Assembly (NCBI RefSeq): GCF_000708205.1
Contig: NW_014575561.1
Location: forward strand, 194,299-258,298
DNA from: Mixia osmundae IAM 14324
Taxonomy: Eukaryota > Basidiomycota > Mixiomycetes > Mixiales > Mixiaceae
DNA length: 64,000 nt
Reading direction: 5' to 3'
Positions 1-64,000 of the stretch are shown in pieces. Numbering within the stretch: position 1 is the stretch's first letter; every line of letters begins with the position of its first letter. Under the pieces are notes generated by a model. That model ran no database searches. It had not been told where the DNA came from and saw only the letters and a program-made list of their open reading frames with translations. The translations under genes and the position numbers were made by a program.

Positions 1-518
1 GGCCTGACGAATTTGCTCCATATCCTCCGAGATTTCGTTTGCTGTGAGGGTTGTTGGAGCGCGTCTGCGTTGGAGTCCCTGCGCTTGAGACGACGAGGGC
101 GATCGCTCGCGAAAGAGGTATCCTTGACGCTGTCGGGTAAGGTGACGCGAGAGGCAGAGGGATCATTTGGATCATGTTTGAGCCAATCCGATCGGCGTTT
201 GTCGAAGCCGGTCGTCGAGGCGAGCGTACAGTCATCTGGGCCGAAAGATCTCAGAGAGCCTTCTCTCATAGACTGACCCTCGTCGGCATGAGGATCTTGT
301 TCGGTCGAGGGCCAGGCCATCGAGAAACGTTCGGCAAACACGCTCTTGTGGGCTTGGGCCTGAGGGCTGACATCGGGCCTGACGTAACCATGCCTACTCT
401 GACGACGGTCTCCGTTCTCTTCGTCGTCATCGGTCGAGGCCAGATGCTCTCCGTCGTCGGACATTTGAGGCAATCGTTCAGCGGATCGCAGAGTATCCTG
501 ACGGCGGTGCGACGGCAT
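1..518 (-). CDS. 5' part of an unrecognised basic, disordered protein (cut by window edge)
   Basis: The minus strand is open from the ATG at 516-518 to the left edge of the window, about 172 codons without a stop. The translation begins MPSHRRQDTLRSAER and is rich in Ser, Asp, Arg and Gln with alternating acidic and basic clusters, typical of a disordered N-terminal region. No domain is visible in this part. The frame stays open a short way upstream of 518 without another in-frame ATG, so an upstream exon is possible. Codon composition (many GAC, CTC, TCG) resembles the confirmed genes nearby, which supports coding. It would be divergently transcribed from RAD6, whose start lies 278 bp away. 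I do not recognise the family. Confidence 0.6.
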   Translation of the reverse strand, partial: MPSHRRQDTLRSAERLPQMSDDGEHLASTDDDEENGDRRQSRHGYVRPDVSPQAQAHKSVFAERFSMAWPSTEQDPHADEGQSMREGSLRSFGPDDCTLASTTGFDKRRSDWLKHDPNDPSASRVTLPDSVKDTSFASDRPRRLKRRDSNADALQQPSQQTKSRRIWSKFVR

Positions 519-796
519 GCACACGCTTGCTTGTTTTTGGCGGGCTTTGCGCTCGGACGGTCTTGCTCGGGTGCCGCTCACGGGGTCAATGCTGGGTGAC
601 GAAGCATGCGAAAGATATCAGATGCGGTCGCGCGTGCGATGCAATGCCGCTGTCGGCAGTCTCAGGGGTAGGGCGGGGGTCTGGGGCAGGTTGCAGCTGT
701 TTGCAGCGACACGTCGTCGTCGTCGTGACGCGCCGCGTTGCTCCTCAAGACGATTCAGTTGACGGCCTGACGACCCGTTGATCCGACTGGTTTTAG

Positions 797-1469
797 ATGA
801 GGTGGGTTGCAATGCAATGACAGCAGAGTGTCTTGCTGATCTATGACTCGGCCGAGACAGTACCGCAGCGCGGCGACGGCTCGTGCGAGACTTCAAGAAG
901 TTACAGAATGATCCACCGGGTGGCATCAGTGGCGCACCGTAAGCAGCCATTGAGCACCTATCAGCGTCAGGGGCACGTGCTCATACAAACAAGCTACTTC
1001 AGATGTCAAGACAACATCCTCCTCTGGAATGCCGTCATCTTTGGTCCGAGTAAGCGAATCTCGCTGCATCCGATCAATGACAAGCGCTCATCCGGTCGAG
1101 CGATGACCAGCGGAGACACCTTTCGAAGATGGTACGTTCAGACTCGTCCTGACCTTTGACGAGTCCTACCCGAACAAGGCGCCCACGGTCCGGTTCCTGA
1201 CAAAGATGTTCCATCCCAATGTATACGCCAACGGCGAACTCTGCCTCGACATCCTCCAGAACCGCTGGAGTCCGACCTACGACGTTGCCGCCATCCTGAC
1301 ATCCGTTCAGAGTCTCCTGCACGATCCCAATCCGAACTCGCCAGCCAACGCAGAGGCGGCTCAGCTGTATCGCGACAACTACAAGAGCTACTGCAAGCGA
1401 GTCCGTGAGACTGTCGAGGCGAGCTGGATGGACGACTCTGATCCCAATGGGGACAACACGCCGAGCTAG
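797..1469 (+). CDS. RAD6: Ubiquitin-conjugating enzyme E2 Rad6/Ubc2
   Basis: Exons 797-801, 861-938, 1003-1049 and 1111-1469 join to 162 aa. The product begins [17 protein letters not shown] and continues with [14 protein letters not shown] and [16 protein letters not shown], the near-invariant start of Rad6. The catalytic cysteine lies in the sequence [17 protein letters not shown], and the C-terminus is the acidic tail [12 protein letters not shown]. In the family, Rad6 works with Bre1 to monoubiquitinate histone H2B and with Rad18 to ubiquitinate PCNA in post-replication repair; it also acts in N-end rule degradation. The first exon is only five coding nucleotides (ATGAG), which restores Ser-2. 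An apparent 10-nt GT-AG stretch at about 1131-1140 is coding (DGTFRL), not an intron. Identification is very secure. Confidence 0.96.
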
Positions 1470-1544
1470 TGCTCTGATGCCCATCTAGCGAGCTCACCAA
1501 GGCGACATGACGGTCCAGGGCGTGACTGACGCGACATATACTAC

Positions 1545-1931
1545 ACCGCTCTAGGAGCGAAGAGACCGACGAACAAGGTGCAAGAGTGAATGATGTTGTG
1601 AACTTAGCTACTGTTCTGCATAGGCCGAGCCCGGTTGATCCGAATGAAACGGTGTCAAGTGTCGATGACGTCGTCGATGCGCGCGTGTCCGTCCAAGCTC
1701 GCGATCGGCCAATCGTTGACATTCAGCTCTTCGCCAATCGGTAAGACCCGTCATGCCCGAGCTAGAATCAGCAGCCAAACCAGCAGAGGGCAGCGTCAAG
1801 GCCAAGATGGGTCGTGAGCCCAAGCAGGTCAGGCTATCGCAGATCACCGCGTGGCTCATCGGAGCTGATTGGCCAAAGTAGGATGTCAACAAGGACAAGC
1901 CTTCGGTCGAGGAGGAAGAAGCCAAGAAGGA
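1545..1931 (+). other. Unresolved possible small gene between RAD6 and the aminotransferase
   Basis: Two plus-strand pieces look protein-like but I could not join them. One, about 1590-1744, reads VDPNETVSSVDDVV and ends at a TAA at 1742-1744. The other starts at an ATG at 1753 and encodes MPELESAAKPAEGS; after a possible intron ending at about 1879 it finishes with the acid/Lys-rich end SVEEEEAKKESK and a stop at about 1940. No splice combination I tried gave one clean frame. It could be a small highly charged protein, the UTR of a neighbour, or chance. No family is recognised. Confidence 0.2.
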
Positions 1932-2213
1932 GTCCAAGTAGGGGCTCAGTGACACTTGCCGTGCCGAGTATGATGGCCGCATAGAGCAAAAAGGCCTAGC
2001 AAATCCTGAAACTATAGAGGCACATAGCACCTTTCCATTGTCGCCAGCATGTCTCATTGACACATACCACTGCATCCTGAACTCGCACGCTGCTCATCGA
2101 GCTATGCCCTGAGCCTCATGTGTGCGGATTGGCGTCATCGCTAGCATCGCTGTCACGGTCCCGGCAAGCAAAGCGTCGCGCCTTCTTCCCACGGCGTGAC
2201 CACCCCTGACAGG

Positions 2214-3730
2214 ATGGGCAGCATCAACGGGCACGCTGCGCATGGCAAGGCAGTCCAGCCCAAAGATCTAGACTGGCCCAAGCTCAAGTTCGGCCTCACG
2301 CCAACGAACGGCCACGTCAGATAGTACGACTAGCCTCTTTCTTCCCCGACAGCGCCAGGCTCACCCGAAGATGGGACAGTACCTACTCGCAAGGTCGATG
2401 GAGCAAAGGCGTCTGGGTCGAGGAGCCTTTCATCAACTTACACGTCGGCAGTGCTGCCCTCAAGTGAGCTACAACTTTGTTCATTCGTGTCCCCAAAGCC
2501 TGATCGAGTCATCATGACGTAAAGCTACGGTCAGTCGGCATTCGAAGGTCTCAAGGGTGTGTCGCATCCTCAGCAGACACACGACTGGCTGACCAAGATG
2601 ACGAGACAGCCTTCAGGGCACCAGATGGCAGCGTGCGCGTCTTCAGACCCCAAGAGAACTCGGCGCGCCTCAACCACTCTGCGGAATTCCTGGACGTGTC
2701 GCATGTGCCTGAGGATCTGTCAGCTAGATTCTCGACTTGTCTTGCACGTACTCACGAGGACGACAGATTCTTAGAGGCTGTAGAGCGATGCGTGGCCGGC
2801 AATCTCGAATTTGTGCCAGTATATCTGACCTCCTCGGTCATGCAACCTCAGCTAATCTCAAGTACAGCCACACGCTCCGAGCGCGGGAATGGGCGCACTG
2901 TATCTGAGACCGATTCTAGTGCGCAACACCTCTGTACTGTCGCATACACTGGCTGAATGCGAGTGGACAGTTTGCGAGTGGGGAAGAACTCATGCTCAGC
3001 ACGCCCGACGAGCTCACTTTCCTCGTCTTTGCAACGCCCGTGGGGAGCTACTACGGACCGAGTGCGGAAGTGCCTGCTGTTGATGCTCTCGTGCTCGACA
3101 ACTTTGACCGGACTGCCCCTCGAGGTACAGGCTCAGCTAAGCTCGCGGGCAACTATGTGAGCGCCCAGAGCAAAGCTCGCTCCGTCGTCATCCTGATGGG
3201 CGCATCAGGCTCCCGTGTACAGGCATATGCGAGAAGCTAGGCTCGCTGGCTACCCTATCACACTCCACCTTGACTCTGCGACCCGCACACTCGTAGACGA
3301 ATTCAGCACGTCAAACGCGCTCTTCATATCTTACCCGCCCATCTCATCGCCCGACACAGCACCGACGGACGTGACGCTACATGTACCGCAATCAAGCTCG
3401 ATCCTCAGGTCAGTGACGACAAAGTCGATCGTTCAGCTAGCGCAGTCATTCGGCTGGACTGTCGATGCTAGGCCTATTGCGTTCCAAGAAGTCATCGATG
3501 GCGCCTTCACAGAATGCGCAGCAGCAGGCACAGCTGCCGTCGTCACAATCGTGCGCAGCATCTCCTATAAAGCCGGTGATGCTACAATGAAGGTCACCAT
3601 TGGCGCTGGCAAAGCAGGTCCATGTTGGCTTCGCGTGCTCGCCGAACTCACAGCCCTGCAATGCCAGACGAGCCCAGACCCGTATTCATGGCTCTGGCCC
3701 TCACAAGGCATCCAGCCAAGTAGCCCTTGA
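2214..3730 (+). CDS. Branched-chain amino acid aminotransferase-like PLP enzyme (fold type IV)
   Basis: Eight exons (2214-2323, 2380-2463, 2525-2556, 2610-2718, 2767-2818, 2868-2933, 2971-3156, 3209-3730) give 386 aa. Family landmarks appear in order: INLHVGSAALNYGQSAFEGL, DGSVRVFRPQENSARL, GALYLRPILV, TFLVFATPVGSYY, RGTGSAKLAGNYAPVYRHM and GWTVDARPI. The Lys in SAKLAGNYA (about residue 208) is the expected Schiff-base lysine for pyridoxal phosphate. Such enzymes interconvert Leu/Ile/Val with their 2-oxo acids; some fungal relatives of this fold act in secondary metabolism, so the substrate is inferred. No clear mitochondrial presequence is seen, so a cytosolic form is more likely. The C-terminus (DPYSWLW) matches the family's terminal region. 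The stop lies 130 bp from that of the convergent PX protein. Confidence 0.88.
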
Positions 3731-3860
3731 TCGTAATGCATTTTTTTCTGAAGAGTTTCGTGAAAGTGGATAAACTACACAGGCCTCAATAAAGATACCG
3801 TTCAAGAGCATGTACTGATCGCCCCTTGCACCCTTCGTGCTGGCCCTTGCGTGCGATTTC

Positions 3861-6800
3861 TCATACTGAGAAGATGTGGCTGACTGCCTGTCTGAATGCG
3901 TCGATGCACCTTGGAATCTCGACCAATCGCGGTGACTTGATCTCCGGCTCGACGAGCGGCGTCAGTCGGGATTTGCCCGAGCCATCACCCTCGACACTGT
4001 AGGACGTGCATCAGCGCGCACATGGATCAAGAGAAGCAGGAGACGCACATGACAGGGTCATCGCCGTCAATTTCACCAGCGTAGCGCCGGCACATGACTT
4101 CATACTGCTTCGTGCGCTTCTTGCGCTGGTATTCGACGACGTCGTCAATTTCGTCAAGCAGGTAATTGCGGTCATTCGTCTCTGTCGGTAGGAGCGCGTC
4201 GAGATCGATTGTCTCTGCCAAACCTCGCCGGAGGAACACTGTGATGGTCCAAAACCATTGGAAGAACTCCTCAATGACCGTATCATCCCGATGGATGAAG
4301 TGCAAGAACGTGTAGAGCGCTTGCTGGTGGCGCGAGAGCAGCCTTGCCAAGATACGGACTGCTTTCTGTGGATCTTGGATCCGTGATCGAAGTGCATCGA
4401 CGATGATGATGAGCTGATCCAGGAAGCGTTGTAGATCGCCAAGAGCATTTGACATGTTGCCCGTCTTGTACGTACGCTTGATGAGCTCGAAGATGGGCTG
4501 AATGATGACTTCGAGTGCCTCGGCAGTGCTGTCCTCTGTCATCAGGCCTCGGATCTGCTGTGCGTCTCTTTCGCGCGAGATCAGACGGAGGAAGATTTGC
4601 AGATCAAAGATGAGCCGGATGCTAGGGTTGTCCTGAGTAGCTTTCGCGACGGGTGTTGGACTCTTTTTCATGAAAGCCCGGTACTGCTTGCCGGCCTTCA
4701 AGATGCGCTCGAGATCGAATTTGTCAAGACGTGGCATGTCGGCGCCGCGTACGATGGCTACGACGAGCTCAAGATTATTATCCTCAGCGTGATGACGGAC
4801 CATCTCCTTGTTGTCCCGAGACGAATAGACAAACGCCGTCAGCTTATCGCACATAACCGAGCTTGAGATGCGGGCACGGCAGGCTTCGATTTGTTGATGC
4901 AGCTGTGTCGGATCATCTTCGAGCACAGTGGCAAGCGTTCGCTGCAAGAGACTCTTGTTACCAAAGGGCTTGGCCAACAGGATATCTTGCAGCGCCTTCG
5001 CCATAAGATTCGTGCTCGGGATCTTGAATGCTTGCCTGACCAAGAACCATGGAAAGGCAGCATGCAGACCCTTTACCTTGGTAAAGAGCGCGGCTGAATG
5101 CTCGCCACAGCATAGCAGGTCGTACAGGCCTTGTGCGAGACTGCGCGTACTTGTCAGCATGTGATTGAAAGGCAGGCAAAAGCACATACCCCATTCGCAT
5201 CCACTCGATACTCTTCTGATATTTCGTGGGTAATCCCTCAATGGTCGGACTTTGTCTGAGGGCCTCCGAGATCGCGAGCAGGCCGTCTGCAAGCAAAAGC
5301 ACGTCAGCCACAGACTGCATCCAAGTTGCGTAGACTGACCGCCATTGATGACCTCGTCAGATGCTTCATGCCAGAAAGTCTGCATGGCGCGGGTGCGTTC
5401 GGCCGCGCCTTGAGCGACTTGTACGCGGCCAGCCTTGCGAGCTTCATCAATGACTTCTCGTCTGCGGATGTCCTTGACGTCTGCTTCTTTCGGTGAGATG
5501 GGGCCGAGCAAAAGGAATTGCGCAGTCTCCTTGCTGTGGCCGACGGTGCGTACAGAGAGCGTATCTCGAAGCCAGGCTCGCAGAGCGCGACGGAGGGCGT
5601 CATGGGCGGGCATCGCCTTCTGATCCATGGCGCTACCAACGCCGGTTACCGATGGCGAAGCTGCACTGCCGGCACGCAGAGTGTTGAGTCCGGTTGCGCG
5701 AGAGACTTCGGTAGCGGGAGCTCGTGCGGACGCTTCTGTGCGCGCATCTGGGGCAACGCTAGCCGCGGGTGCTTTGACGCCATCACGAGCGGCCTCTTTG
5801 AGACGAAGCGAAAGCCGAGAGCCGCCGTAAGACTGCTTCTTAGGCATCGTACGTGCAGGCGTAGGCTCTGCAGGCTGCTGCGCCGGTGCGGACGATGTCG
5901 CTGCTGCTGCCTTAGGCTTCTTCTCCTTTGCTGCGAGGGTGGCAGCGAGCGCTTGACCGTCTACGACGTCGTCCTCTGGACGAATCTTACCAGATGGAAT
6001 CCGACGTACGTGAGCGACCGGAAACTCCTTGTCAAGTGCGGCAAGATATTTGCGGAACTGTGCCTCGTCGCGGAGGACATATTCGTCAAGACGGCCAGGT
6101 CGGCGAACGCGAATGATGAAGCTGTGACCGAACGCAGACTTGCGTACACCGATCACATCGGCTTCGAAACCACCCCATTCAACTCGATGAACGGGTGTGC
6201 CCTTCCAAAATGGGACGGGCGCCCCCCAGGGCCAAGGGTGTCCGCTCTTGGGCACCAGTGGCACAGATATTGGCAAACGAGCGAGCTCCTCGGGATCGAT
6301 GTTCGTGGCACCAATGTTCTCAACCGAATGCAGGTTGTCCGGTAGAACCATGGGTGCGCTCCATTCGGAGCCAGCAGGGAGACGTCCAGACTTGGTCATC
6401 GACGAGCCACGTTCCGGCAGGTATTCTGTCTTTCCGGGAACAGGCACGATTTCCTTTTGTCCATGCTTGGTACCCTCTGTCCAGACGAGCGTGGGAGAAG
6501 TGTCGTCGGCAGAGCCATAGCCATTCGAATGAGTCTGAAGATTGGTGACGTCGGTCAGGCCTCTGATGGGAGGTGCAGCAGGCGCCGAAACGTGGTCATC
6601 GCCTGCATCTGATGAGGCGTTGATGATCGATTCGTAGTCTGTATCGCCTTCGGTGTCCGTGCCATCGACCGATGACGCCATTTTTGGCGACTTCGTGTCC
6701 TCTTCTTGGATGGGCGCAGTGTTAGCACTAGCTGCGCTGAAGAGGCCGCCAACCCAGGCAGAGATACCACCAGTAGTGGATGAGCTATCTCTTACGTTGC

Positions 6801-8586
6801 TCTCACGGGCAAGAGCAGGGTCGCGCATCGACGATGTTCGCTCTGGCAGGTATGTGACATCTGCCTCTTCGCCCTCGCTCTCTGCTTCAGCGGCTGGCTC
6901 GCTCGCGATCGTAGCATGATGCTCTTGCGCGTTGCTGCTAGCAAGCTGCTCGCTCTTGTGCGGCTCTTCGGGACCGCCAATAACGTCGGATGACGCGGAC
7001 CCAGCAAGCTTGACCTCTGGTCCAGGCGAAGCCCGTGGAGTGACCGCACCATCGGTAGCGTCATCAGTGACCACGAGACCAGAAGGAGCCTGCTGAGGTG
7101 CGGGCTCAGTAATGTCAGAATGAGCGATAGATGAGCGTTCGTCGTCGTCGTCCGCAATGGCAGGCAAGACGGCTGCAGTCATGGGAGCAGCGAGGACACT
7201 CTGGCGAGGTGCCGAGCTGACCATACTCTGAGGCGTTTCGGGCCTGCTAGATCTGCTGCCTGAGCGATTGAAGAACATTGACAGGCCGCGAGAGGTGCGC
7301 TTCTTGCCGTCCTGGTTCGGCGAGCCTGGGCTAGCGAGAACATGACCAGGTCCGAATGAGCGTGGACGAACAGTGGCACCTGCGCCAGGCTGACGAGGGA
7401 TTTGCAGGTTGATAAGTGGGTTGAGCATAGAGTGACGGTGGCCTTTTGCGCCAACTTCGCCAATCGTCTCACCGCTCGAGAGCTTGAGACCTGTGCCGAT
7501 GAAGCGCTCGATCATGTGCTTACCATAGTAGCCTATGAGGATCGACGAGAGCGAGCGACGGCCCTGATCGACAGGCTCTGACAAGTCAAGGTTATGGACG
7601 GCTCGCATGAGCGGCTGAAGTCCCTCTACCCAGAAGACGGGACCTGTGAGCTTGTCGCCTGTGTATGTGGCATTGTCATCAAGGTAGGACTCTGGTCTTC
7701 CGCTCAGAGGATTGCTCTGATCATGCAAGCTCGTCGTGTCCCGGACGAAAGGCAGGGTGAGCAGAAAGTTTTTGATCAAGTATCGCAAGATGGGTGCCTG
7801 GAGTGCAACTGGCTTGCCATCACGGAGAGTTTCTTCCTCAATATCGTAAGGTGACATTGGCGACAGATCATCGAGCTTCCATAGATACCTTGCTTCGTGT
7901 GCGATTTCGAGGCCAATGAGCGAGCGGAGGAAGTACCAAGCCTGCTCGGGACCAAAGTTGTCACTTTGGGCAATGTAGTCAATGGGCGGTCCAGCTGCTG
8001 GACCGGTGAATGTATAATTTGTGAAGATGGTGTCCTTGCCGCCGGAGACGTAGCTTCCGTGAACGCTCGGCGCGGCCAAGCCGTCTTTGAGATCCGGCTT
8101 CTTGCCGTCTGCTTCGATAAAGCTGGGCTTGAGAGCGGGATCCACCGAATCGTGCAAGAAAAGGTAGCCCTCTGATCTGTCGTCGGCGTTGAGGGAAGTG
8201 GCCGTCGACTGGCCGCTCATACTTCGTTCGTGTCGACCACTTCGCGAGGGAGGCCGCGAGCCTGCCATCTTGAGCGACTTGATCGAGCGCGCATCGTCTC
8301 CGTAGATCTGACTGGCATCTGCTTCCGAGTCGGCGGTACGGGTACGGGAGCGTCTACCGGATCGTGCTGATCGTCCAGAATGAGCTGAGCCGACAGACGT
8401 GGCGCGCGAACGACGACCGCTGGGAAGCTCGCTTGTCGGCCTGTTGGTCTCCTCATCTGACTCGTAGGCCGCCAGATCATCGACGGCTGCACGAGCCTTG
8501 GCGTCGCGGTCCATCTCGTCTTCTATATCGTGAGACATGCTGATCGCCTCGTCTTCGTTGTACTTCGTCTCGTTGAAGTCTGCCAT
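3861..8586 (-). CDS. PX / PX-associated (PXB) domain protein, YPR097W-like
   Basis: Exons on the minus strand (8586-5340, 5286-5190, 5140-4049, 3996-3861) give 1523 aa. After about 125 disordered Ser/Arg/acidic residues comes a conserved helical block (PEQAWYFLRSLIGLEIAHE), typical of the fungal PX-associated domain. Long low-complexity linkers follow. At about residues 790-900 there is a PX-like core (HRVEWGGFEADVIG, FIIRVRRPGRLDEYVLRD) expected to bind phosphoinositides. The C-terminal 400 residues are an all-helical region that includes FFQWFWTITVFLRRG. Most of the gene reads as one open frame because two introns lack stops or nearly so, but splicing is needed to restore EVINGDGLLAISEAL and WMRMGLAQGLYDLL. 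Relatives are proposed to act in membrane traffic; the exact role is unknown. Identification rests on the domain pattern. Confidence 0.85.
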
Positions 8587-9713
8587 CTCGACTGCTGAGA
8601 CGTATCACGCTCAGACACTCTAGGGGCTATCTGTCGCGGCGCCGAGCAGTATCAGCAGACGTTCCCTTGAAGCCTGCTGGCGCGCCAAGTCGAACGTCGA
8701 CTCTTGCGATGCAGTTTCAGGCACGAAGCGGTGCGCTCACCTCGATGACTTCTGGCAAGGCGTCCGACACACTGTCCTCGCGTGTCACGTCGTGCTTGTC
8801 GACGACGGCTCTGCCAGCAGCGCACACTGGCTCAGCGAAGCTTCGCGCCGCAAGTCTGGGGGTTCTTGTTGTTTGAGTTCGGCGCGTCGGGCAGGACGAC
8901 CGGTCGAATAGACTTTCTCTCACGGTTTGTGCTCCTCGAAGACTGTTGCGTGCTAGAGGTGTGAAATGCACTGCTTTTACAACGGGATGTGACCATCACT
9001 AGTGACCTCGACTCGGCACAGGAGAGCACAGGTCAAGGTGTCTGTTAGGCTTTTGTTCTTGGATGCTTCTCTATGCCCATGAATGCACGGTCAGGCATGT
9101 CTGAGCTGTCAACAGAATGCACGAGGCAAATGAGACGTATTGGAGAGCATCCAACACATGTCATGTATCTATTGTCGCTGCATGCAGATGCTAGCTAGGA
9201 CGCTCAAGGAGCGTTATGAGACGGTGCCCTGCTGGCGATAACTTCGAGGAGGGAGTAGGATGCAGTAGGTACAGCACGGCAGTCGGACAGCTGCGATTCC
9301 CTGGAACCCTCAATGAAGGTGCTGCCGAATGCTAGGACAATTCTAGCTGAGGTTGCATATCGTCGACTCGTCGAAATGCCAGTGTCGCTGGATGATCGTG
9401 GCTGCCACGTCGTGCGCATAGGGTGCGAACACGTCAGCAGTGCCCCGTCCGACTCAACGCGAACGAAAACCAACCCCAAGGCGAGTGGTGTGCCCCAAAC
9501 GAACTTTGTGGAGGCGAACCTCGACAGCTGCGGCTTGCTTTCCTTCGCTGTGCGTCTAGCTTCAGCGAGCAAGGAAGCGCGAAGGAGGCCGTGCTCGGGA
9601 CAGGTAAGCTCACTTGAGGAGCTGATGCGTCGCAGCGGACTGACGTGCTTCGACGCAGATTGTCGAGCAGTGCCGACCCTTATTCGCATAGCTCAAGCGT
9701 GCTCGAGCCTACG
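8587..9713 (+). promoter_or_regulatory. 1.1 kb divergent intergenic region between the PX protein and ACC1
   Basis: No open frame here has convincing protein character; those present are Arg/Ser-rich and lack family motifs. The region should hold both promoters, and it is several times longer than the other head-to-head gaps in the window. The only feature I can support is a likely 5'UTR intron just upstream of ACC1. I did not find a clear TATA box or a repeated operator-like motif. Confidence 0.6.
9604..9658 (+). other. Probable 5'UTR intron of ACC1
   Basis: A good donor (CAG then GTAAGC) at 9604 and an acceptor (GACGCAG) ending at 9658 bracket 55 nt, the typical intron length here. It ends 55 nt before the ACC1 start codon. 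The flanking sequence has no in-frame coding continuation into ACC1, so the intron would lie in the leader. Confidence 0.5.
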
Positions 9714-12700
9714 ATGAGCTCGCACGAGCATACAAAAGTCAACGGCGACCAGTCCACGCGCTCGTTGCCCGCCAGCATGAGCAGAGACGACATTGCCGGT
9801 GCTGAAGAGGAAGCGCAATTCCGTCAGGCCCATGCGAAAGTGCAGCACTTTGTCGGCGGCAACTCGCTCGATGTGTCCACGCCCTCACGTGTGGCCGACT
9901 TTGTTCGCTCGAGGGGCGGTCACACGGTCATCACGAAGGTCCTGATCGCTAACAATGGCATCGCTGCCGTCAAGGAGATCCGCTCCGTCCGCAAATGGGC
10001 CTACGAGACTTTCGGCACCGAGCGGGCTATCGAATTCACCGTCATGGCTACACCGGAAGATCTCAAGGTCAACGCAGACTATATCCGCATGGCAGACCAG
10101 TACGTCGAAGTGCCCGGCGGATCCAACAACAACAATTATGCCAACGTAGACGTCATCCTCGACGTCGCAGAGCGTACGGGAGTGCACGCTGTCTGGGCCG
10201 GCTGGGGTCATGCAAGCGAGAACCCTCGTCTGCCAGAATCGCTTGCCGCCTCGAAGCACAAGATCATCTTCATCGGCCCTCCTGGCTCTGCCATGCGATC
10301 CTTGGGCGACAAGATCTCGTCCACCATCGTCGCACAGTCTGCCGATGTGCCCTGCATGCCCTGGTCGGGCACGGGTATTTCGGATACTCAAATGTCCAGT
10401 CAAGGATTCGTTGAGGTGCCAGAGGATGCCTACCTACGCGCTTGTGCCCAAGATGGCCAAGACGGTCTGGTACGTGCCGAGAAGATCGGCTGGCCCGTCA
10501 TGATCAAGGCGAGCGAGGGCGGTGGCGGAAAAGGCATCCGCAAGGTCGACTCGCCCCAGGGATTCATGCAGGCCTTCAAGGCAGTCCAAGGCGAAGTACC
10601 AGGATCGCCCATCTTTATCATGAAACTCGCAGGCAGCGCGCGGCATCTCGAGGTGCAAGTCCTCGCGGATCAGTATGGCAACGCCATCTCGCTCTTTGGC
10701 CGTGACTGCTCGGTGCAACGCCGTCATCAGAAGATCATCGAAGAGGCTCCTGTCACCATTGCTAGCGCGAGCACATTCGAACAAATGGAGAAGAGCGCTG
10801 TCAGACTCGCCAAGCTGGTCGGATACGTCAGCGCCGGAACGACAGGTACGTCTGACAGCATGCCGCTGATTCGATGCTGAGCAGACTTTTGCAGAGTTCC
10901 TGTACGAAGCAGCGACTGACAAGTTCCACTTCCTCGAGCTCAACCCTCGTCTTCAGGTCGAGCATCCTACGACGGAGATGGTCAGTGGCGTCAATCTGCC
11001 TGCCGCTCAGCTCCAGATTGCCATGGGCATACCGCTGCATCGCATTCGCGACATTCGCACGCTGTACGGCAAATCTCCCCACGGCAAGAGCAAGATCGAC
11101 TTTGATTTCGAAGATCCAGCTTCTGCGCAGACCCAGCGCAAGCCATCGGCAAAGGGACACGTTGTCGCTGTCCGAATCACTGCAGAGAATCCAGATGCTG
11201 GCTTCAAGCCCTCCAGTGGCACTCTGCAAGAACTCAACTTCAGATCGAACACGAATGTCTGGGGCTACTTCTCTGTCGCTGCTGCCGGTGGTCTGCACGA
11301 ATATGCAGATTCGCAATTCGGTCACATCTTTGCCTACGGTGCCGACCGAAGCGAGTCCAGAAAGAACATGGTCGTAGCCCTGAAGGAGCTCTCCATCAGA
11401 GGTGACTTCATGACGACGGTGCAATATCTCATCAAGCTGCTCGAAACCGAAGCCTTCGAGTCGAATACCATCACGACGGGCTGGCTCGACGATCTCATTA
11501 GCAACAAGCTTACCGCCGAGCGACCCGACGAGACGCTCGCAGTCATCTGCGGCGGTGTGGCAAAGGCGCACATTGCTGCAGAAGCATGCGCAGCAGAGTA
11601 CAAGCGCATCCTCGATAAAGGTCAAGTGCCTGGTCGCGATATCCTCCAAACCGTTTTCTTGCTTGACTTCATCTACGAGAACGTCAAATACTCTGTCACC
11701 GCAGCTCGCTCGTCCAAGACAACGTGGACGCTCTGTAAGCTCAGGAGAATCTGTGTTGATCGCTACTGACCTCTCGGCAGATTTGAATGGCGGCAAGACG
11801 TCTGTTGGTGCCCGCTCACTCGCTGACGGTGGCCTGCTCGTGCTCCTCGATGGCAAATCACACGCCCTCTATTGGCGTGAGGAAGTCGGCGCATTGCGTC
11901 TCATGGTTGACCACAAGACCTGCTTGATCGAGTCAGAGGTGCGCCTTCGTCCTCTGTCACATTGTCTGCGCTAATAAGGATCACAGAATGACCCTACGCA
12001 GCTTCGCAGCCCTTCGCCGGGCAAGCTCATCAGATTCCTCGTCGAAAGCGGCGAGCATCTCAAGGCAGGCGACGCATACGCCGAGATCGAAGTCATGAAG
12101 ATGTACATGCCACTCGTGGCCGCTGAAGATGGTGTTCCTCAATTTGTCAAGCAGCCCGGCACGACGCTCGAACCTGGCGACATCCTCGGCATTCTGACAC
12201 TTGACGATCCGAGCCGTGTCCATCATGCAAAGCCTTTCTCGGGCCAGCTTCAGCCAATGGGCTTGCCTTCAATCGTAGGCAACAAGCCTCACCAGCGCTT
12301 CGCGCAACTTTCCGAGCTCTTCCACAATATCCTGGCAGGATACGACAATGCTGCAGTCATGCACTCTTCTCTCAAGGAGCTCATTGCCGTCTTGCGTGAT
12401 CCCGAGCTGCCCTATGGCGAAGCAAGCGCAGTCTTGTCCGCCATGTCTGGTCGTATGCCAGCTGCCCTCGAAGCGACGGTTCGCTCGACGCTGGACGCTG
12501 CACACGCGAAGCAAGGCGAGTTTCCAGCCAATCGCCTGCGTCGTGGTGTCGAGAGCTACATCTCTGCTTCCATTCGACCCCAAGATCTGGTCGTCTTTCG
12601 CGCCAGCATCAGTCCACTCACCGACATCATCGATCGACACAGTGGTGGTCTCAAGCAGCACGAATGGAAGACGATGGCCTCCCTTTTGCAAGAGTATGTC

Positions 12701-15700
12701 GATGTGGAGAAGCTATTCTGTAATGGAGGCGAAGATGTCATCCTGGCGCTACGAGACGCAAATCGCGACGATCTGCAGAAGGTCGTCGATCTTCAGCTGT
12801 CGCATCAGAAAGCGAGCAGCAAGAGCCAATTTGTTCTCGCTCTGCTCGATCTCATTCAGAACACGGCCTCAACTGTTGCCGTCGAGTCTCACTTTGGCGG
12901 CGTTCTGCGTGAGCTTGCAGATCTTGACAGCAAGCAGACTAGCAAGGTTGCCCTTAAAGCACGCGAGGTGCTCATTCACTGCCAGTTGCCTTCACTGCAG
13001 GAGCGTATGGGCCAGATGGAGAACATCCTGCGCGCTTCGATCACGCAGACTTATTATGGCGAAGCATCGCCCGATCTGCAGCCTTCACTTGAAGTCTTGC
13101 GAGAGCTCATTGACTCGCGGCACACTGTCTATGACGTCTTGCCGACCTTCTTCGATAATCCGAACAAGTGGATCTCTGTCGCGGCACTTGAAGTCTACGT
13201 TCGTCGAGCTTACCGAGCATACAACGTCGTTCATATTGACCACGAGCTCGGCGACTCGCTCGAAGACGACCCTCTTGCCGTATTGTGGACATTCAAGCTC
13301 TCAAAGGCAAGCTCAGCGCCCGCAAGTCCTCACTTCGGCGGTCGCATGGACGATAGCCGCGTTCGTCAAGCATCGTTCTCAGACTTGAGCTACGTTCTCG
13401 CAAGAGGACAAGTCGAGCCGCTCCGACATGGGGTCATGTATGCCGCGACAAGTCTGACTGACGTAGTGCGTTACCTTCCCGGTGCTCTCGATCTTCTGCC
13501 ATCAGCGGGACTAGGTGAATTGCAGCCGAACGGTCAACAGGAATCCGATCGTGGCAACGTCATCAACATTGCGCTTACGCTCAGCAAGTCCTCCTCAGAG
13601 GATCGCAGCGATGACGAGTGGCGCGCTACTTTCAACCGCATCGCAAACGAGGCTGCCGACCAGCTGCAGCGACGCTCCCTCAGGCGAGTCACATTCGCAA
13701 TCTGCAGACAAGGCCAATACCCCTCATACTTTACCATGCGTGCATCCGAGTCTGGCGAATGGCAAGAACTTGGCGCGATCCGTGACATCGAGCCCGCATT
13801 GGCTTACCAGCTCGAGCTCAATCGTCTCTCTAACGTACGTTACGTGCCTGCATCAGTGTGATACCGCTAACTTGAGCTCGCTTGCGCAGTTCAACATTAC
13901 TCCCTGCCATGTCGAGAACAGACAGATCCATATCTATCACGCCGTCGGCAAGGAAAACCCTGCAGATTCTCGCTTCTTTGTCAAGGCTCTGGTCCGACCC
14001 GGTCGTCTTCGCGGAACGATGCGTACGGCAGACTATTTGATTGCTGAGTGCGAGTAAGTACACAGCTATCCGTCCTGGCCGTATGCTGAGAACTGTTGCA
14101 GCCGTCTGATCAGCGACATCTTAAATACGCTCGAGGTTGTCAGCGCTTCACACCGTACGACAGACGTCAACCATGTTTCGCTCAACTTTGTCTACTCGCT
14201 GCAGGTCGAATTCGAGGAGGTGCAAGCTGCGCTCGCCGGCTTCATCGACCGTCACGGCAAGCGTCTCTGGCGACTTCGTGTGACTAGCTCGGAGATCCGT
14301 ATGATCCTCGAAGACGCAGCTGGCAACACGCAGCCAATTCGAGCAATCATCGAGAACGTCTCTGGCTTCGTCGTCAAGTATGAGGCTTATCGAGAGGTCA
14401 CGACCGAAAAGGGTAGCGCAATCCTTAAGTCCATCGGACCTGCTGGCGCGCTGCACTTGCAGCCAGTCAACTACCCTTATCCAACCAAGGAATGGCTTCA
14501 GCCTCGTCGTTACAAGGCACATGTCGTTGGTACGACATATGCCTACGACTTCCCTGACCTCTTCCGTCAAGCTTTGCGTCGCGAATGGAAGGATGCGGTC
14601 GACAATGGCAAGGGGATTCACGCACCCAGCGACCCGCTTAAGACGCGCGAACTGGTCATCGACGAATTTGGCGTACCCCAGGCGGTCGAACGTCCTCCCG
14701 GCAGCAACATCATCGGTATGGTCGGCTGGATGTTCTCAATGCTTACGCCAGAGTACCCCAATGGACGAGACGTCGTCGTCATCGCGAATGACATCACTCA
14801 CCGGATCGGTTCCTTCGGTCCGGCCGAAGACGACTACTTCAATGCAGTGACGCGACTTGCTCGCGAAAAGGGTCTGCCCCGCATCTATCTGTCTGCCAAC
14901 TCGGGCGCACGATTGGGCATCGCAGACGAGATCGTGGATCTCTTCAGCGCTGCCTGGCACGATGCTGGCCAGCCAGCCAAAGGTTTCAAGTATCTGTACT
15001 TGACGCCAGAGCGACAAGGCGAGCTCAACGCAAAGGGCTCAAGCGACAGTGTCGTGACCGAGAAGATCGAAGACGAGAGCGAAACGCGTTATCGCATCAA
15101 AGCCATCATCGGTGCTCAACAAGGCCTTGGTGTCGAGTCTCTCAAAGGGTCAGGCTTGATCGCTGGCGAGACTTCGCGTGCCTACGATGACATATTCACG
15201 ATCACGCTCGTGACATGCCGAAGCGTAGGAATTGGTGCGTATCTCGTCCGTCTCGGGCAGAGAGCCGTGCAAGTCGAAGGCCAACCTATCATCTTGACCG
15301 GAGCCAATGCACTCAACAAGGTGCTCGGTCGCGAGGTTTATTCGTCAAACCTTCAGCTCGGCGGAACACAGATCATGTACAAGAATGGCGTTTCCCATCT
15401 TACCGCAGCAAACGATCTCGAAGGCGTGCTGGCGGTTACGAGATGGCTCTCATATGTGCCGTGTCGACGAGGCGAGGTCCCACCTAGCTTCCCCACTGCC
15501 GACAGCTGGGACAGACCGGTCGAATACACGCCGCCCAAGGGAGCTTACAACCCTCGCTGGTTCATCAGTGGCAAGGCTGACGATGAGACGGGCAAGTGGC
15601 TTCCCGGTTTCTTCGACAAAGGCTCGTTCCAGGAGACGCTCTCTGGCTGGGCGCAGACGGTCGTCATTGGACGTGCACGACTCGGCGGCCTGCCAATGGG

Positions 15701-16784
15701 TGTCATCGCGGTCGAGACGCGCACGATCGAACGGGTCGTGCCGGCAGACCCTGCCAACCCAACCTCGCAAGAGCAGCGAATCATGGAAGCTGGACAGGTC
15801 TGGTACCCCAATTCGGCTCACAAGACAGCTCAAGCGATTGCCGACTTTGATCGCGAAGGGATTCCGCTCATCATCTTTGCCAATTGGCGTGGCTTCTCTG
15901 GCGGTCAGCAAGACATGTTCGACGAGGTCCTCAAGCGGTCAGTCTTGCTTGATATGATCAAAGATGTGGACTGATAAACGACTCACAGAGGATCGCTCAT
16001 TGTCGACGGTCTGTCATCGTACAAATCGCCTGCATTCGTTTACATCGTGCCTAACGGCGAGCTTCGCGGCGGTGCTTGGGTCGTGCTCGACCCTTCGATC
16101 AACGACAAGGGCATGATGGAGATGTACGCCGACAAAACGTCGAGAGCAGGTGTGCTGGAACCGGAAGGCATCGTCGAGATCAAGTTCCGCAAGGACAAGA
16201 TTCTTTCGCTTATGGAACGACTTGATCCGACTTACAAAGATCTCAAACAAAAAGCGAATGCCGCCGGCTCAGACGTGACGGCTGTCAAGGCCGAGCTGTC
16301 GGAGCGCGAGAAGCTGCTGATGCCGACATTCAGTCAGCTGGCGCTTTCGTTCGCAGACCTCCATGACCGCTCAGAGCGCATGAAGGCCAAGGGCACGATC
16401 CGCGAAGAACTCGAATGGCAGAACAGCAGGCGATTCTTCTACTGGCGTTTGCGGCGCAGACTGGCGGAAGAGTCTTTCTTGCTCCAGCTGGCTCGAGCAG
16501 ACGTCTTGCTGTCTCGTCAGGCTCGACTAGCCGCCCTGAGCACACTGGTGGCGAGCCTCGAGGTCAACGTCGACGACGATCGCGCGGTCGCAACGGGACT
16601 CGAGTCCAGTACGAACGCGAAGTCTCAAGTGACTCAGCAGACGGCCAATCAAGCTGCTGCGACTGTACTCGCCCGTTACGCGTCGGACTCGCCGGAAGCC
16701 TTGACGTCTGCGGTCAAGGAGCTCCTCGCAAGCACGCCTAGCATGCGCTCGACGCTGCAGGCACTCATTGACGAAGCTGTGTGA
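9714..16784 (+). CDS. ACC1: Acetyl-CoA carboxylase (multidomain)
   Basis: Seven exons (9714-10845, 10895-11734, 11781-11938, 11987-13834, 13890-14053, 14102-15937, 15989-16784) give 2257 aa, close to the usual fungal length. It carboxylates acetyl-CoA to malonyl-CoA, the committed step of fatty acid synthesis. The biotin carboxylase domain begins [19 protein letters not shown] and has the ATP-grasp loop [11 protein letters not shown]. The biotinyl site is EVMKM, with the lysine at about residue 748. The long central region and the carboxyltransferase halves follow ([50 protein letters not shown]). I see no mitochondrial presequence, so the cytosolic enzyme is expected. The start codon at 9714 follows a leader with a likely intron; the ATG gives MSSHEHTK. 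All introns are GT-AG. HOP1 follows on the same strand 207 bp downstream. Confidence 0.97.
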
Positions 16785-16991
16785 TGATGATACAATACAG
16801 TGTGATGTACAGCTACGAGCATGCATGCCTCTTCTTCTATCTCGTGCGGAAGTATGATCTCGCCCTTCGCCAGAAATTTGTGGGGCGCGAATTTTGTTGA
16901 AGTCGATCGCTGGGCGGGCGTCTCTCTCCTGATTGCTGAGCCTCCGCCCATCGCACTGAACCCCACCCTCGGTCTCTATTCTCTCTCTACC

Positions 16992-19599
16992 ATGTCCACG
17001 AGCGTACGGACTCGACAAGTGCAAGATGTGGCCTCTGATCAGAAGCAGATCACCCAGCAGCAGAGTCTTCAGGCTTGTAAGACGCTTCTCTCGACCGGCA
17101 TCGGCTGTATCGCCTACCTTCGCGGTCTTTTCCCAGAGAACGGCTTCGTCGAGCGCAAGATCTCTTCGTCTGCTCCCGCCACGGCTGATCAGAGCAAGTC
17201 GACAAGGAGACCAGGCACGAGCGGCGTCAGGGTCAAGCAGCTCCTTCGCAATCGATCCCAAGAGGCAGACAGACTGCTCGACTACCTCGAGCAAGGCGTG
17301 TACGATGCTCTGGAGCGCTCCTTCCTCCGCAGTCTCCTGTTTGCTGTCTTCCTCGATCCAGAAGATCAGCAGAACCTGGTAGAGTGCTATACGTTGGCGC
17401 TCTCGCTCATCTTCCCGCTGGCTTCCGTTCCTTACGAGCATCCGCAGATTCAACTTCAGCTACGCCAGCCCGGCAGATGGACCTCAGATGAGTATCACCC
17501 GCACCGGTCTCACCGGTGAAGGCTTCACCTTCGAGCCAGAGACGCAAGGCAACGTCAAGAAGCAAGTCCAATCTCTCATCCGTCGCCTCGTTGCGATGAC
17601 CCAATCGCTGTCCGAGCTCCCCCGACGTCGCTTCATCACCATGAAGCTGTACTACACCCCGACCTGTCCGGCAGACTACCAGCCGCCGTTCTTCAAAGAG
17701 GCCCAAGTCGACGCAGATCGATTCTACTTTGGCACGCGCTCCGCCCGCGAGGAACCCGAGCGTACCAGCCTAGGCCGACTCGAGACTGGCTTCCACGGGT
17801 ACGTCACTCGCTCGAGACTTGGATCTGAAGTTGAGCAAGACAGCAGTGTCTCTGTCAATGTGTGTTCGGTCGCATCTCACCTGCCAGAACACGTTTCGCC
17901 CACTGTTGCTCGGCAAGCACGCACCGACGATCGCGAGACAGAGATAGTCCGCAATCGCGCATTTGCACAAGCACGCAAAGTCGTCTGGGATGCCGAGACG
18001 GCCTGTCTTCGCACGGAGGCTCAGGAAGATGCAGAAGCCGTGGCGAAGCTCGCTCAGTCCACTGCCGGCATGACCACAGACGATGTCGACGTACCTGCTC
18101 GCGCTGAAAAGGACACGATTTGGGGTCGACCATTGGGTCGATGGGATGCTCGTGGTAACATTGTGCCTATTCCAGTCGGCTCAGATGGCCTCGAAGATGG
18201 CGAGATCGACGAGGCCGCAGACAATGCGCGGATCCTGCAAGCTGTATGTACCTCTTGCCGTGCTCTCGTGGCGCTGACAAGAAGCTTGAGGCAGGCTTAT
18301 CCACCTGGCCGACCAGCGACGCTCTCTCAACTCGAGCCCACTCAGCGTGTTGAGCCCCAAAAGGGCATCTACTTCACTCCGCCGCCAAAGTCTTTGCGAT
18401 CACGCACAGCAATGGTAGAGCGCCACGTCTCACCCACCCACCCATCTTCAGAAGCTGCATTACCCGCGAGTAGATCAGACCCAGATGCGACGATGGTTGA
18501 CGTCGATGAACTTGCCGCAAAGGACAAGCTGATTGATTTGGAAGCCACTCAAGAAGAGCCCGAGCCGGCCGAACAGGTTCGCCCAGCACGTCCTTGCGAC
18601 TGTGGAGATGCCAGAGATGATGGCACGCCCATGATCTGCTGCGACGGCTGTTCGCTCTGGGTTCATGCTGCCTGTTACGGGTCAGTCTGGCTATTGCCAA
18701 GCCGGGCGCAGCGCTCAATCTGCGGAGCAGGCACTTTCAATTCGATGCAAAGAAGGTTCCACACAGCTTCTTCTGCTTTCAATGCTCGTACACGCGTCTG
18801 CTCGACGGGCGGTTCCTGCCCATCATCGCCGAGGGTCAAATCGAGTCTCATCTAGAGAACCTTCGCTCACTCGCTCTGTTTCGTCGCGCCCGTCCGTCTA
18901 TACCTCTCCCGGTGGCCGCCATTGCGCTGACAATGCGCTCCAGTGGTCGTCGCGTACCACAGGGACTCGACGCCCAATGCCATCGAACTCAAGCAAAAGC
19001 TATGCATGTGTATACTCTCCTTACCACCGGTCTGCGCTGACATCTGTCTGCAGCTGTCGATCTATCTACAGCAGCACAGATGCTCCGTCGGATGCAAGCG
19101 GAAGGCTACGTCAATGCGACCGTAGACGAGCGCTCCGGGGCTGCAGTCGACATTCTCGACGGCAGCAAGTCGCGTGGCAAGGCACAGCCTAAGCTTGGCA
19201 CTCGTCTGGCGGTCAATCGGTGCGCCCTTGCTACCGATGAAGTCTTCTGTGCTGACCATGGGAGGGGCGTGTAGTTCGATGGAAGCACGAAGACGACGTA
19301 ATCGCATCTACTTTACGCCAGGAGGCGGCAACGAGGTCGACTCGTTCAATGCTATCTGTGCAATCATTAGCAAACACTTCCCCGATCAGACTCCAGCTGC
19401 TGCCTGCGCGCACGTTGCACCAATAGAAGAAGAGCATCATCAACACATGCCAGAGGCACACTTGATCAACAAACCGTTTAAACAGCACAAACGAAGTCGT
19501 TCGGATGCTATCGAGTCAACAGGTCCTGGGAAAAGGGCCAAAGTGTCTCTGTCTGCAGGCACGATCGAAGTAGCAGAGACTTACGAAGACACCATCTAG
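16992..19599 (+). CDS. HOP1: Meiotic chromosome axis HORMA-domain protein Hop1
   Basis: Eight exons (16992-17392, 17448-17798, 17844-18243, 18295-18680, 18731-18891, 18944-19009, 19054-19219, 19275-19599) give 751 aa. The HORMA domain covers roughly residues 15-260 (NLVECYTFNFSYASPADG, FITMKLYYTPTCPADYQPP). A PHD finger at about 483-535 begins CDCGDARDDGTPMICCDGCS and ends FFCFQC. A winged-helix segment follows (STPNAIELKQKL, AAQMLRRMQAEGYV). HORMA plus PHD plus winged helix is the known fungal Hop1 chromatin-binding layout. Hop1 recruits the Mec1/Mek1 response and promotes interhomologue recombination, so the gene implies a meiotic cycle. The motif IYFTP occurs both in the linker after HORMA and near the C-terminus. 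The intron at 18244-18294 has no stop and could be retained. The exact junctions in the winged-helix region are the least certain. Confidence 0.88.
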
Positions 19600-19767
19600 C
19601 GCTCATTGCATCATTTCGCAAGTCTCGCCGCCTCGGAGGTCATCGCGTGCTCGATGATAACATGCTGGACACAACAACAAATCTACTGAGCGACCTGCAA
19701 AGTCTGTACCGACAATGCGCTAAAACGCGCCGAACGGGAAATGGTGCAAATGCGAGCGATTGGCCAT

Positions 19768-20318
19768 CTATTCGCTCCCAGTGCTGCTAGCAGGCAACGA
19801 ATTGTGGTCCGCTGTGCCATCCGCGTCTTCTGCATCGTCGACAGGCGGCTCAGTCTGGTCTGCCTCGCCGTTGTCTTGCTCTTCGCCATTGGCAGCTTCC
19901 GTGCTGTCCGTTTGCTCACGTCTGAAGAGGACGGACATGTCCGCACGCTGGGAAGCAGCCTCTTCTGCCGCATTGAGATCGTCGTCTGCGTCCTATGTAG
20001 CCTCGCGTAAGCATACAGATCATCGCGTCGGCGCAGAACGAACCTCTTCGAGATTGGTAGACTTGCCGATGACTCCGATCCAGGAGAAGCCATAGGTCCT
20101 TATTGTGCGCATCTGCATGCGCTGTCTGGTCAGCCGGCGAGAGATTAACGTCGGACCGTGCCTGCCTTTGCTTCTGAAGCCTCCTCGAGTGCGTCGAGCT
20201 CTGCTTCTTCCTCGCAGACTAGCCGAGGGAAGCTGCCGCGATCCCGCAGATTGAATGGCGTCCCGACATCTTCGCGGGACAGCTGGAGCCTCGTCTGGAT
20301 GGGTATGAGCGTCGTCAT
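19768..20318 (-). CDS. Probable anaphase-promoting complex subunit 15 / Mnd2-like
   Basis: Three exons on the minus strand (20318-20157, 20112-20044, 19992-19768) give 151 aa. The N-terminus reads LRDRGSFPRLVCEEEAELDA, resembling the conserved start of APC15. The second exon encodes RTYGFSWIGVIGKSTNL, resembling the fungal APC15 signature of an aromatic/Gly-Trp block followed by a Gly-Lys motif. The remaining 75 residues are strongly acidic (DADDDLNAAEEAA, NGEEQDNGEADQ), as in animal APC15. In the family, APC15/Mnd2 helps release the mitotic checkpoint complex from APC/C; yeast Mnd2 restrains Ama1 in meiosis. The start lies 112 bp from the divergent DUF1764 gene. Family membership is by motif only; a generic acidic nuclear protein is the alternative. 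Confidence 0.58.
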
Positions 20319-20430
20319 CTGAGGCTTGAAGCGTCGCGCAGCTGCAAAGACGCGCTGTCAAGCGCTTATCGATCGGTGTCGGCTCCGGCAGGTCGATCAG
20401 CTTGTCAGCCCCGCGCACCTGCTGTCAGAC

Positions 20431-20926
20431 ATGGCCAAGAGCACAGAGATTGACGACATCTTTGCGAACAAGTCGGCGACGTCAAACACGTCTGATAGCG
20501 CCAAAGCCAAGAAGGGCGGCAGAACATCTGTCAAAACCCAAAAGGCGCTGCCTGAACCTGTCGTCAAGCCCGCAGCTACCGACACGACAAGCAAGCAGGC
20601 TGACAAGCTCAAGTCCAAGGCGAGCAAGACGAGTGACGCGGCAATGGCCACCAGGGTTGAGACAGTCGTAGACCCTTCGTCGGCTCAGCCGGCGGCGACG
20701 AAGCGTTCACGTCCTGCCATGACGGAGGAGGATGCTGCGTTTGGCGACTCAAGAGGTACTACTCGTGCGTCGAGCTTACAGACCAAATCAAGCGAGCGCT
20801 CACTACTTCACGTTGGTAGGTCGACGGACAGACGACGGGCTCCCAATTTATGATGCCGCCGAGCTTAAGATTGGCCTCGGCGGTGATACTCCGCTTTGCC
20901 CATTCGATTGCGATTGCTGCTTCTAG
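20431..20926 (+). CDS. DUF1764 family protein
   Basis: Two exons (20431-20755, 20820-20926) give 143 aa. The N-terminus has the family's opening motif (KSTEIDDIFANK), the middle is Lys/Ala/Ser-rich and disordered, and the C-terminus carries the conserved block FGDSRGRRTDDGLPIYDAAE followed by GGDTPLCPFDCDCCF, which is exactly at the stop. This short conserved-end, variable-middle pattern is typical of DUF1764 proteins, which occur across eukaryotes and lack a well-established function. The three clustered Cys residues with the CPFDCDCCF motif suggest metal or redox chemistry, which is inference. The gene shares a 112 bp promoter with the APC15-like gene. Confidence 0.88.
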
Positions 20927-21090
20927 TCCAGTCGGAGGCTTCGTCTTCACAGCTGACGGTGTTTGTTCGCCGCTCCGACGTGCCTACTGGCAGGCCAGCC
21001 AGCAGGCATGCTCGCTGACTCGTAGATCTACATACATTCGTGCACCAAAACAGATGACAAGTAGGAGCGCTCTGTTGCGGGGGATGATGC

Positions 21091-23906
21091 TCAGGCATCG
21101 TTGTCCAGGTCGACAAAGATCGCCTCGTAGTGGAACAGGATCTCTTCGATGGCTTTGCATTGCACCGACGCATCCTGCAACGCTCTGCCTTCTTCGCCTG
21201 GCGGTGGCCGGAACAGTGTCGGCCCGAATACAATGGCTAGATTCGAGCGAGACATAGAGTTGACAGAGGCATATGCTTGTACTCTACGATGCGTTTGGTC
21301 AGAGAAAAGTGCATCGCTTGGAAGCGTAACGTACTTGTGAAGATGGCCCATGAGGAATTTGAGTGTCGCGTAGTGTGCATCGGGCAAGTCATTGACCCGT
21401 TCGTGCAGTCGAATATGCCGCAGCCGGTCGTTCTCGATTTCTGCAGGCAGGCATCAGTGCTCATGCAGGGCTTGTGAGGCCATTGGCGCACTCGCTGCTT
21501 CCATGAAGCCATGATATAGGTCGAAAGTCAGCAGCGGATCCGGTAGTTCTCTGAACCAAAGCTTCAGTACGCCAGTGATATCGTTGATGTCCGTGAGGTT
21601 CTCTTCAGAAGTGAGGTCGACAGTCTCAACATCTGTTTGGACGGCATCAGCTCAGATCCCGAGGTTCTCTCAGCATGCATACCTTTGTCAAGCTTTCCTT
21701 TGAGCGCCTTGATACGCGAAGTCGTGCCGGAGAGTCGATATATGCCCGTCAATTGCAGGCCTGTGAGACTCGGTCAGCTTCGATCGATAGAAAGCTGTAG
21801 TCGCACGACTTGCCATAAGCCTCTATGACCTCTGCACATTTCTGCAGCACGCGAGGCACCTCTACGCCATCTCTGATCATCTGGTCACTCAGATCGACGC
21901 CAAAGACAGCTGTACTCGGCGGCTCGGCTACCGACTCCTGCCTTTGTTGCCTAGGCTGCGGTGATGAACCGACCATAGCCTGCGCGTCACATCAGCCTGA
22001 TCAAGCGATGATGCTCGCGACTGACGAAGCTTTCGTCGTCTAGCTCATCGCGCCGCAGTCCCTTGTGGCCCGCTTGCGCGTAGCCGCTGGCGTAATTCTG
22101 CAGGTACGTCTTGAAGTCATAGCCGTTATCTATCGCCTCTGCGATGCCGCGAAGACCAGGTCCTTCTTCAGGCTGCGCCGGCGAGATCGTAAGTCCATCA
22201 TTGACGAGTAGAGCCTCGAAGAGAGCGGCATAGCGCGCTATGTGATACTGCAGGCCTGTATCGACCTCGTCTGCTGACTCCTTCAGACTCTGCGTGAGCA
22301 CGGTCCTCAGTGTTCTGTCACTGAAAGTTCGCAGGCAGACCGACTCGAAGTACGCGAGGCAGCTGAAGACCAAAATAGTCTTGTCGCGCTTGCTGCGCCG
22401 AAAGGACCTCCTTGCGATATGCGTCACTAGCAACAGACATGCGTGACCGTGCTTCCTCTTCTTGTCTCTGCATTTGCTGAGGGTTCTTCTTTGCCCCAAA
22501 TTTGCTGATGGCTTTCCCAAATGCCCGTTTGCCGCCAGGCCCAGACGCGGCGCCCAAATGTGCGACAGCATTGACATCCTTGGTCGATTCGCCCGCTTTC
22601 GCTACCAAGAACTTTTCTAAATCCTCAGCTGCATAGTCGAATCTTTGCCGTGCCTGAAGCGGGCTGTCAGATCGCATCGTCCGATCGAGATGAGCGCGCA
22701 CCTTATCGGTCGAGCCTTCTATGTCCAGCAGACCACGCTCGAGCCGACCACCAAGATCCTTCGCCTGCGAATGCAAGTCAGCTCACGAAAATCCCGCTCA
22801 GCGAGCACGGCACTCACCTCTTTGCGGTTGCGTTCGACTTCTTTAGAGATGTCAAGGAGATGACCTCCCATCTCAGTAAGCTGCTGCGCGAACCTTAGCC
22901 GGTTGTCGCCCAGTAATTCATGTGTTCGCAGCAAGCTTTGAAAGGAAGATACAAAGGTCCTGAGACGCACGCATTTTAGCCCGTACGCTATGTTGAGGTG
23001 GTACATCACGTACCCGGCTTTGCCTTCAGAGGTCGAGTAGGCTTCAGCTGTGCCACGCGAAAGCTTGATCAATTGCCGCGCGTAGTCCTCTTCGATGAGC
23101 GCTCGTTTTCGTAGGAATGTCGAGGTTTCCTAAATCACTCCGTATAAGCACAGGATGGACGTCGCGACTAACGACTTACCTTGCAAGAGCCCAGACTTTG
23201 CTTGAGCCTATCGAGCATAAGCGGCAGACCGCACTGTCCCCCAGACACGTATCAGTACCCTGCCCAAGCCGACTGAGTTATGTCTGACGTCTAGACCGCA
23301 CAAAGTGCGTAATATGGCTTCATCAAAGACGGGGCCATCAATGCCTGGCGCGCCAGGTGCAATTGGCATGCCAGCTTTCGCATTGCCGGTAAAGGTGGCC
23401 GCAGACGCGCTGAGTGGTGACGGACCGAGCGAGCCGCTACCATTGGATATGTTGAGTCCAGATAGAGGTGTAGGCCCGCTCACGAGCGTGTCGACTGTAC
23501 TGCTGGGTCTTCGCACGCTGGCAGTGGCTTGACTGTCTAACCGAGCAGCATCCGCATTCGTCACCGCTTGGCCGAATACAGACTGCGCTGCTGTCGAGCC
23601 AGACATGGACCGCGAATCTGAGCGAAGGCCGCTCGTCGAGCTTACCATCGTTGGCGACTCTCTGTATTCTGGGTCGCCAAGATGCGCGTGCCTGCCATTG
23701 CCCGCCGTTCCACCGGACGAATGCGGCGTATACAAGTTCGGCCCTGCGTTCGCGCTGATCGCTCCGCTGCTGCTCTGTAGCGGCAAGCCTGGCTGATTCT
23801 GGTGGCTCGATGAGGTGCTCGAGCGCGGTTCGTCGATGTGCTGACCTGCCTGACGAGTGCTTGTAGCTGGTCGAGACTCGTCAAAGCTAGGTGATGGGAA
23901 GTCCAT
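21091..23906 (-). CDS. RGD1: F-BAR and RhoGAP domain protein, Rgd1-like
   Basis: Eleven exons on the minus strand (23906-23289, 23233-23180, 23129-23014, 22959-22818, 22764-22345, 22289-22026, 21979-21810, 21768-21683, 21632-21492, 21440-21335, 21283-21091) give 769 aa. About 200 disordered Ser/Gly/Pro residues precede an F-BAR domain ([58 protein letters not shown]). A RhoGAP domain follows, with the arginine finger in [12 protein letters not shown] and later motifs [10 protein letters not shown] and [14 protein letters not shown]. Family members bind curved membrane and switch off Rho3/Rho4-type GTPases in polarity and cytokinesis. The junction 21768/21810, giving [12 protein letters not shown], is phase-consistent but uses a weak acceptor. 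All introns are GT-AG. Confidence 0.9.
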
Positions 23907-24788
23907 CCAGCCTGTGCTTCGTGCTTCAAGTTGCTGCTCCTCCGTCGCCTCGTGCTACGCGCCTCGCAGACTCATCTCAGATGATTTATCATTTGATTTC
24001 CTACGTCCTCCATTCATGGCTTCTCATCGATTGCTTACCCTCAGATTAATCTACATTTTTGTACAGAGCCTGCAATCTATGCAACAAGTGACACTGGAGC
24101 TACCGAGCCGTTTCCAGGCGGTGGCTTCAACACAAAGGTCGGCGACTGCCTTGCCTGACGAGAAAGCTCAGCAGTGCAATCGCAGTATTGCCGGCGGCTC
24201 ATGCGTCAATATGCGGCCTGCAATGCGCACTGTTGCGCCAACATTGTGATGTAAGTGTGCCTGCTGAATGTTGCTCGAATTAGAAAGGCCGCGAGGTTTG
24301 CGGAGTCGTCCTGCAAATGATGTACACGCTGTCGCGCCAAGAGGCAGGCAAGCCAGCAACTGGAGCGGGTTCCCAGTCAATGAAGCCCCACGCTTTCATA
24401 GCTCTGCTGCAGAGGAAGAGCTAAGCTGGACAGCAGCACCTTCTTTGCCGACCTTGATTAAGCCACGTCCAATGAATGGTTCTAGATCTGCATTATTGTC
24501 ATGCGCGAGACGCAAGTGAGCCAGACCGTGCAACGCGTTTGACCGTGTGGAGCCAGAGGCATGATGAGTCATCGGGCGACAGCTGTGATGCTTCAGATGA
24601 AGTGAGGCCGGACAGACGCCTTGCTCGCGCTAGCTCTTCGCACGTCGTTGTCATAAGATAGTGGTTCGACTTCGACCGATCCAGTCGAACTCTGTTTGCA
24701 GTCTTGGCCACGATTGCCCGTACAGAGCGCGGTCGAGGACTGATCGAAGACGATTGTGCCCTCGCCACGAAAGCACCTGGTCGCTGAA

Positions 24789-24840
24789 CCTAGGTCACGT
24801 GACATTGATCGCCGAGATCGCCGAGCTCCCGTGACCTAGG
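24789..24840. repeat. 11-bp perfect inverted repeat with a palindromic CACGTG box
   Basis: CCTAGGTCACG at 24789-24799 is mirrored exactly by CGTGACCTAGG at 24830-24840. The left arm runs into GTCACGTGAC, itself a palindrome with an E-box core. The 30-nt spacer contains a direct repeat of GATCGCCGA. GTCACGTG-type sites are bound by Cbf1/Tye7/Usf-like bHLH factors in fungi. A regulatory role for RGD1 is inferred only from position, about 0.9 kb upstream. Confidence 0.6.
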
Positions 24841-25181
24841 GTCACCGAAGTCACAAAACGCTAGGGCAGCATGGTCGTAAGAAAGAGATGCGAGAGAGCA
24901 AATTTTGAACATTCATCGCTCATACTTCTCCTACGGTCTGTTCAGCTGAAGCTGTGAGCGTACACCAATTCAAAGTCAAAGTGGTCAAATCCATCCAAGA
25001 ATGAAGTATACAGCTCGATTAGCCTACGTATTGTATCTGGTAGCTTTTCAGCTCGATCCGGGGCGGGCAAAAAAGGCTTGACGCTGCCCAAACATGGTAC
25101 CACGTGACTGTATTGCTGGCCAGTGCGGGGACGCCCCCTTCGCTCGCGGCGGGGACCGTCTTCTCCGCCTTGCACCTCAGC

Positions 25182-25235
25182 GGGGTCAACAGGGGCTCAG
25201 CGGGGCGGATAGGGAAACAACGGGGGGTGGCGGGG
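25182..25235 (+). other. G-rich tract with potential to form a G-quadruplex
   Basis: Six runs of three or more G occur in 54 nt (25182-25185, 25192-25195, 25202-25205, 25211-25213, 25222-25227, 25232-25235) with loops of 4-8 nt. The 10-mer CTCAGCGGGG occurs twice. This fits the usual G-quadruplex sequence rule. It lies in the gene-poor stretch and overlaps no convincing gene. Confidence 0.5.
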
Positions 25236-25668
25236 CCATACGGCGCATCGCACGCAACGCAGCAAGCTTGCGAAGTCTTTCAGGGAAACTGATGCGTCGA
25301 TGCAATGTCGCAATGTCGTGTCGCGATTTAAGAACTACATTGACTATTAGGTGTTATGTACCTGTCCCATACTCATCACACCTTTCGGAAGCCTTAATCG
25401 TGCTGACCAGGTGGCATAGCATAGACTCTCAGACAAAATCAAAAGGCATAACCTCGTCAACTTGCAGATGACTGAGACTGCCGTCACCGGCGAGCATTCA
25501 GCTCTGTAGAGCGATGAAGCATGCGCACGCGGCCACAAGAGACCATCACGGCGCAAACTGCAGCCTGGTCCCGTTGCGGCATCACATCGGCGGTGCTCGA
25601 AAATTGTTCTGCCGCTCGTCCGCATACTCCGTCATGACGTGCTGCTGCTATATCACCAGCTCTGAACA

Positions 25669-26478
25669 TCATGAGGAGTCATCAAAAGTATCACTCGGGC
25701 CATCATTGCCACCTAGTCGTGCTGCTCCGCTTTCGTAGCGCGATGATTGAGGTTCTGCCTCGCTCGGCTGCGGTAGCGTAGCCAATGAAGCTCTTGCGGC
25801 CCTTTTGCGCTCCTCCCGCTCCATGCGAGAGGCATGATCCTCTTGCACTGCTAAAAGAGCATTTCGTTTACGTTCGCTTTCCAACCGCGCTTCTCTCTCT
25901 TTGAGGTTGGTGCTCCACTCGGAATGTGATGTCCAGGTACGCTGACGATCAATGAGAGTCTCGATGGCCAATCTGAGCTTAGTCTGAACGCGCTCGGAGG
26001 GCGCCTCGCTGTACTTTGCGAATATTTGAAAGTCCTGCTCGCTCCCGACATGAGTCAGGCAGGCGGCGCTCATGAGCATCGAGCTTACCTTAGTTTCTCT
26101 GTAGAAGCCAGCTGCCCAGAGGTAATCGGTGCCTCCCGTTCGATCAACTAATCTGCGCTTGATGGCGGCATTGCCCAGCTTGATCGTTAGGAACTTGTGC
26201 TCGCCCGTCTGCGCATTCGAGAGGAGCGTTCTTAAGAGGTCGCGGAGGTCCAAGGCGGCCGTGCGATCGTTCTTGTCGATGACGAGATCGTCAATGATCC
26301 TCAAGAGCTTCACTTTCTCGTCCCGTTCGCGCAGGCGTGTCTGCGTGCTTGCAGGATCGATCGTGTTGCTGCGAGCCAGAGCTGCGTCTGCGGCTGTTTG
26401 TCTAGCGAGCGCAGCACTCTCTTGAGGCAAAGGCGATGTAGATGAGCCAGGTGCAGCAGGCGGTTCACTTTCAGTCAT
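25669..26478 (-). CDS. PUB-domain protein
   Basis: Two exons on the minus strand (26478-26089, 26034-25669) give 251 aa. The central part reads RTLLSNAQTGEHKFLTIKLG, then NAAIKRRLVDRTGGTDYLWA and AGFYRETK, and after a 54-nt in-frame intron DFQIFAKYSEAPSERVQTKL. This is the pattern of a PUB/PUG domain, the fold that binds the C-terminal tail of the AAA ATPase p97/Cdc48 in UBXN6 and PNGase-type cofactors. The C-terminal part is a charged helix (LKEREARLESERKRNALLAV) followed by a disordered tail. No UBX or transglutaminase domain is present in this length. A role as a Cdc48 cofactor is inferred from the domain. Confidence 0.72.
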   Translation of the reverse strand: MTESEPPAAPGSSTSPLPQESAALARQTAADAALARSNTIDPASTQTRLRERDEKVKLLRIIDDLVIDKNDRTAALDLRDLLRTLLSNAQTGEHKFLTIKLGNAAIKRRLVDRTGGTDYLWAAGFYRETKVSSMLMSAACLTHVGSEQDFQIFAKYSEAPSERVQTKLRLAIETLIDRQRTWTSHSEWSTNLKEREARLESERKRNALLAVQEDHASRMEREERKRAARASLATLPQPSEAEPQSSRYESGAARLGGNDGPSDTFDDSS

Positions 26479-26580
26479 GCCCCAGCAGAGAACCGAAGCG
26501 CGTCACTTGACGAGGTCGATCAATTCTGTGTCGTGCGTGTCACGCGGTTGGAAGCCAGACTCGGCTGGCAATCTCGTGCA

Positions 26581-27708
26581 TCAATTCGTGTCAACAACAT
26601 GTGCGGAGTCCTTGTTCGTGTCCTTGGCAGCCCTGCGCTTCTTGATCGCTTCTCTCAGTGCGTTGTATCGCATCTTGTACTTTGCACCTTCGGCGGCAGC
26701 CTTTTCGAGATCCGCCCTTTCCATCTCGAGCTTTGCTATCCTCGCCAAATCCGTCTTCTGCGCTGTGAAAGGCTGACTGTCCACGCTGCGACGGACTTGT
26801 TGTGACAAGTCAAGTACGCTCTGCTTGATGGAGTCACGCTCCTCCGACTGACGTGCGATCAGTTTCTTCTGCCGCTCGTGCTCTTTCGCTAATCGATCGA
26901 GTGCACTCTTCAGTGATGCATTCTCGATCAGAAGCTCTTCTACCGTCCTTTGATTGTTGGCCAGCATCTGCACCGGCCGCTCTTCTGCTTGCGGGCGAAC
27001 CAGGAAGGCCGCAGGCACCTCTCGCGGCACGAGCAAGAAACTCTCTGTTAGGCGGTCAATCTCATCGGACGTCACTTTCCGCCTGTCTGGGCTCAGCTTG
27101 CCAGAAATGGGCGCTGACGCAAAGGCAACGGGCTTCGTGAGCTTGTCCTGGAGATCGTCGATGATGCGCATAAACTGGCTGAAAGGATCGGCTTCACTCG
27201 CGTTCGACCTGACCATCGAGAAGCTCTCGCCAGAGGACAGCGAGCTGCTCGGACTCAGTCTGCTCGAGGCGGAGGATGCCACAGACTGTTGCAGCCTGGA
27301 CGGCTGCGCGGGCGCGGTGGTTGATCGACGCGGCGCAGTAGGTTGCCGTGGGCCTAAATGACCATGCCGGTGACTCTGGCCTGCAGTCCGAGAGGGAGCG
27401 GGGTCACTCTTGTGGGATGAAATATCGATACGCCACTGCAGCTCGCCTGCGTGCTTTGTCTGCGCGGCGGACAAGTTAAGGAGCATAGCAGTAGCCTATC
27501 GCTCGGCAAAGTCAGCTCGGGCGAAACAAGTAAGGACGGAGCGACAACGTGCCGATGCATCGGTGGTGGCTTGACTAGCTGTCGTGTAGGCTGCAGCTGC
27601 TTGTTGACGGGTGGATACTGCTGCCAAGAGCTTGCCTTGATCGGCCTGCTCCTCGGCCAATTTGGCAAGCGTGTGTGCCTGCAAGCGGGTACTTCGATGA
27701 GCTTGCAT
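26581..27708 (-). CDS. ATG38: Atg38/NRBF2-like MIT and coiled-coil protein
   Basis: Two exons on the minus strand (27708-27538, 27495-26581) give 361 aa. The N-terminal 75 residues look like a MIT domain, with Ala-rich amphipathic helices (AHTLAKLAEEQADQGKLLAA, RQQAAAAYTTASQATTD) leading to LLNLSAAQTKHAGELQWRI. A disordered Ser-rich linker follows. The C-terminal half contains a predicted coiled coil (ELLIENASLKSALDRLAKEH, EERDSIKQSVLDLSQQV). MIT plus coiled coil of this size is the layout of Atg38/NRBF2, a subunit of the autophagy-specific PI 3-kinase complex I. A start at 27756 (MALNKAST) is also in frame; 27708 is preferred because the MIT-like region begins at once. Assignment is by architecture, so other MIT proteins remain possible. 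Confidence 0.62.
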
Positions 27709-27868
27709 GGGGCAAAGGGGACATAGCAATCGTGTGCTTGCCTTGTTGAGAGCCATGCTTGCTCATCTGAGTCAGCCGCTCATCCTCAGCAGGCTATCTC
27801 GACCGTGACGCGCTCTGTCGCTCGTCGTCTGTCTGCTGTTGACTGATCTCAACGCTTCTCGAGCCGAC

Positions 27869-29079
27869 ATGACTGCAAGCGCCAGCTCCCGCAAGCTCAA
27901 GGTTGGCATCCTGGGCGCAACAGGCAAGCAATGCAGCAGTATACGTCCACCCGGCTGACGACTTGGCTCGCTAGGAACCGTGGGACAGAATTTCTTGCTC
28001 AAGCTCGAGTCACATCCCTACTTTGTGGTGCATGCACTCGGCGCATCCTCACGTTCTGCCGGTCAGCCTTACATCAAAGCAGTGCGATGGAAACAGGCAT
28101 ATCCCATACCGGAAAGCGCCAGACAACTCATCGTTCAAGAGTGCAAGGCTGTTCAGTTCAAAGATTGCGACATTGTCTTTTCGGGTCTCGATCATGATGT
28201 TGCCGGCGAGATAGGCGAGCACATCCCGACACCATGTCGGGCATCAAGCTGACCGTGCTCTCGCTTGCAGAACAAGAATTCTCGGAGGCAGACTTGGCCG
28301 TCTTCTCCAACGCAAAAAATTACCGTCGCGCAGCGTTGGTGCCGCTCATCGTGCCCCTCGTCAATACGCATCACCTAGACATCGTACCTCATCAGCGAGC
28401 GCAACACGAGCCGCCGCTCAAGAAGGGCTTCATCGTCACCAACGCCAATTGCTCGACGACAGGCCTCGTCGTACCGCTCAAGGCGATAGAGGATGCCTTC
28501 GGACCCATCGATCGAGTGATCGTCAATACTATGCAGGCCATCTCTGGCGCAGGATACCCCGGTGTGCCCTCTCTGGACATCTTTGACAATGTCGTTCCCT
28601 TCATCTCTGGCGAAGAGGAAAAAATCGAATGGGAGACCTCCAAGATCCTTGGCGGCATATCCTCCGATCTGACTTCTTTCGACCTCCGACAGAATCAGCC
28701 GATACGAGTCTCTGCTACATGCTGTCGTGTACCTGTTCTCGACGGCCACACAGAATCCGTCTCCATCAGTTTCGCCAAGAGGCCACCGCCCACACCCGAA
28801 CAGGTCGAAGAAGCTTTGCGCTCCTATACCTGCGAGGCGCAATCCCTAGGCGCTCCATCTGCGCCAAAGGCAGTGATCCATGTACACGAAGAACCGGATC
28901 GACCGCAACCTAGACTAGACAGATACTTCCAAGACGGCGCAGGCGTCAATGTCGGCAGAGTGCGAGACTGTCCCGTGCTGGACATCAAATTCATCGTGCT
29001 ATCAAACAATGTGGCCATCGGCGCAGCGACGAGCTCTATCATCAATGCCGAAGTAGCGATGCTCAAGGGAGTCGTCTGA
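27869..29079 (+). CDS. HOM2: Aspartate-semialdehyde dehydrogenase
   Basis: Three exons (27869-27923, 27975-28214, 28271-29079) give 367 aa, the fungal length. The product makes aspartate semialdehyde for Met, Thr and Ile synthesis. The Rossmann motif GILGATGTVGQNF spans the first junction, and the active-site cysteine is in TNANCSTTGLVVPLKAIEDA. SGAGYPGVPSLDIFDNVVPF and VLDGHTESVSISF are family signatures. Both introns have GC donors: ACAG then GCAAGC at 27924, and ATAG then GCGAGC at 28215. Using the nearest GT instead would break the dinucleotide-binding loop at the first site and create a stop at the second. The gene is head to head with ATG38 (160 bp) and tail to tail with NDUFB9 (40 bp). 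Confidence 0.96.
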
Positions 29080-29119
29080 CCGACTTTACATGCATTGCAT
29101 TGCTCGCGCGAGACCATGT

Positions 29120-29684
29120 TCAGTGGTGCAAGAAGGCGTCTAGCGCCTCCTTCTTCTCTGCCGCGCTGAACATCTTGGGCTGTTGAGATGGGTCACAAGT
29201 CAGTTGTGTGCAAGCAGGCTGCTGTCGCTTTGCTCACGGGTATGTTGCGTTCCCTGTCGGCAGCGTGTCAGCCATGCGTGGGAATAGCCTAGCCAGATGA
29301 CCGTACCACTTTGTACCTTCCGCAAGCATGGGAGCTGTCGAGCACAGGCCCCTGCGTTAGCGGCATCTGCAAGCCGACAGCAGCAAACCTACGTCGAATG
29401 GGATCAGGATGTTCTAGCTCGGCCACTTGCTTCTCCGCGTCTGCGAGGAGTACAGCAATCGCTCGAGGGTCCTTCACATGTCTGTTGCTCTCGAACGCTG
29501 CTCTGATCTCGATGGACCGCTGTCGCCAGGCATCCCGCCTGATATACCAATTCAGCGAATGCTTGAGCGCTTTCCGGTAGAGCAGCTGTGTCGCAGGGTC
29601 AGCCTGGCTGACCACTGCTCAGAGCGATCTTCGTACTTGAATGTAGCGACGATGAGCCACAGAGAATGGCGTGACCGCGGGCAT
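29120..29684 (-). CDS. Mitochondrial complex I subunit NDUFB9 / B22 (LYR protein)
   Basis: Five exons on the minus strand (29684-29637, 29585-29393, 29334-29307, 29253-29238, 29179-29120) give 114 aa. The start MPAVTPFSVAHRRYIQ runs into the LYR motif (QLLYRKALKHSLNWYIRRDA). Then come IRAAFESNRHVKD, LEHPDPI and EGTKWERNIPPKMF, the conserved signature of NDUFB9/B22. LYR proteins of complex I bind acyl-ACP in the membrane arm. The intact signature is visible only after splicing; exon 4 is just 16 nt and supplies ERNIP. Its presence implies a complete respiratory complex I, which many fungi have but baker's yeast lacks. The start is 80 bp from a divergent F-box-like candidate. Confidence 0.92.
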
Positions 29685-29764
29685 CCTGTCTTGGCCGGAC
29701 GCTGTCAACGACGTCAACGCGCCGATTTGCTCGCTGTAGCGAATTAATCCTCTCCCTCTGGTCG

Positions 29765-30522
29765 ATGCCGCGCGCAGAAGCCAGCAGGCCACCACTCCAT
29801 GACCCTTCTCAGACACAGCTTGCTACACAAATAGCGTCATTCCTCAGCCTGCCCGAGGAACTCATTCGCCATATCCCGTTCATGTGCAACAAGCAACAGC
29901 ACAGCGGCTGCGGCTTGGCATCAAGCCCGGAAGCAAGTACGCTCAGTCTGGTGAGCCGCAGGACTGCGTGCTACATGTCTGTCATAATGTTTTGAGTCGA
30001 AGCGGCCTGAAAGACGAGCAGAATACAAGGGCTGCCGGCTGTGCCGATATGACGAAACCCCTGCAAGACTTAGCCAAGGGCCGAGGGCGAATGTACGAGC
30101 TATCAGTCTGAGCTGCAGAGAGGCGTCCCAGCACCATTGAGTACAGGCCCACTTCGTTAGCTAGCTTATGCAGTCGGCACTCCCTCTTCTTCGATCCATC
30201 ACAGTCGATGAGACCATTGTCTGAGACATTCCGCGTTCATCGGATCTATTTGCCCTCTGCGATTGGCGCAGACTTGAAGAACGGCGATCGCGTGACAGCC
30301 CTTGACAAGGAGGTTCACTGCCGGCTTCATGGAATGTGTTCATCACCCAGTCTACAGATCATCTGGATCGATGGAGCCGTGCCCAACTTCACAGCACGAT
30401 CGACTTCTCGGCTGTATAAGGGTGCATGGCCCGAGCCATACCGTCTCATCCTGCGTCGAAAAGACGCCGCACTGGAACAGACGAAAGAGCCATTGAGGCA
30501 ATCTATGCTAGCCGGGCTATAG
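29765..30522 (+). CDS. Possible F-box-like gene, structure unresolved
   Basis: An ATG at 29765 opens a frame containing FLSLPEELIRHI and, further on, STLSLVSRR, which together resemble an F-box (LPEELI then LSLVSR). The frame ends at 29995. A second open segment, about 30185-30522, starts near SRHSLFFDPSQSMRPL and encodes RLILRRKDAALEQ before a stop at 30520-30522; it reads like a real C-terminus. I could not find a splice set joining the two that kept frame and gave good consensus sites. It could be one gene with two or three introns, two small genes, or a decayed gene. If real, it would be a substrate adaptor of an SCF ubiquitin ligase. Confidence is low. Confidence 0.35.
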
Positions 30523-30701
30523 AAGTGCTCGCATCACGGGGATGATACCTGTCGCATTGCATGGCCTTGCGCCAGCGGAAGAATGGGCACATCGCGAATC
30601 TGTAGACCTGCCGCTGTGACGAGTGAGGAAGTGCTTGCTTTGCTCTTGTCGACAACAATCTAAGATGCACAGCTGCTACTGCTATGAAGTCGTGCACAGC
30701 T

Positions 30702-32224
30702 CTATCTGCCGATGCCGCTCTTGCACACTTTGATCTTGACTGCAACAATGTCTGCGCTCGCCCCTTCAGTCCTGCCAAGATGGTCGCCCTGCTTCCATCC
30801 CATCTTCTCGAGGAGGCCGTACCCAACATTGTCGCTGTCTAGCTTGGGTGCATGTTTGCCCAGAATAGTGGACCCCTTTCTGCGTTCCTGCGGAGTGAGC
30901 ACATAGCCGCCCGGGTAGTACGCTCCGCCAAAGGCATCGTCAGATCCGTGAGACTCGCTGTCCGAACCGGCGCCATCCACAGGTCTGAGCGCCCCATCGT
31001 CAAAGTCATCGTCATCCCTGTCGCTGTCATTGTCCTTTTCACCCTGCATCTGATCATCCTCCTCATCATCTTCTGAGTCTGCTGGATCGATATTTCTGTA
31101 ACTCTGCGCAGACGTGCTCGCTTTGCCTGCCGTCCTCGACAACATGGCCTTATCAGGCGTGGCGATGGGGCTCAAATGGGTGATCTCTGGCGATAGAACA
31201 GGTGCAAAGGAGTGTATGGCTACCGCGCCGCCAAAGATAAAGGGCGAGGGCGAGCAGAAACGGACAGGCGTAGAAAGGCGATTGTCAGGCGGCGGCACGG
31301 ACACGAGAATGACATCCTCCTCATCGTCCGGCTCATCTGGCCTACCGCCAGCGAGTGTGGTACCCTTCAATGCGCTCGTCAACGAATTGACTGCCTGCGA
31401 TGCCTCTGCTCTGTGCATAGGCAGCTTGAGTATGGATTTGCTCGTTTTATCCTTCGAGATGAGATCCTGCTTCTTGCCTCGGACGAACTTGACAGGCTCC
31501 ATGTACCAGCGGCTTCGGAGTCGAGGAGGCGTGAGGGCCTGCATGTTGGTCGACTTGAGTCCGGTCTTCTTGTCGTACTGGCCCAATCCGCGCATGTTGG
31601 GCTTGAAGGCGTTACTTGTTTGCAGTGTGACCGCAGGCGGTATGGGTAAGCTCTCGTCGGAATGAAGACCACGGTGACCTCGAGTCTCGACGTGCGAGCG
31701 GAGCGTCACCTCATCTAGATGCTTGGGCGGGGGGACAAAGACCTTGCCTGGGCCATCGTAGATGGTAGCAGGCTCAAGCGATTGTTGCGCGCCGCCACCA
31801 TCCCAGAAGATCGTTTGTATCGACCCGACATCGCTGGGAGGGGCGTCACCGAGCTTGCTTGTAGACGAGCTACATGACGAATCGCTCGCTCTGGTCACAT
31901 AGCTTGGGCGCGCGATCCTTGATCGTGTCATGTCCGCCGACGCAGGAGCGGTCAGGTTCACAGCGGGCGCCACATAGGGCGAGAACTCGTAGCCTGACAT
32001 GGCTGTCAGGTCATGTATAGGGGCAGACGGTAGCTCTCACTCAATGGACTGAGACCATTATCTGCACTTGTAAAGGCATCGTACGCCGACCACTTGCTCG
32101 AGTATCGGTCCAAATAGTGTGTCAAGCCTTTGGGATGGACGATGGGTGCCTGACCTGGATCGAGACCCTGCTTGCGCGCCTGTGATGGCACAGGTTGGCC
32201 ACTAACATCTTGCTCGTTGACCAT
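30702..32224 (-). CDS. G-patch domain protein of unknown specific role
   Basis: Two exons on the minus strand (32224-32041, 32002-30702) give 494 aa. The N-terminal exon reads HPKGLTHYLDRYSSKWSAYD. The middle is long and disordered, with an acidic stretch around residues 360-400 (DSEDDEEDDQMQ, DSDRDDDDFDDG). The last 45 residues are a G-patch (NVGYGLLEKMGWKQGDHLGR) ending at IGR and the stop. G-patch proteins activate DEAH-box RNA helicases such as Prp43 in splicing and ribosome assembly. A C-terminal G-patch with an acidic linker is reminiscent of Sqs1-type proteins, but no R3H motif was seen. The splice joins SPL to MSGYEF, and the 5' exon adds 61 residues. It is head to head with a second G-patch gene. 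Confidence 0.75.
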
Positions 32225-32501
32225 GCCAATGTGAGCAAGCTGAGACGACCAATTGGGCAGACTATGGGCGCGCCCGCCGTGTCACACTGAGGCACGTAGC
32301 TCTACTGTCATATGAAGTACTGCTACACTGCCGATCTGGTACTCGTCTGCTCACGCGGCCGCCAGAGAATGGTGGTCGATGATCTCAAGAGTTCAGCGCG
32401 GATTGGCTTCGCTGAGCGGGGGCACCAACGTAAGATCGTCATTTGATCAGATCCGAACCTTCAACGACATCGTCACGGCTTTCGACCTTCGACGGCCTGG
32501 C
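32225..32501. promoter_or_regulatory. Shared promoter between two divergent G-patch genes
   Basis: The 277 bp between the two start codons must contain both promoters. No clear TATA box is seen. The region has a NotI-type GCGGCCGC at about 32356 and otherwise ordinary composition. Confidence 0.5.
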
Positions 32502-35439
32502 ATGGCTCGTCGTGGCAAGCGAGCGACAATTGACGACGATGATCCGGACACTTCGTCCGCCTCGGATGAGCTGGTCGACGACGATGATGACTTGGGTCAA
32601 AGCGTCGACAGAGATGACGCCGAGGCGTTGGCAGAGTACCGTCGTACGACTGGCAAGCGGAAGCGTCAATCTCGCCAGGCAGCCCAAGCAGAGGCACTCT
32701 ATGGTTCGTTTCTCGACGATGACGCTTATCAGAGGCCTTCCAATGCCGCCTCCACGCGCAAGCTCAGGAAGTACGTCTCACTTCGCAGAGCTTGCAATGG
32801 AGTTTGACTGATCATGCACGATGAGCAGACCCCAAGCGTTTGTTGCAGCGACAGACTCGCACGCCAACCGTCCGCTCGAAGAAGCCGACGCTGCCATCGC
32901 TTCACGGCTCGAGCGTGATGCCGAAATTCAAATCCTCGACAATCTCGCGCCTGCCATTGTAGAGCCGGCAACCCTCGCAGATCGTACAGCCACGCCAGAG
33001 TCTGGTAGTGACATGGACGATGCAGACACCAGCGAGGAAGAGGCCAAGGTAGAACGCGTACGCGAGGGAGGAGACGAAGATGAACAGCCTGATCAGATCA
33101 GGAGCATGGCGGGCATAGGCGCAGCCAGGCCAGGCTTCGCGCCACCGCCATCGCTTGCGAGTGGAGTGCCCTTCTCCTTTGGCAAGACTGACGACGCTCA
33201 GCGGCAGCGACGTTCCTTCCTGGGGGCGCAGCCGAGCTCGAACCCTACGATATCCAAGCCGTCTTTCGTTTCCAGAGAGGAGCAGAAGCATTTTGCGCAG
33301 CTCGAAAACCAAGGCGGCATCGGCTTCAAGCTCCTTCAGCGGATGGGCTGGTCTAATGGTTCTGGATTGGGGCAGAGTGGCGCGGGCATCATTACTCCCA
33401 TCGAGGTCAAGAAGCGACCCGAGAAGATGGGCATCTCTTTCGACGGCTTCAGCGAGCGCACTAAGCAGTCAAAAGACGAGGCCAGACGGCGAGGTGAAGC
33501 CGTCTCGGACGAGGAGAATTCGCCGACCTCTAGAAAGCATGCAAGATCACGCAAGGCTGCGACAATTACCGCTGCACCCAAAGCTGCAGACAGGGCAGAA
33601 GCCTGGAAGAAGCCGCAGCGATCGAAGAAGAACAGGATCGAGCATCGCACCTATGACGAGATACTGAAATCGGCAGGTCAGTCGGAGCAAGACACAGGCA
33701 TCGGCCAAATTGTCGACCTGAGCGGCAATGCCCTTCCTTCCCTCTCTTCTCTCTCGATGGATGTACCTGTGCCAACAGCGGATACCACTCGCTTGCCTGA
33801 GCTGCGACATAATCTCCGACTGATCATTGAGACAAACAAGAGCGAACTAGATCATTTGGCTCGTGAAGCCCTCAATGTCGATCAGCAGCGCAAATGGAAC
33901 CTCAGAGAAGCTACGAAGGCACGAGAAGCTGCCGACTCGGAGGCAAAGAGGGTCAGCCGGCTACAGCAGATCCTTGAGATTGTCAGCGAGGTTGAGACGA
34001 TCTCGAAAACGGCGACGCAAGATCGACAGACCCTTGCTGAACGCGCAGATCTCTTTGCGGACGCATTCGAACGACTTGCAGGCGGCTATCACGCGGAACT
34101 TTCCGAATATCGACTCGACGAGCTCGTGGTTGGCGCGCTGGCACCTCTCTTGCGTATCGCGTGGTCAGAATGGGAGCCACTAGTGCAGCCGGTTCTGGGC
34201 ATCGCTGAGCTCAAACGGTGGCGGAGTCTGCTTGGTGTCGATGCTCATTCAGTCACTGACGCGCAAGGTGACGCTCGCACAATGACTGCATACGAGACTT
34301 TGATCTGGACTCTGTGGCTTCCCAAAGTTCGTTCCGCGATCAACAATCACTGGCAACCTCAAGACGCTGGGCCTGCCGCTTCGTTCTATCTGACCTGGCA
34401 GGCCGTCCTGCCAGAATTCATCAAAGGCAACGTTCTTGAGCAGCTCATCCTGCCCAAGCTTTCAAAAGCGGTACACGACTGGACCCCGAGCAGCTCCGTC
34501 AGCCTACATGATATGTTGCTGCCCTGGCTTGAGCAGGGTGACGATCGCATGGGCGACCTGCTTGTCGAGGCCAAGCGGCAAGTTGCACAATGGCTCAAAA
34601 GCTGGAAGCCGCGCGACAAAGTCCCTGCAGGTCTTTCCATCTGGCAAGAGATCCTCAGCAAGGATGAATGGGACACCTTGCTCCTCAAGCATGTCGTGCC
34701 TCGCCTCTCCGCCTCTCTACGCGACTCGTTCAGGATCAACCCAGGCAAACAAGACCTCGTGCCTCTTGACCGCGTCATGGCATGGCAGAAGCTCTTGCGC
34801 TCTTCGATGCTCGCTCAGATCCTGGAAGCCGAGTTTTTCCCCAAATGGCTCGATGCTTTGTTTGTTTGGCTCACGCACGATAAGGTCAACTTTGACGAGG
34901 TTGCGAGCTGGTTCAAGTGGTGGAAGGCGAGCTACTTTTCGAACGAAGTCACCTCGCTGCGTCGCGTCAGCTCAGGGTTTGCTCGTGGAGTCGATCTCAT
35001 GAACAAAGCGCTGGCTCTGGGAGAAGATGCGCCTTACAAGTCAGTCATTTCAAGGCATTGCTTGCATGGTGCTGATACCCCGCAATGCAGGCTACAACGA
35101 CCTGACACGCGGCCTCTGCCATCTCGAAGAGACAGCGTGCAAGCTGAAAAGGCAGCCAAAGCATCAGCAGTCAAAACGCAATCTGCCATGGCGGAGGAAA
35201 TTACCTTCAGAGAAGTGCTCGAAGACTTCCTCGCCTCAAAAGACCTTGTCATGGTTCCCACTGGCAGGTCACACGAGAAGACTGGTCAACAGCTCTTCAG
35301 GGTTTCTGCCTCCGTCGACGGCAAGGCAGGCACGACGGTTTACGTCTATGACGATGTCGTCTTTGCTCACTCAAAGGAAGGCGAATGGAAACCAACTGGC
35401 ATCGAAGAGCTGGCCAGCAGCGTGCTCTCATCGAAGTGA
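32502..35439 (+). CDS. SPP382: Spliceosome-disassembly G-patch factor, Spp382/Ntr1 (TFIP11)
   Basis: Three exons (32502-32770, 32829-35039, 35091-35439) give 942 aa. An acidic N-terminal region (DDDDPDTSSASDELVDDDDD) precedes a G-patch at about residues 250-295 (GGIGFKLLQRMGWSNGSGLG). The TFIP11-type helical domain follows, ending with the conserved YFSNEVTSL and a C-terminal module (FREVLEDFLASKDLVMVPTG, GTTVYVYDDVVFA). Spp382/TFIP11 binds the helicase Prp43 and releases the lariat intron from the post-splicing complex, allowing snRNP recycling. The second intron (35040-35090) has no stop and would add 17 residues if retained. An upstream in-frame extension to 32379 exists, but MARRGKRATIDDDD is the better start. 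Confidence 0.93.
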
Positions 35440-35441
35440 TA

Positions 35442-35463
35442 CTGCTGCTGTTGTTGTTGTTGT
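35442..35463. repeat. CTG/TTG trinucleotide microsatellite
   Basis: Three CTG units are followed by about four TTG units, two nucleotides after the SPP382 stop codon and five before the GSKIP-protein stop, in a shared 3' region of 28 nt. It is too short to be more than a simple repeat. Confidence 0.8.
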
Positions 35464-35467
35464 GATC

Positions 35468-35831
35468 TCATTGCCATCGGGCTCGTGCAAGATCCTCTAG
35501 CTTGCTTGAGAGTAGCAGATGGGAACGATGAGCAAAGCCTGGGCTGATCGCCTTGAGCAGATCATCGAGCGTCTCTGCGTGCGCGACAGGCTGGTCGCAC
35601 TGCCGAACAAGCTCAACCCAAGCGCTCCTGAGGCTTCTGTGACTTATAGCATACCTCGTAGCCCCGCAAGGACAGGCGAATGAGCACTTTGGCAGCTCCC
35701 TCGTCGATCAGCTCCACTTCAGCCTCTGCCTCTTCAATCCCGCTCGGCAGCATGTTCCATGCCATGATAGCATAGCCACATTCCGTCAGAGCTCTGTCCA
35801 GCTCCTGCTTCAAGGGCGGCGGCTCGTTCAT
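35468..35831 (-). CDS. Small GSKIP-domain protein
   Basis: Two exons on the minus strand (35831-35655, 35599-35468) give 102 aa. The N-terminus is PPPLKQELDRALTECGYA, the middle is VELIDEGAAKVLIRLSLRGY, and the second exon encodes ETLDDLLKAISPGFAHRSHL followed by LLSSKLEDLARARW. The layout, an N-terminal helix, a beta section with Leu/Ile-rich strands, then the LLD..SP.F...L..KLE.L block, matches the GSKIP domain, also found in Clu1. Human GSKIP anchors GSK3 and PKA; a fungal role is unknown. Without splicing the first exon reads into a spurious end (SQKPQERLG), so the intron is essential to the call. Confidence 0.72.
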
Positions 35832-35925
35832 CTCGACTCAGCGAAGCTAGCGAAGCAGCTGAAGACGCGCGCCGCACACGTGAAGAGCCACGGAAATATG
35901 GCAACACGTCACAAGCTGACAGATC

Positions 35926-38108
35926 CTAGACCTCGGACTGGTAGAGCAGCTTTTGTCGCTTAGCGGATGGCGCGTCCGCAGAGGCGTCGCGAAGCTTGTT
36001 GGCCTCTCGTCTGGCTTTCTCCTTTGCAGCATCATAAGGCTTACTCCTCAGCAATGCTTCACCGCATTTGGACGCATTGATGCTGCCCTTGCAGTCATGG
36101 CGTCCGCAGCCAGGTTGGCGACAATGCCGGGCATACTGACAGTAAGGGACCGCACATTCTGCTGTCTTATCGCATTTGAACTGCTCCCATGTCAGCTTGT
36201 GCTGCATTTCTCACGAGCAAGCTGCGGCGCACCGGCACACTAGCAGGAACGTCTGCAGGGCGCGGGAAGGAAGCTGCAGGTCCTGAGCCAGATGCTGTTG
36301 GCTGATCCGTTGCATCGTCGAGCGCCAAAGGCTCTGGAGTTGCGGACGTAGCGCCCGAGTGCTCCGGCTCTGGCGGCGTATGGGCCAGCTGCGTGCTGTC
36401 GACAGGCTCACCGTCTGCATGCATCTGAGTCGTAGAAGGCTCTTCGATGATTTGTGTGCCAGGACCGCTTTGAGCTCCAGTACTGACAGCGACGCTGACT
36501 CTGATATCCTTTGCGTCGTGTTGGCTCTGCAGAGCAGCTGCGGCGTTGGTTGCAGCAACTGCGATTTGCTGCACATTGAGCGTGTTATCGCTCGCGCGTG
36601 CTTGATCCTGCAGGGTTGGATCAATTGAGGCCGACAGAATTCGGTTGTGCGCTTTGCTTGTGCTCTGTTCTGGATCGTTGGAAGCCTCTTGCGGAGCGCG
36701 ACCTTGCTGAGGAGGCTGCATCACCGCTCCCATGCCAAAGCTGACCTGTTCGAGCGCACTGGCACGGGCCCGATAGATGTGATCGAGATCTTGAGCCGCC
36801 TTGCTGACCTCTGTGAGGTATGAGCCCGACGGCAGGAGCAAACCGTAGGCAGGATCCCTCCACAAGTTCTCGGCGGGATAGGTGTTCCTCGACGAGGCAG
36901 CATCAGTGAGTGCGGATAAGTATGCGTAGCGAGCGTGATCACGGCGAGCATTCTTGGAATCCTCGACATGCTTTGCGAAAGCATAAGTGCCTGCGCCTTT
37001 GGTGGGCAAGGTGCGCATCATCTGGGGCAGTCGCCTGTCGACGCCGGAATGACCAGTGAGGACGTAAGGAAATTCTGCGGAGAGCCAGCGAGGGAGCTGA
37101 TCCAAAATGAAGCGGTCGTAGCTGTTGAAAGTCTTCTTGGCTTTGCGACCGCCTTCGGGAGTCTCTGTAAAGTGGCCAGCGCACTGGTAACGATATCCAA
37201 TCAAGATTTCTATATCATCAAAGGTGTGCACTGTCCGTCCATTGCCCCACCCTGTGATCCGGCTGTCAGCGCTTGGGGTAGACATACAAAGTGATTGTCC
37301 CACCATGAGAGGTCAGCAGGTTGCCGCACTCGCATCTGAGCGCGCTGTGGTCGGACAAGAGCAGAGCGGGATGCCAGACAAAACACCGCTTCTGGCCGAA
37401 TAGGATGGGACTGACTGTGGTGTCTCCGTTGGCGAAAGCCTCTGCGATGGCAAAGGCGGGCGCGGGCGGTTCGATGTACCATGTACCGCGGGAATAGCAT
37501 TCGGGCTCCTTGTTGGCGGCCATCTGTGCTTTGAGCTTGATGATGATGGCAGCAGTGCGCTGCTGGATCGCTGTTCGTGCAGATTTGGGCAGCCCCGCCG
37601 CGTCGAGTGCGTCGCCATCGATGTGGATGCCGTCCTCCTTCTCTTCGCTGTCCTCTTTGCGCATCGAGGGACCAGCCACAGCGTTGCCTGTCGCTTCCGA
37701 GCCAGTAGCAATGTCAAACTGACCTTGCTCGGCAGAAGGATCGACAGAGATGTCAGGCGACCGTGCGAGTGCATGGCTGTCGGACTGAAAGTCCATCCTC
37801 ATCGATGTCCCTCTCACCGGGCCAGCTGGACTGACTGGAATGCTCTGTGTAGGCGACAGGAAGACGTTGTTGGACTCATGCGACGGCCCTGCGGTAGGTA
37901 TGTCCGAGTAGGCAGACCGAGGACGAGTGGCCGCGAAGTAGCGAGGGATGTCGTCGACCTCCATGCCTGCCAGACGGCGCGCTTCTGCTTCCTGTTCGCG
38001 CTCCTCAGCAAGGCGTGCCTTCTCCAACTTCTCTGCCGCCAGCCGCTCATGCTCCTCCTTCGTCTTACGCCCGGCGCCCTTGCGTTTCCCGCCATGACCG
38101 CCAGCCAT
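35926..38108 (-). CDS. DUF6729-like zinc-ribbon protein, possibly transposon-associated
   Basis: Three exons on the minus strand (38108-37304, 37251-36233, 36180-35926) give 692 aa. A Lys/Arg/Glu-rich N-terminus (GGHGGKRKGAGRKTKEEHER) precedes a module with KRCFVWHPALLLSDHSALRC, CECGNLLTSHGWGNGRTVHT, FDDIEILIGYRYQCAGH and KKTFNSYDRFILDQLPRWLS. Its order of aromatic block, Cys pair, Gly-Trp, YRYxC and WL..FP..LT..SG matches DUF6729. A disordered linker leads to a C-terminal Cys/His cluster (FKCDKTAECAVPYCQYARHC). Similar domains occur in fungal proteins linked to helicase or transposon-like genes, so domestication is possible. No transposase catalytic motif is visible here, and splicing is regular, so it looks like a working gene. 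Confidence 0.6.
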
Positions 38109-38365
38109 GTCGGCCTAAGGGATGGATCCAGAAGCTTGACCTGTGATGTTCGCCGCGTGTTGTGACTTTGAGGTCGTCTCGAGAGCGTGTGCCCCTGCTT
38201 GATAGCGACAGCTTGATTGAGGCCTTGATTCACAGCTGGGCAGGTGTGGGAGGACAGATCGTCCTGCATTTACTGACTCGATCGACGCGTCCAATGACCG
38301 CAACAAGTCTGACCTGCCTTGAACGCCCTCGGATTCGACGCATTCCTCCCGTCTTTCGGACCGAC

Positions 38366-39415
38366 ATGGAGGAAGATCCGGCGGTCAAGATCTTCGGAAG
38401 CGAAGATCCAGATCTATATGGCGCGCTCGAATTGAGCTCACCCAACGCGACCGTCGAAGAGATCAGGAAGGCCTACCGACGGCTTGCTCTACGGTACCAT
38501 CCAGACAAGATTGCCAAGGATGCCTCTGCCGAGACCCAAGAAGCGGCTACAGTAGCATTCCAGCGTGTAGGATACGCATATGCCGTCCTGAGCGATGAGA
38601 AGAGGCGGACAAAATTCGACAAGACGGGCAGAACAGACACGAGTTTCTGGGACGACAAGGGCGATGATGGCGCGGCTTGGACAGACTACTTCAAGGAACT
38701 CTACGAAGAGAAAGTCACTTCAGCAAAGATTGAGGAGTTCATGCAGCAGTACAGAGGTACGATCCGCTTCTGGTCTGACTGTCGAATGCTGACAGAGCAC
38801 CGCGGTGTCATAGATTCTGACGAAGAGCGCGCTGATCTCTATCAGGCTTACACTGATGGCGCAGGCTCGCTCGAATATATCTTTGATCATATCATGGGCT
38901 GCAACATCCTCGCAGACGAGGAACGCTTCATCGACGCCATCAACGCCGGCATCAAGTCAAAGAGCTTGATCAGCTTGCCGGCGTGGAAGAAAGCACTCAA
39001 AGACACCAAGGCGAGGGACAAGCTTCGCAGGTCTGCTCGTGCAGAAGCTGTCGAAGCGGAAGAGATGGCCAGAGAACTCGGCGTACACGAGACGCTTTTC
39101 AAGTCCAAGGGCAAGAAAGGCTCAAACAAGGCGCGTGCGGACGATGACAAAGAAAACGAAGCTAGCGGCGAGGATGCACTGAGAGCGCTGATACAACAGC
39201 GGGGCACGAAGCGGTACGACGATATGCTGGCGAGCATCGAGTCCAAGTACGGCTCTGTGGACGCAAAAGGCAAGAAAGGCAAACCGGGCAAGAAAGCTCA
39301 GGCGGAAGCCATGCCGACGGACGAAGAGTTTGAGCGCATCCAGGCCGAGCTCGACGCAAAGCGCAAGTCTACCTCGAGCACTCCTGCGGGTCGCAAGAAG
39401 GCAAGAAAGGCTTGA
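38366..39415 (+). CDS. J-domain co-chaperone, DNAJC9-like
   Basis: Two exons (38366-38756, 38814-39415) give 330 aa. The J domain sits near residues 15-90: DLYGALELSSPNATVEEIRK, then RYHPDK with the HPD tripeptide that stimulates Hsp70. After the J domain comes a helical region (YFKELYEEKVTSAKIEEFM) and the stretch SDEERADLYQAYTDGAGSL, which matches DNAJC9 and appears only once the 57-nt intron is removed. The C-terminal half is Lys-rich (SKGKKGSNKARADDDKENEA), consistent with nuclear localisation. DNAJC9 in animals is a histone H3-H4 co-chaperone; a similar role here is inferred. The ATG at 38366 (MEEDPAVKIFG) is preferred over upstream in-frame ATGs. Confidence 0.85.
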   Translation: MEEDPAVKIFGSEDPDLYGALELSSPNATVEEIRKAYRRLALRYHPDKIAKDASAETQEAATVAFQRVGYAYAVLSDEKRRTKFDKTGRTDTSFWDDKGDDGAAWTDYFKELYEEKVTSAKIEEFMQQYRGTIRFWSDCRMLTEHRGVIDSDEERADLYQAYTDGAGSLEYIFDHIMGCNILADEERFIDAINAGIKSKSLISLPAWKKALKDTKARDKLRRSARAEAVEAEEMARELGVHETLFKSKGKKGSNKARADDDKENEASGEDALRALIQQRGTKRYDDMLASIESKYGSVDAKGKKGKPGKKAQAEAMPTDEEFERIQAELDAKRKSTSSTPAGRKKARKA

Positions 39416-39483
39416 GCACACGGTCGCGCAGGAGAGACCTGATGAGTCCTCATGTTGTAAGATCTGCATGTTACATTGTCTAA

Positions 39484-40051
39484 TCATGCAGCTTCGCAAG
39501 CTCTAAAGTCGAGGCCGATCGCGACGATGACCGGTTTGCGCTTGTCAGAGGGAAGGCCGAAGAGCGTCAGATTGAGAGCTGGCACGACCACGTCAGCTCT
39601 GCTTGCTCGAATAGCGCTCGAACGACTTCGCACCTTTGACGCCATCGACCATGTTGTTGGGCAAAGGCAGCACGCTCTGGATGGCACGGGAGTGAACATC
39701 GATGGCAGTCCAGAAGTGACCATCCTGTTCTCGACCAGATCAGCCCGAACCTATCGATCACGAAATCTCACGTGCAAGCTCATAGTCGTAGGCATGGGGC
39801 TCGGTGGGCAAGCCAAGATGGGGCACGACACTGGCGACCCATTTCGGAAGTTTGACCATTCCCAGCACGAGCGAGCTCTCGGGACAGTTGGCGATGGCCT
39901 GAGCATCGGTGGGTGCAAGCAACACACCACGCTCACTGACGCGCTGCTCATCGAGCGTGCACGCCGTCGTGGTCGAATGACAGAGCTTGACTGCCGGGCT
40001 GGCGAAAGCGACTGCACTGAGGGCCAACACGACGAGGCTCGACTTGAGCAT
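39484..40051 (-). CDS. Small secreted protein with four cysteines
   Basis: Three exons on the minus strand (40051-39772, 39729-39634, 39578-39484) give 156 aa. The N-terminus MLKSSLVVLALSAVAFASPA is a clear signal peptide with a likely cut after Ala-Ser or Phe-Ala-Ser. The mature chain has four Cys residues (KLCHST, ACTLDE, NCPESS, RACEAA), consistent with two disulfides. The middle reads DGHFWTAIDVHSRAIQ and the C-terminus is LNLTLFGLPSDKRKPVIVAI. I do not recognise a family. The structure relies on two short introns (42 and 55 nt), the first with a weak acceptor. Without splicing it would stop early. Could be a cell-wall or apoplastic protein; no function is claimed. Confidence 0.62.
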
Positions 40052-40387
40052 TCTGCCGGGAAAGATAGTGAGCAATAGCTGTGCTCATAGTGCGGCCACT
40101 CGCCTGCAGGGGAATCGTAAAGAGCTTTTGCTTGCGACGTTCAAAAGTCGTGAGAGGAGGACAAGGCAGTCTGAGGATAGCCATACCGGCAGGACATGCC
40201 GAAAGCTGTGCAGTCCGAAACGCGAGGATGCGCTGTCGAGTCATGTCGCGGATAGATTGGCAGGGGCGATCGTTGCGAAGCAAAGGCGCGCCTGTTTGAG
40301 CGCGAGAGGAGTCGTTCTCCACACTTTCTCCATCGTGCCCTCGGCTCCAACTTTCCAGATCTCGGTTGCGGGCGATCACAAGAGGCA
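40052..40387. promoter_or_regulatory. Divergent promoter between the secreted protein and the P450
   Basis: The 336 bp between two start codons on opposite strands hold no gene I can support; the antisense open frames here are Arg/Ser-rich. The region should contain both promoters, raising the possibility of co-regulation of the secreted protein and the P450. Confidence 0.5.
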
Positions 40388-42052
40388 ATGCTGGGTGCGG
40401 CAGTGAGCCTGCTGCTTGCTGCTTTGACCCGCATGCTGCTCTATGCCTTTCTGCTGCTCGTAGGCTCACTTTGCACCCGGCGCCAATGCTATACTGATGG
40501 CTAAGAGGATGATCAGGCGGCAAGCTACATTCTGCCCTACTACTGGGATACGTACGACTTGCGCAAGCATCCCGGTCCGATCACAGCTCGCTTCTCCACA
40601 TTCTGGCTGGCATACTATGCTCGTCACGGTCAGCGCTACAGGGCAGTCCATGCTGCTCATCAAAGATATGGACGCATCGTGAGTCATGACGAGTCCAGAT
40701 GGTCAAGGCGCTTGCTGACATGCTCCGCGCAGGTGAGAATAGCACCGAATCAGCTGTCCATTGCAGACGCCGATGCGCTACCGGTCGTGTATGGTCACTC
40801 GACAGGCACGCTCAAGTCGACGTTCTACGATGCATTCGTGGCATCCGTCCACCGAGGACTGTTCAACACGCGCAACCGAGTAGATCACACTCGCAAGCGC
40901 AAGATTATCTCCCATACGTTCTCGCAACGGTCCATCCTCGAGCTCGAGCCGTACATAGCCACGACACTGAAGGCATTCCTCGCTAAGTGGGACATCAAGT
41001 GCGAATTGGCGAAAGATAGATGGGAATGCGACGCTTTGCCGTGGTTCAACTACTTTGCCTTTGACGTCATCGGCGATCTGGCTTTCGGACGACCATTCGG
41101 TATGGTTGCAGCAGAAGCAGATCGGACCGTCGTCGAAGATGACCAAGGCCATACTTTCACTGCCTCAGCAGTGCGCATCCTCAACGAACGAGGCGAATAC
41201 TCTGCCACCCAGGGGGCAATCTGGCCACCTCTCCGACCATACATGAAGTACTGTGATCCTTGGTTTGCAAGAGGGTTGGCAAGCGTCAAGAACCTGACCG
41301 GTATCGCAAGAAGTCGCGTCAACCAGCGATTACGAGAAGGAGCAGGCGAACGCAAAGATCTACTCGCGAGACTGCAGCAAGGCAAAGACGAGCAGGGGCA
41401 TCCTATGGGCAAGGATGAGCTGACAGCGGAGGCGCTGACCCAGCTCATAGCTGGCAGTGACACCACGTCCAACAGTTCTTGCGCAATCGTGTTCTTCATC
41501 GCGCGGCACTCTCAGGTCAAGCGTCGACTGCAGCAGGAGCTAGACACAGAGCTGGCCGGCAAGGCGAGCGACGACGGCGTGCTCACCTTTGATGAAGTCA
41601 AACGCTTGCCTTATCTGGCTGCTTGCATCGATGAAGGCTTGCGACGGCATTCGACGAGCTCTATCGGTTTGCCTCGCATCATGCCGGATCACGTGGTGTT
41701 CAAGGACGTACCGATCAGAGCTGGCACCGTCCTGTCTGTTCCGAGCTACACGATCCATCATGACGAGACATACTGGTCCGAGCCTTTCACCTATAATCCA
41801 GACCGATGGTTGGACAGCTCGGCAGATGTCAAGCAGTCAAGGGAGAAAGCCTTCAATCCCTTCTCGACAGGACCGCGAGCCTGTATCGGTCTCAACGTCG
41901 CCCGGCTGGAGCTGCTCGTCTTCATCGCCAGTCTGTTCTTCCGATACGAGATCGACTTGCAGGATGAGAGTCTGGATGAGCTGCCGACGAGGGAGGGCTT
42001 CCTGCGCAAGCCGCTCTACTGTCATCTGAAGATCTCTAGACGAGCCTCATAG
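40388..42052 (+). CDS. Cytochrome P450 monooxygenase, possibly CYP53 (benzoate 4-hydroxylase) type
   Basis: Three exons (40388-40459, 40517-40678, 40733-42052) give 517 aa. The first exon encodes a hydrophobic membrane anchor (MLGAAVSLLLAALTRMLLYA) and the second DLRKHPGPITARFSTFWLAY, the usual proline-rich hinge. The oxygen-binding I helix is LIAGSDTTSNSSC, the ExxR motif is in CIDEGLRRH, and the heme loop is FNPFSTGPRACIGLNVARLE with the axial Cys at about residue 462. The hinge and overall sequence resemble fungal benzoate 4-monooxygenases, which detoxify aromatic acids, but the substrate cannot be settled by eye. The second intron (54 nt) has no stop, so an unspliced model would wrongly add 18 residues before VRIAPNQLSI. 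Confidence 0.9.
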
Positions 42053-42126
42053 CATAGACAATGTTCGTTGTTGTTCAACAAGTGACATCATAGTACAACA
42101 GACATGTTTTGCGAGCTCGCTCAGAT

Positions 42127-43235
42127 CTACATGCCAAAGACGCCGATATTGCCACTGTAAGGTGTGGGACCGTAGCGTGCGGCGGGCCCTTTGTCATCAC
42201 AGGCGTACGCCAGGATGTTGCTGAAAGGATGCCAAGCGATCGCATTGACGCCAGCAGCGACATTGAGCTTGTGTACTGACGCGCCCGTCGTGACTGCAGA
42301 GATGTCTATAAAAGCTTCTTCTGATGCAGAGGCGAGATACTCTCCATCCGAAGAGAAGCCAAGCGACCGGACAGGGTAGGCGAGATTGTTGAAGGTGCGT
42401 ATGCAGATCCAGTCCCTCATCTCCCAGAGTGACACGAGAGAGTCGTTGCTGCCCACTGCGAGATATCTGCCAGCGCTCCTGTCGGGTCAGCAGCCGCGCG
42501 GTGCTCGTGCTTCAAAGACTGACCTCCCCCGAGGATCCATGTCAAGCGAGAAGCAGTTGGCAGGATGAGCGAGAAAGTCGTGATAGACAGTCTCAATCTC
42601 TGGAAACTCTCTGATCTCTATCCGGCCGTCTCCCATGCAAGTGAGAAAGAGGTCGCCCGCATGATTGAACAGAAACTCGTTGACCTATCAGCAGGTCAGC
42701 CAGATCATCGTGCCGGAGCAGCAGGTGGGAGCGCGCCTCTACGTTGTACTTGTAAGATTGAGCAATCGTGCCGGAGCTCGAATCTATAAAGACGACATTG
42801 TCGTTCGTGTCACCGGCGACAAGGTAGGATCCGTCGGGAGACCAGGTCGTGTTGATGTTGATGCCTGGCGTGGCGACAGTGTGGCTCGCCTTGCCCGTCC
42901 GTATGTCCCATATCTTGACGGAGTGATCAGAAGAGACAGATGCCACGCTGTCCGTTGTCCTTCAGCTTGTCTCGCCCTCCAGAGCAGTGCGCTCGTACGA
43001 ACATATCTGGGTGTGCGGGGTGCCATGCGACCTTGTTGACGGCGCTCGCATGTCCCACGAGCGCGGTAGACGTTCGCTGATCACGTTCGGGCGTCCATAT
43101 CCGAGCAGTCTTGTCATTCGAGCCCGATGCTAACCGCTTGCCGTCGCATGACCACGCGAGCGAGATGACTCTGTCCTTGTGGGAGCCGGTGAGCATCTTG
43201 CTCGGCCATTTGGACATGCTCATGTTGCTCGTCAT
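42127..43235 (-). CDS. TEX1: THO complex WD40 subunit Tex1/THOC3
   Basis: Four exons on the minus strand (43235-43003, 42947-42743, 42684-42524, 42478-42127) give 316 aa. The chain is a WD40 propeller: HKDRVISLAWSCDGKRLASG with IWTPERD, then GHASAVNKVAWHP, SSDHSVKIWDIRTGK, TTWSPDGSYLVAGDT, ANCFSLDMDPRGRSAGRYLA and SNDSLVSLWEMRDWICIRT. The last repeat ends ACDDKGPAARYGPTPYSGNI. This spacing and the AHPANCFSLDMDPRGRY block are characteristic of THOC3/Tex1, which couples transcription elongation to mRNA export. The first junction uses donor GTTCGT rather than the nearer GTACGA, which keeps PDIVASVSSDHS in frame. It shares a 158 bp promoter with TRS120. Confidence 0.9.
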
Positions 43236-43393
43236 CGCACTGAGCCTGCTCGGGCAGCCTGGCGCTCAACAAAGTCGGCAGAGGCAAGCGAGTTGGACGA
43301 GTTGTGCACGTGACTAGCGCCCAGCGTGTCACCGGCCTGCCTCGGTGGCCAGAGCATGAGAGCATGTAGCGGCTAGCTAGCCGAGCGAGAGAC

Positions 43394-46300
43394 ATGCTCT
43401 TCCGTAGCTATGGACAGGCTGCACGGTGCAAGATCCTCATCCTCGACTTGAACCCGTCCAAGCTCGAGTCTATCGAGCGCATCAAGCATGTCCTGCGCAC
43501 AGATTGCGCTCACATTGACCTCGCAAGCTTGTCTGAGCTCCCCTCTGGACGGTATGCAGCGCCCCGTGTCAGATCAGGCACGCCCGTTGCGCTCACAGAG
43601 TCGCAAGCCAACGGACACGCTCCCACTGCTAATTCACCTTTCGGTCCGACGCCTGCCTCGAAGCCTATGATCTTCGAGTACGTCGACAGTCAGACCGAGC
43701 ATGCTCAGCCTGGTAGCATGCTCGACTTTCAGCGATCAAGACAGATCTGGGGCCTCCTCATCATCGCGTCTGCCCCTTCAGAGTCGGATCCGATCGATCT
43801 GAGGAGCGAGCATCTTGCTGTGCGAGCAAGATATGCCCATGTAGATTCTGCACGATGCTGTCTCGTCGGAAAAGGAGCTCCGACCGAACTGCCAGAAGGC
43901 ATGATAGCTTTGCCAGACGCGCCGGACGAACTCGCCAGTGCTCTGCGCGCTGTGATGAGCGAGATGGCGAGCTCGAGTCTGCACGACTTTGCCATCTTAT
44001 CTGCTCAACTCGAGCATCGCAAGCTCATAGAGACGCCAACAGACTCCTCAGCTCGATCGGGAGATGTTCTCGCCCGAAGCATATCGCCTGAACCCTTATC
44101 ACCTGTAGGCTATACGATTCCCACGGCTTCTCACTCGTCTGCCGCCCTCAATGCATTTGGACATCTCGGCTTGAGAGCAAAGAACAGTCCAAAATCGTCG
44201 ACTGCCAGCCTACCCAGCGGGCCTCCTCTCCGCTCGAGCTCTGCACCCGTCCTGGCGCCAGGGGCAACAGTGCATGATCTGTCTCTCTCCAGCAATGGCA
44301 TCAACGGCATCAGACCGACATCACTCGCCGATCAATCGAACGATCACGCGTCTGCATCTATGTCTGCTGTGCCTCAAGCAGGCAGGACCAGCAGACGGTT
44401 GCCTGGCCGCTTAGCAAAGATCAGAGCAGATCTCAAGCTCATGGCCGGCAGATGGGACGAAGCCCAGGCAGGGTGGGCGCGCTCTCCTTGTCGAGTCTGT
44501 ATGAATACTCATGCAGAGCTATCGCACAGTTACAACGACGCCATCGTACTTGCAAAGAATTTCTCGGATCATGTCTGGCACGCCTCTGCTCTCGAAGGCC
44601 TCATTGCTCTGCAGATTGTGCAAGCATGGCACTCGACCATCTCTGCTGTGCGCCAGACTGTCTTCTTGCCCGGCAGCCGAGCTGATGTTAGCACGATCAT
44701 AGCCGCCAATGCCGGTGCCCAAAGACCTCGTCGCGCTGACAAAACCGCAAAGCAAGCCTTTCTCTGCGCACGACACACTCTCTCTCGAAATGCCAGACAA
44801 GATGGCAGAAGTCCTCACGCTTTACGCTAAATCAGCGCCGGCGCAAGATGCCTTCCCTTCCGATCCGCTAGCGTTGACCAATGAGACTGCTCACCCGCTC
44901 ATACTGGCTGAAGCGCATCTTCGCGTGGTCGAGCTAAATCATGCCGTCGTACTTGCCGGCGGCTGGAACGCTCGTCTAGTTCAAGAGCTCGTCTTTGCGC
45001 GCGGTGATCTTCATGCCTCTGCAGCGACGCTCGCACACACTGCCCTCAAACAAACCATACTTGATCACCTCGCATTTGCGTACACCCCTCATCTCGTACG
45101 ATCAGACTTGCTAGAACGACACCAGCTCGTCATGCGCGTTGCTGAGCTGTACGGGCAATACGGCAGACTGCGCCGCCAGGTTCTCATGCTTTGCGAGGCA
45201 GCCTGTCTTGCTGCGACTATCTGCGTGCAAAGTCCAGGGACGCCGGTTGCTCATTCCCTAGCAGCGCAGGGTACAGCCGGTCTTCAGCGCGCTCTCGTCG
45301 TTCTTGCCGTTCTCGCAGCCTCTGGCGACAAGCCTTCTCTTCTTCAACAGACGGGCTGGCCTTCGTTACAGGTCATGATGGCCAAAGACGCGGTGAACGC
45401 GGCGAGACTGCTGGGTGACACAGAGGGTATGATCCGCTTCGCCACCGCTTCTCTGCGTCATCTTTCAGGTACGCTCGCCGGCGAGCAATACAACCTGAGT
45501 GTGGACTTCCCGGAGATGGTCCTAGCTGCTGCGCAGGCAGAGCCGGACAAAGTTCTACCTTATTGGGGCCCGCCCGCTCCTGTGGTCAGCGCGTCCCTCG
45601 ACGCTACACCAGCCCGCAAGCAGCTCCATGCGGTCAAGGCCAAGGAAGCTGCGCTTGGCAAACTGGAGAGCATGTCAGACTTCATCTACACCCCCACGAC
45701 CAACCTCAGGGCAGAAATGAACCGCCCTCCTTACGCAGTTGGCGACTTGATCACTTGCTCAGTTGTCCTACAGAATCCTTTCGCCTTTCCAATCAGCATA
45801 GAGGATTGTCAGCTGGTCACTGCAGGCAACGTAAATTTCGAGCCTTACAGCATAACTACCACACTAGCATCTCAGTCCGTTTCGACAGTACGTCTTTCGG
45901 GCCGACCGACGAGCACTGGCGAGCTCGTTTTCACTGGATGTCGCTTTCGCCTCGTCGGAACGAGCCACGAGACCTTTCCTTTCGATCGCAGCGATCGCCA
46001 GCTATCGACTTACTCTCAAGTGCACGAGGACTATCGTGTAAAGCGAGGCTCTCGCATATCACATGCTAGACCGCCATCTCTGCCTGTAACCGGCAAAGTG
46101 GCTGCTCTGGCTCTGACGGTAGTATCAGAGTTGCCGACACTAGCGTTGCAATCGTCCTCTATACGACATAACGCGCTCATGTCATTTGAAGGCGAAGCTA
46201 GTACTGTGGCGCTCACACTGATCAACCAGAGCGGACGAACGGTCAATTTTCTCAAGGCGATCTTCCATGACAATCACACTGCAGCAGCGTATCTTGCACT

Positions 46301-47605
46301 ACAAACGCAAGAGCTTACGCCAGACCGAGTATATGAGATTGAGCGCGATCTCGTTGCAAGCCCTGTTCTGTCGCAGGTCTCTTCTGCAGATGACTTTAGC
46401 ATCGCACCTGGTGAGTCTCGGGCGGTCAGCTTCAACTGTCTAGGCAAGCTAGGTTGCACGTCTGCGTCGATCACTCTCGAGTATGGTCATTTGGCGACGG
46501 ATGCAGCTGCACCATCGACCACTTGGGTGCGCAGGCTCACGTACGACTTCGACATTACCGTACTTGGGGCGCTGCAAGTCGAGCGCTTGACTGCCAAACC
46601 ACTCCGGCGGCTCGATGAACCCATGCTGACTCACCGCCGAGCATCGAGTCTGACCCTACGCGGGCGACGTGCGTCTGTGGATCTCTCTCTTGACAAGCAT
46701 CTCAACGCGGACGAGGTGGACGAGCATAACGTCTTGCTCTTCGAAGTACGAAATACGTTTTCAAAGCCTTTCGAGATCTCTATTGGCCGCATGCATGATG
46801 GTGAGCATTAGCTCTACATCCTGCTCGGGACTGACGCCCGCTCAGGCGATTTTGATCGAGTCAGAGAAAAGATAGAGCCGGGTGCAACAGCGAGGTGAGT
46901 ACACGCGTGATTTTGCCACGCTGCCCACTGAAGGCGTAGAACCCCAGCATTGCACTGCGGCACAGGAGGATGCGCATCGCTGAAGCTGCACTCATGCGGA
47001 CGATACCCTCGCCGCTTGGTCGACAGTTTGTAGTTGCAAAGGCGCCCTTAGAAGCACGAGCCGAGCAGGTCGCTTTAGCGCGCTTCTGGCGACGTCAAGC
47101 CTTCCTTGACGACTGTACGGCCACTTGGCGCGAAGTTGGCTCGCGGAGGCAGGGCACACTATCCTTGCGAGCGCTTGGGCTAGATGATCGGTTATTGCAC
47201 ATGCTTGCTGCGCGGCCCGTCGATCTAAGGCTCTCTTCGGATCGACCTTTGCTCAGAGATCGAGCCTGTGCTGTCACGAGCGAGGCGGACGCATTCATCA
47301 GCATCAGAGGCCACATCAGGAATCGCAGTGCCCGCTCGATCAATGCTGTAGCGGCCATCGTCCTATTACCGTCTGCAGATACGCACAGCGAGGTCACTAA
47401 TCAAGTCTTGTTCGATGGCCCAACAACATTCGATCTAGCAGCCTTGCAAGAGAATGAGGAGACTTCAGTCGAGACCAACGTCATTCTCCTAGCCGACGGC
47501 GTGTTCGATTTTGGGCTGCAACTCTACCAATACGATGCAGAGGACTGGCAAGCGGTCATAGCTGCGCCGGAACCTTTGCGCGTTCATTGCAAGTCCGCAG
47601 GCTGA
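43394..47605 (+). CDS. TRS120: TRAPPII complex subunit Trs120 (TRAPPC9)
   Basis: Five exons (43394-44472, 44530-44617, 44703-46800, 46846-46894, 46948-47605) give 1323 aa, near the yeast length. The N-terminus (CKILILDLNPSKLESIERI) and the block LMAGRWDEAQAGYNDAIVLA then NFSDHVWHASALEGL match Trs120. Beta-rich repeats in the C-terminal half (LITCSVVLQNPFAFPISIED, STVALTLINQSGRTV) fit its ASPM/SPD-2/Hydin-like folds. TRAPPII activates the late-Golgi Rab GTPases Ypt31/32. The third exon follows an 85-nt intron, the longest I resolved. The first splice removes 57 nt without a stop; retaining it would insert 19 residues in the conserved block. The stop is 7 nt from that of the convergent dUTPase gene. 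Confidence 0.9.
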
Positions 47606-47612
47606 AGCGTGT

Positions 47613-48309
47613 CTATGCGTGAGACGCGCTTGCTTTGGTGTCCTTGGGTAGCGTAGTTGCAAAGCCGCCGGTGCTGCCGAAGCCGCCCGCGCCTCGTACC
47701 GTCTCTGACAGACTCTGCAGCTCGAAATGTCAGCTGGGCTCCCAGTGATTCCGGGAAACATGCCTCGACTTCAAGTACCGCTGGCGTTACGATGCGCTCG
47801 AGAATCAGTTGCGCAACGCGATCGCCTTCGGCCACTGCGTGGCCTCTTAGCCGGGGCGTAATGAAGAGTCAAGACGCGTGCCTTGAAAGTCGGTCTCGCT
47901 CAGGTTGAAGAGGAGTACATGGACCTTGCCACGATAGTCTGCGTCGATGACGCCTGCGCCCGTGTCTATCATGTGCTTTGAAGCTGCCTGACCATCGTCA
48001 GACAAGAGAAAGAGCTGCGATGCGCAATCAATGTACCGAGGCCGCTACGAGGTGCTACGCGCCCATATGTGCCTTCTGGGACAGCGATCGATAGTTCGGT
48101 GTTGATGAGCGCTTTACCCCTGGCTGGGATGGTCTTACTCTCCGCACTGCATGACGATACCGTGATGAGCTCAAGTCTGACTTTGCGTGCCTCAGCCGGC
48201 ACCTGTAGAGATCGTAGCCAGCCGCGAGCGCTGATCCACGTGTCGGTAGGCGTGCTTTGTCCGACAGACGCTGTACGAGGAATGCCGTTGGGTCTACAGT
48301 CTGTGACAT
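47613..48309 (-). CDS. DUT1: Deoxyuridine triphosphatase (dUTPase)
   Basis: Five exons on the minus strand (48309-48203, 48146-48037, 47983-47882, 47834-47764, 47714-47613) give 163 aa. All five family motifs are present: [55 protein letters not shown] and [12 protein letters not shown]. The enzyme hydrolyses dUTP to dUMP and pyrophosphate, keeping uracil out of DNA. The last two introns are best read as GC-AG. CAAG then GCACGC at 47881 gives [13 protein letters not shown] with no indel, while a GT six nt further on would insert two residues. GAG then GCATGT at 47763 gives [13 protein letters not shown]. The first is less certain than the second. The start codon at 48309 begins [17 protein letters not shown]. 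Confidence 0.95.
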
Positions 48310-49441
48310 GCTGGCGAATCGATCGTCTCGACAGTGCCAACCGCGACGATGATGGACGCGCGCTTCCTACGGGGAAGATCAAAGCATCAGCAGGATTGAC
48401 GCCTCACTCGTTGCCACTCATGAATCCCATATCTAAGATCTACGAGGCTACACCGCTCTATGCTCGCACATCATTCGTCGGCAGACGGTGTCCAGCGCGC
48501 TTCAAGCTGACAAAAGGACGTGTCCAGCGTGCACTCAGGCACCATCCCTGGTCAAGACCGTGAGTCTGGTAAGACACACGTGTTCTGCTTCGCTTCATGC
48601 CTTTGTACGGTGCGCATGCGGCCTCGGCCGAATCGCACATGATGCTGGCCGTTGTGTCCATGACGTCAAGCGAGCCTGTCAATCGTGAGACACGCGCAGA
48701 TAGTGAACACGACGCTGACTGTACTCACGCATGAAGGACGGCCATACAGTCGCATCAGTATGCACGCAGAAGGCTCGTCTGCAGCAACGCTCGACCATCA
48801 AGAGAGAGGGATCTGACTCGCATCAGAATCATATCGAATGGTCCGACAGCAGCTTACCCATCTGCTGGCGTGGACGATAATCGAGCCAGCAGAGATCGAC
48901 GGCCGACGTCACGCTTGTCGGACCATCATACTGGTCATGCGCAGTGCAGGATGTCGAAGCATACGTATTTGCAAAGACGGCAAATGTATCCGTCTGAGCC
49001 ATCTCAGCTTTCCAAGTTCAGACAGCCCCAAAGCAAGCGTACCATGGAGCATCTCAGGGCATTCTTGGTGGTTTCAAAGTCGATGTTTGTCTCGATGATG
49101 AATGGCAATGCTTCCCATGCGAAAGATTTTGCAGGACCAGCCGTTGATTCGGAAGGCCAAGTGCAATGCGCGATGCAGCGATTCCAGTAAGCTGTATATT
49201 TCACCTGCATGGTCTCGGGTCGAAGTCCTGCAGCCTGAGCTATCAGGCATGCGAGCAGAGCGGACCGCATCGCGGTCTGCCTGGACCAGGCAGACATCAG
49301 CTAGGAATAGATACGACTTGAGAGTTCAATCAGAGCCCTCTTCACACAAAGTGTCATCAGCGGCACGCACACACGTCATTGCAGAGGTCGTCAACAGTCC
49401 AATATATAAGAGCACAAAGGTTGCAGACAGAGCAAGCATGA
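48310..49441. other. 1.1 kb intergenic stretch upstream of DUT1
   Basis: Both flanking genes are on the minus strand, so this is the DUT1 promoter plus the 3' region of the glycoside hydrolase gene. Open frames in both strands are short and lack domain motifs; the minus-strand frame at 49004-49297 has a Leu/Ala-rich stretch but no support. A TATA-like ATATATAAG at about 49401 has no plausible downstream start on the plus strand. I see nothing else here. Confidence 0.5.
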
Positions 49442-50806
49442 TCATGACGTCTGGAAGTATGAGACCGCTAGTGGCGCGCCCGACAATTCCACGACTTTAA
49501 AGTCGTACCCTAAGCTGCGAGTCAGCAGTGTCATCGATTGGGCTGCATGCATGCTGACCTTTTTGATAATTGAACCAGCTCGCAGAAACAAAGTTGGGCA
49601 TGGCAGCCTTTGTCGCGGCAGAAGTGATCTCTTCTGCCCAAGCCATGCGTTGTTGCATCGTTCCGGCATAACCGAGACCAGTCTCGCCGATTGCAAAGTA
49701 GGGACCTGAGCTAGTCGTGTACTTGTCGTGGAAAGGCTTCATCGTGTCGACGAAGGAAGCTGACGAATCCTTGGGGTAGTAATCGATCCCGATCAGATCG
49801 ACACAGCTCTTGTCATCTGGGTAATATTCGTCGTATTGGTCCAGATTGGCAACATTGGGTGTAAAGAAGAGCTTGACTTCGGGCGCAATCTGGCGCATGG
49901 CAGTGCACACTGCTTGCCAGCCTGCCTTGAAGTCTGAAGAAGTGCCTTGATAGGTGCCGTCAGTCTGGTAGTAGTTGACTTCGTGTGCAAATCGCATGTG
50001 GACCGCGATGCCCTCGTCGGTGAATTTCTTCATGACGTTTGCGATATTGACAGCTTGCGAGTTGTCTGAAGCCGTCAAGCCTTGCCAGCCGCCAGTGGGC
50101 ATCACTGCAGGCTCAAAGACCGCGCCTGAAGCCTTGATATCGTCGAGACGCCATAGCAGCTGTTGTCCGTCGAATGCAGTGCCAGACTGTGCTTGAGCAT
50201 AGTACTGTCGGGTGCATTATCAGTCTCTCTACTGCATAGCACGTCATGCGAGCGCACTCCATAAGTCGCAGCCTTGATGGGCATGACGCCGTTGAGCTGA
50301 GCCATCGTCTCGGCAGTACCGCCACCGGAGCCATCATCTGGCAAGTAGCCAAAGTAGACACCATTCTTCTTCAAGAACTGTACATCGATGTCAGTAGACT
50401 ACAGGCGTATAGAGAAGAAACATACGGAAGTGTTGAAAGCCAAACCGGTGCTCGTGCTCGATGTCGTCGCGTTAGACGAGGTTGTAGTCGTATTGGACGA
50501 GGTTGAGCCCATAGACGCGCTGCTACTCGCAGCACTCGCGCTCGCGCTAGCACTGGCAGTTGCGCTCGTTGGCGAGGAAGTAGACTCTTTTGGCTTCTTG
50601 CTCTTCACTTTCTTCGAGTCGGATGCGCCAAAGGTGACTTGTTTGCCTTTGGAGGACTTCTTCTTCGAATGAGAATGCTTGTGATGGTGGTGATGCCTTC
50701 GATGAGAGGACTTGACCGATTTCCCGCTGCCGCCGCAAGCTGAAGCAGCAACATAGCTAGAGGCATAGAGCAAAGCCGACAAGGCGATGAGAGCAGAGGT
50801 ACGCAT
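49442..50806 (-). CDS. Secreted glycoside hydrolase, GH26-like
   Basis: Four exons on the minus strand (50806-50426, 50377-50258, 50204-49559, 49509-49442) give 404 aa. A signal peptide (MRTSALIALSALLYASSYVA) is followed by a basic His/Lys segment (SHRRHHHHHKHSHSKKKSS) and a Ser/Thr/Ala linker. The catalytic domain reads FLKKNGVYFGYLPDDGSGGG, SGTAFDGQQLLWRLDDIKAS, GAVFEPAVMPTGGWQGLT, then IAVHMRFAHEVNYYQTDG. The Glu of RFAHE is a candidate acid/base and the Glu of YFAIGETGLGYA a candidate nucleophile, the pattern of clan A hydrolases such as GH26. VDLIGIDYYP lies between. The substrate (mannan, glucan) cannot be told by eye. A short last exon gives YDFKVVELSGAP; without splicing the C-terminus would be wrong. 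Confidence 0.78.
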
Positions 50807-51476
50807 TCTCGTCTAGAGATCTGCGCGCAAAGAGCAACGCACTGACCGCGCATCGGTACCGAATCAGCTCCTGATGCACGCACGCACTTGTCATCAGACT
50901 CACAGTGGAAAAGAGATGTTCTGGCTTTCAGCCTTTGTGAAGTAGTCGTTCTGTCAGAGTGCGACCGGGTCAGACAAAGGCACAATGCGCGAAAGAACGC
51001 GACCCACATTGAGTCAGAGTTAGGCGCACAGCGCTTTGTCCGTCCTCAGATTGTATGATATAGGTAAAGATGGTGGTACTCTGGCCAGGTTCGGACATTG
51101 ATGAGCGATTGCGCGAACGCCATGAAAAGAAAGGGGGACGAACCTTGCGAAGATGCTTTCAATGATTGTGGGAGGCTGCTTGCCGAGACGAAGAACTACC
51201 AGAGCCCTTGTCGATGTGCTTACGTGCCTGTGCGACTCTTTCCTGCGCTTGCGAGGGTGAAGTGAGTGAGAGACAGCAGCAGGTCAGCGAATATAGAAGC
51301 CAAGACTGCGGACGCGCGCCAAAGGGACGCGACGCGCGCGCTCTTTCGTGATCTCGATCGCGTTAATGACATCTGCATCGAAGTACTTTTTCTTTTTGTG
51401 TATGCTCTCTGCTAACCGGCTAGCTGGAGCAAGCGCTCTAGAAGATGGCGGCCTGCCATCGCATGACACGCGATAG
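50807..51476. other. 0.67 kb intergenic stretch upstream of the glycoside hydrolase
   Basis: This lies between the glycoside hydrolase start and the cyclophilin stop, both on the minus strand. It must hold the hydrolase promoter and the cyclophilin 3' end. No coding frame with family character is present, and no repeat stands out. Confidence 0.5.
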
Positions 51477-52723
51477 TCAAAGATCGGCACGCAGAGGGAT
51501 CTGATTGGTTTCGCCGCTGTCGACGACGGCTTCTTCAGGCTCTGCGTCTGAAGGCAGCTCTCCGCTTTTGGCGATGACAATCTTCTCCAGTGGGCTGCAC
51601 AGGGACTCGTGTCAGCGAGGATGTATGCACAGAACCTAGAAGCGCATACCGATCGCGGCCATCCTTGGACGTGTTCTCGACTGCGGTGACGACGTCCATT
51701 CCCTCAATGACTCGGCCGAAGACGACTGCAAGCGTACAAGCGCATCAAAGGTACGCTCGTAGAGAGTGTGAAGATGCACTTGCCATGCTTGCCATCTCTG
51801 TGGACAGCGTCAGCGCATAGTATACAGCATTGAGTGTCACTCACAGCCAAGATGTCGTGACGGTAGTGATGAAAAACTGAACTTGTGTCAGACACAGGCA
51901 CTTGAGGTGCATGCTACAGGCTCACTTGTGAGCCGTTGGTGTCCTTGCCTGTGCTCAGTCGTCAGCGCGATCGCAAGCGCCGGAATGTCAGAATGCATAC
52001 CCGAGTTGGCCATTGAGAGTACGCCCGGGCCAGTGTGACGCCTGCGGTGCTATCCCTAGTCAGACGATGGTCGCAACGAGTCGGGATACGACTGACAGCT
52101 TGAAGTTCTCGTCGGGGAACTTGTTACCATAGATACTCTTGCCGCCCGTGCCGTCAAAGTTGGTAAAGTCACCTCCCCTGCAAGTGACGTCAGCTTGCAA
52201 TGAGTGCATCAGCGCAAAACCTTACTGGATCATGAACTGCTTGATCACACGAGTGCAGATCTGTGGGGTATGAGCAACTGAGCCTACATGAGCTGGCGAT
52301 GACTTATTGAAAGATGGACCCCTCGCTGTTCGTGCCTCTCGATAGTAAGCCCCCCAGTCATAGCAGATCAGAAAGTACGTACTATCCATAGCCCTTCTCG
52401 CCGGTCGCGAGCGCTCTGAAGTTCTCAGCGGTCTGCCGGACAGTTCAGTGAGTGAGCGCCAATGATGCTCGCTGGCTAGACATCCGACCTTGGGGACTGT
52501 CTTGCCATACAGTCCGATGACGATGCGACCCAGATCCTTGTCGCCTTGCTTGATGTCGAAGAAGACTCTGTAGCGTGGCCACAGGAATGAGGTGATGCTC
52601 CAGGAACAAGCGCACGAGAGCGTACTTGCTGGTAATTTTGGGGCCTTTCTGAGCTGCAGTCTGGCTTGTTGCAAGCAGCACTGTGCCGAGAGCGAGGAGG
52701 ATGGTGCTGAACGTGAGCCTCAT
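51477..52723 (-). CDS. Secretory-pathway cyclophilin (peptidyl-prolyl isomerase B type)
   Basis: Twelve exons on the minus strand (52723-52626, 52567-52489, 52432-52383, 52325-52308, 52252-52226, 52177-52097, 52041-52001, 51948-51926, 51876-51845, 51797-51784, 51725-51650, 51594-51477) give 218 aa. A signal peptide ([20 protein letters not shown]) leads into [100 protein letters not shown], the complete cyclophilin core with the catalytic Arg and Trp. The C-terminus (IPLRADL) lacks a canonical HDEL-type signal. Two junctions are non-canonical: 52253-52307 must be an AT-AC intron, and 51726-51783 has a GC donor (CATG then GCAAGT). Exons of 14 and 18 nt occur. The enzyme assists folding of secreted proteins. 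Confidence 0.93.
52253..52307 (-). other. AT-AC intron in the cyclophilin gene
   Basis: The exon before ends TTTCA and the intron begins ATAAGTC at 52307 (minus strand). It ends CTGCAC at 52253, after which the exon resumes TCGTGTG. Joining gives CAT CGT GTG, that is His-Arg-Val of the invariant FHRV segment. Length is 55 nt, the local norm. No GT donor works, because the unspliced frame meets a TAA immediately. The donor ATAAGT resembles a U2-type GTAAGT with G1 changed to A, not the U12-type ATATCC. Confidence 0.8.
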
Positions 52724-52847
52724 TGTCGTCTGTGAAGCTCAAAATGTCGTCGACTTTGGGCAACGCAACAGGTGACAGCGGCGACGACGCGACGAGGAGG
52801 AGGAGTGATGCCTTGACGCTGCAATCGCACACGGCCCGAGCGAGCAT

Positions 52848-53707
52848 ATGAGCCGCCGCAAGCGCAGGGAGTCCTACCTGGACGCCAGCTTCGACATCTC
52901 CATCCTCCATCCGAAGCGCACCAAACTCGACTTGGCACTCGACGAGGACGACGAAGATGGCAGCTCGCCTTTGCTCGTCGCGCTACGCCAAACAGCAGCG
53001 CAAGCCCCATGTTTTCCTCAGGCACGCCCCGTATCTGACACCGATGACTGTATAGGAACATCGTAGCAGATATTGATGATAGGAAGGAAGCGCGAAGACT
53101 GCACAAGGAGCTGGAACGCATCATCGTACTGTGAATCTGACTCGCGACTTGGAACTCATCTTGCTCAACGAGGACATTGTCACCTGCAGTGTAGCTCGAG
53201 CGCTGGACGAACAGCTTCCTGGCATCGCTGCAGAGGGCCAGGACGCCCGACCGCTGCCGCCCAGTTCGGCAAGGCAGGTCAAACTGCTCAAACGACAACT
53301 CGAAGACGAACGCGCGTCAGTCTGCTAAGCGTGACCTTGCTCGCACGTCTGAATCACGCCTGCAGAGAGCTCGAACAAGACAAGAAAGATCAGAAGATCT
53401 TTCAGGAGCGCAAAGCTGCCCAATTGCGGCGCGAAACAGCGGAAATCAAAGCCAAGGTACGCGTCCTTACTCGTTCATATCGACCGTGCTGATCTGAAGC
53501 AGGTCGACCCCGAGCTCGTCAAGCTCACAGAGAAGCAGCTCGAACGCAACATACATCGCACACATGCTCAACAGCTGGCCTATCAGGTCAGTGCTCACAC
53601 TCTGCTTCGATGGGGACGAAACCTGACGGCCTAAGTGATGGCAGCCGCAACATGACGAGTTTCTCGTCAACAGCGTAGCCCGCTTCGTGGCAGCATTGGA
53701 GGCATGA
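52848..53707 (+). CDS. Small coiled-coil protein of unknown family
   Basis: Six exons (52848-53010, 53067-53130, 53190-53315, 53366-53456, 53503-53586, 53645-53707) give 196 aa. The N-terminus is basic then acidic (MSRRKRRESYLDASFDI, LALDEDDEDGSS). From residue 55 it is almost entirely charged helix: DDRKEARRLHKELERIIV, ARQVKLLKRQLEDERAELEQ, QERKAAQLRRETAEIKAKV, LVKLTEKQLERNIHRTHAQQ, ending VARFVAALEA. This fits one long coiled coil. A kinetochore or centrosomal subunit is possible by general look, but I recognise no family signature. Phases are consistent throughout. It is 124 bp head to head with the cyclophilin gene and 12 nt tail to tail with ORC3. Confidence 0.7.
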
Positions 53708-53719
53708 TGCAACACGCAA

Positions 53720-56180
53720 TCAGAATACAAGTCTGGCAACATGCTCCACCTTTCGCTTCGTGCCCTGCACATAGCCTAGCATCGCGAGTTCGGTCACGCC
53801 TTGCACGAACCGAGCCTGGAGCTCTCGCTCTCGCTCTTCGTTCGGCGTTTTCTGCCGCTTGCGAGAGTGCGCATCCCCTCTGCTTGAGTGCTTGCTCTGG
53901 TCTGCTTGAGCTTGCTGGAATGCATCATGCCAATCTGCCAAGTTGACAAACTTGCCCGCATCTTTCAGCAACCTCAGCATCGTCACGATGTCTGGTGGCG
54001 GCTGATCAATCTTTGAGCCTGGCTTGAGTATCGACGAATAGTGACTCATGGCCAGCTGATGGTCCTCTAGTGGAGAAGGATGCAGACGCTGCAGCAAGCA
54101 AATCGACATACTGAGCGCCAAACGACGTCGATAGTGCAGAGAGCTCACCTGCTTGAGGAGACGCGCCGGCTTAGGCTTACAAGGCTCGCCTGGCCGCCAG
54201 ATCTCCACAAACGTCTGACCCGCCTCGGCATGGATCGCATCTCTGCTTGAGTCATAAACATGCCGAAATGGAAAAAGAATTGGTTGAGACATACGTGACG
54301 GTTTCGTGGAACCAGTCTGATAAATCCGAGCATAGCGTCCGGTAAGCAAGGTCATACGGTGCTTTGTTCGGCGTGACGCCGCCAGTCATATATTGCCGGC
54401 TCTGATGCGAAGCTCGCAACTGGTCATTGAGCTTGTCCAGCTGCTCGTCATGGGCCTGCAGGGTCTCAATCCAGGGCTGGCAAAGTGCTTCATCCGCCCT
54501 GAGCATTTCCATGGTAGCCGCCAGCCATGTCTTGCAATCATCTGACCGAGCCGATCTGAAAGACGCGCAGACCTTAGCGAGTAATAAAGGCGAATGAGCA
54601 GGCTCTCACCTGAGCATCTGCGCAAGCTGACCGGCATATGCTTCCAGCTTGTTCGCGCCTTCAAAGTGGCCCCGCAAACGAGATTGCGAGCTGGTCTGCG
54701 CCTGTGGCCATACGTTTCCGATTGTGTCCATCAGAGCGTGCGCGAGTTTCGCCTGTTTGCGCAGACTAGCTCGCTGTCGAGCTGCGGCTACGAGCTTAGA
54801 CCAGATGGGATCGGCGGTATCCTCTTGCTCGTGCGTTCGATGCGCCAGTGGACGTTGGCTCGCGTCCAAGGCAGCGTGAAATGATGGTAATTGGTGCAAG
54901 AGCATGAATAGCCGCTGGCGTACTTCGAGCGGGATGTCATTTCTGTGCAACAGCTCTACATCGACAAAGACCGAAAGCGGATTGGCTGAAAAGTGAAGGA
55001 GATGCAGCATCTGTTCGCGGCTTGAGGCGTCAGACTCAGATGTGTGATGACACACTGCGACGAACATGTATCTCTCTCGCTAGCATCGTTGGAGACAGGT
55101 GCTCCTGCTCAAAGCTGCGCTCGAGCTGCTTATACATCGAATTCGTCAAGCCGAGTGATTCCGGAGTATCTATGAAAACCTGCGCTCATATGAGCAAGCT
55201 GCTGCGCGAAGGTACTTCGGAGCCTCACTCGACGTATGATGCGGGAGAACGCCTCGCTTCCGAGCTCCGAAGTGATGGAGACACATCGGAGCTGGCTGAG
55301 CAAATCGACCTTGGAATCGCGCTCGAATATCTCGATCGACGTAGCGATGCCGAAGATGAAGGCGAAGGGTATCCTGTCAGCTCGCTTGCTACACAGCACT
55401 CCAGCATTGAGTTTCTACTTTTCAAGATTGTTGAAGTGTGACATGCCTGCAGGCGTGGACGAGAGCGGCCAGCGTAGTAGCATTGACTGCCTCAAAGTCT
55501 TCGACAGTGATGACAATCTTTGGCCGATCTTGTACATTCAGCATGCCATATTTATGGTCGTACCACGCCGAAAGCACATCGATGTCGTCCAGAGACAGTG
55601 TCTTTGTCTTGCGCGTCGTTTGCTACGGGGCGCATCAGCCGCTAAGGACCCTTCCCCGAGCACTTGGCGCGCACCTTGCTTTCTTCCTCCTCCGAAGAAG
55701 AAGCGAGCACACGCTTTATGAGCGTGCGGAAGAGGAATCTGAGCGTGACGAAATCTCTGCTGGTCAATCTGACGATGATCATCGACTCGTCACTCTCATT
55801 GGCCCTCTGTGTGAAGGCTTGTAGCAAAGTGCTGAGTCCGCTCGAGCCAGTACCTGCAGCACGTCATCGGCTGAGACAAGTCGGATGGTCACATGTTGAA
55901 CGGGCGCACCGGAGAGCAAGGCAGCAGGAAGCAAGCGTTTGGATCCAAGAGGCCGAAAGAGTGAGCGGGTGACGCGACCTGATTGACGAATAAAGTCGAA
56001 GAGTGCTTCGAGAGTCGTTGCTTGGAGCTCCCTCAACACATCCTGTGGGTCCAGACCTTCACTATTTTGTTCTGGTGAAGAGTGGCGAGTACGCACGTCG
56101 AGCTGAGCGTTGCAAGCTGACCAGGCGCGCTCAAAGGCTTGTTGGCGCATTCGTGCTAGCTTGTCGTCCGTTTCTCCCAT
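53720..56180 (-). CDS. ORC3: Origin recognition complex subunit 3
   Basis: Nine exons on the minus strand (56180-55854, 55806-55675, 55622-55447, 55388-55229, 55179-55066, 55010-54610, 54555-54295, 54242-54149, 54088-53720) give 677 aa. Conserved blocks are DDIDVLSAWYDHKYGML, RPKIVITVEDFEAVNATTLA, RIPFAFIFGIATSIEIFE, VFIDTPESLGL, HLLHFSANPLSVFVD and the C-terminal FVQGVTELAMLGYVQGTKRK followed by VEHVARLVF, which is the winged-helix end of Orc3. Orc3 is part of the six-subunit complex that loads MCM at replication origins. One intron (55389-55446) has a GC donor, TGCAG then GCATGT; the nearest GT gives a stop. The start at 56180 (MGETDDKLARMRQQ) is the first ATG after an in-frame extension. 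Confidence 0.88.
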
Positions 56181-56533
56181 GGCGGACAAGACTGGGAAAG
56201 GGCAGACTGACGCGAATCGAATCATGTCTGAGCTCTGTGGTCTTATCGTTGTGCTCCCTCACCACGTACAAGGCTGGGGCACTGGCTCGAGTTGCTCTTT
56301 CTCATGAGGTATGCGAAAGCATGTCTGCAGTCGTGCTGGGCGGATCAGAACCGTGGCTGCTGAGAGGTAGCGTCTCCTGCCTGGTCGCTCGAAAGGAAGT
56401 CGTCCTCATCCTCGCTCAAGTCCATCGTGTCGACGCAGTTCGCAGCGGCGCGGTCGCGTGCAACGTTGCTTCACCTTGCCACCGGTGCGACCTCCCTCCC
56501 TTGGATTTGTCAGCAACGACTCTCGAGCCAAGC
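56181..56533. promoter_or_regulatory. Divergent promoter between ORC3 and the reductase gene
   Basis: The 353 bp between opposite-strand start codons hold no gene I can support. The plus-strand frame is open through it and fuses to the reductase, but its translation is not protein-like; the reductase start MGDLILITGVTG at 56534 is a clean Rossmann N-terminus. Confidence 0.5.
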
Positions 56534-57590
56534 ATGGGCGACCTCATCCTCATCACGGGCGTGACTGGCTTCTTGGCGACCCATGTCGTCGGAGCAGCAC
56601 TCGAAGCAGGCTACAAAGTCCGCGGAACTGTCCGGGACCTGTCGAAAGGCGACAGCCTGAGTGAGCTCTATCCGTCACGCAAGGATCAGCTCGAACTGGT
56701 TGAAGTGAAGGATCTGATCCACTCTGACCTCACCGAAGCCTTCAAAGATGTCAAGGCGATCATCCATACTGCCTCGCCCTATGTCATCCAAGGCATTGAG
56801 GATCCAGAGAAGCAGCTGCTATCGCCGGCCATCGAAGGCACGCTCAATGTCATGAGGGCCGCTCGAGCAGCAAGCGTACAGCGAGTCGTCATCACCTCGT
56901 CGTTTGCTGCAGTCACCCTGTTCGACAAGGGCGGACCATGGCGCGACTATACTTACACAGAGGACGACTGGAATCCTGCTACGTTCGAGCAGGCCAACGA
57001 TGCTAGCAAGCCCGGTGCTTGGATTTACTCTGCTTCGAAAGCACTGGCCGAGAAGGCCGCATGGAACTTCGCAAAGGAGAACGACATCGAACTCGTCACA
57101 ATGTGCCCGCCGATGATCTACAGCAAGACGATCCAAAAGGTGACCAGCAAGGCCAAGCTCAACACGTCCTCCGCTACGATCTATAATCTCATCTCCAAGC
57201 CTGCCGAGATGCCGGACAATCGATTGCCGCTGTTTTGCGATGCCCGCGACGTTGCAAAGGCTCACGTGCAAGCGTTGAAGACAGACGGAGCAGTCGGTCA
57301 TCGCGTACTTCTTTGCGGTGGTAGCTATACTTGGCAAAGTGCAACAAAGCTCTTGCTTGAGCAGCGACCCGAGCTCAAAGATCGTCTGCCTTCGCTGGAC
57401 AATGTCGAGGACGAGACACGCACGATCGCGAGACTCGACACAACCATTGCCCAAAGAGATCTGGGCATCCAGTTCATCTCCTTTGAGCAGTGCTTGCTCG
57501 ATTCGGGTGAGTCATTGAGCCCTACTATGAATATCCAACTGACGAATAGCAACAGTCGATCAGCTACTCGCTATGGAGAAGCAATGGTAG
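56534..57590 (+). CDS. NADPH-dependent extended SDR, Gre2/dihydroflavonol reductase-like
   Basis: Two exons (56534-57506, 57556-57590) give 335 aa. The nucleotide-binding motif is ITGVTGFLATHVV directly at the N-terminus, followed by YKVRGTVRDLSKGDSL. The catalytic Tyr-Lys pair is in AWIYSASKALAEKAAWNFA, and the active-site Ser is in VVITSSFAAVTLFDKGG. CPPMIYSKTI and PLFCDARDVAKAHVQAL are typical of the Gre2/methylglyoxal reductase group, which reduces aldehydes and ketones. The second exon is only 11 codons (VDQLLAMEKQW); without splicing the frame runs on for some 80 unrelated residues. A preceding long frame in the same register is promoter sequence. Substrate is not predictable. Confidence 0.9.
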
Positions 57591-57800
57591 GATTCGTGCG
57601 CCAGGTCACCTACCCCTCATCCTTTCTAACCAATAGATCTCTCAATGCATCTCAATTGTTGTTGGCGTCCCCTACAGCTGCAGCAGCCAGTCACGCGAGA
57701 TGACCGGCCCGGCCGCATCTGTGGACACGTAGATGCCACGTGGTCGCGGATCACTTGCGTAGAACGGACCTCCAGCCGAGTTGAACTGAACACTGAAGAT

Positions 57801-58986
57801 ATGGCGGTGACCCGACGCAAGTCAGGGAAACAGCCAGAGACTGCGACGGATGAGCTGTCATCGGCTGATCAGTCAAGCCCGTCTCGGCTCAAGGCACCTG
57901 GTCGGCCGGACAAGCCGAACAAACTACAGCGAACGCTCTCCAATGGCGTCGTCAGAGGGCATTCGGAAGAGCCAGGCATGACAGACGAGAACGTCTTCCT
58001 CTTCGTGCCCAACATCGTCGGTCAGCTTCCGCCTTCTCGGGCTGTTCCATTTGGGCTCCATCGCTGAACGCGCGACCGTGTAGGCTACACGAGAGTGCTG
58101 CTCGCCGGCGTGGCTCTCACTTTCATGAGCTATCACCCAAAGTAGTACGTAGCGCACCCTGACAAGCAATAGCATGCGCGTTGACATCGCATCGTAGCTG
58201 CACGGTGGCGTACATCATCTCCTGCCTCCTCGACGCCGTCGACGGCCAGGCAGCCAGAGCGCTAGGGCAGACCTCAAAATTCGGCGCAGTCCTGGATATG
58301 GTCACCGATAGGTGCGACAGTATCGCGACAGCAGTCTCGCGCGGCCTGATCGTTCGTCTTGCTGCAGATGCACAACATCATGCTTGCTCTGCTTTCTATC
58401 GTCATCGTACCCCAGCCTGGCGATGCTCTTCCAGGGCCTCATCACGCTCGACTTCAGCAGCCACTACATGCATATGTACTCGTGTGCTACCTTCATACGC
58501 CTGCTTGACGCTGCCTAACGCTGACACGCTGTGACACAGATCACTCGTATCTGGCTCGGCGTCACACAAGAACGTCACCGCGCAGCAGAGCTGGATTCTG
58601 TGGTCCTACTACAATAACAGCGTGCGTATCTTACTCGAGCTACAGCTATGACTCACGGGTTCAAGCAGCACACGCTCTTCTTCTTCTGCGCGGGCAATGA
58701 GCTCTTCTTCGTATGCCTCTACTTGATGAAGTGGTATCACCAAGCCATTGGCATCCGTAGTCCGCTCATCTATTCGCATCTGCCCGTCGCGATACTCAAG
58801 ATCGTTCCGCCGACGTACTGGTCTGCGCTCGAGCGGCTCACATGGCCCCAATTAGTCGCAGCCATAACTTTTCCGATTTGTCTAGCGAAACAGATTATCA
58901 ACTGTGTCCAGCTGTTCAAAGCATCCATACAACTTGCAGAGATTGACAGGGAAGAGAGATTCGCAGCTCAGCAGAAGTCTAGGTAA
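57801..58986 (+). CDS. PIS1: CDP-diacylglycerol-inositol phosphatidyltransferase (PI synthase)
   Basis: Six exons (57801-58020, 58084-58144, 58198-58311, 58368-58481, 58540-58621, 58669-58986) give 302 aa. The enzyme makes phosphatidylinositol from CDP-diacylglycerol and inositol in the ER. The CDP-alcohol transferase signature is intact: DAVDGQAAR then GAVLDMVTDR, with the eight-residue spacing (ALGQTSKF). Membrane segments include VLLAGVALTFMSYHPKYCTV, TTSCLLCFLSSSYPSLAMLF, HTLFFFCAGNELFFVCLYLM and LVAAITFPICLAKQIINCVQ. About 65 N-terminal residues are hydrophilic and absent from yeast Pis1 (220 aa). The acceptor at 58668 rather than 58665 is preferred as it gives NNSHTLFFF. Confidence 0.92.
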
Positions 58987-59101
58987 CGGAGATAGAGATC
59001 ATCTGTCAACAATCGTACATTTGTACTCGGCGCCTAATTGTAAACTAGAACGAGATCTATTCGCACGAATCTGCATTCTACATTGCTTGACATATATCCG
59101 C

Positions 59102-62100
59102 TTACATCCTGTCAGCCATGTCAGCAAACTCTCACTCAATGTAACAGAGACATACTGGAAAAGGAACGACAGGTCCTCCGGCGTAAGCTTGCCGAGTGCT
59201 TCCTCTGAATCGCCGAGAGCAGCAGCGCTCATCGAACGCTTCTTGTCTTGCAACTGAATGATACGACTTTCGATCGAGTTCTCGATGATGACTCTGAGAA
59301 CCTTGACAGGTCTGTGCTGCCCCAGACGGTGCACACGATCGGCAGCTTGTAGCTCGACAGCAGGATTCCACCAAGGATCGCAGAGGATGACGCGTGATGC
59401 CTCTACCAGGTTGAGTGCTACGCCACCTGCTTTGAGTGAGAGCAAGAAGACCGTGCAATCCGTCGTCTCTGTGAAATAATTGATCGTGCGATTGCGGGCT
59501 TCGGGCGTCATACTGCCTTGCAAACGAGCAATTTTGTAGCCTGCGAGTTGCAGACGACGAGCCAGAATGTCGAGGAAGCTAGTAAACTGAGAGAATATCA
59601 ATGTCTTGAGCGTATGATTCTCGTTGCGCGTCTTGCTGAGCTCCTCCACGATGGCTTCAATCTTGGTACTTGTGCGCCATTTCCCAGGATCGATACGTGA
59701 CAGCATGCCTTGACGGGCTTGCTTCTCATCGACGTCTTCAATCGTCTCTTGCTCTAAATCGATCGACAAGGGTAGATGACAGACTGGACAATCCGGCGTG
59801 ACCCCGTGTATCGCAGAATCGATGTACTGCCGAGCACATTCTCTGCAAAAGACGTGCTTGCACTTTGCACTGATGATCGGATCCTCGGCTTCGTCCAGAC
59901 AGATTCGACAAGTATGAATATCTGTAATCTGGCCAGACGCTTCGAGCGCAGAACTGAGCCCCTTGGCTGTTTTTGACTTGAGCACAAGATCGGGATGATC
60001 TGCCATCTGACGCATGCGAGTGATGAGCGTAAAGATGTTTGAATAGTTGTTGAGCACTGTATTGGCATCGAGGAATGTCGAGAACTTGCGCTGAACACTC
60101 TTATACAAACTGGTGTAGAGTTCCTCCTCTTCTTCTGTAAAGTAATCGCGTCGAACGGTCATCTCACGAGGCGGCAATCCGAGGTCATCAGCGCGCTCGA
60201 GCTACAGCCAGTTAAGCGTCATTAGCCAAGCAAATTGGCTGAGAGACAGCGAGACGCTTGCCTTGGTGCGCCGAAGCATCATGCGATCGAGCAGAATCTT
60301 TAGCTTTGCGAACGCTTTCTGGCCGGGCGAACCCGGCTGGGCACCATGTTTCTGGATCGGCTTCAAGATCTCGTTGTTCCAGAAGCAGACGTGCTGCATT
60401 GGTGTATGCCCGCATTGATTGCAGTGCCTTTGATCCTTGAATGACCAATGCAGTGATCGACAGTCGCAAGCCTGTTCCACGCGTCTGATCAGAATGACTT
60501 CGTGTGGTCATGATAAGCGACTGACCTTGCAGAAGTAATGTGCAAAGGGCTCTGCGCCCAAAAATCGAATGAGCGAGTATAGTTCGCCGACTCGATTCTG
60601 TAGCGGCGTCCCAGACAGGCACCAGCGGAACTGTGCATCAAGCGCAAAGGCAGCCTTAGCGGTGTTGCAGCTTCGCTCCTTGATGTTGTGGGCTTCGTCA
60701 AGAATGACGCGATGCCATTGGATCTGATGCAGCAATGACTTCTCCTTGCGGATCTCGCCATTCCTCCTAAAGCCCGAATGCTGCCGTCTGAAAGCAGACT
60801 CGAGCACAGCGTAGCTCGTCAAGATAATATCGTGCGATTTGAGTTCCTGCATGTTGCCCGTTCTGCTGCCTCCATGCCAGACACATACTCTGACATTGGA
60901 AGTAAACTTGTCGATCTCGTTACGCCACTGCATGATGGCTACCGTAGGCGCAACGATGAGAGTATATCTGCCAGAACCGGGTTGATAGTCTGACAGGATG
61001 AGCGAGAGAGTCTGAATGGTTTTGCCCATGCCCATCTCGTCTGCCAGCACCCCGCCTGACCACAGGCCCTTTTCCTGCTGTTTCATCCAGTAGAGACCCT
61101 CTAGCTGGAAGGGAAGCATCTTGAGCGATAAGCCAACGGGCTGTTTTGCCTTGATAGGCTCCACTACTTTGACCTGGGCTTCCACGTCACCCCAGACGTC
61201 TCTGAGCTCCGGATGATGTTCCATCAGCTTGAGGTGTGTTTTCTCCTGCCATGTCAACCGAGGTCCCTTCTTGACGGCTGCGCGCTTTCGCTTCTTCCTG
61301 CCGTCTGCTCGCACGGTTGTAGGCGCTTCGAGATCAGACTCGCTCGCAAGTGACGACAGATCAGAATCATCCTCTGAAGCCGAGCCGTCATCAGCAAAGA
61401 CACCCTCGGCAGATGGCGAGCGAGCAGGCGTCTTCACTTTGGCTTTTGCTTTTCCCTTCTTTTTGGCAGCCGGCGCGACGCCTTTCCCCATTTTAGTCAG
61501 CGAGTCGAACATGGCATCCATGCCCTCAACACTCGTAGCTCGCTTTGGTAAAGGCTTCATCTTGCGGCCTTTAGGAGCCGTCCTCTTACTGTTCATCGAT
61601 GTAAGTCTTTTGGACTGAGCCGCGGCAGAGCTCGGGCCATCTGGCACATCTGAGTCCGACGAGCTCGAGCCTTGAACGAGAGCAGACGCTATAAGATCTT
61701 GAGCCTCCTGTAGCTTGCCCATGCCGACGAGTGAGAACACCTGAGCTACGTATTGCTCAGGCAGGTTATCGGGGACAAAGTCGGCAGCAGACAAGGTCGA
61801 GGAGACCCTCCGAGCAGCTGCAGGCCTCTTCGGCTTCTGATCGACTTCAGGTGTATCTTCATCTTCACTGATGACGACTTTGCTCTTGCCTTTGCCTTTG
61901 TCGACAATCGCTTTGCTTGCTACAGCGGGCTCGAGATCTGACTCGGCGTCGTCCGAGATGGAAGCAGACTGAGCGTCGATATTGTCAACACCATCTTTGT
62001 AGTCAGCATCGCCTTCGCTGTCAGAGTCGCTTGTCTCTGGATCAGGCAGGCGATAGCTTTTGACGCTGGCAGCAGCGCGACGTCTGGGCGTGCCTCGCGA

Positions 62101-62700
62101 GGAGCTTGACGCGACGGGAGCTGCTAGCTTGCCCGAAATCTCGACGTGCTTATGAGCCGGCTCATCTTCCTCGTCATCATCTTCGCCTTTTGGGCGGCGA
62201 GGATGAATCTTGTGGTCAACAATATGGGCAAGTTCATCTGCCTGCTCGAGCTCATCCTCGCTTGGCTGATCATGAGGCACCGTGGCAGGCTCATCGACTT
62301 CATCTTCGCTTCCAGAGTCGCCTATGTCATCGACATTGTTGTGCCTCTCGGATGGCAGTACGCCGCTCTGATTAGAATAAGGCAGGTGGTCGTGCGGTCG
62401 CGTCGTGTGGGCAGATCGGTCATGCTCGAGCTTGTCTGCTGCGGGTGAGTCGTACAGGGACGTGGTGGGTGTCGTCGTGCCTGTTGTGTGTGCGTGATGG
62501 GTCGTCATACGTTCGTCAGAGTCAGAGTCGATAGTCGTGATCACGCTGGCGGTCGAAGAAGACGCAGCGGTTGCGGGACCGCGCTTGTGCACCGGCGTCG
62601 TCTCTACTGCCTGCTTAGCTTGGCCATACCTTCGCGGTCCTGGGCGAGCCATTGCCGCTGAAGCCTTGCCGGCTGACTCGGACTCGCTCTTGGGTGCCAC
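59102..62700 (-). CDS. RAD16: Nucleotide excision repair SNF2 ATPase/RING protein Rad16
   Basis: Four exons on the minus strand (62700-60526, 60471-60262, 60201-59156, 59108-59102) give 1145 aa. About 430 acidic disordered residues precede the SNF2 domain. ATP-binding is LADEMGMGKTIQTLSLILSD near residue 554, and the DEAH box is RVILDEAHNIKERSCNTAKA near 666. HYFCKACDCRSLHWSFKD with CGHTPMQHVCFWN matches the Rad16 zinc insert, and a RING finger lies near 890-935 (CRICLDEAEDPIISAKCKHV). Rad16 with Rad7 acts in global genome repair. RRTK then LERADDLGLPPREM is restored by an intron at 60202-60261 with a GC donor (AAG then GCAAGC). The final exon encodes just Met and the stop after a shared codon. 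The start is 102 bp from ABD1. Confidence 0.95.
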
Positions 62701-62802
62701 CAGATTTTTTTGACATCAAATACTTTGACGCGCCTCGTCCGAACAAGCTACAGCTGCCGCCATGCCGCGCGTGCACGTCAAGCAAAGTAGAGCGACGGCA
62801 AG

Positions 62803-64000
62803 ATGTCAAAGCTCTCCATCATGAACTTGATCAACGAAGATGCCGGCAACCTGACGCCAGTCAACCCCTTTGACTCGACGCCAGCAGCGACTTCAGATGT
62901 TGAGCCATCAGACGACGATGATGCAACGCCCCCAATGTCTATTGCAACACGAACCCCTGCGCTTGCTCCCACTGCTGTGGTAGCTTCTGTCCCCAAGCGA
63001 GCACCAATGAGTGCTCTAGAGCACTTGAATGCGCTCAAGTCGCGCACCGCCCCGACCAAGTCAAGCGATCCATCAAGGGACGAAGCAGCAGAGATTATCC
63101 GTCAGCTTGCCCCTGCGCCTACTGCTACAGCTACACCTGCCTCTCAGACCAATGTAGCAAGAGAGCCTTCCCACACGCCCGCTGTTTTTCTAGACTTACC
63201 CGAAGGAGCATATAATCCACGCAAGCGAGTCTCCAGAGCAGATCATGTCTTGCGACCGATTAGCAAAGCAGAATTCGAGCTCATGACTGCCTTGTCACTG
63301 CGCAATCCCCTCCGAACGAGCCATGCCATCGGCGTGGAAGAGCCTTCGTGGTACAAGCGCTACAAGCCAGCCGCCAAGAATGGCATGGACGCAACGGAGT
63401 CGCCTGTACTGACGAAACGTAAAGCCGTCGAACCTGCTGCTGCAGCCGAATCCGACACGAACAAACGGAGGAAGGAGGTCGAGCCTGAGCCTGTCGCCAG
63501 CGCAGATGCGCAAATCGTCGCCCATCATTGTGCGTTGACTCAAAACTGATCCATGCAGCGCGAGCTCACACTCAAGCAGATAATGTGAGACCCAACGTCG
63601 GTGTACATGCCAGGGACGAATCGCCGATCATCGGTCTGAAGCGGTTCAATAATTGGATCAAGTCTACACTCATGGCTATGTTCGCCCTGCCACACTCCGA
63701 GCAAATCGCAGAAGCCAAGCAACCTGGCCGATGGGGCCTCAAAGTGCTCGAGCTGGGCTGCGGAAAGGGTGGCGATCTGCATAAATGGGACAAGTTACAT
63801 ACGCAGCAGCTCGTAGGAATAGGTGTGTCTCTTCCCCTCTTTTGCTTTCGCGACTTACTAGGGAAGTAGATGTCGCCTCCATGTCGATCGAGCAAGCTCA
63901 GTCACGTTACAGGGGGATGAAGAGGTGTAAAGTCAAGGCGCAGTTCTACGCAGCCGACTGCTTCTCTGTGAGTGAGCTCTGGCCGAGATTTTGTTGACTG
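62803..64000 (+). CDS. ABD1: mRNA cap guanine-N7 methyltransferase, 5' part (cut by window edge)
   Basis: Exons 62803-63529, 63580-63822 and 63870-63967 are complete; a donor GTGAGT at 63968 begins an intron that runs past the window. About 240 disordered residues precede YNVRPNVGVHARDESPIIGL then KRFNNWIKSTLM, the conserved start of the Abd1 catalytic domain. The S-adenosylmethionine loop is VLELGCGKGGDLHKW and the next exon gives DVASMSIEQAQSRY and QFYAADCF. The enzyme methylates the guanine cap of pre-mRNA in the nucleus, completing cap 0. The start codon gives MSKLSIMNLINEDAGNLTPV. The visible part is ordinary GT-AG. Confidence 0.93.

Follow-up and report, generated by a model that had tools for sequence, protein, structure and literature searches.

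In the fern-dwelling fungus Mixia osmundae, the gene for cyclophilin B very probably contains a genuine spliceosomal AT-AC intron that would be removed by the major (U2) spliceosome, a reading to which we assign a probability of roughly 0.9. Cyclophilin B is a peptidyl-prolyl isomerase of the secretory pathway. The gene is encoded within the window, by which we mean the whole stretch of 64,000 nucleotides that was analysed. Its eleven introns are each between 47 and 58 nt long, nine of them having GT-AG, one GC-AG, and one AT-AC ends. The features needed for the argument are the following:

51477..52723, minus strand: complete coding region (12 exons, 218 aa) for the peptidyl-prolyl isomerase of cyclophilin B type, corresponding to NCBI L969DRAFT_338716
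52326..52382, minus strand: intron 3, GT-AG, 57 nt
52308..52325, minus strand: exon 4, 18 nt, with the last Tyr base, EGSIF, and the first two His bases
52253..52307, minus strand: intron 4, putative AT-AC, 55 nt, phase 2, donor ATAAGT and acceptor CTGCAC
52226..52252, minus strand: exon 5, 27 nt, with the last His base, RVIKQFMI, and the first two Gln bases
52178..52225, minus strand: intron 5, GT-AG, 48 nt
51726..51783, minus strand: intron 10, GC-AG, 58 nt (GCAAGT...TTGCAG), product identical to the public protein

Read along the minus strand, the segment ATAAGT...CTGCAC extends over 55 nt from 52307 to 52253 and is located between ...TTTCA and TCGTGTG..., exactly as the first-pass annotation had described it. 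The coordinates given there are also right, while the strand had been left unstated and is the minus strand. Without splicing the frame reads TTT CAA TAA and ends at a stop codon, and the immediate termination that had been noted is thus found. Removal of exactly the 55 nt gives TTT CAT CGT GTG, which encodes Phe-His-Arg-Val, and the joined sequence is TTTCATCGTG. The catalytic Arg is restored in this way, as had been proposed, and all 118 homologs have the Phe, the His, and the Arg without exception. The observation on the AT-AC segment is therefore confirmed in that, judged from the sequence, the removal of these 55 nt would be needed for the conserved product.

The predicted protein is an ordinary cyclophilin B. 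It matches Pfam PF00160 with 174.2 bits over residues 36-190, its best match in the PDB is cyclophilin B (E 1e-83), and the Phe, His, and Arg of the active site are complete once the transcript is spliced. NCBIfam gave matches below the cut-offs only, and an uninformative plasmid search with the gene returned no match. It is the gene structure alone that is unusual. The gene also has two tiny exons of 14 nt (51784-51797) and 18 nt (52308-52325) on the minus strand; internal exons of at most 18 nt account for 12 of the 369 predicted in a 264-kb sample.

To rank the possible joins, a homolog profile of 118 of the 120 listed homologs was used, from which P0001, which is L969DRAFT_338716 itself, and P0012 were omitted. 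Possible splicings were enumerated in a region of 336 nt that runs from exon 3 to exon 6, while the remaining exons were kept as they are. Allowing a maximum of three introns, each 38-200 nt long and with GT-AG or GC-AG ends, resulted in 15,587 in-frame proteins, and the addition of products in which intron 4 could have any end pair, introns 3 and 5 being fixed, brought the total to 15,878. The AT-AC join is at the top of all 15,878 products with 371.4 bits against the 118-homolog profile, and the runner-up among the any-pair joins, TA-CT, reaches 366.3 bits. Using GT-AG and GC-AG introns only, the best product scores 342.1 bits, 29 below the AT-AC join, and has lost the Phe and the His, which agrees with the earlier statement that there is no workable GT or GC donor. 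These scores also bear on the idea that a different GT-AG or GC-AG splicing, or retention, yields the real product and that the public protein was merely fitted to the family by homology. A gene finder restricted to GT and GC donors did locate an open path around the site. However, even the best product of this kind would lack two active-site residues that are invariant in the homologs, and we regard this explanation as very unlikely.

The spliced protein is identical in 218 of 218 residues to the NCBI entry 'uncharacterized protein L969DRAFT_338716 [Mixia osmundae IAM 14324]'. Therefore, the product of the AT-AC junction is already listed in the public databases. Of the 120 best matches in a protein search with residues 120-218, many of them without an organism label, no other is named Mixia. 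The case for the AT-AC intron rests on homology and on this public protein; splicing in the cell, the spliceosome responsible, and the ancestry of the intron are inferred. Concerning the possibility of a sequence or assembly error, in which the true intron is GT-AG and both AT and AC have been miscalled, it has to be considered that one assembly is behind the sequence and that the public protein seemingly derives from the same contig. However, this would require two independent and exactly compensating errors, one at each end of the intron, because a single error would have resulted in AT-AG or GT-AC, and the remaining ten introns of the gene are all GT-AG or GC-AG. An error of this kind is hard to imagine and in our view has only a few chances in a hundred.

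The splice signals were compared with those of 431 predicted GT-AG introns from 264 kb of contig C3, which holds the window. At the positions outside bases 1-2 the donor ATAAGT scores at the 75th percentile of these introns with a position weight matrix, so that the first-pass annotation was well founded in calling it U2-like and not U12. The length of 55 nt is near the sample median of 52 nt. There are two branch candidates, both CTCAT. The nearer one, with its A 17 nt before the 3' end (sample median 15 nt), scores 4.23, between the 25th percentile (4.03) and the median (5.07), and the other, with its A 35 nt before the 3' end, scores 4.41, at the 35th percentile. The predicted branch site is a modest and acceptable match, not a strong one. 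An AG is present 8 nt upstream of the intron end and could be a competing acceptor. Apart from A as first and C as last base, the splice signals would thus appear ordinary for the Mixia genome.

In U12-type introns, the branch motif TCCTTRAC is expected shortly before the 3' end. If intron 4 were a U12-type AT-AC intron removed by the minor spliceosome, the terminal dinucleotides would be the only feature in its favour within the intron itself. The donor is ATAAGTCA and not ATATCCTT, and thus differs from RTATCCTT, and a good TCCTTAAC-like branch is missing: the three best matches to TCCTTRAC have 3-4 mismatches in 8 positions and are all located in the first 24 nt of the intron, with no such branch near the 3' end. 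In the whole 13.5-Mb genome the pattern RTATCCTT..TCCTTRAC has 1 match compared to 0 in the reversed control. A U6 gene with the ACAGAGA box is present in the genome (80.3 bits). Genes for U6atac, U12, U4atac, and U11 were not found among the best first-look candidates, which alone were scored, with prokaryotic control genomes. The U1 snRNA must exist in the genome, and it was also missed by the Rfam U1 model (41 of 250 first-look candidates scored). Therefore, the negative results for the minor snRNAs count for little and leave some room for a U12-type intron. The U1 snRNA itself may be diverged, which possibly bears on the donors.

Cutaneotrichosporon oleaginosum is, like Mixia, a basidiomycete. 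The report of U12 RNA genes in this fungus (PMC7072748) and that of a U12 AT-AC intron in the peptidyl-prolyl isomerase genes of Phytophthora (PMC2846911) would be in line with the U12 type. In contrast, U12 introns are reported as absent in Basidiomycota by the same survey that describes the Phytophthora genes (PMC2846911). Based on the sequence signals and this reported absence, the intron is most likely of the U2 type, and its removal by a minor spliceosome seems highly improbable.

AT-AC introns of the U2 type have been described before and are sometimes called 'AT-AC II'. The Mixia intron resembles them in its AT and AC ends, in the major-type donor with AAGT at +3 to +6, and in the CTNAY-like branch candidate. 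No feature was found that would distinguish it from them; the Mixia case belongs to a short-intron fungal gene and is flanked by exons of 18 and 27 nt. Concerning the mechanism, it is a known rule that the first and the last base of an intron contact each other in step 2 and that A-C may substitute for G-G, and by this rule the A and C pair would be functional where either change alone would fail. Parker and Siliciano (1993) are said to be the source for A-C replacing G-G at intron ends. That A-C is able to do so is described for human introns and for yeast double mutants (PMC8283771).

As ancestor of the Mixia intron, a GT-AG intron that has been altered at both ends is most likely. A common intron position with a cyclophilin paralog (contig C1, locus L005, 1295-1347) was considered and rejected: the GT-AG intron of the paralog splits the Arg codon and is 3 nt away. 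A further comparison is possible with Phakopsora pachyrhizi, which belongs to the same fungal subphylum as Mixia. A U4atac candidate has been reported in this species, and together with the AT-AC introns in the peptidyl-prolyl isomerase genes of Phytophthora (both PMC2846911) it might indicate that the Mixia intron is what remains of an old AT-AC intron of the U12 type, later taken over by the major spliceosome with its ends unchanged. However, the origin from a GT-AG intron requires two base changes only, and we give little credence to such a relic.

Few fungal introns have AT-AC ends. Their share is given as 0.019%, and that of GC-AG introns as 1.009%, in a study covering 2,302,340 splice pairs from fungi (PMC7072748). 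In Caenorhabditis elegans 59 AT-AC introns outside U12 splicing were called, of which at least 42 were judged real (PMC3033335), and the EST survey of Phakopsora pachyrhizi lists 2 'other AT-AC', 10 GC-AG, and about 560 GT-AG introns (PMC2846911 Table 2). Like the Mixia intron, the AT-AC introns of these two species do not fit the U12 type. They are known from transcript data, whereas the Mixia case is derived from protein conservation and the public protein record. In titles and abstract openings, the literature search gave nothing on splice sites of Mixia osmundae. Neither PMC7072748 nor PMC10639083 mentions Mixia in its main text, and the search gave no paper joining an AT-AC intron with a cyclophilin gene and no match to the exact phrase 'U2-type AT-AC introns'.

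The gene finder was trained on the 264 kb of contig C3 (1-190000 and 194299-268298), which include the window. With GT and GC donors only, its prediction was exact for 8 of the 12 cyclophilin exons, and exons 2-5 around the AT-AC intron were mis-spliced. With AT-AC allowed beside GT-AG and GC-AG, it gave the protein of 218 aa with 11 introns and with exactly this AT-AC intron. The earlier expectation that standard gene finders would miss or truncate the gene thus applies to a finder of the first kind, but not to the public record, which has the exact 218 aa. Adding AT-AC improved the total score by 5.6 nats through two introns. The gains of 35 decoy pairs were between 0 and 6.6 nats, the decoy AC-AC being better than AT-AC (6.6 compared to 5.6 nats). 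Because the gain for AT-AC is within the range of the decoys, coding statistics alone do not prove the AT-AC intron. When all 256 end pairs were allowed equally, AT-AC was chosen nowhere in the two complete listings, at priors of 0.0005 and 0.0001.

The second AT-AC call, at about 113.6 kb of contig C3 in a gene that by eye is predicted to encode an Fpg-type DNA glycosylase, was rejected in favour of a GC-AG reading. The GC-AG product (...VDGSTAPITFETIGGRTT...) reads more naturally, yet the finder scored it with 89.05 compared to 92.39 for AT-AC, and the AT-AC reading was thus dropped on judgement and against the score of the finder. In the whole genome the pattern ATAAGT..CTRAC..CAC is found 31 times compared to 44 times in the reversed control, where it should be noted that the pattern demands CTRAC and that the cyclophilin AT-AC intron itself has CTCAT. 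Among the 20 places inspected of 28 distinct ones, none has a strong coding signal in the same phase on both sides, in a flank test that is blunt and also weak for the 18- and 27-nt exons of the cyclophilin gene. Judged by the weaker side, the best of the 20 is L031 with 3.1 and 13.3 nats. In conclusion, we see no second convincing AT-AC intron in the 264 kb and no sizeable genome-wide class of the form ATAAGT..CTRAC..CAC.

If the main reading is right, the cyclophilin B gene would provide a clean natural example of A-C replacing G-G at the two termini of an intron of the major class, and this in a member of a phylum from which U12 introns are reportedly absent. It belongs to a rare but known kind of intron and does not open a new class. 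A wrong join would destroy the active site of the enzyme, and the case is therefore easily tested. It also shows where ab initio gene prediction may go wrong, even though the public protein is correct in this case.

With intron 10, the cyclophilin B gene has a second non-GT intron, and GC-AG introns look unusually common in Mixia. At a prior of 0.01 the gene finder predicted 50 GC-AG introns beside 433 GT-AG introns, compared to 5-16 (mean 10.9) for 14 decoy donors combined with AG. Net of the decoys, GC-AG introns thus make up about 8% of the predicted introns in the 264-kb sample compared to about 1% reported for fungi (PMC7072748), but GC-AG was permitted when the models were trained, which may bias them towards it. 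With all pairs competing, 19 of 518 introns are GC-AG at a prior of 0.002 and 9 of 471 at 0.0001, and GC-AG is the commonest non-GT type at both priors. Besides cyclophilin intron 10, three predicted GC-AG introns are located inside well-aligned domains. Two of them belong to aspartate-semialdehyde dehydrogenase and have junctions without alignment gap, and the third, in a DEAD-box helicase, has a one-residue gap four residues from the junction. It could be imagined that Mixia is relaxed at the first two donor bases, as several per cent of GC-AG introns might suggest, and that the AT-AC intron, a double switch of G to A and G to C maintained in a conserved cyclophilin gene, is the extreme of a genome-wide loosening and not a lone oddity, but we consider this rather doubtful.

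In the whole genome, GCAAGT..CTRAC..CAG is found 566 times compared to 217 in the reversed control, and GTAAGT..CTRAC..CAG 203 times compared to 174. The excess of the former is partly due to the word itself, because GCAAGT is commoner than GTAAGT (219 compared to 50 in the sample). GTAAGT is the usual strong donor elsewhere. In the Mixia sample it is rare, being used by 13 of 424 GT-AG introns, and the leading donors are GTCAGT (40), GTGCGT (32), and GTGAGT (29).
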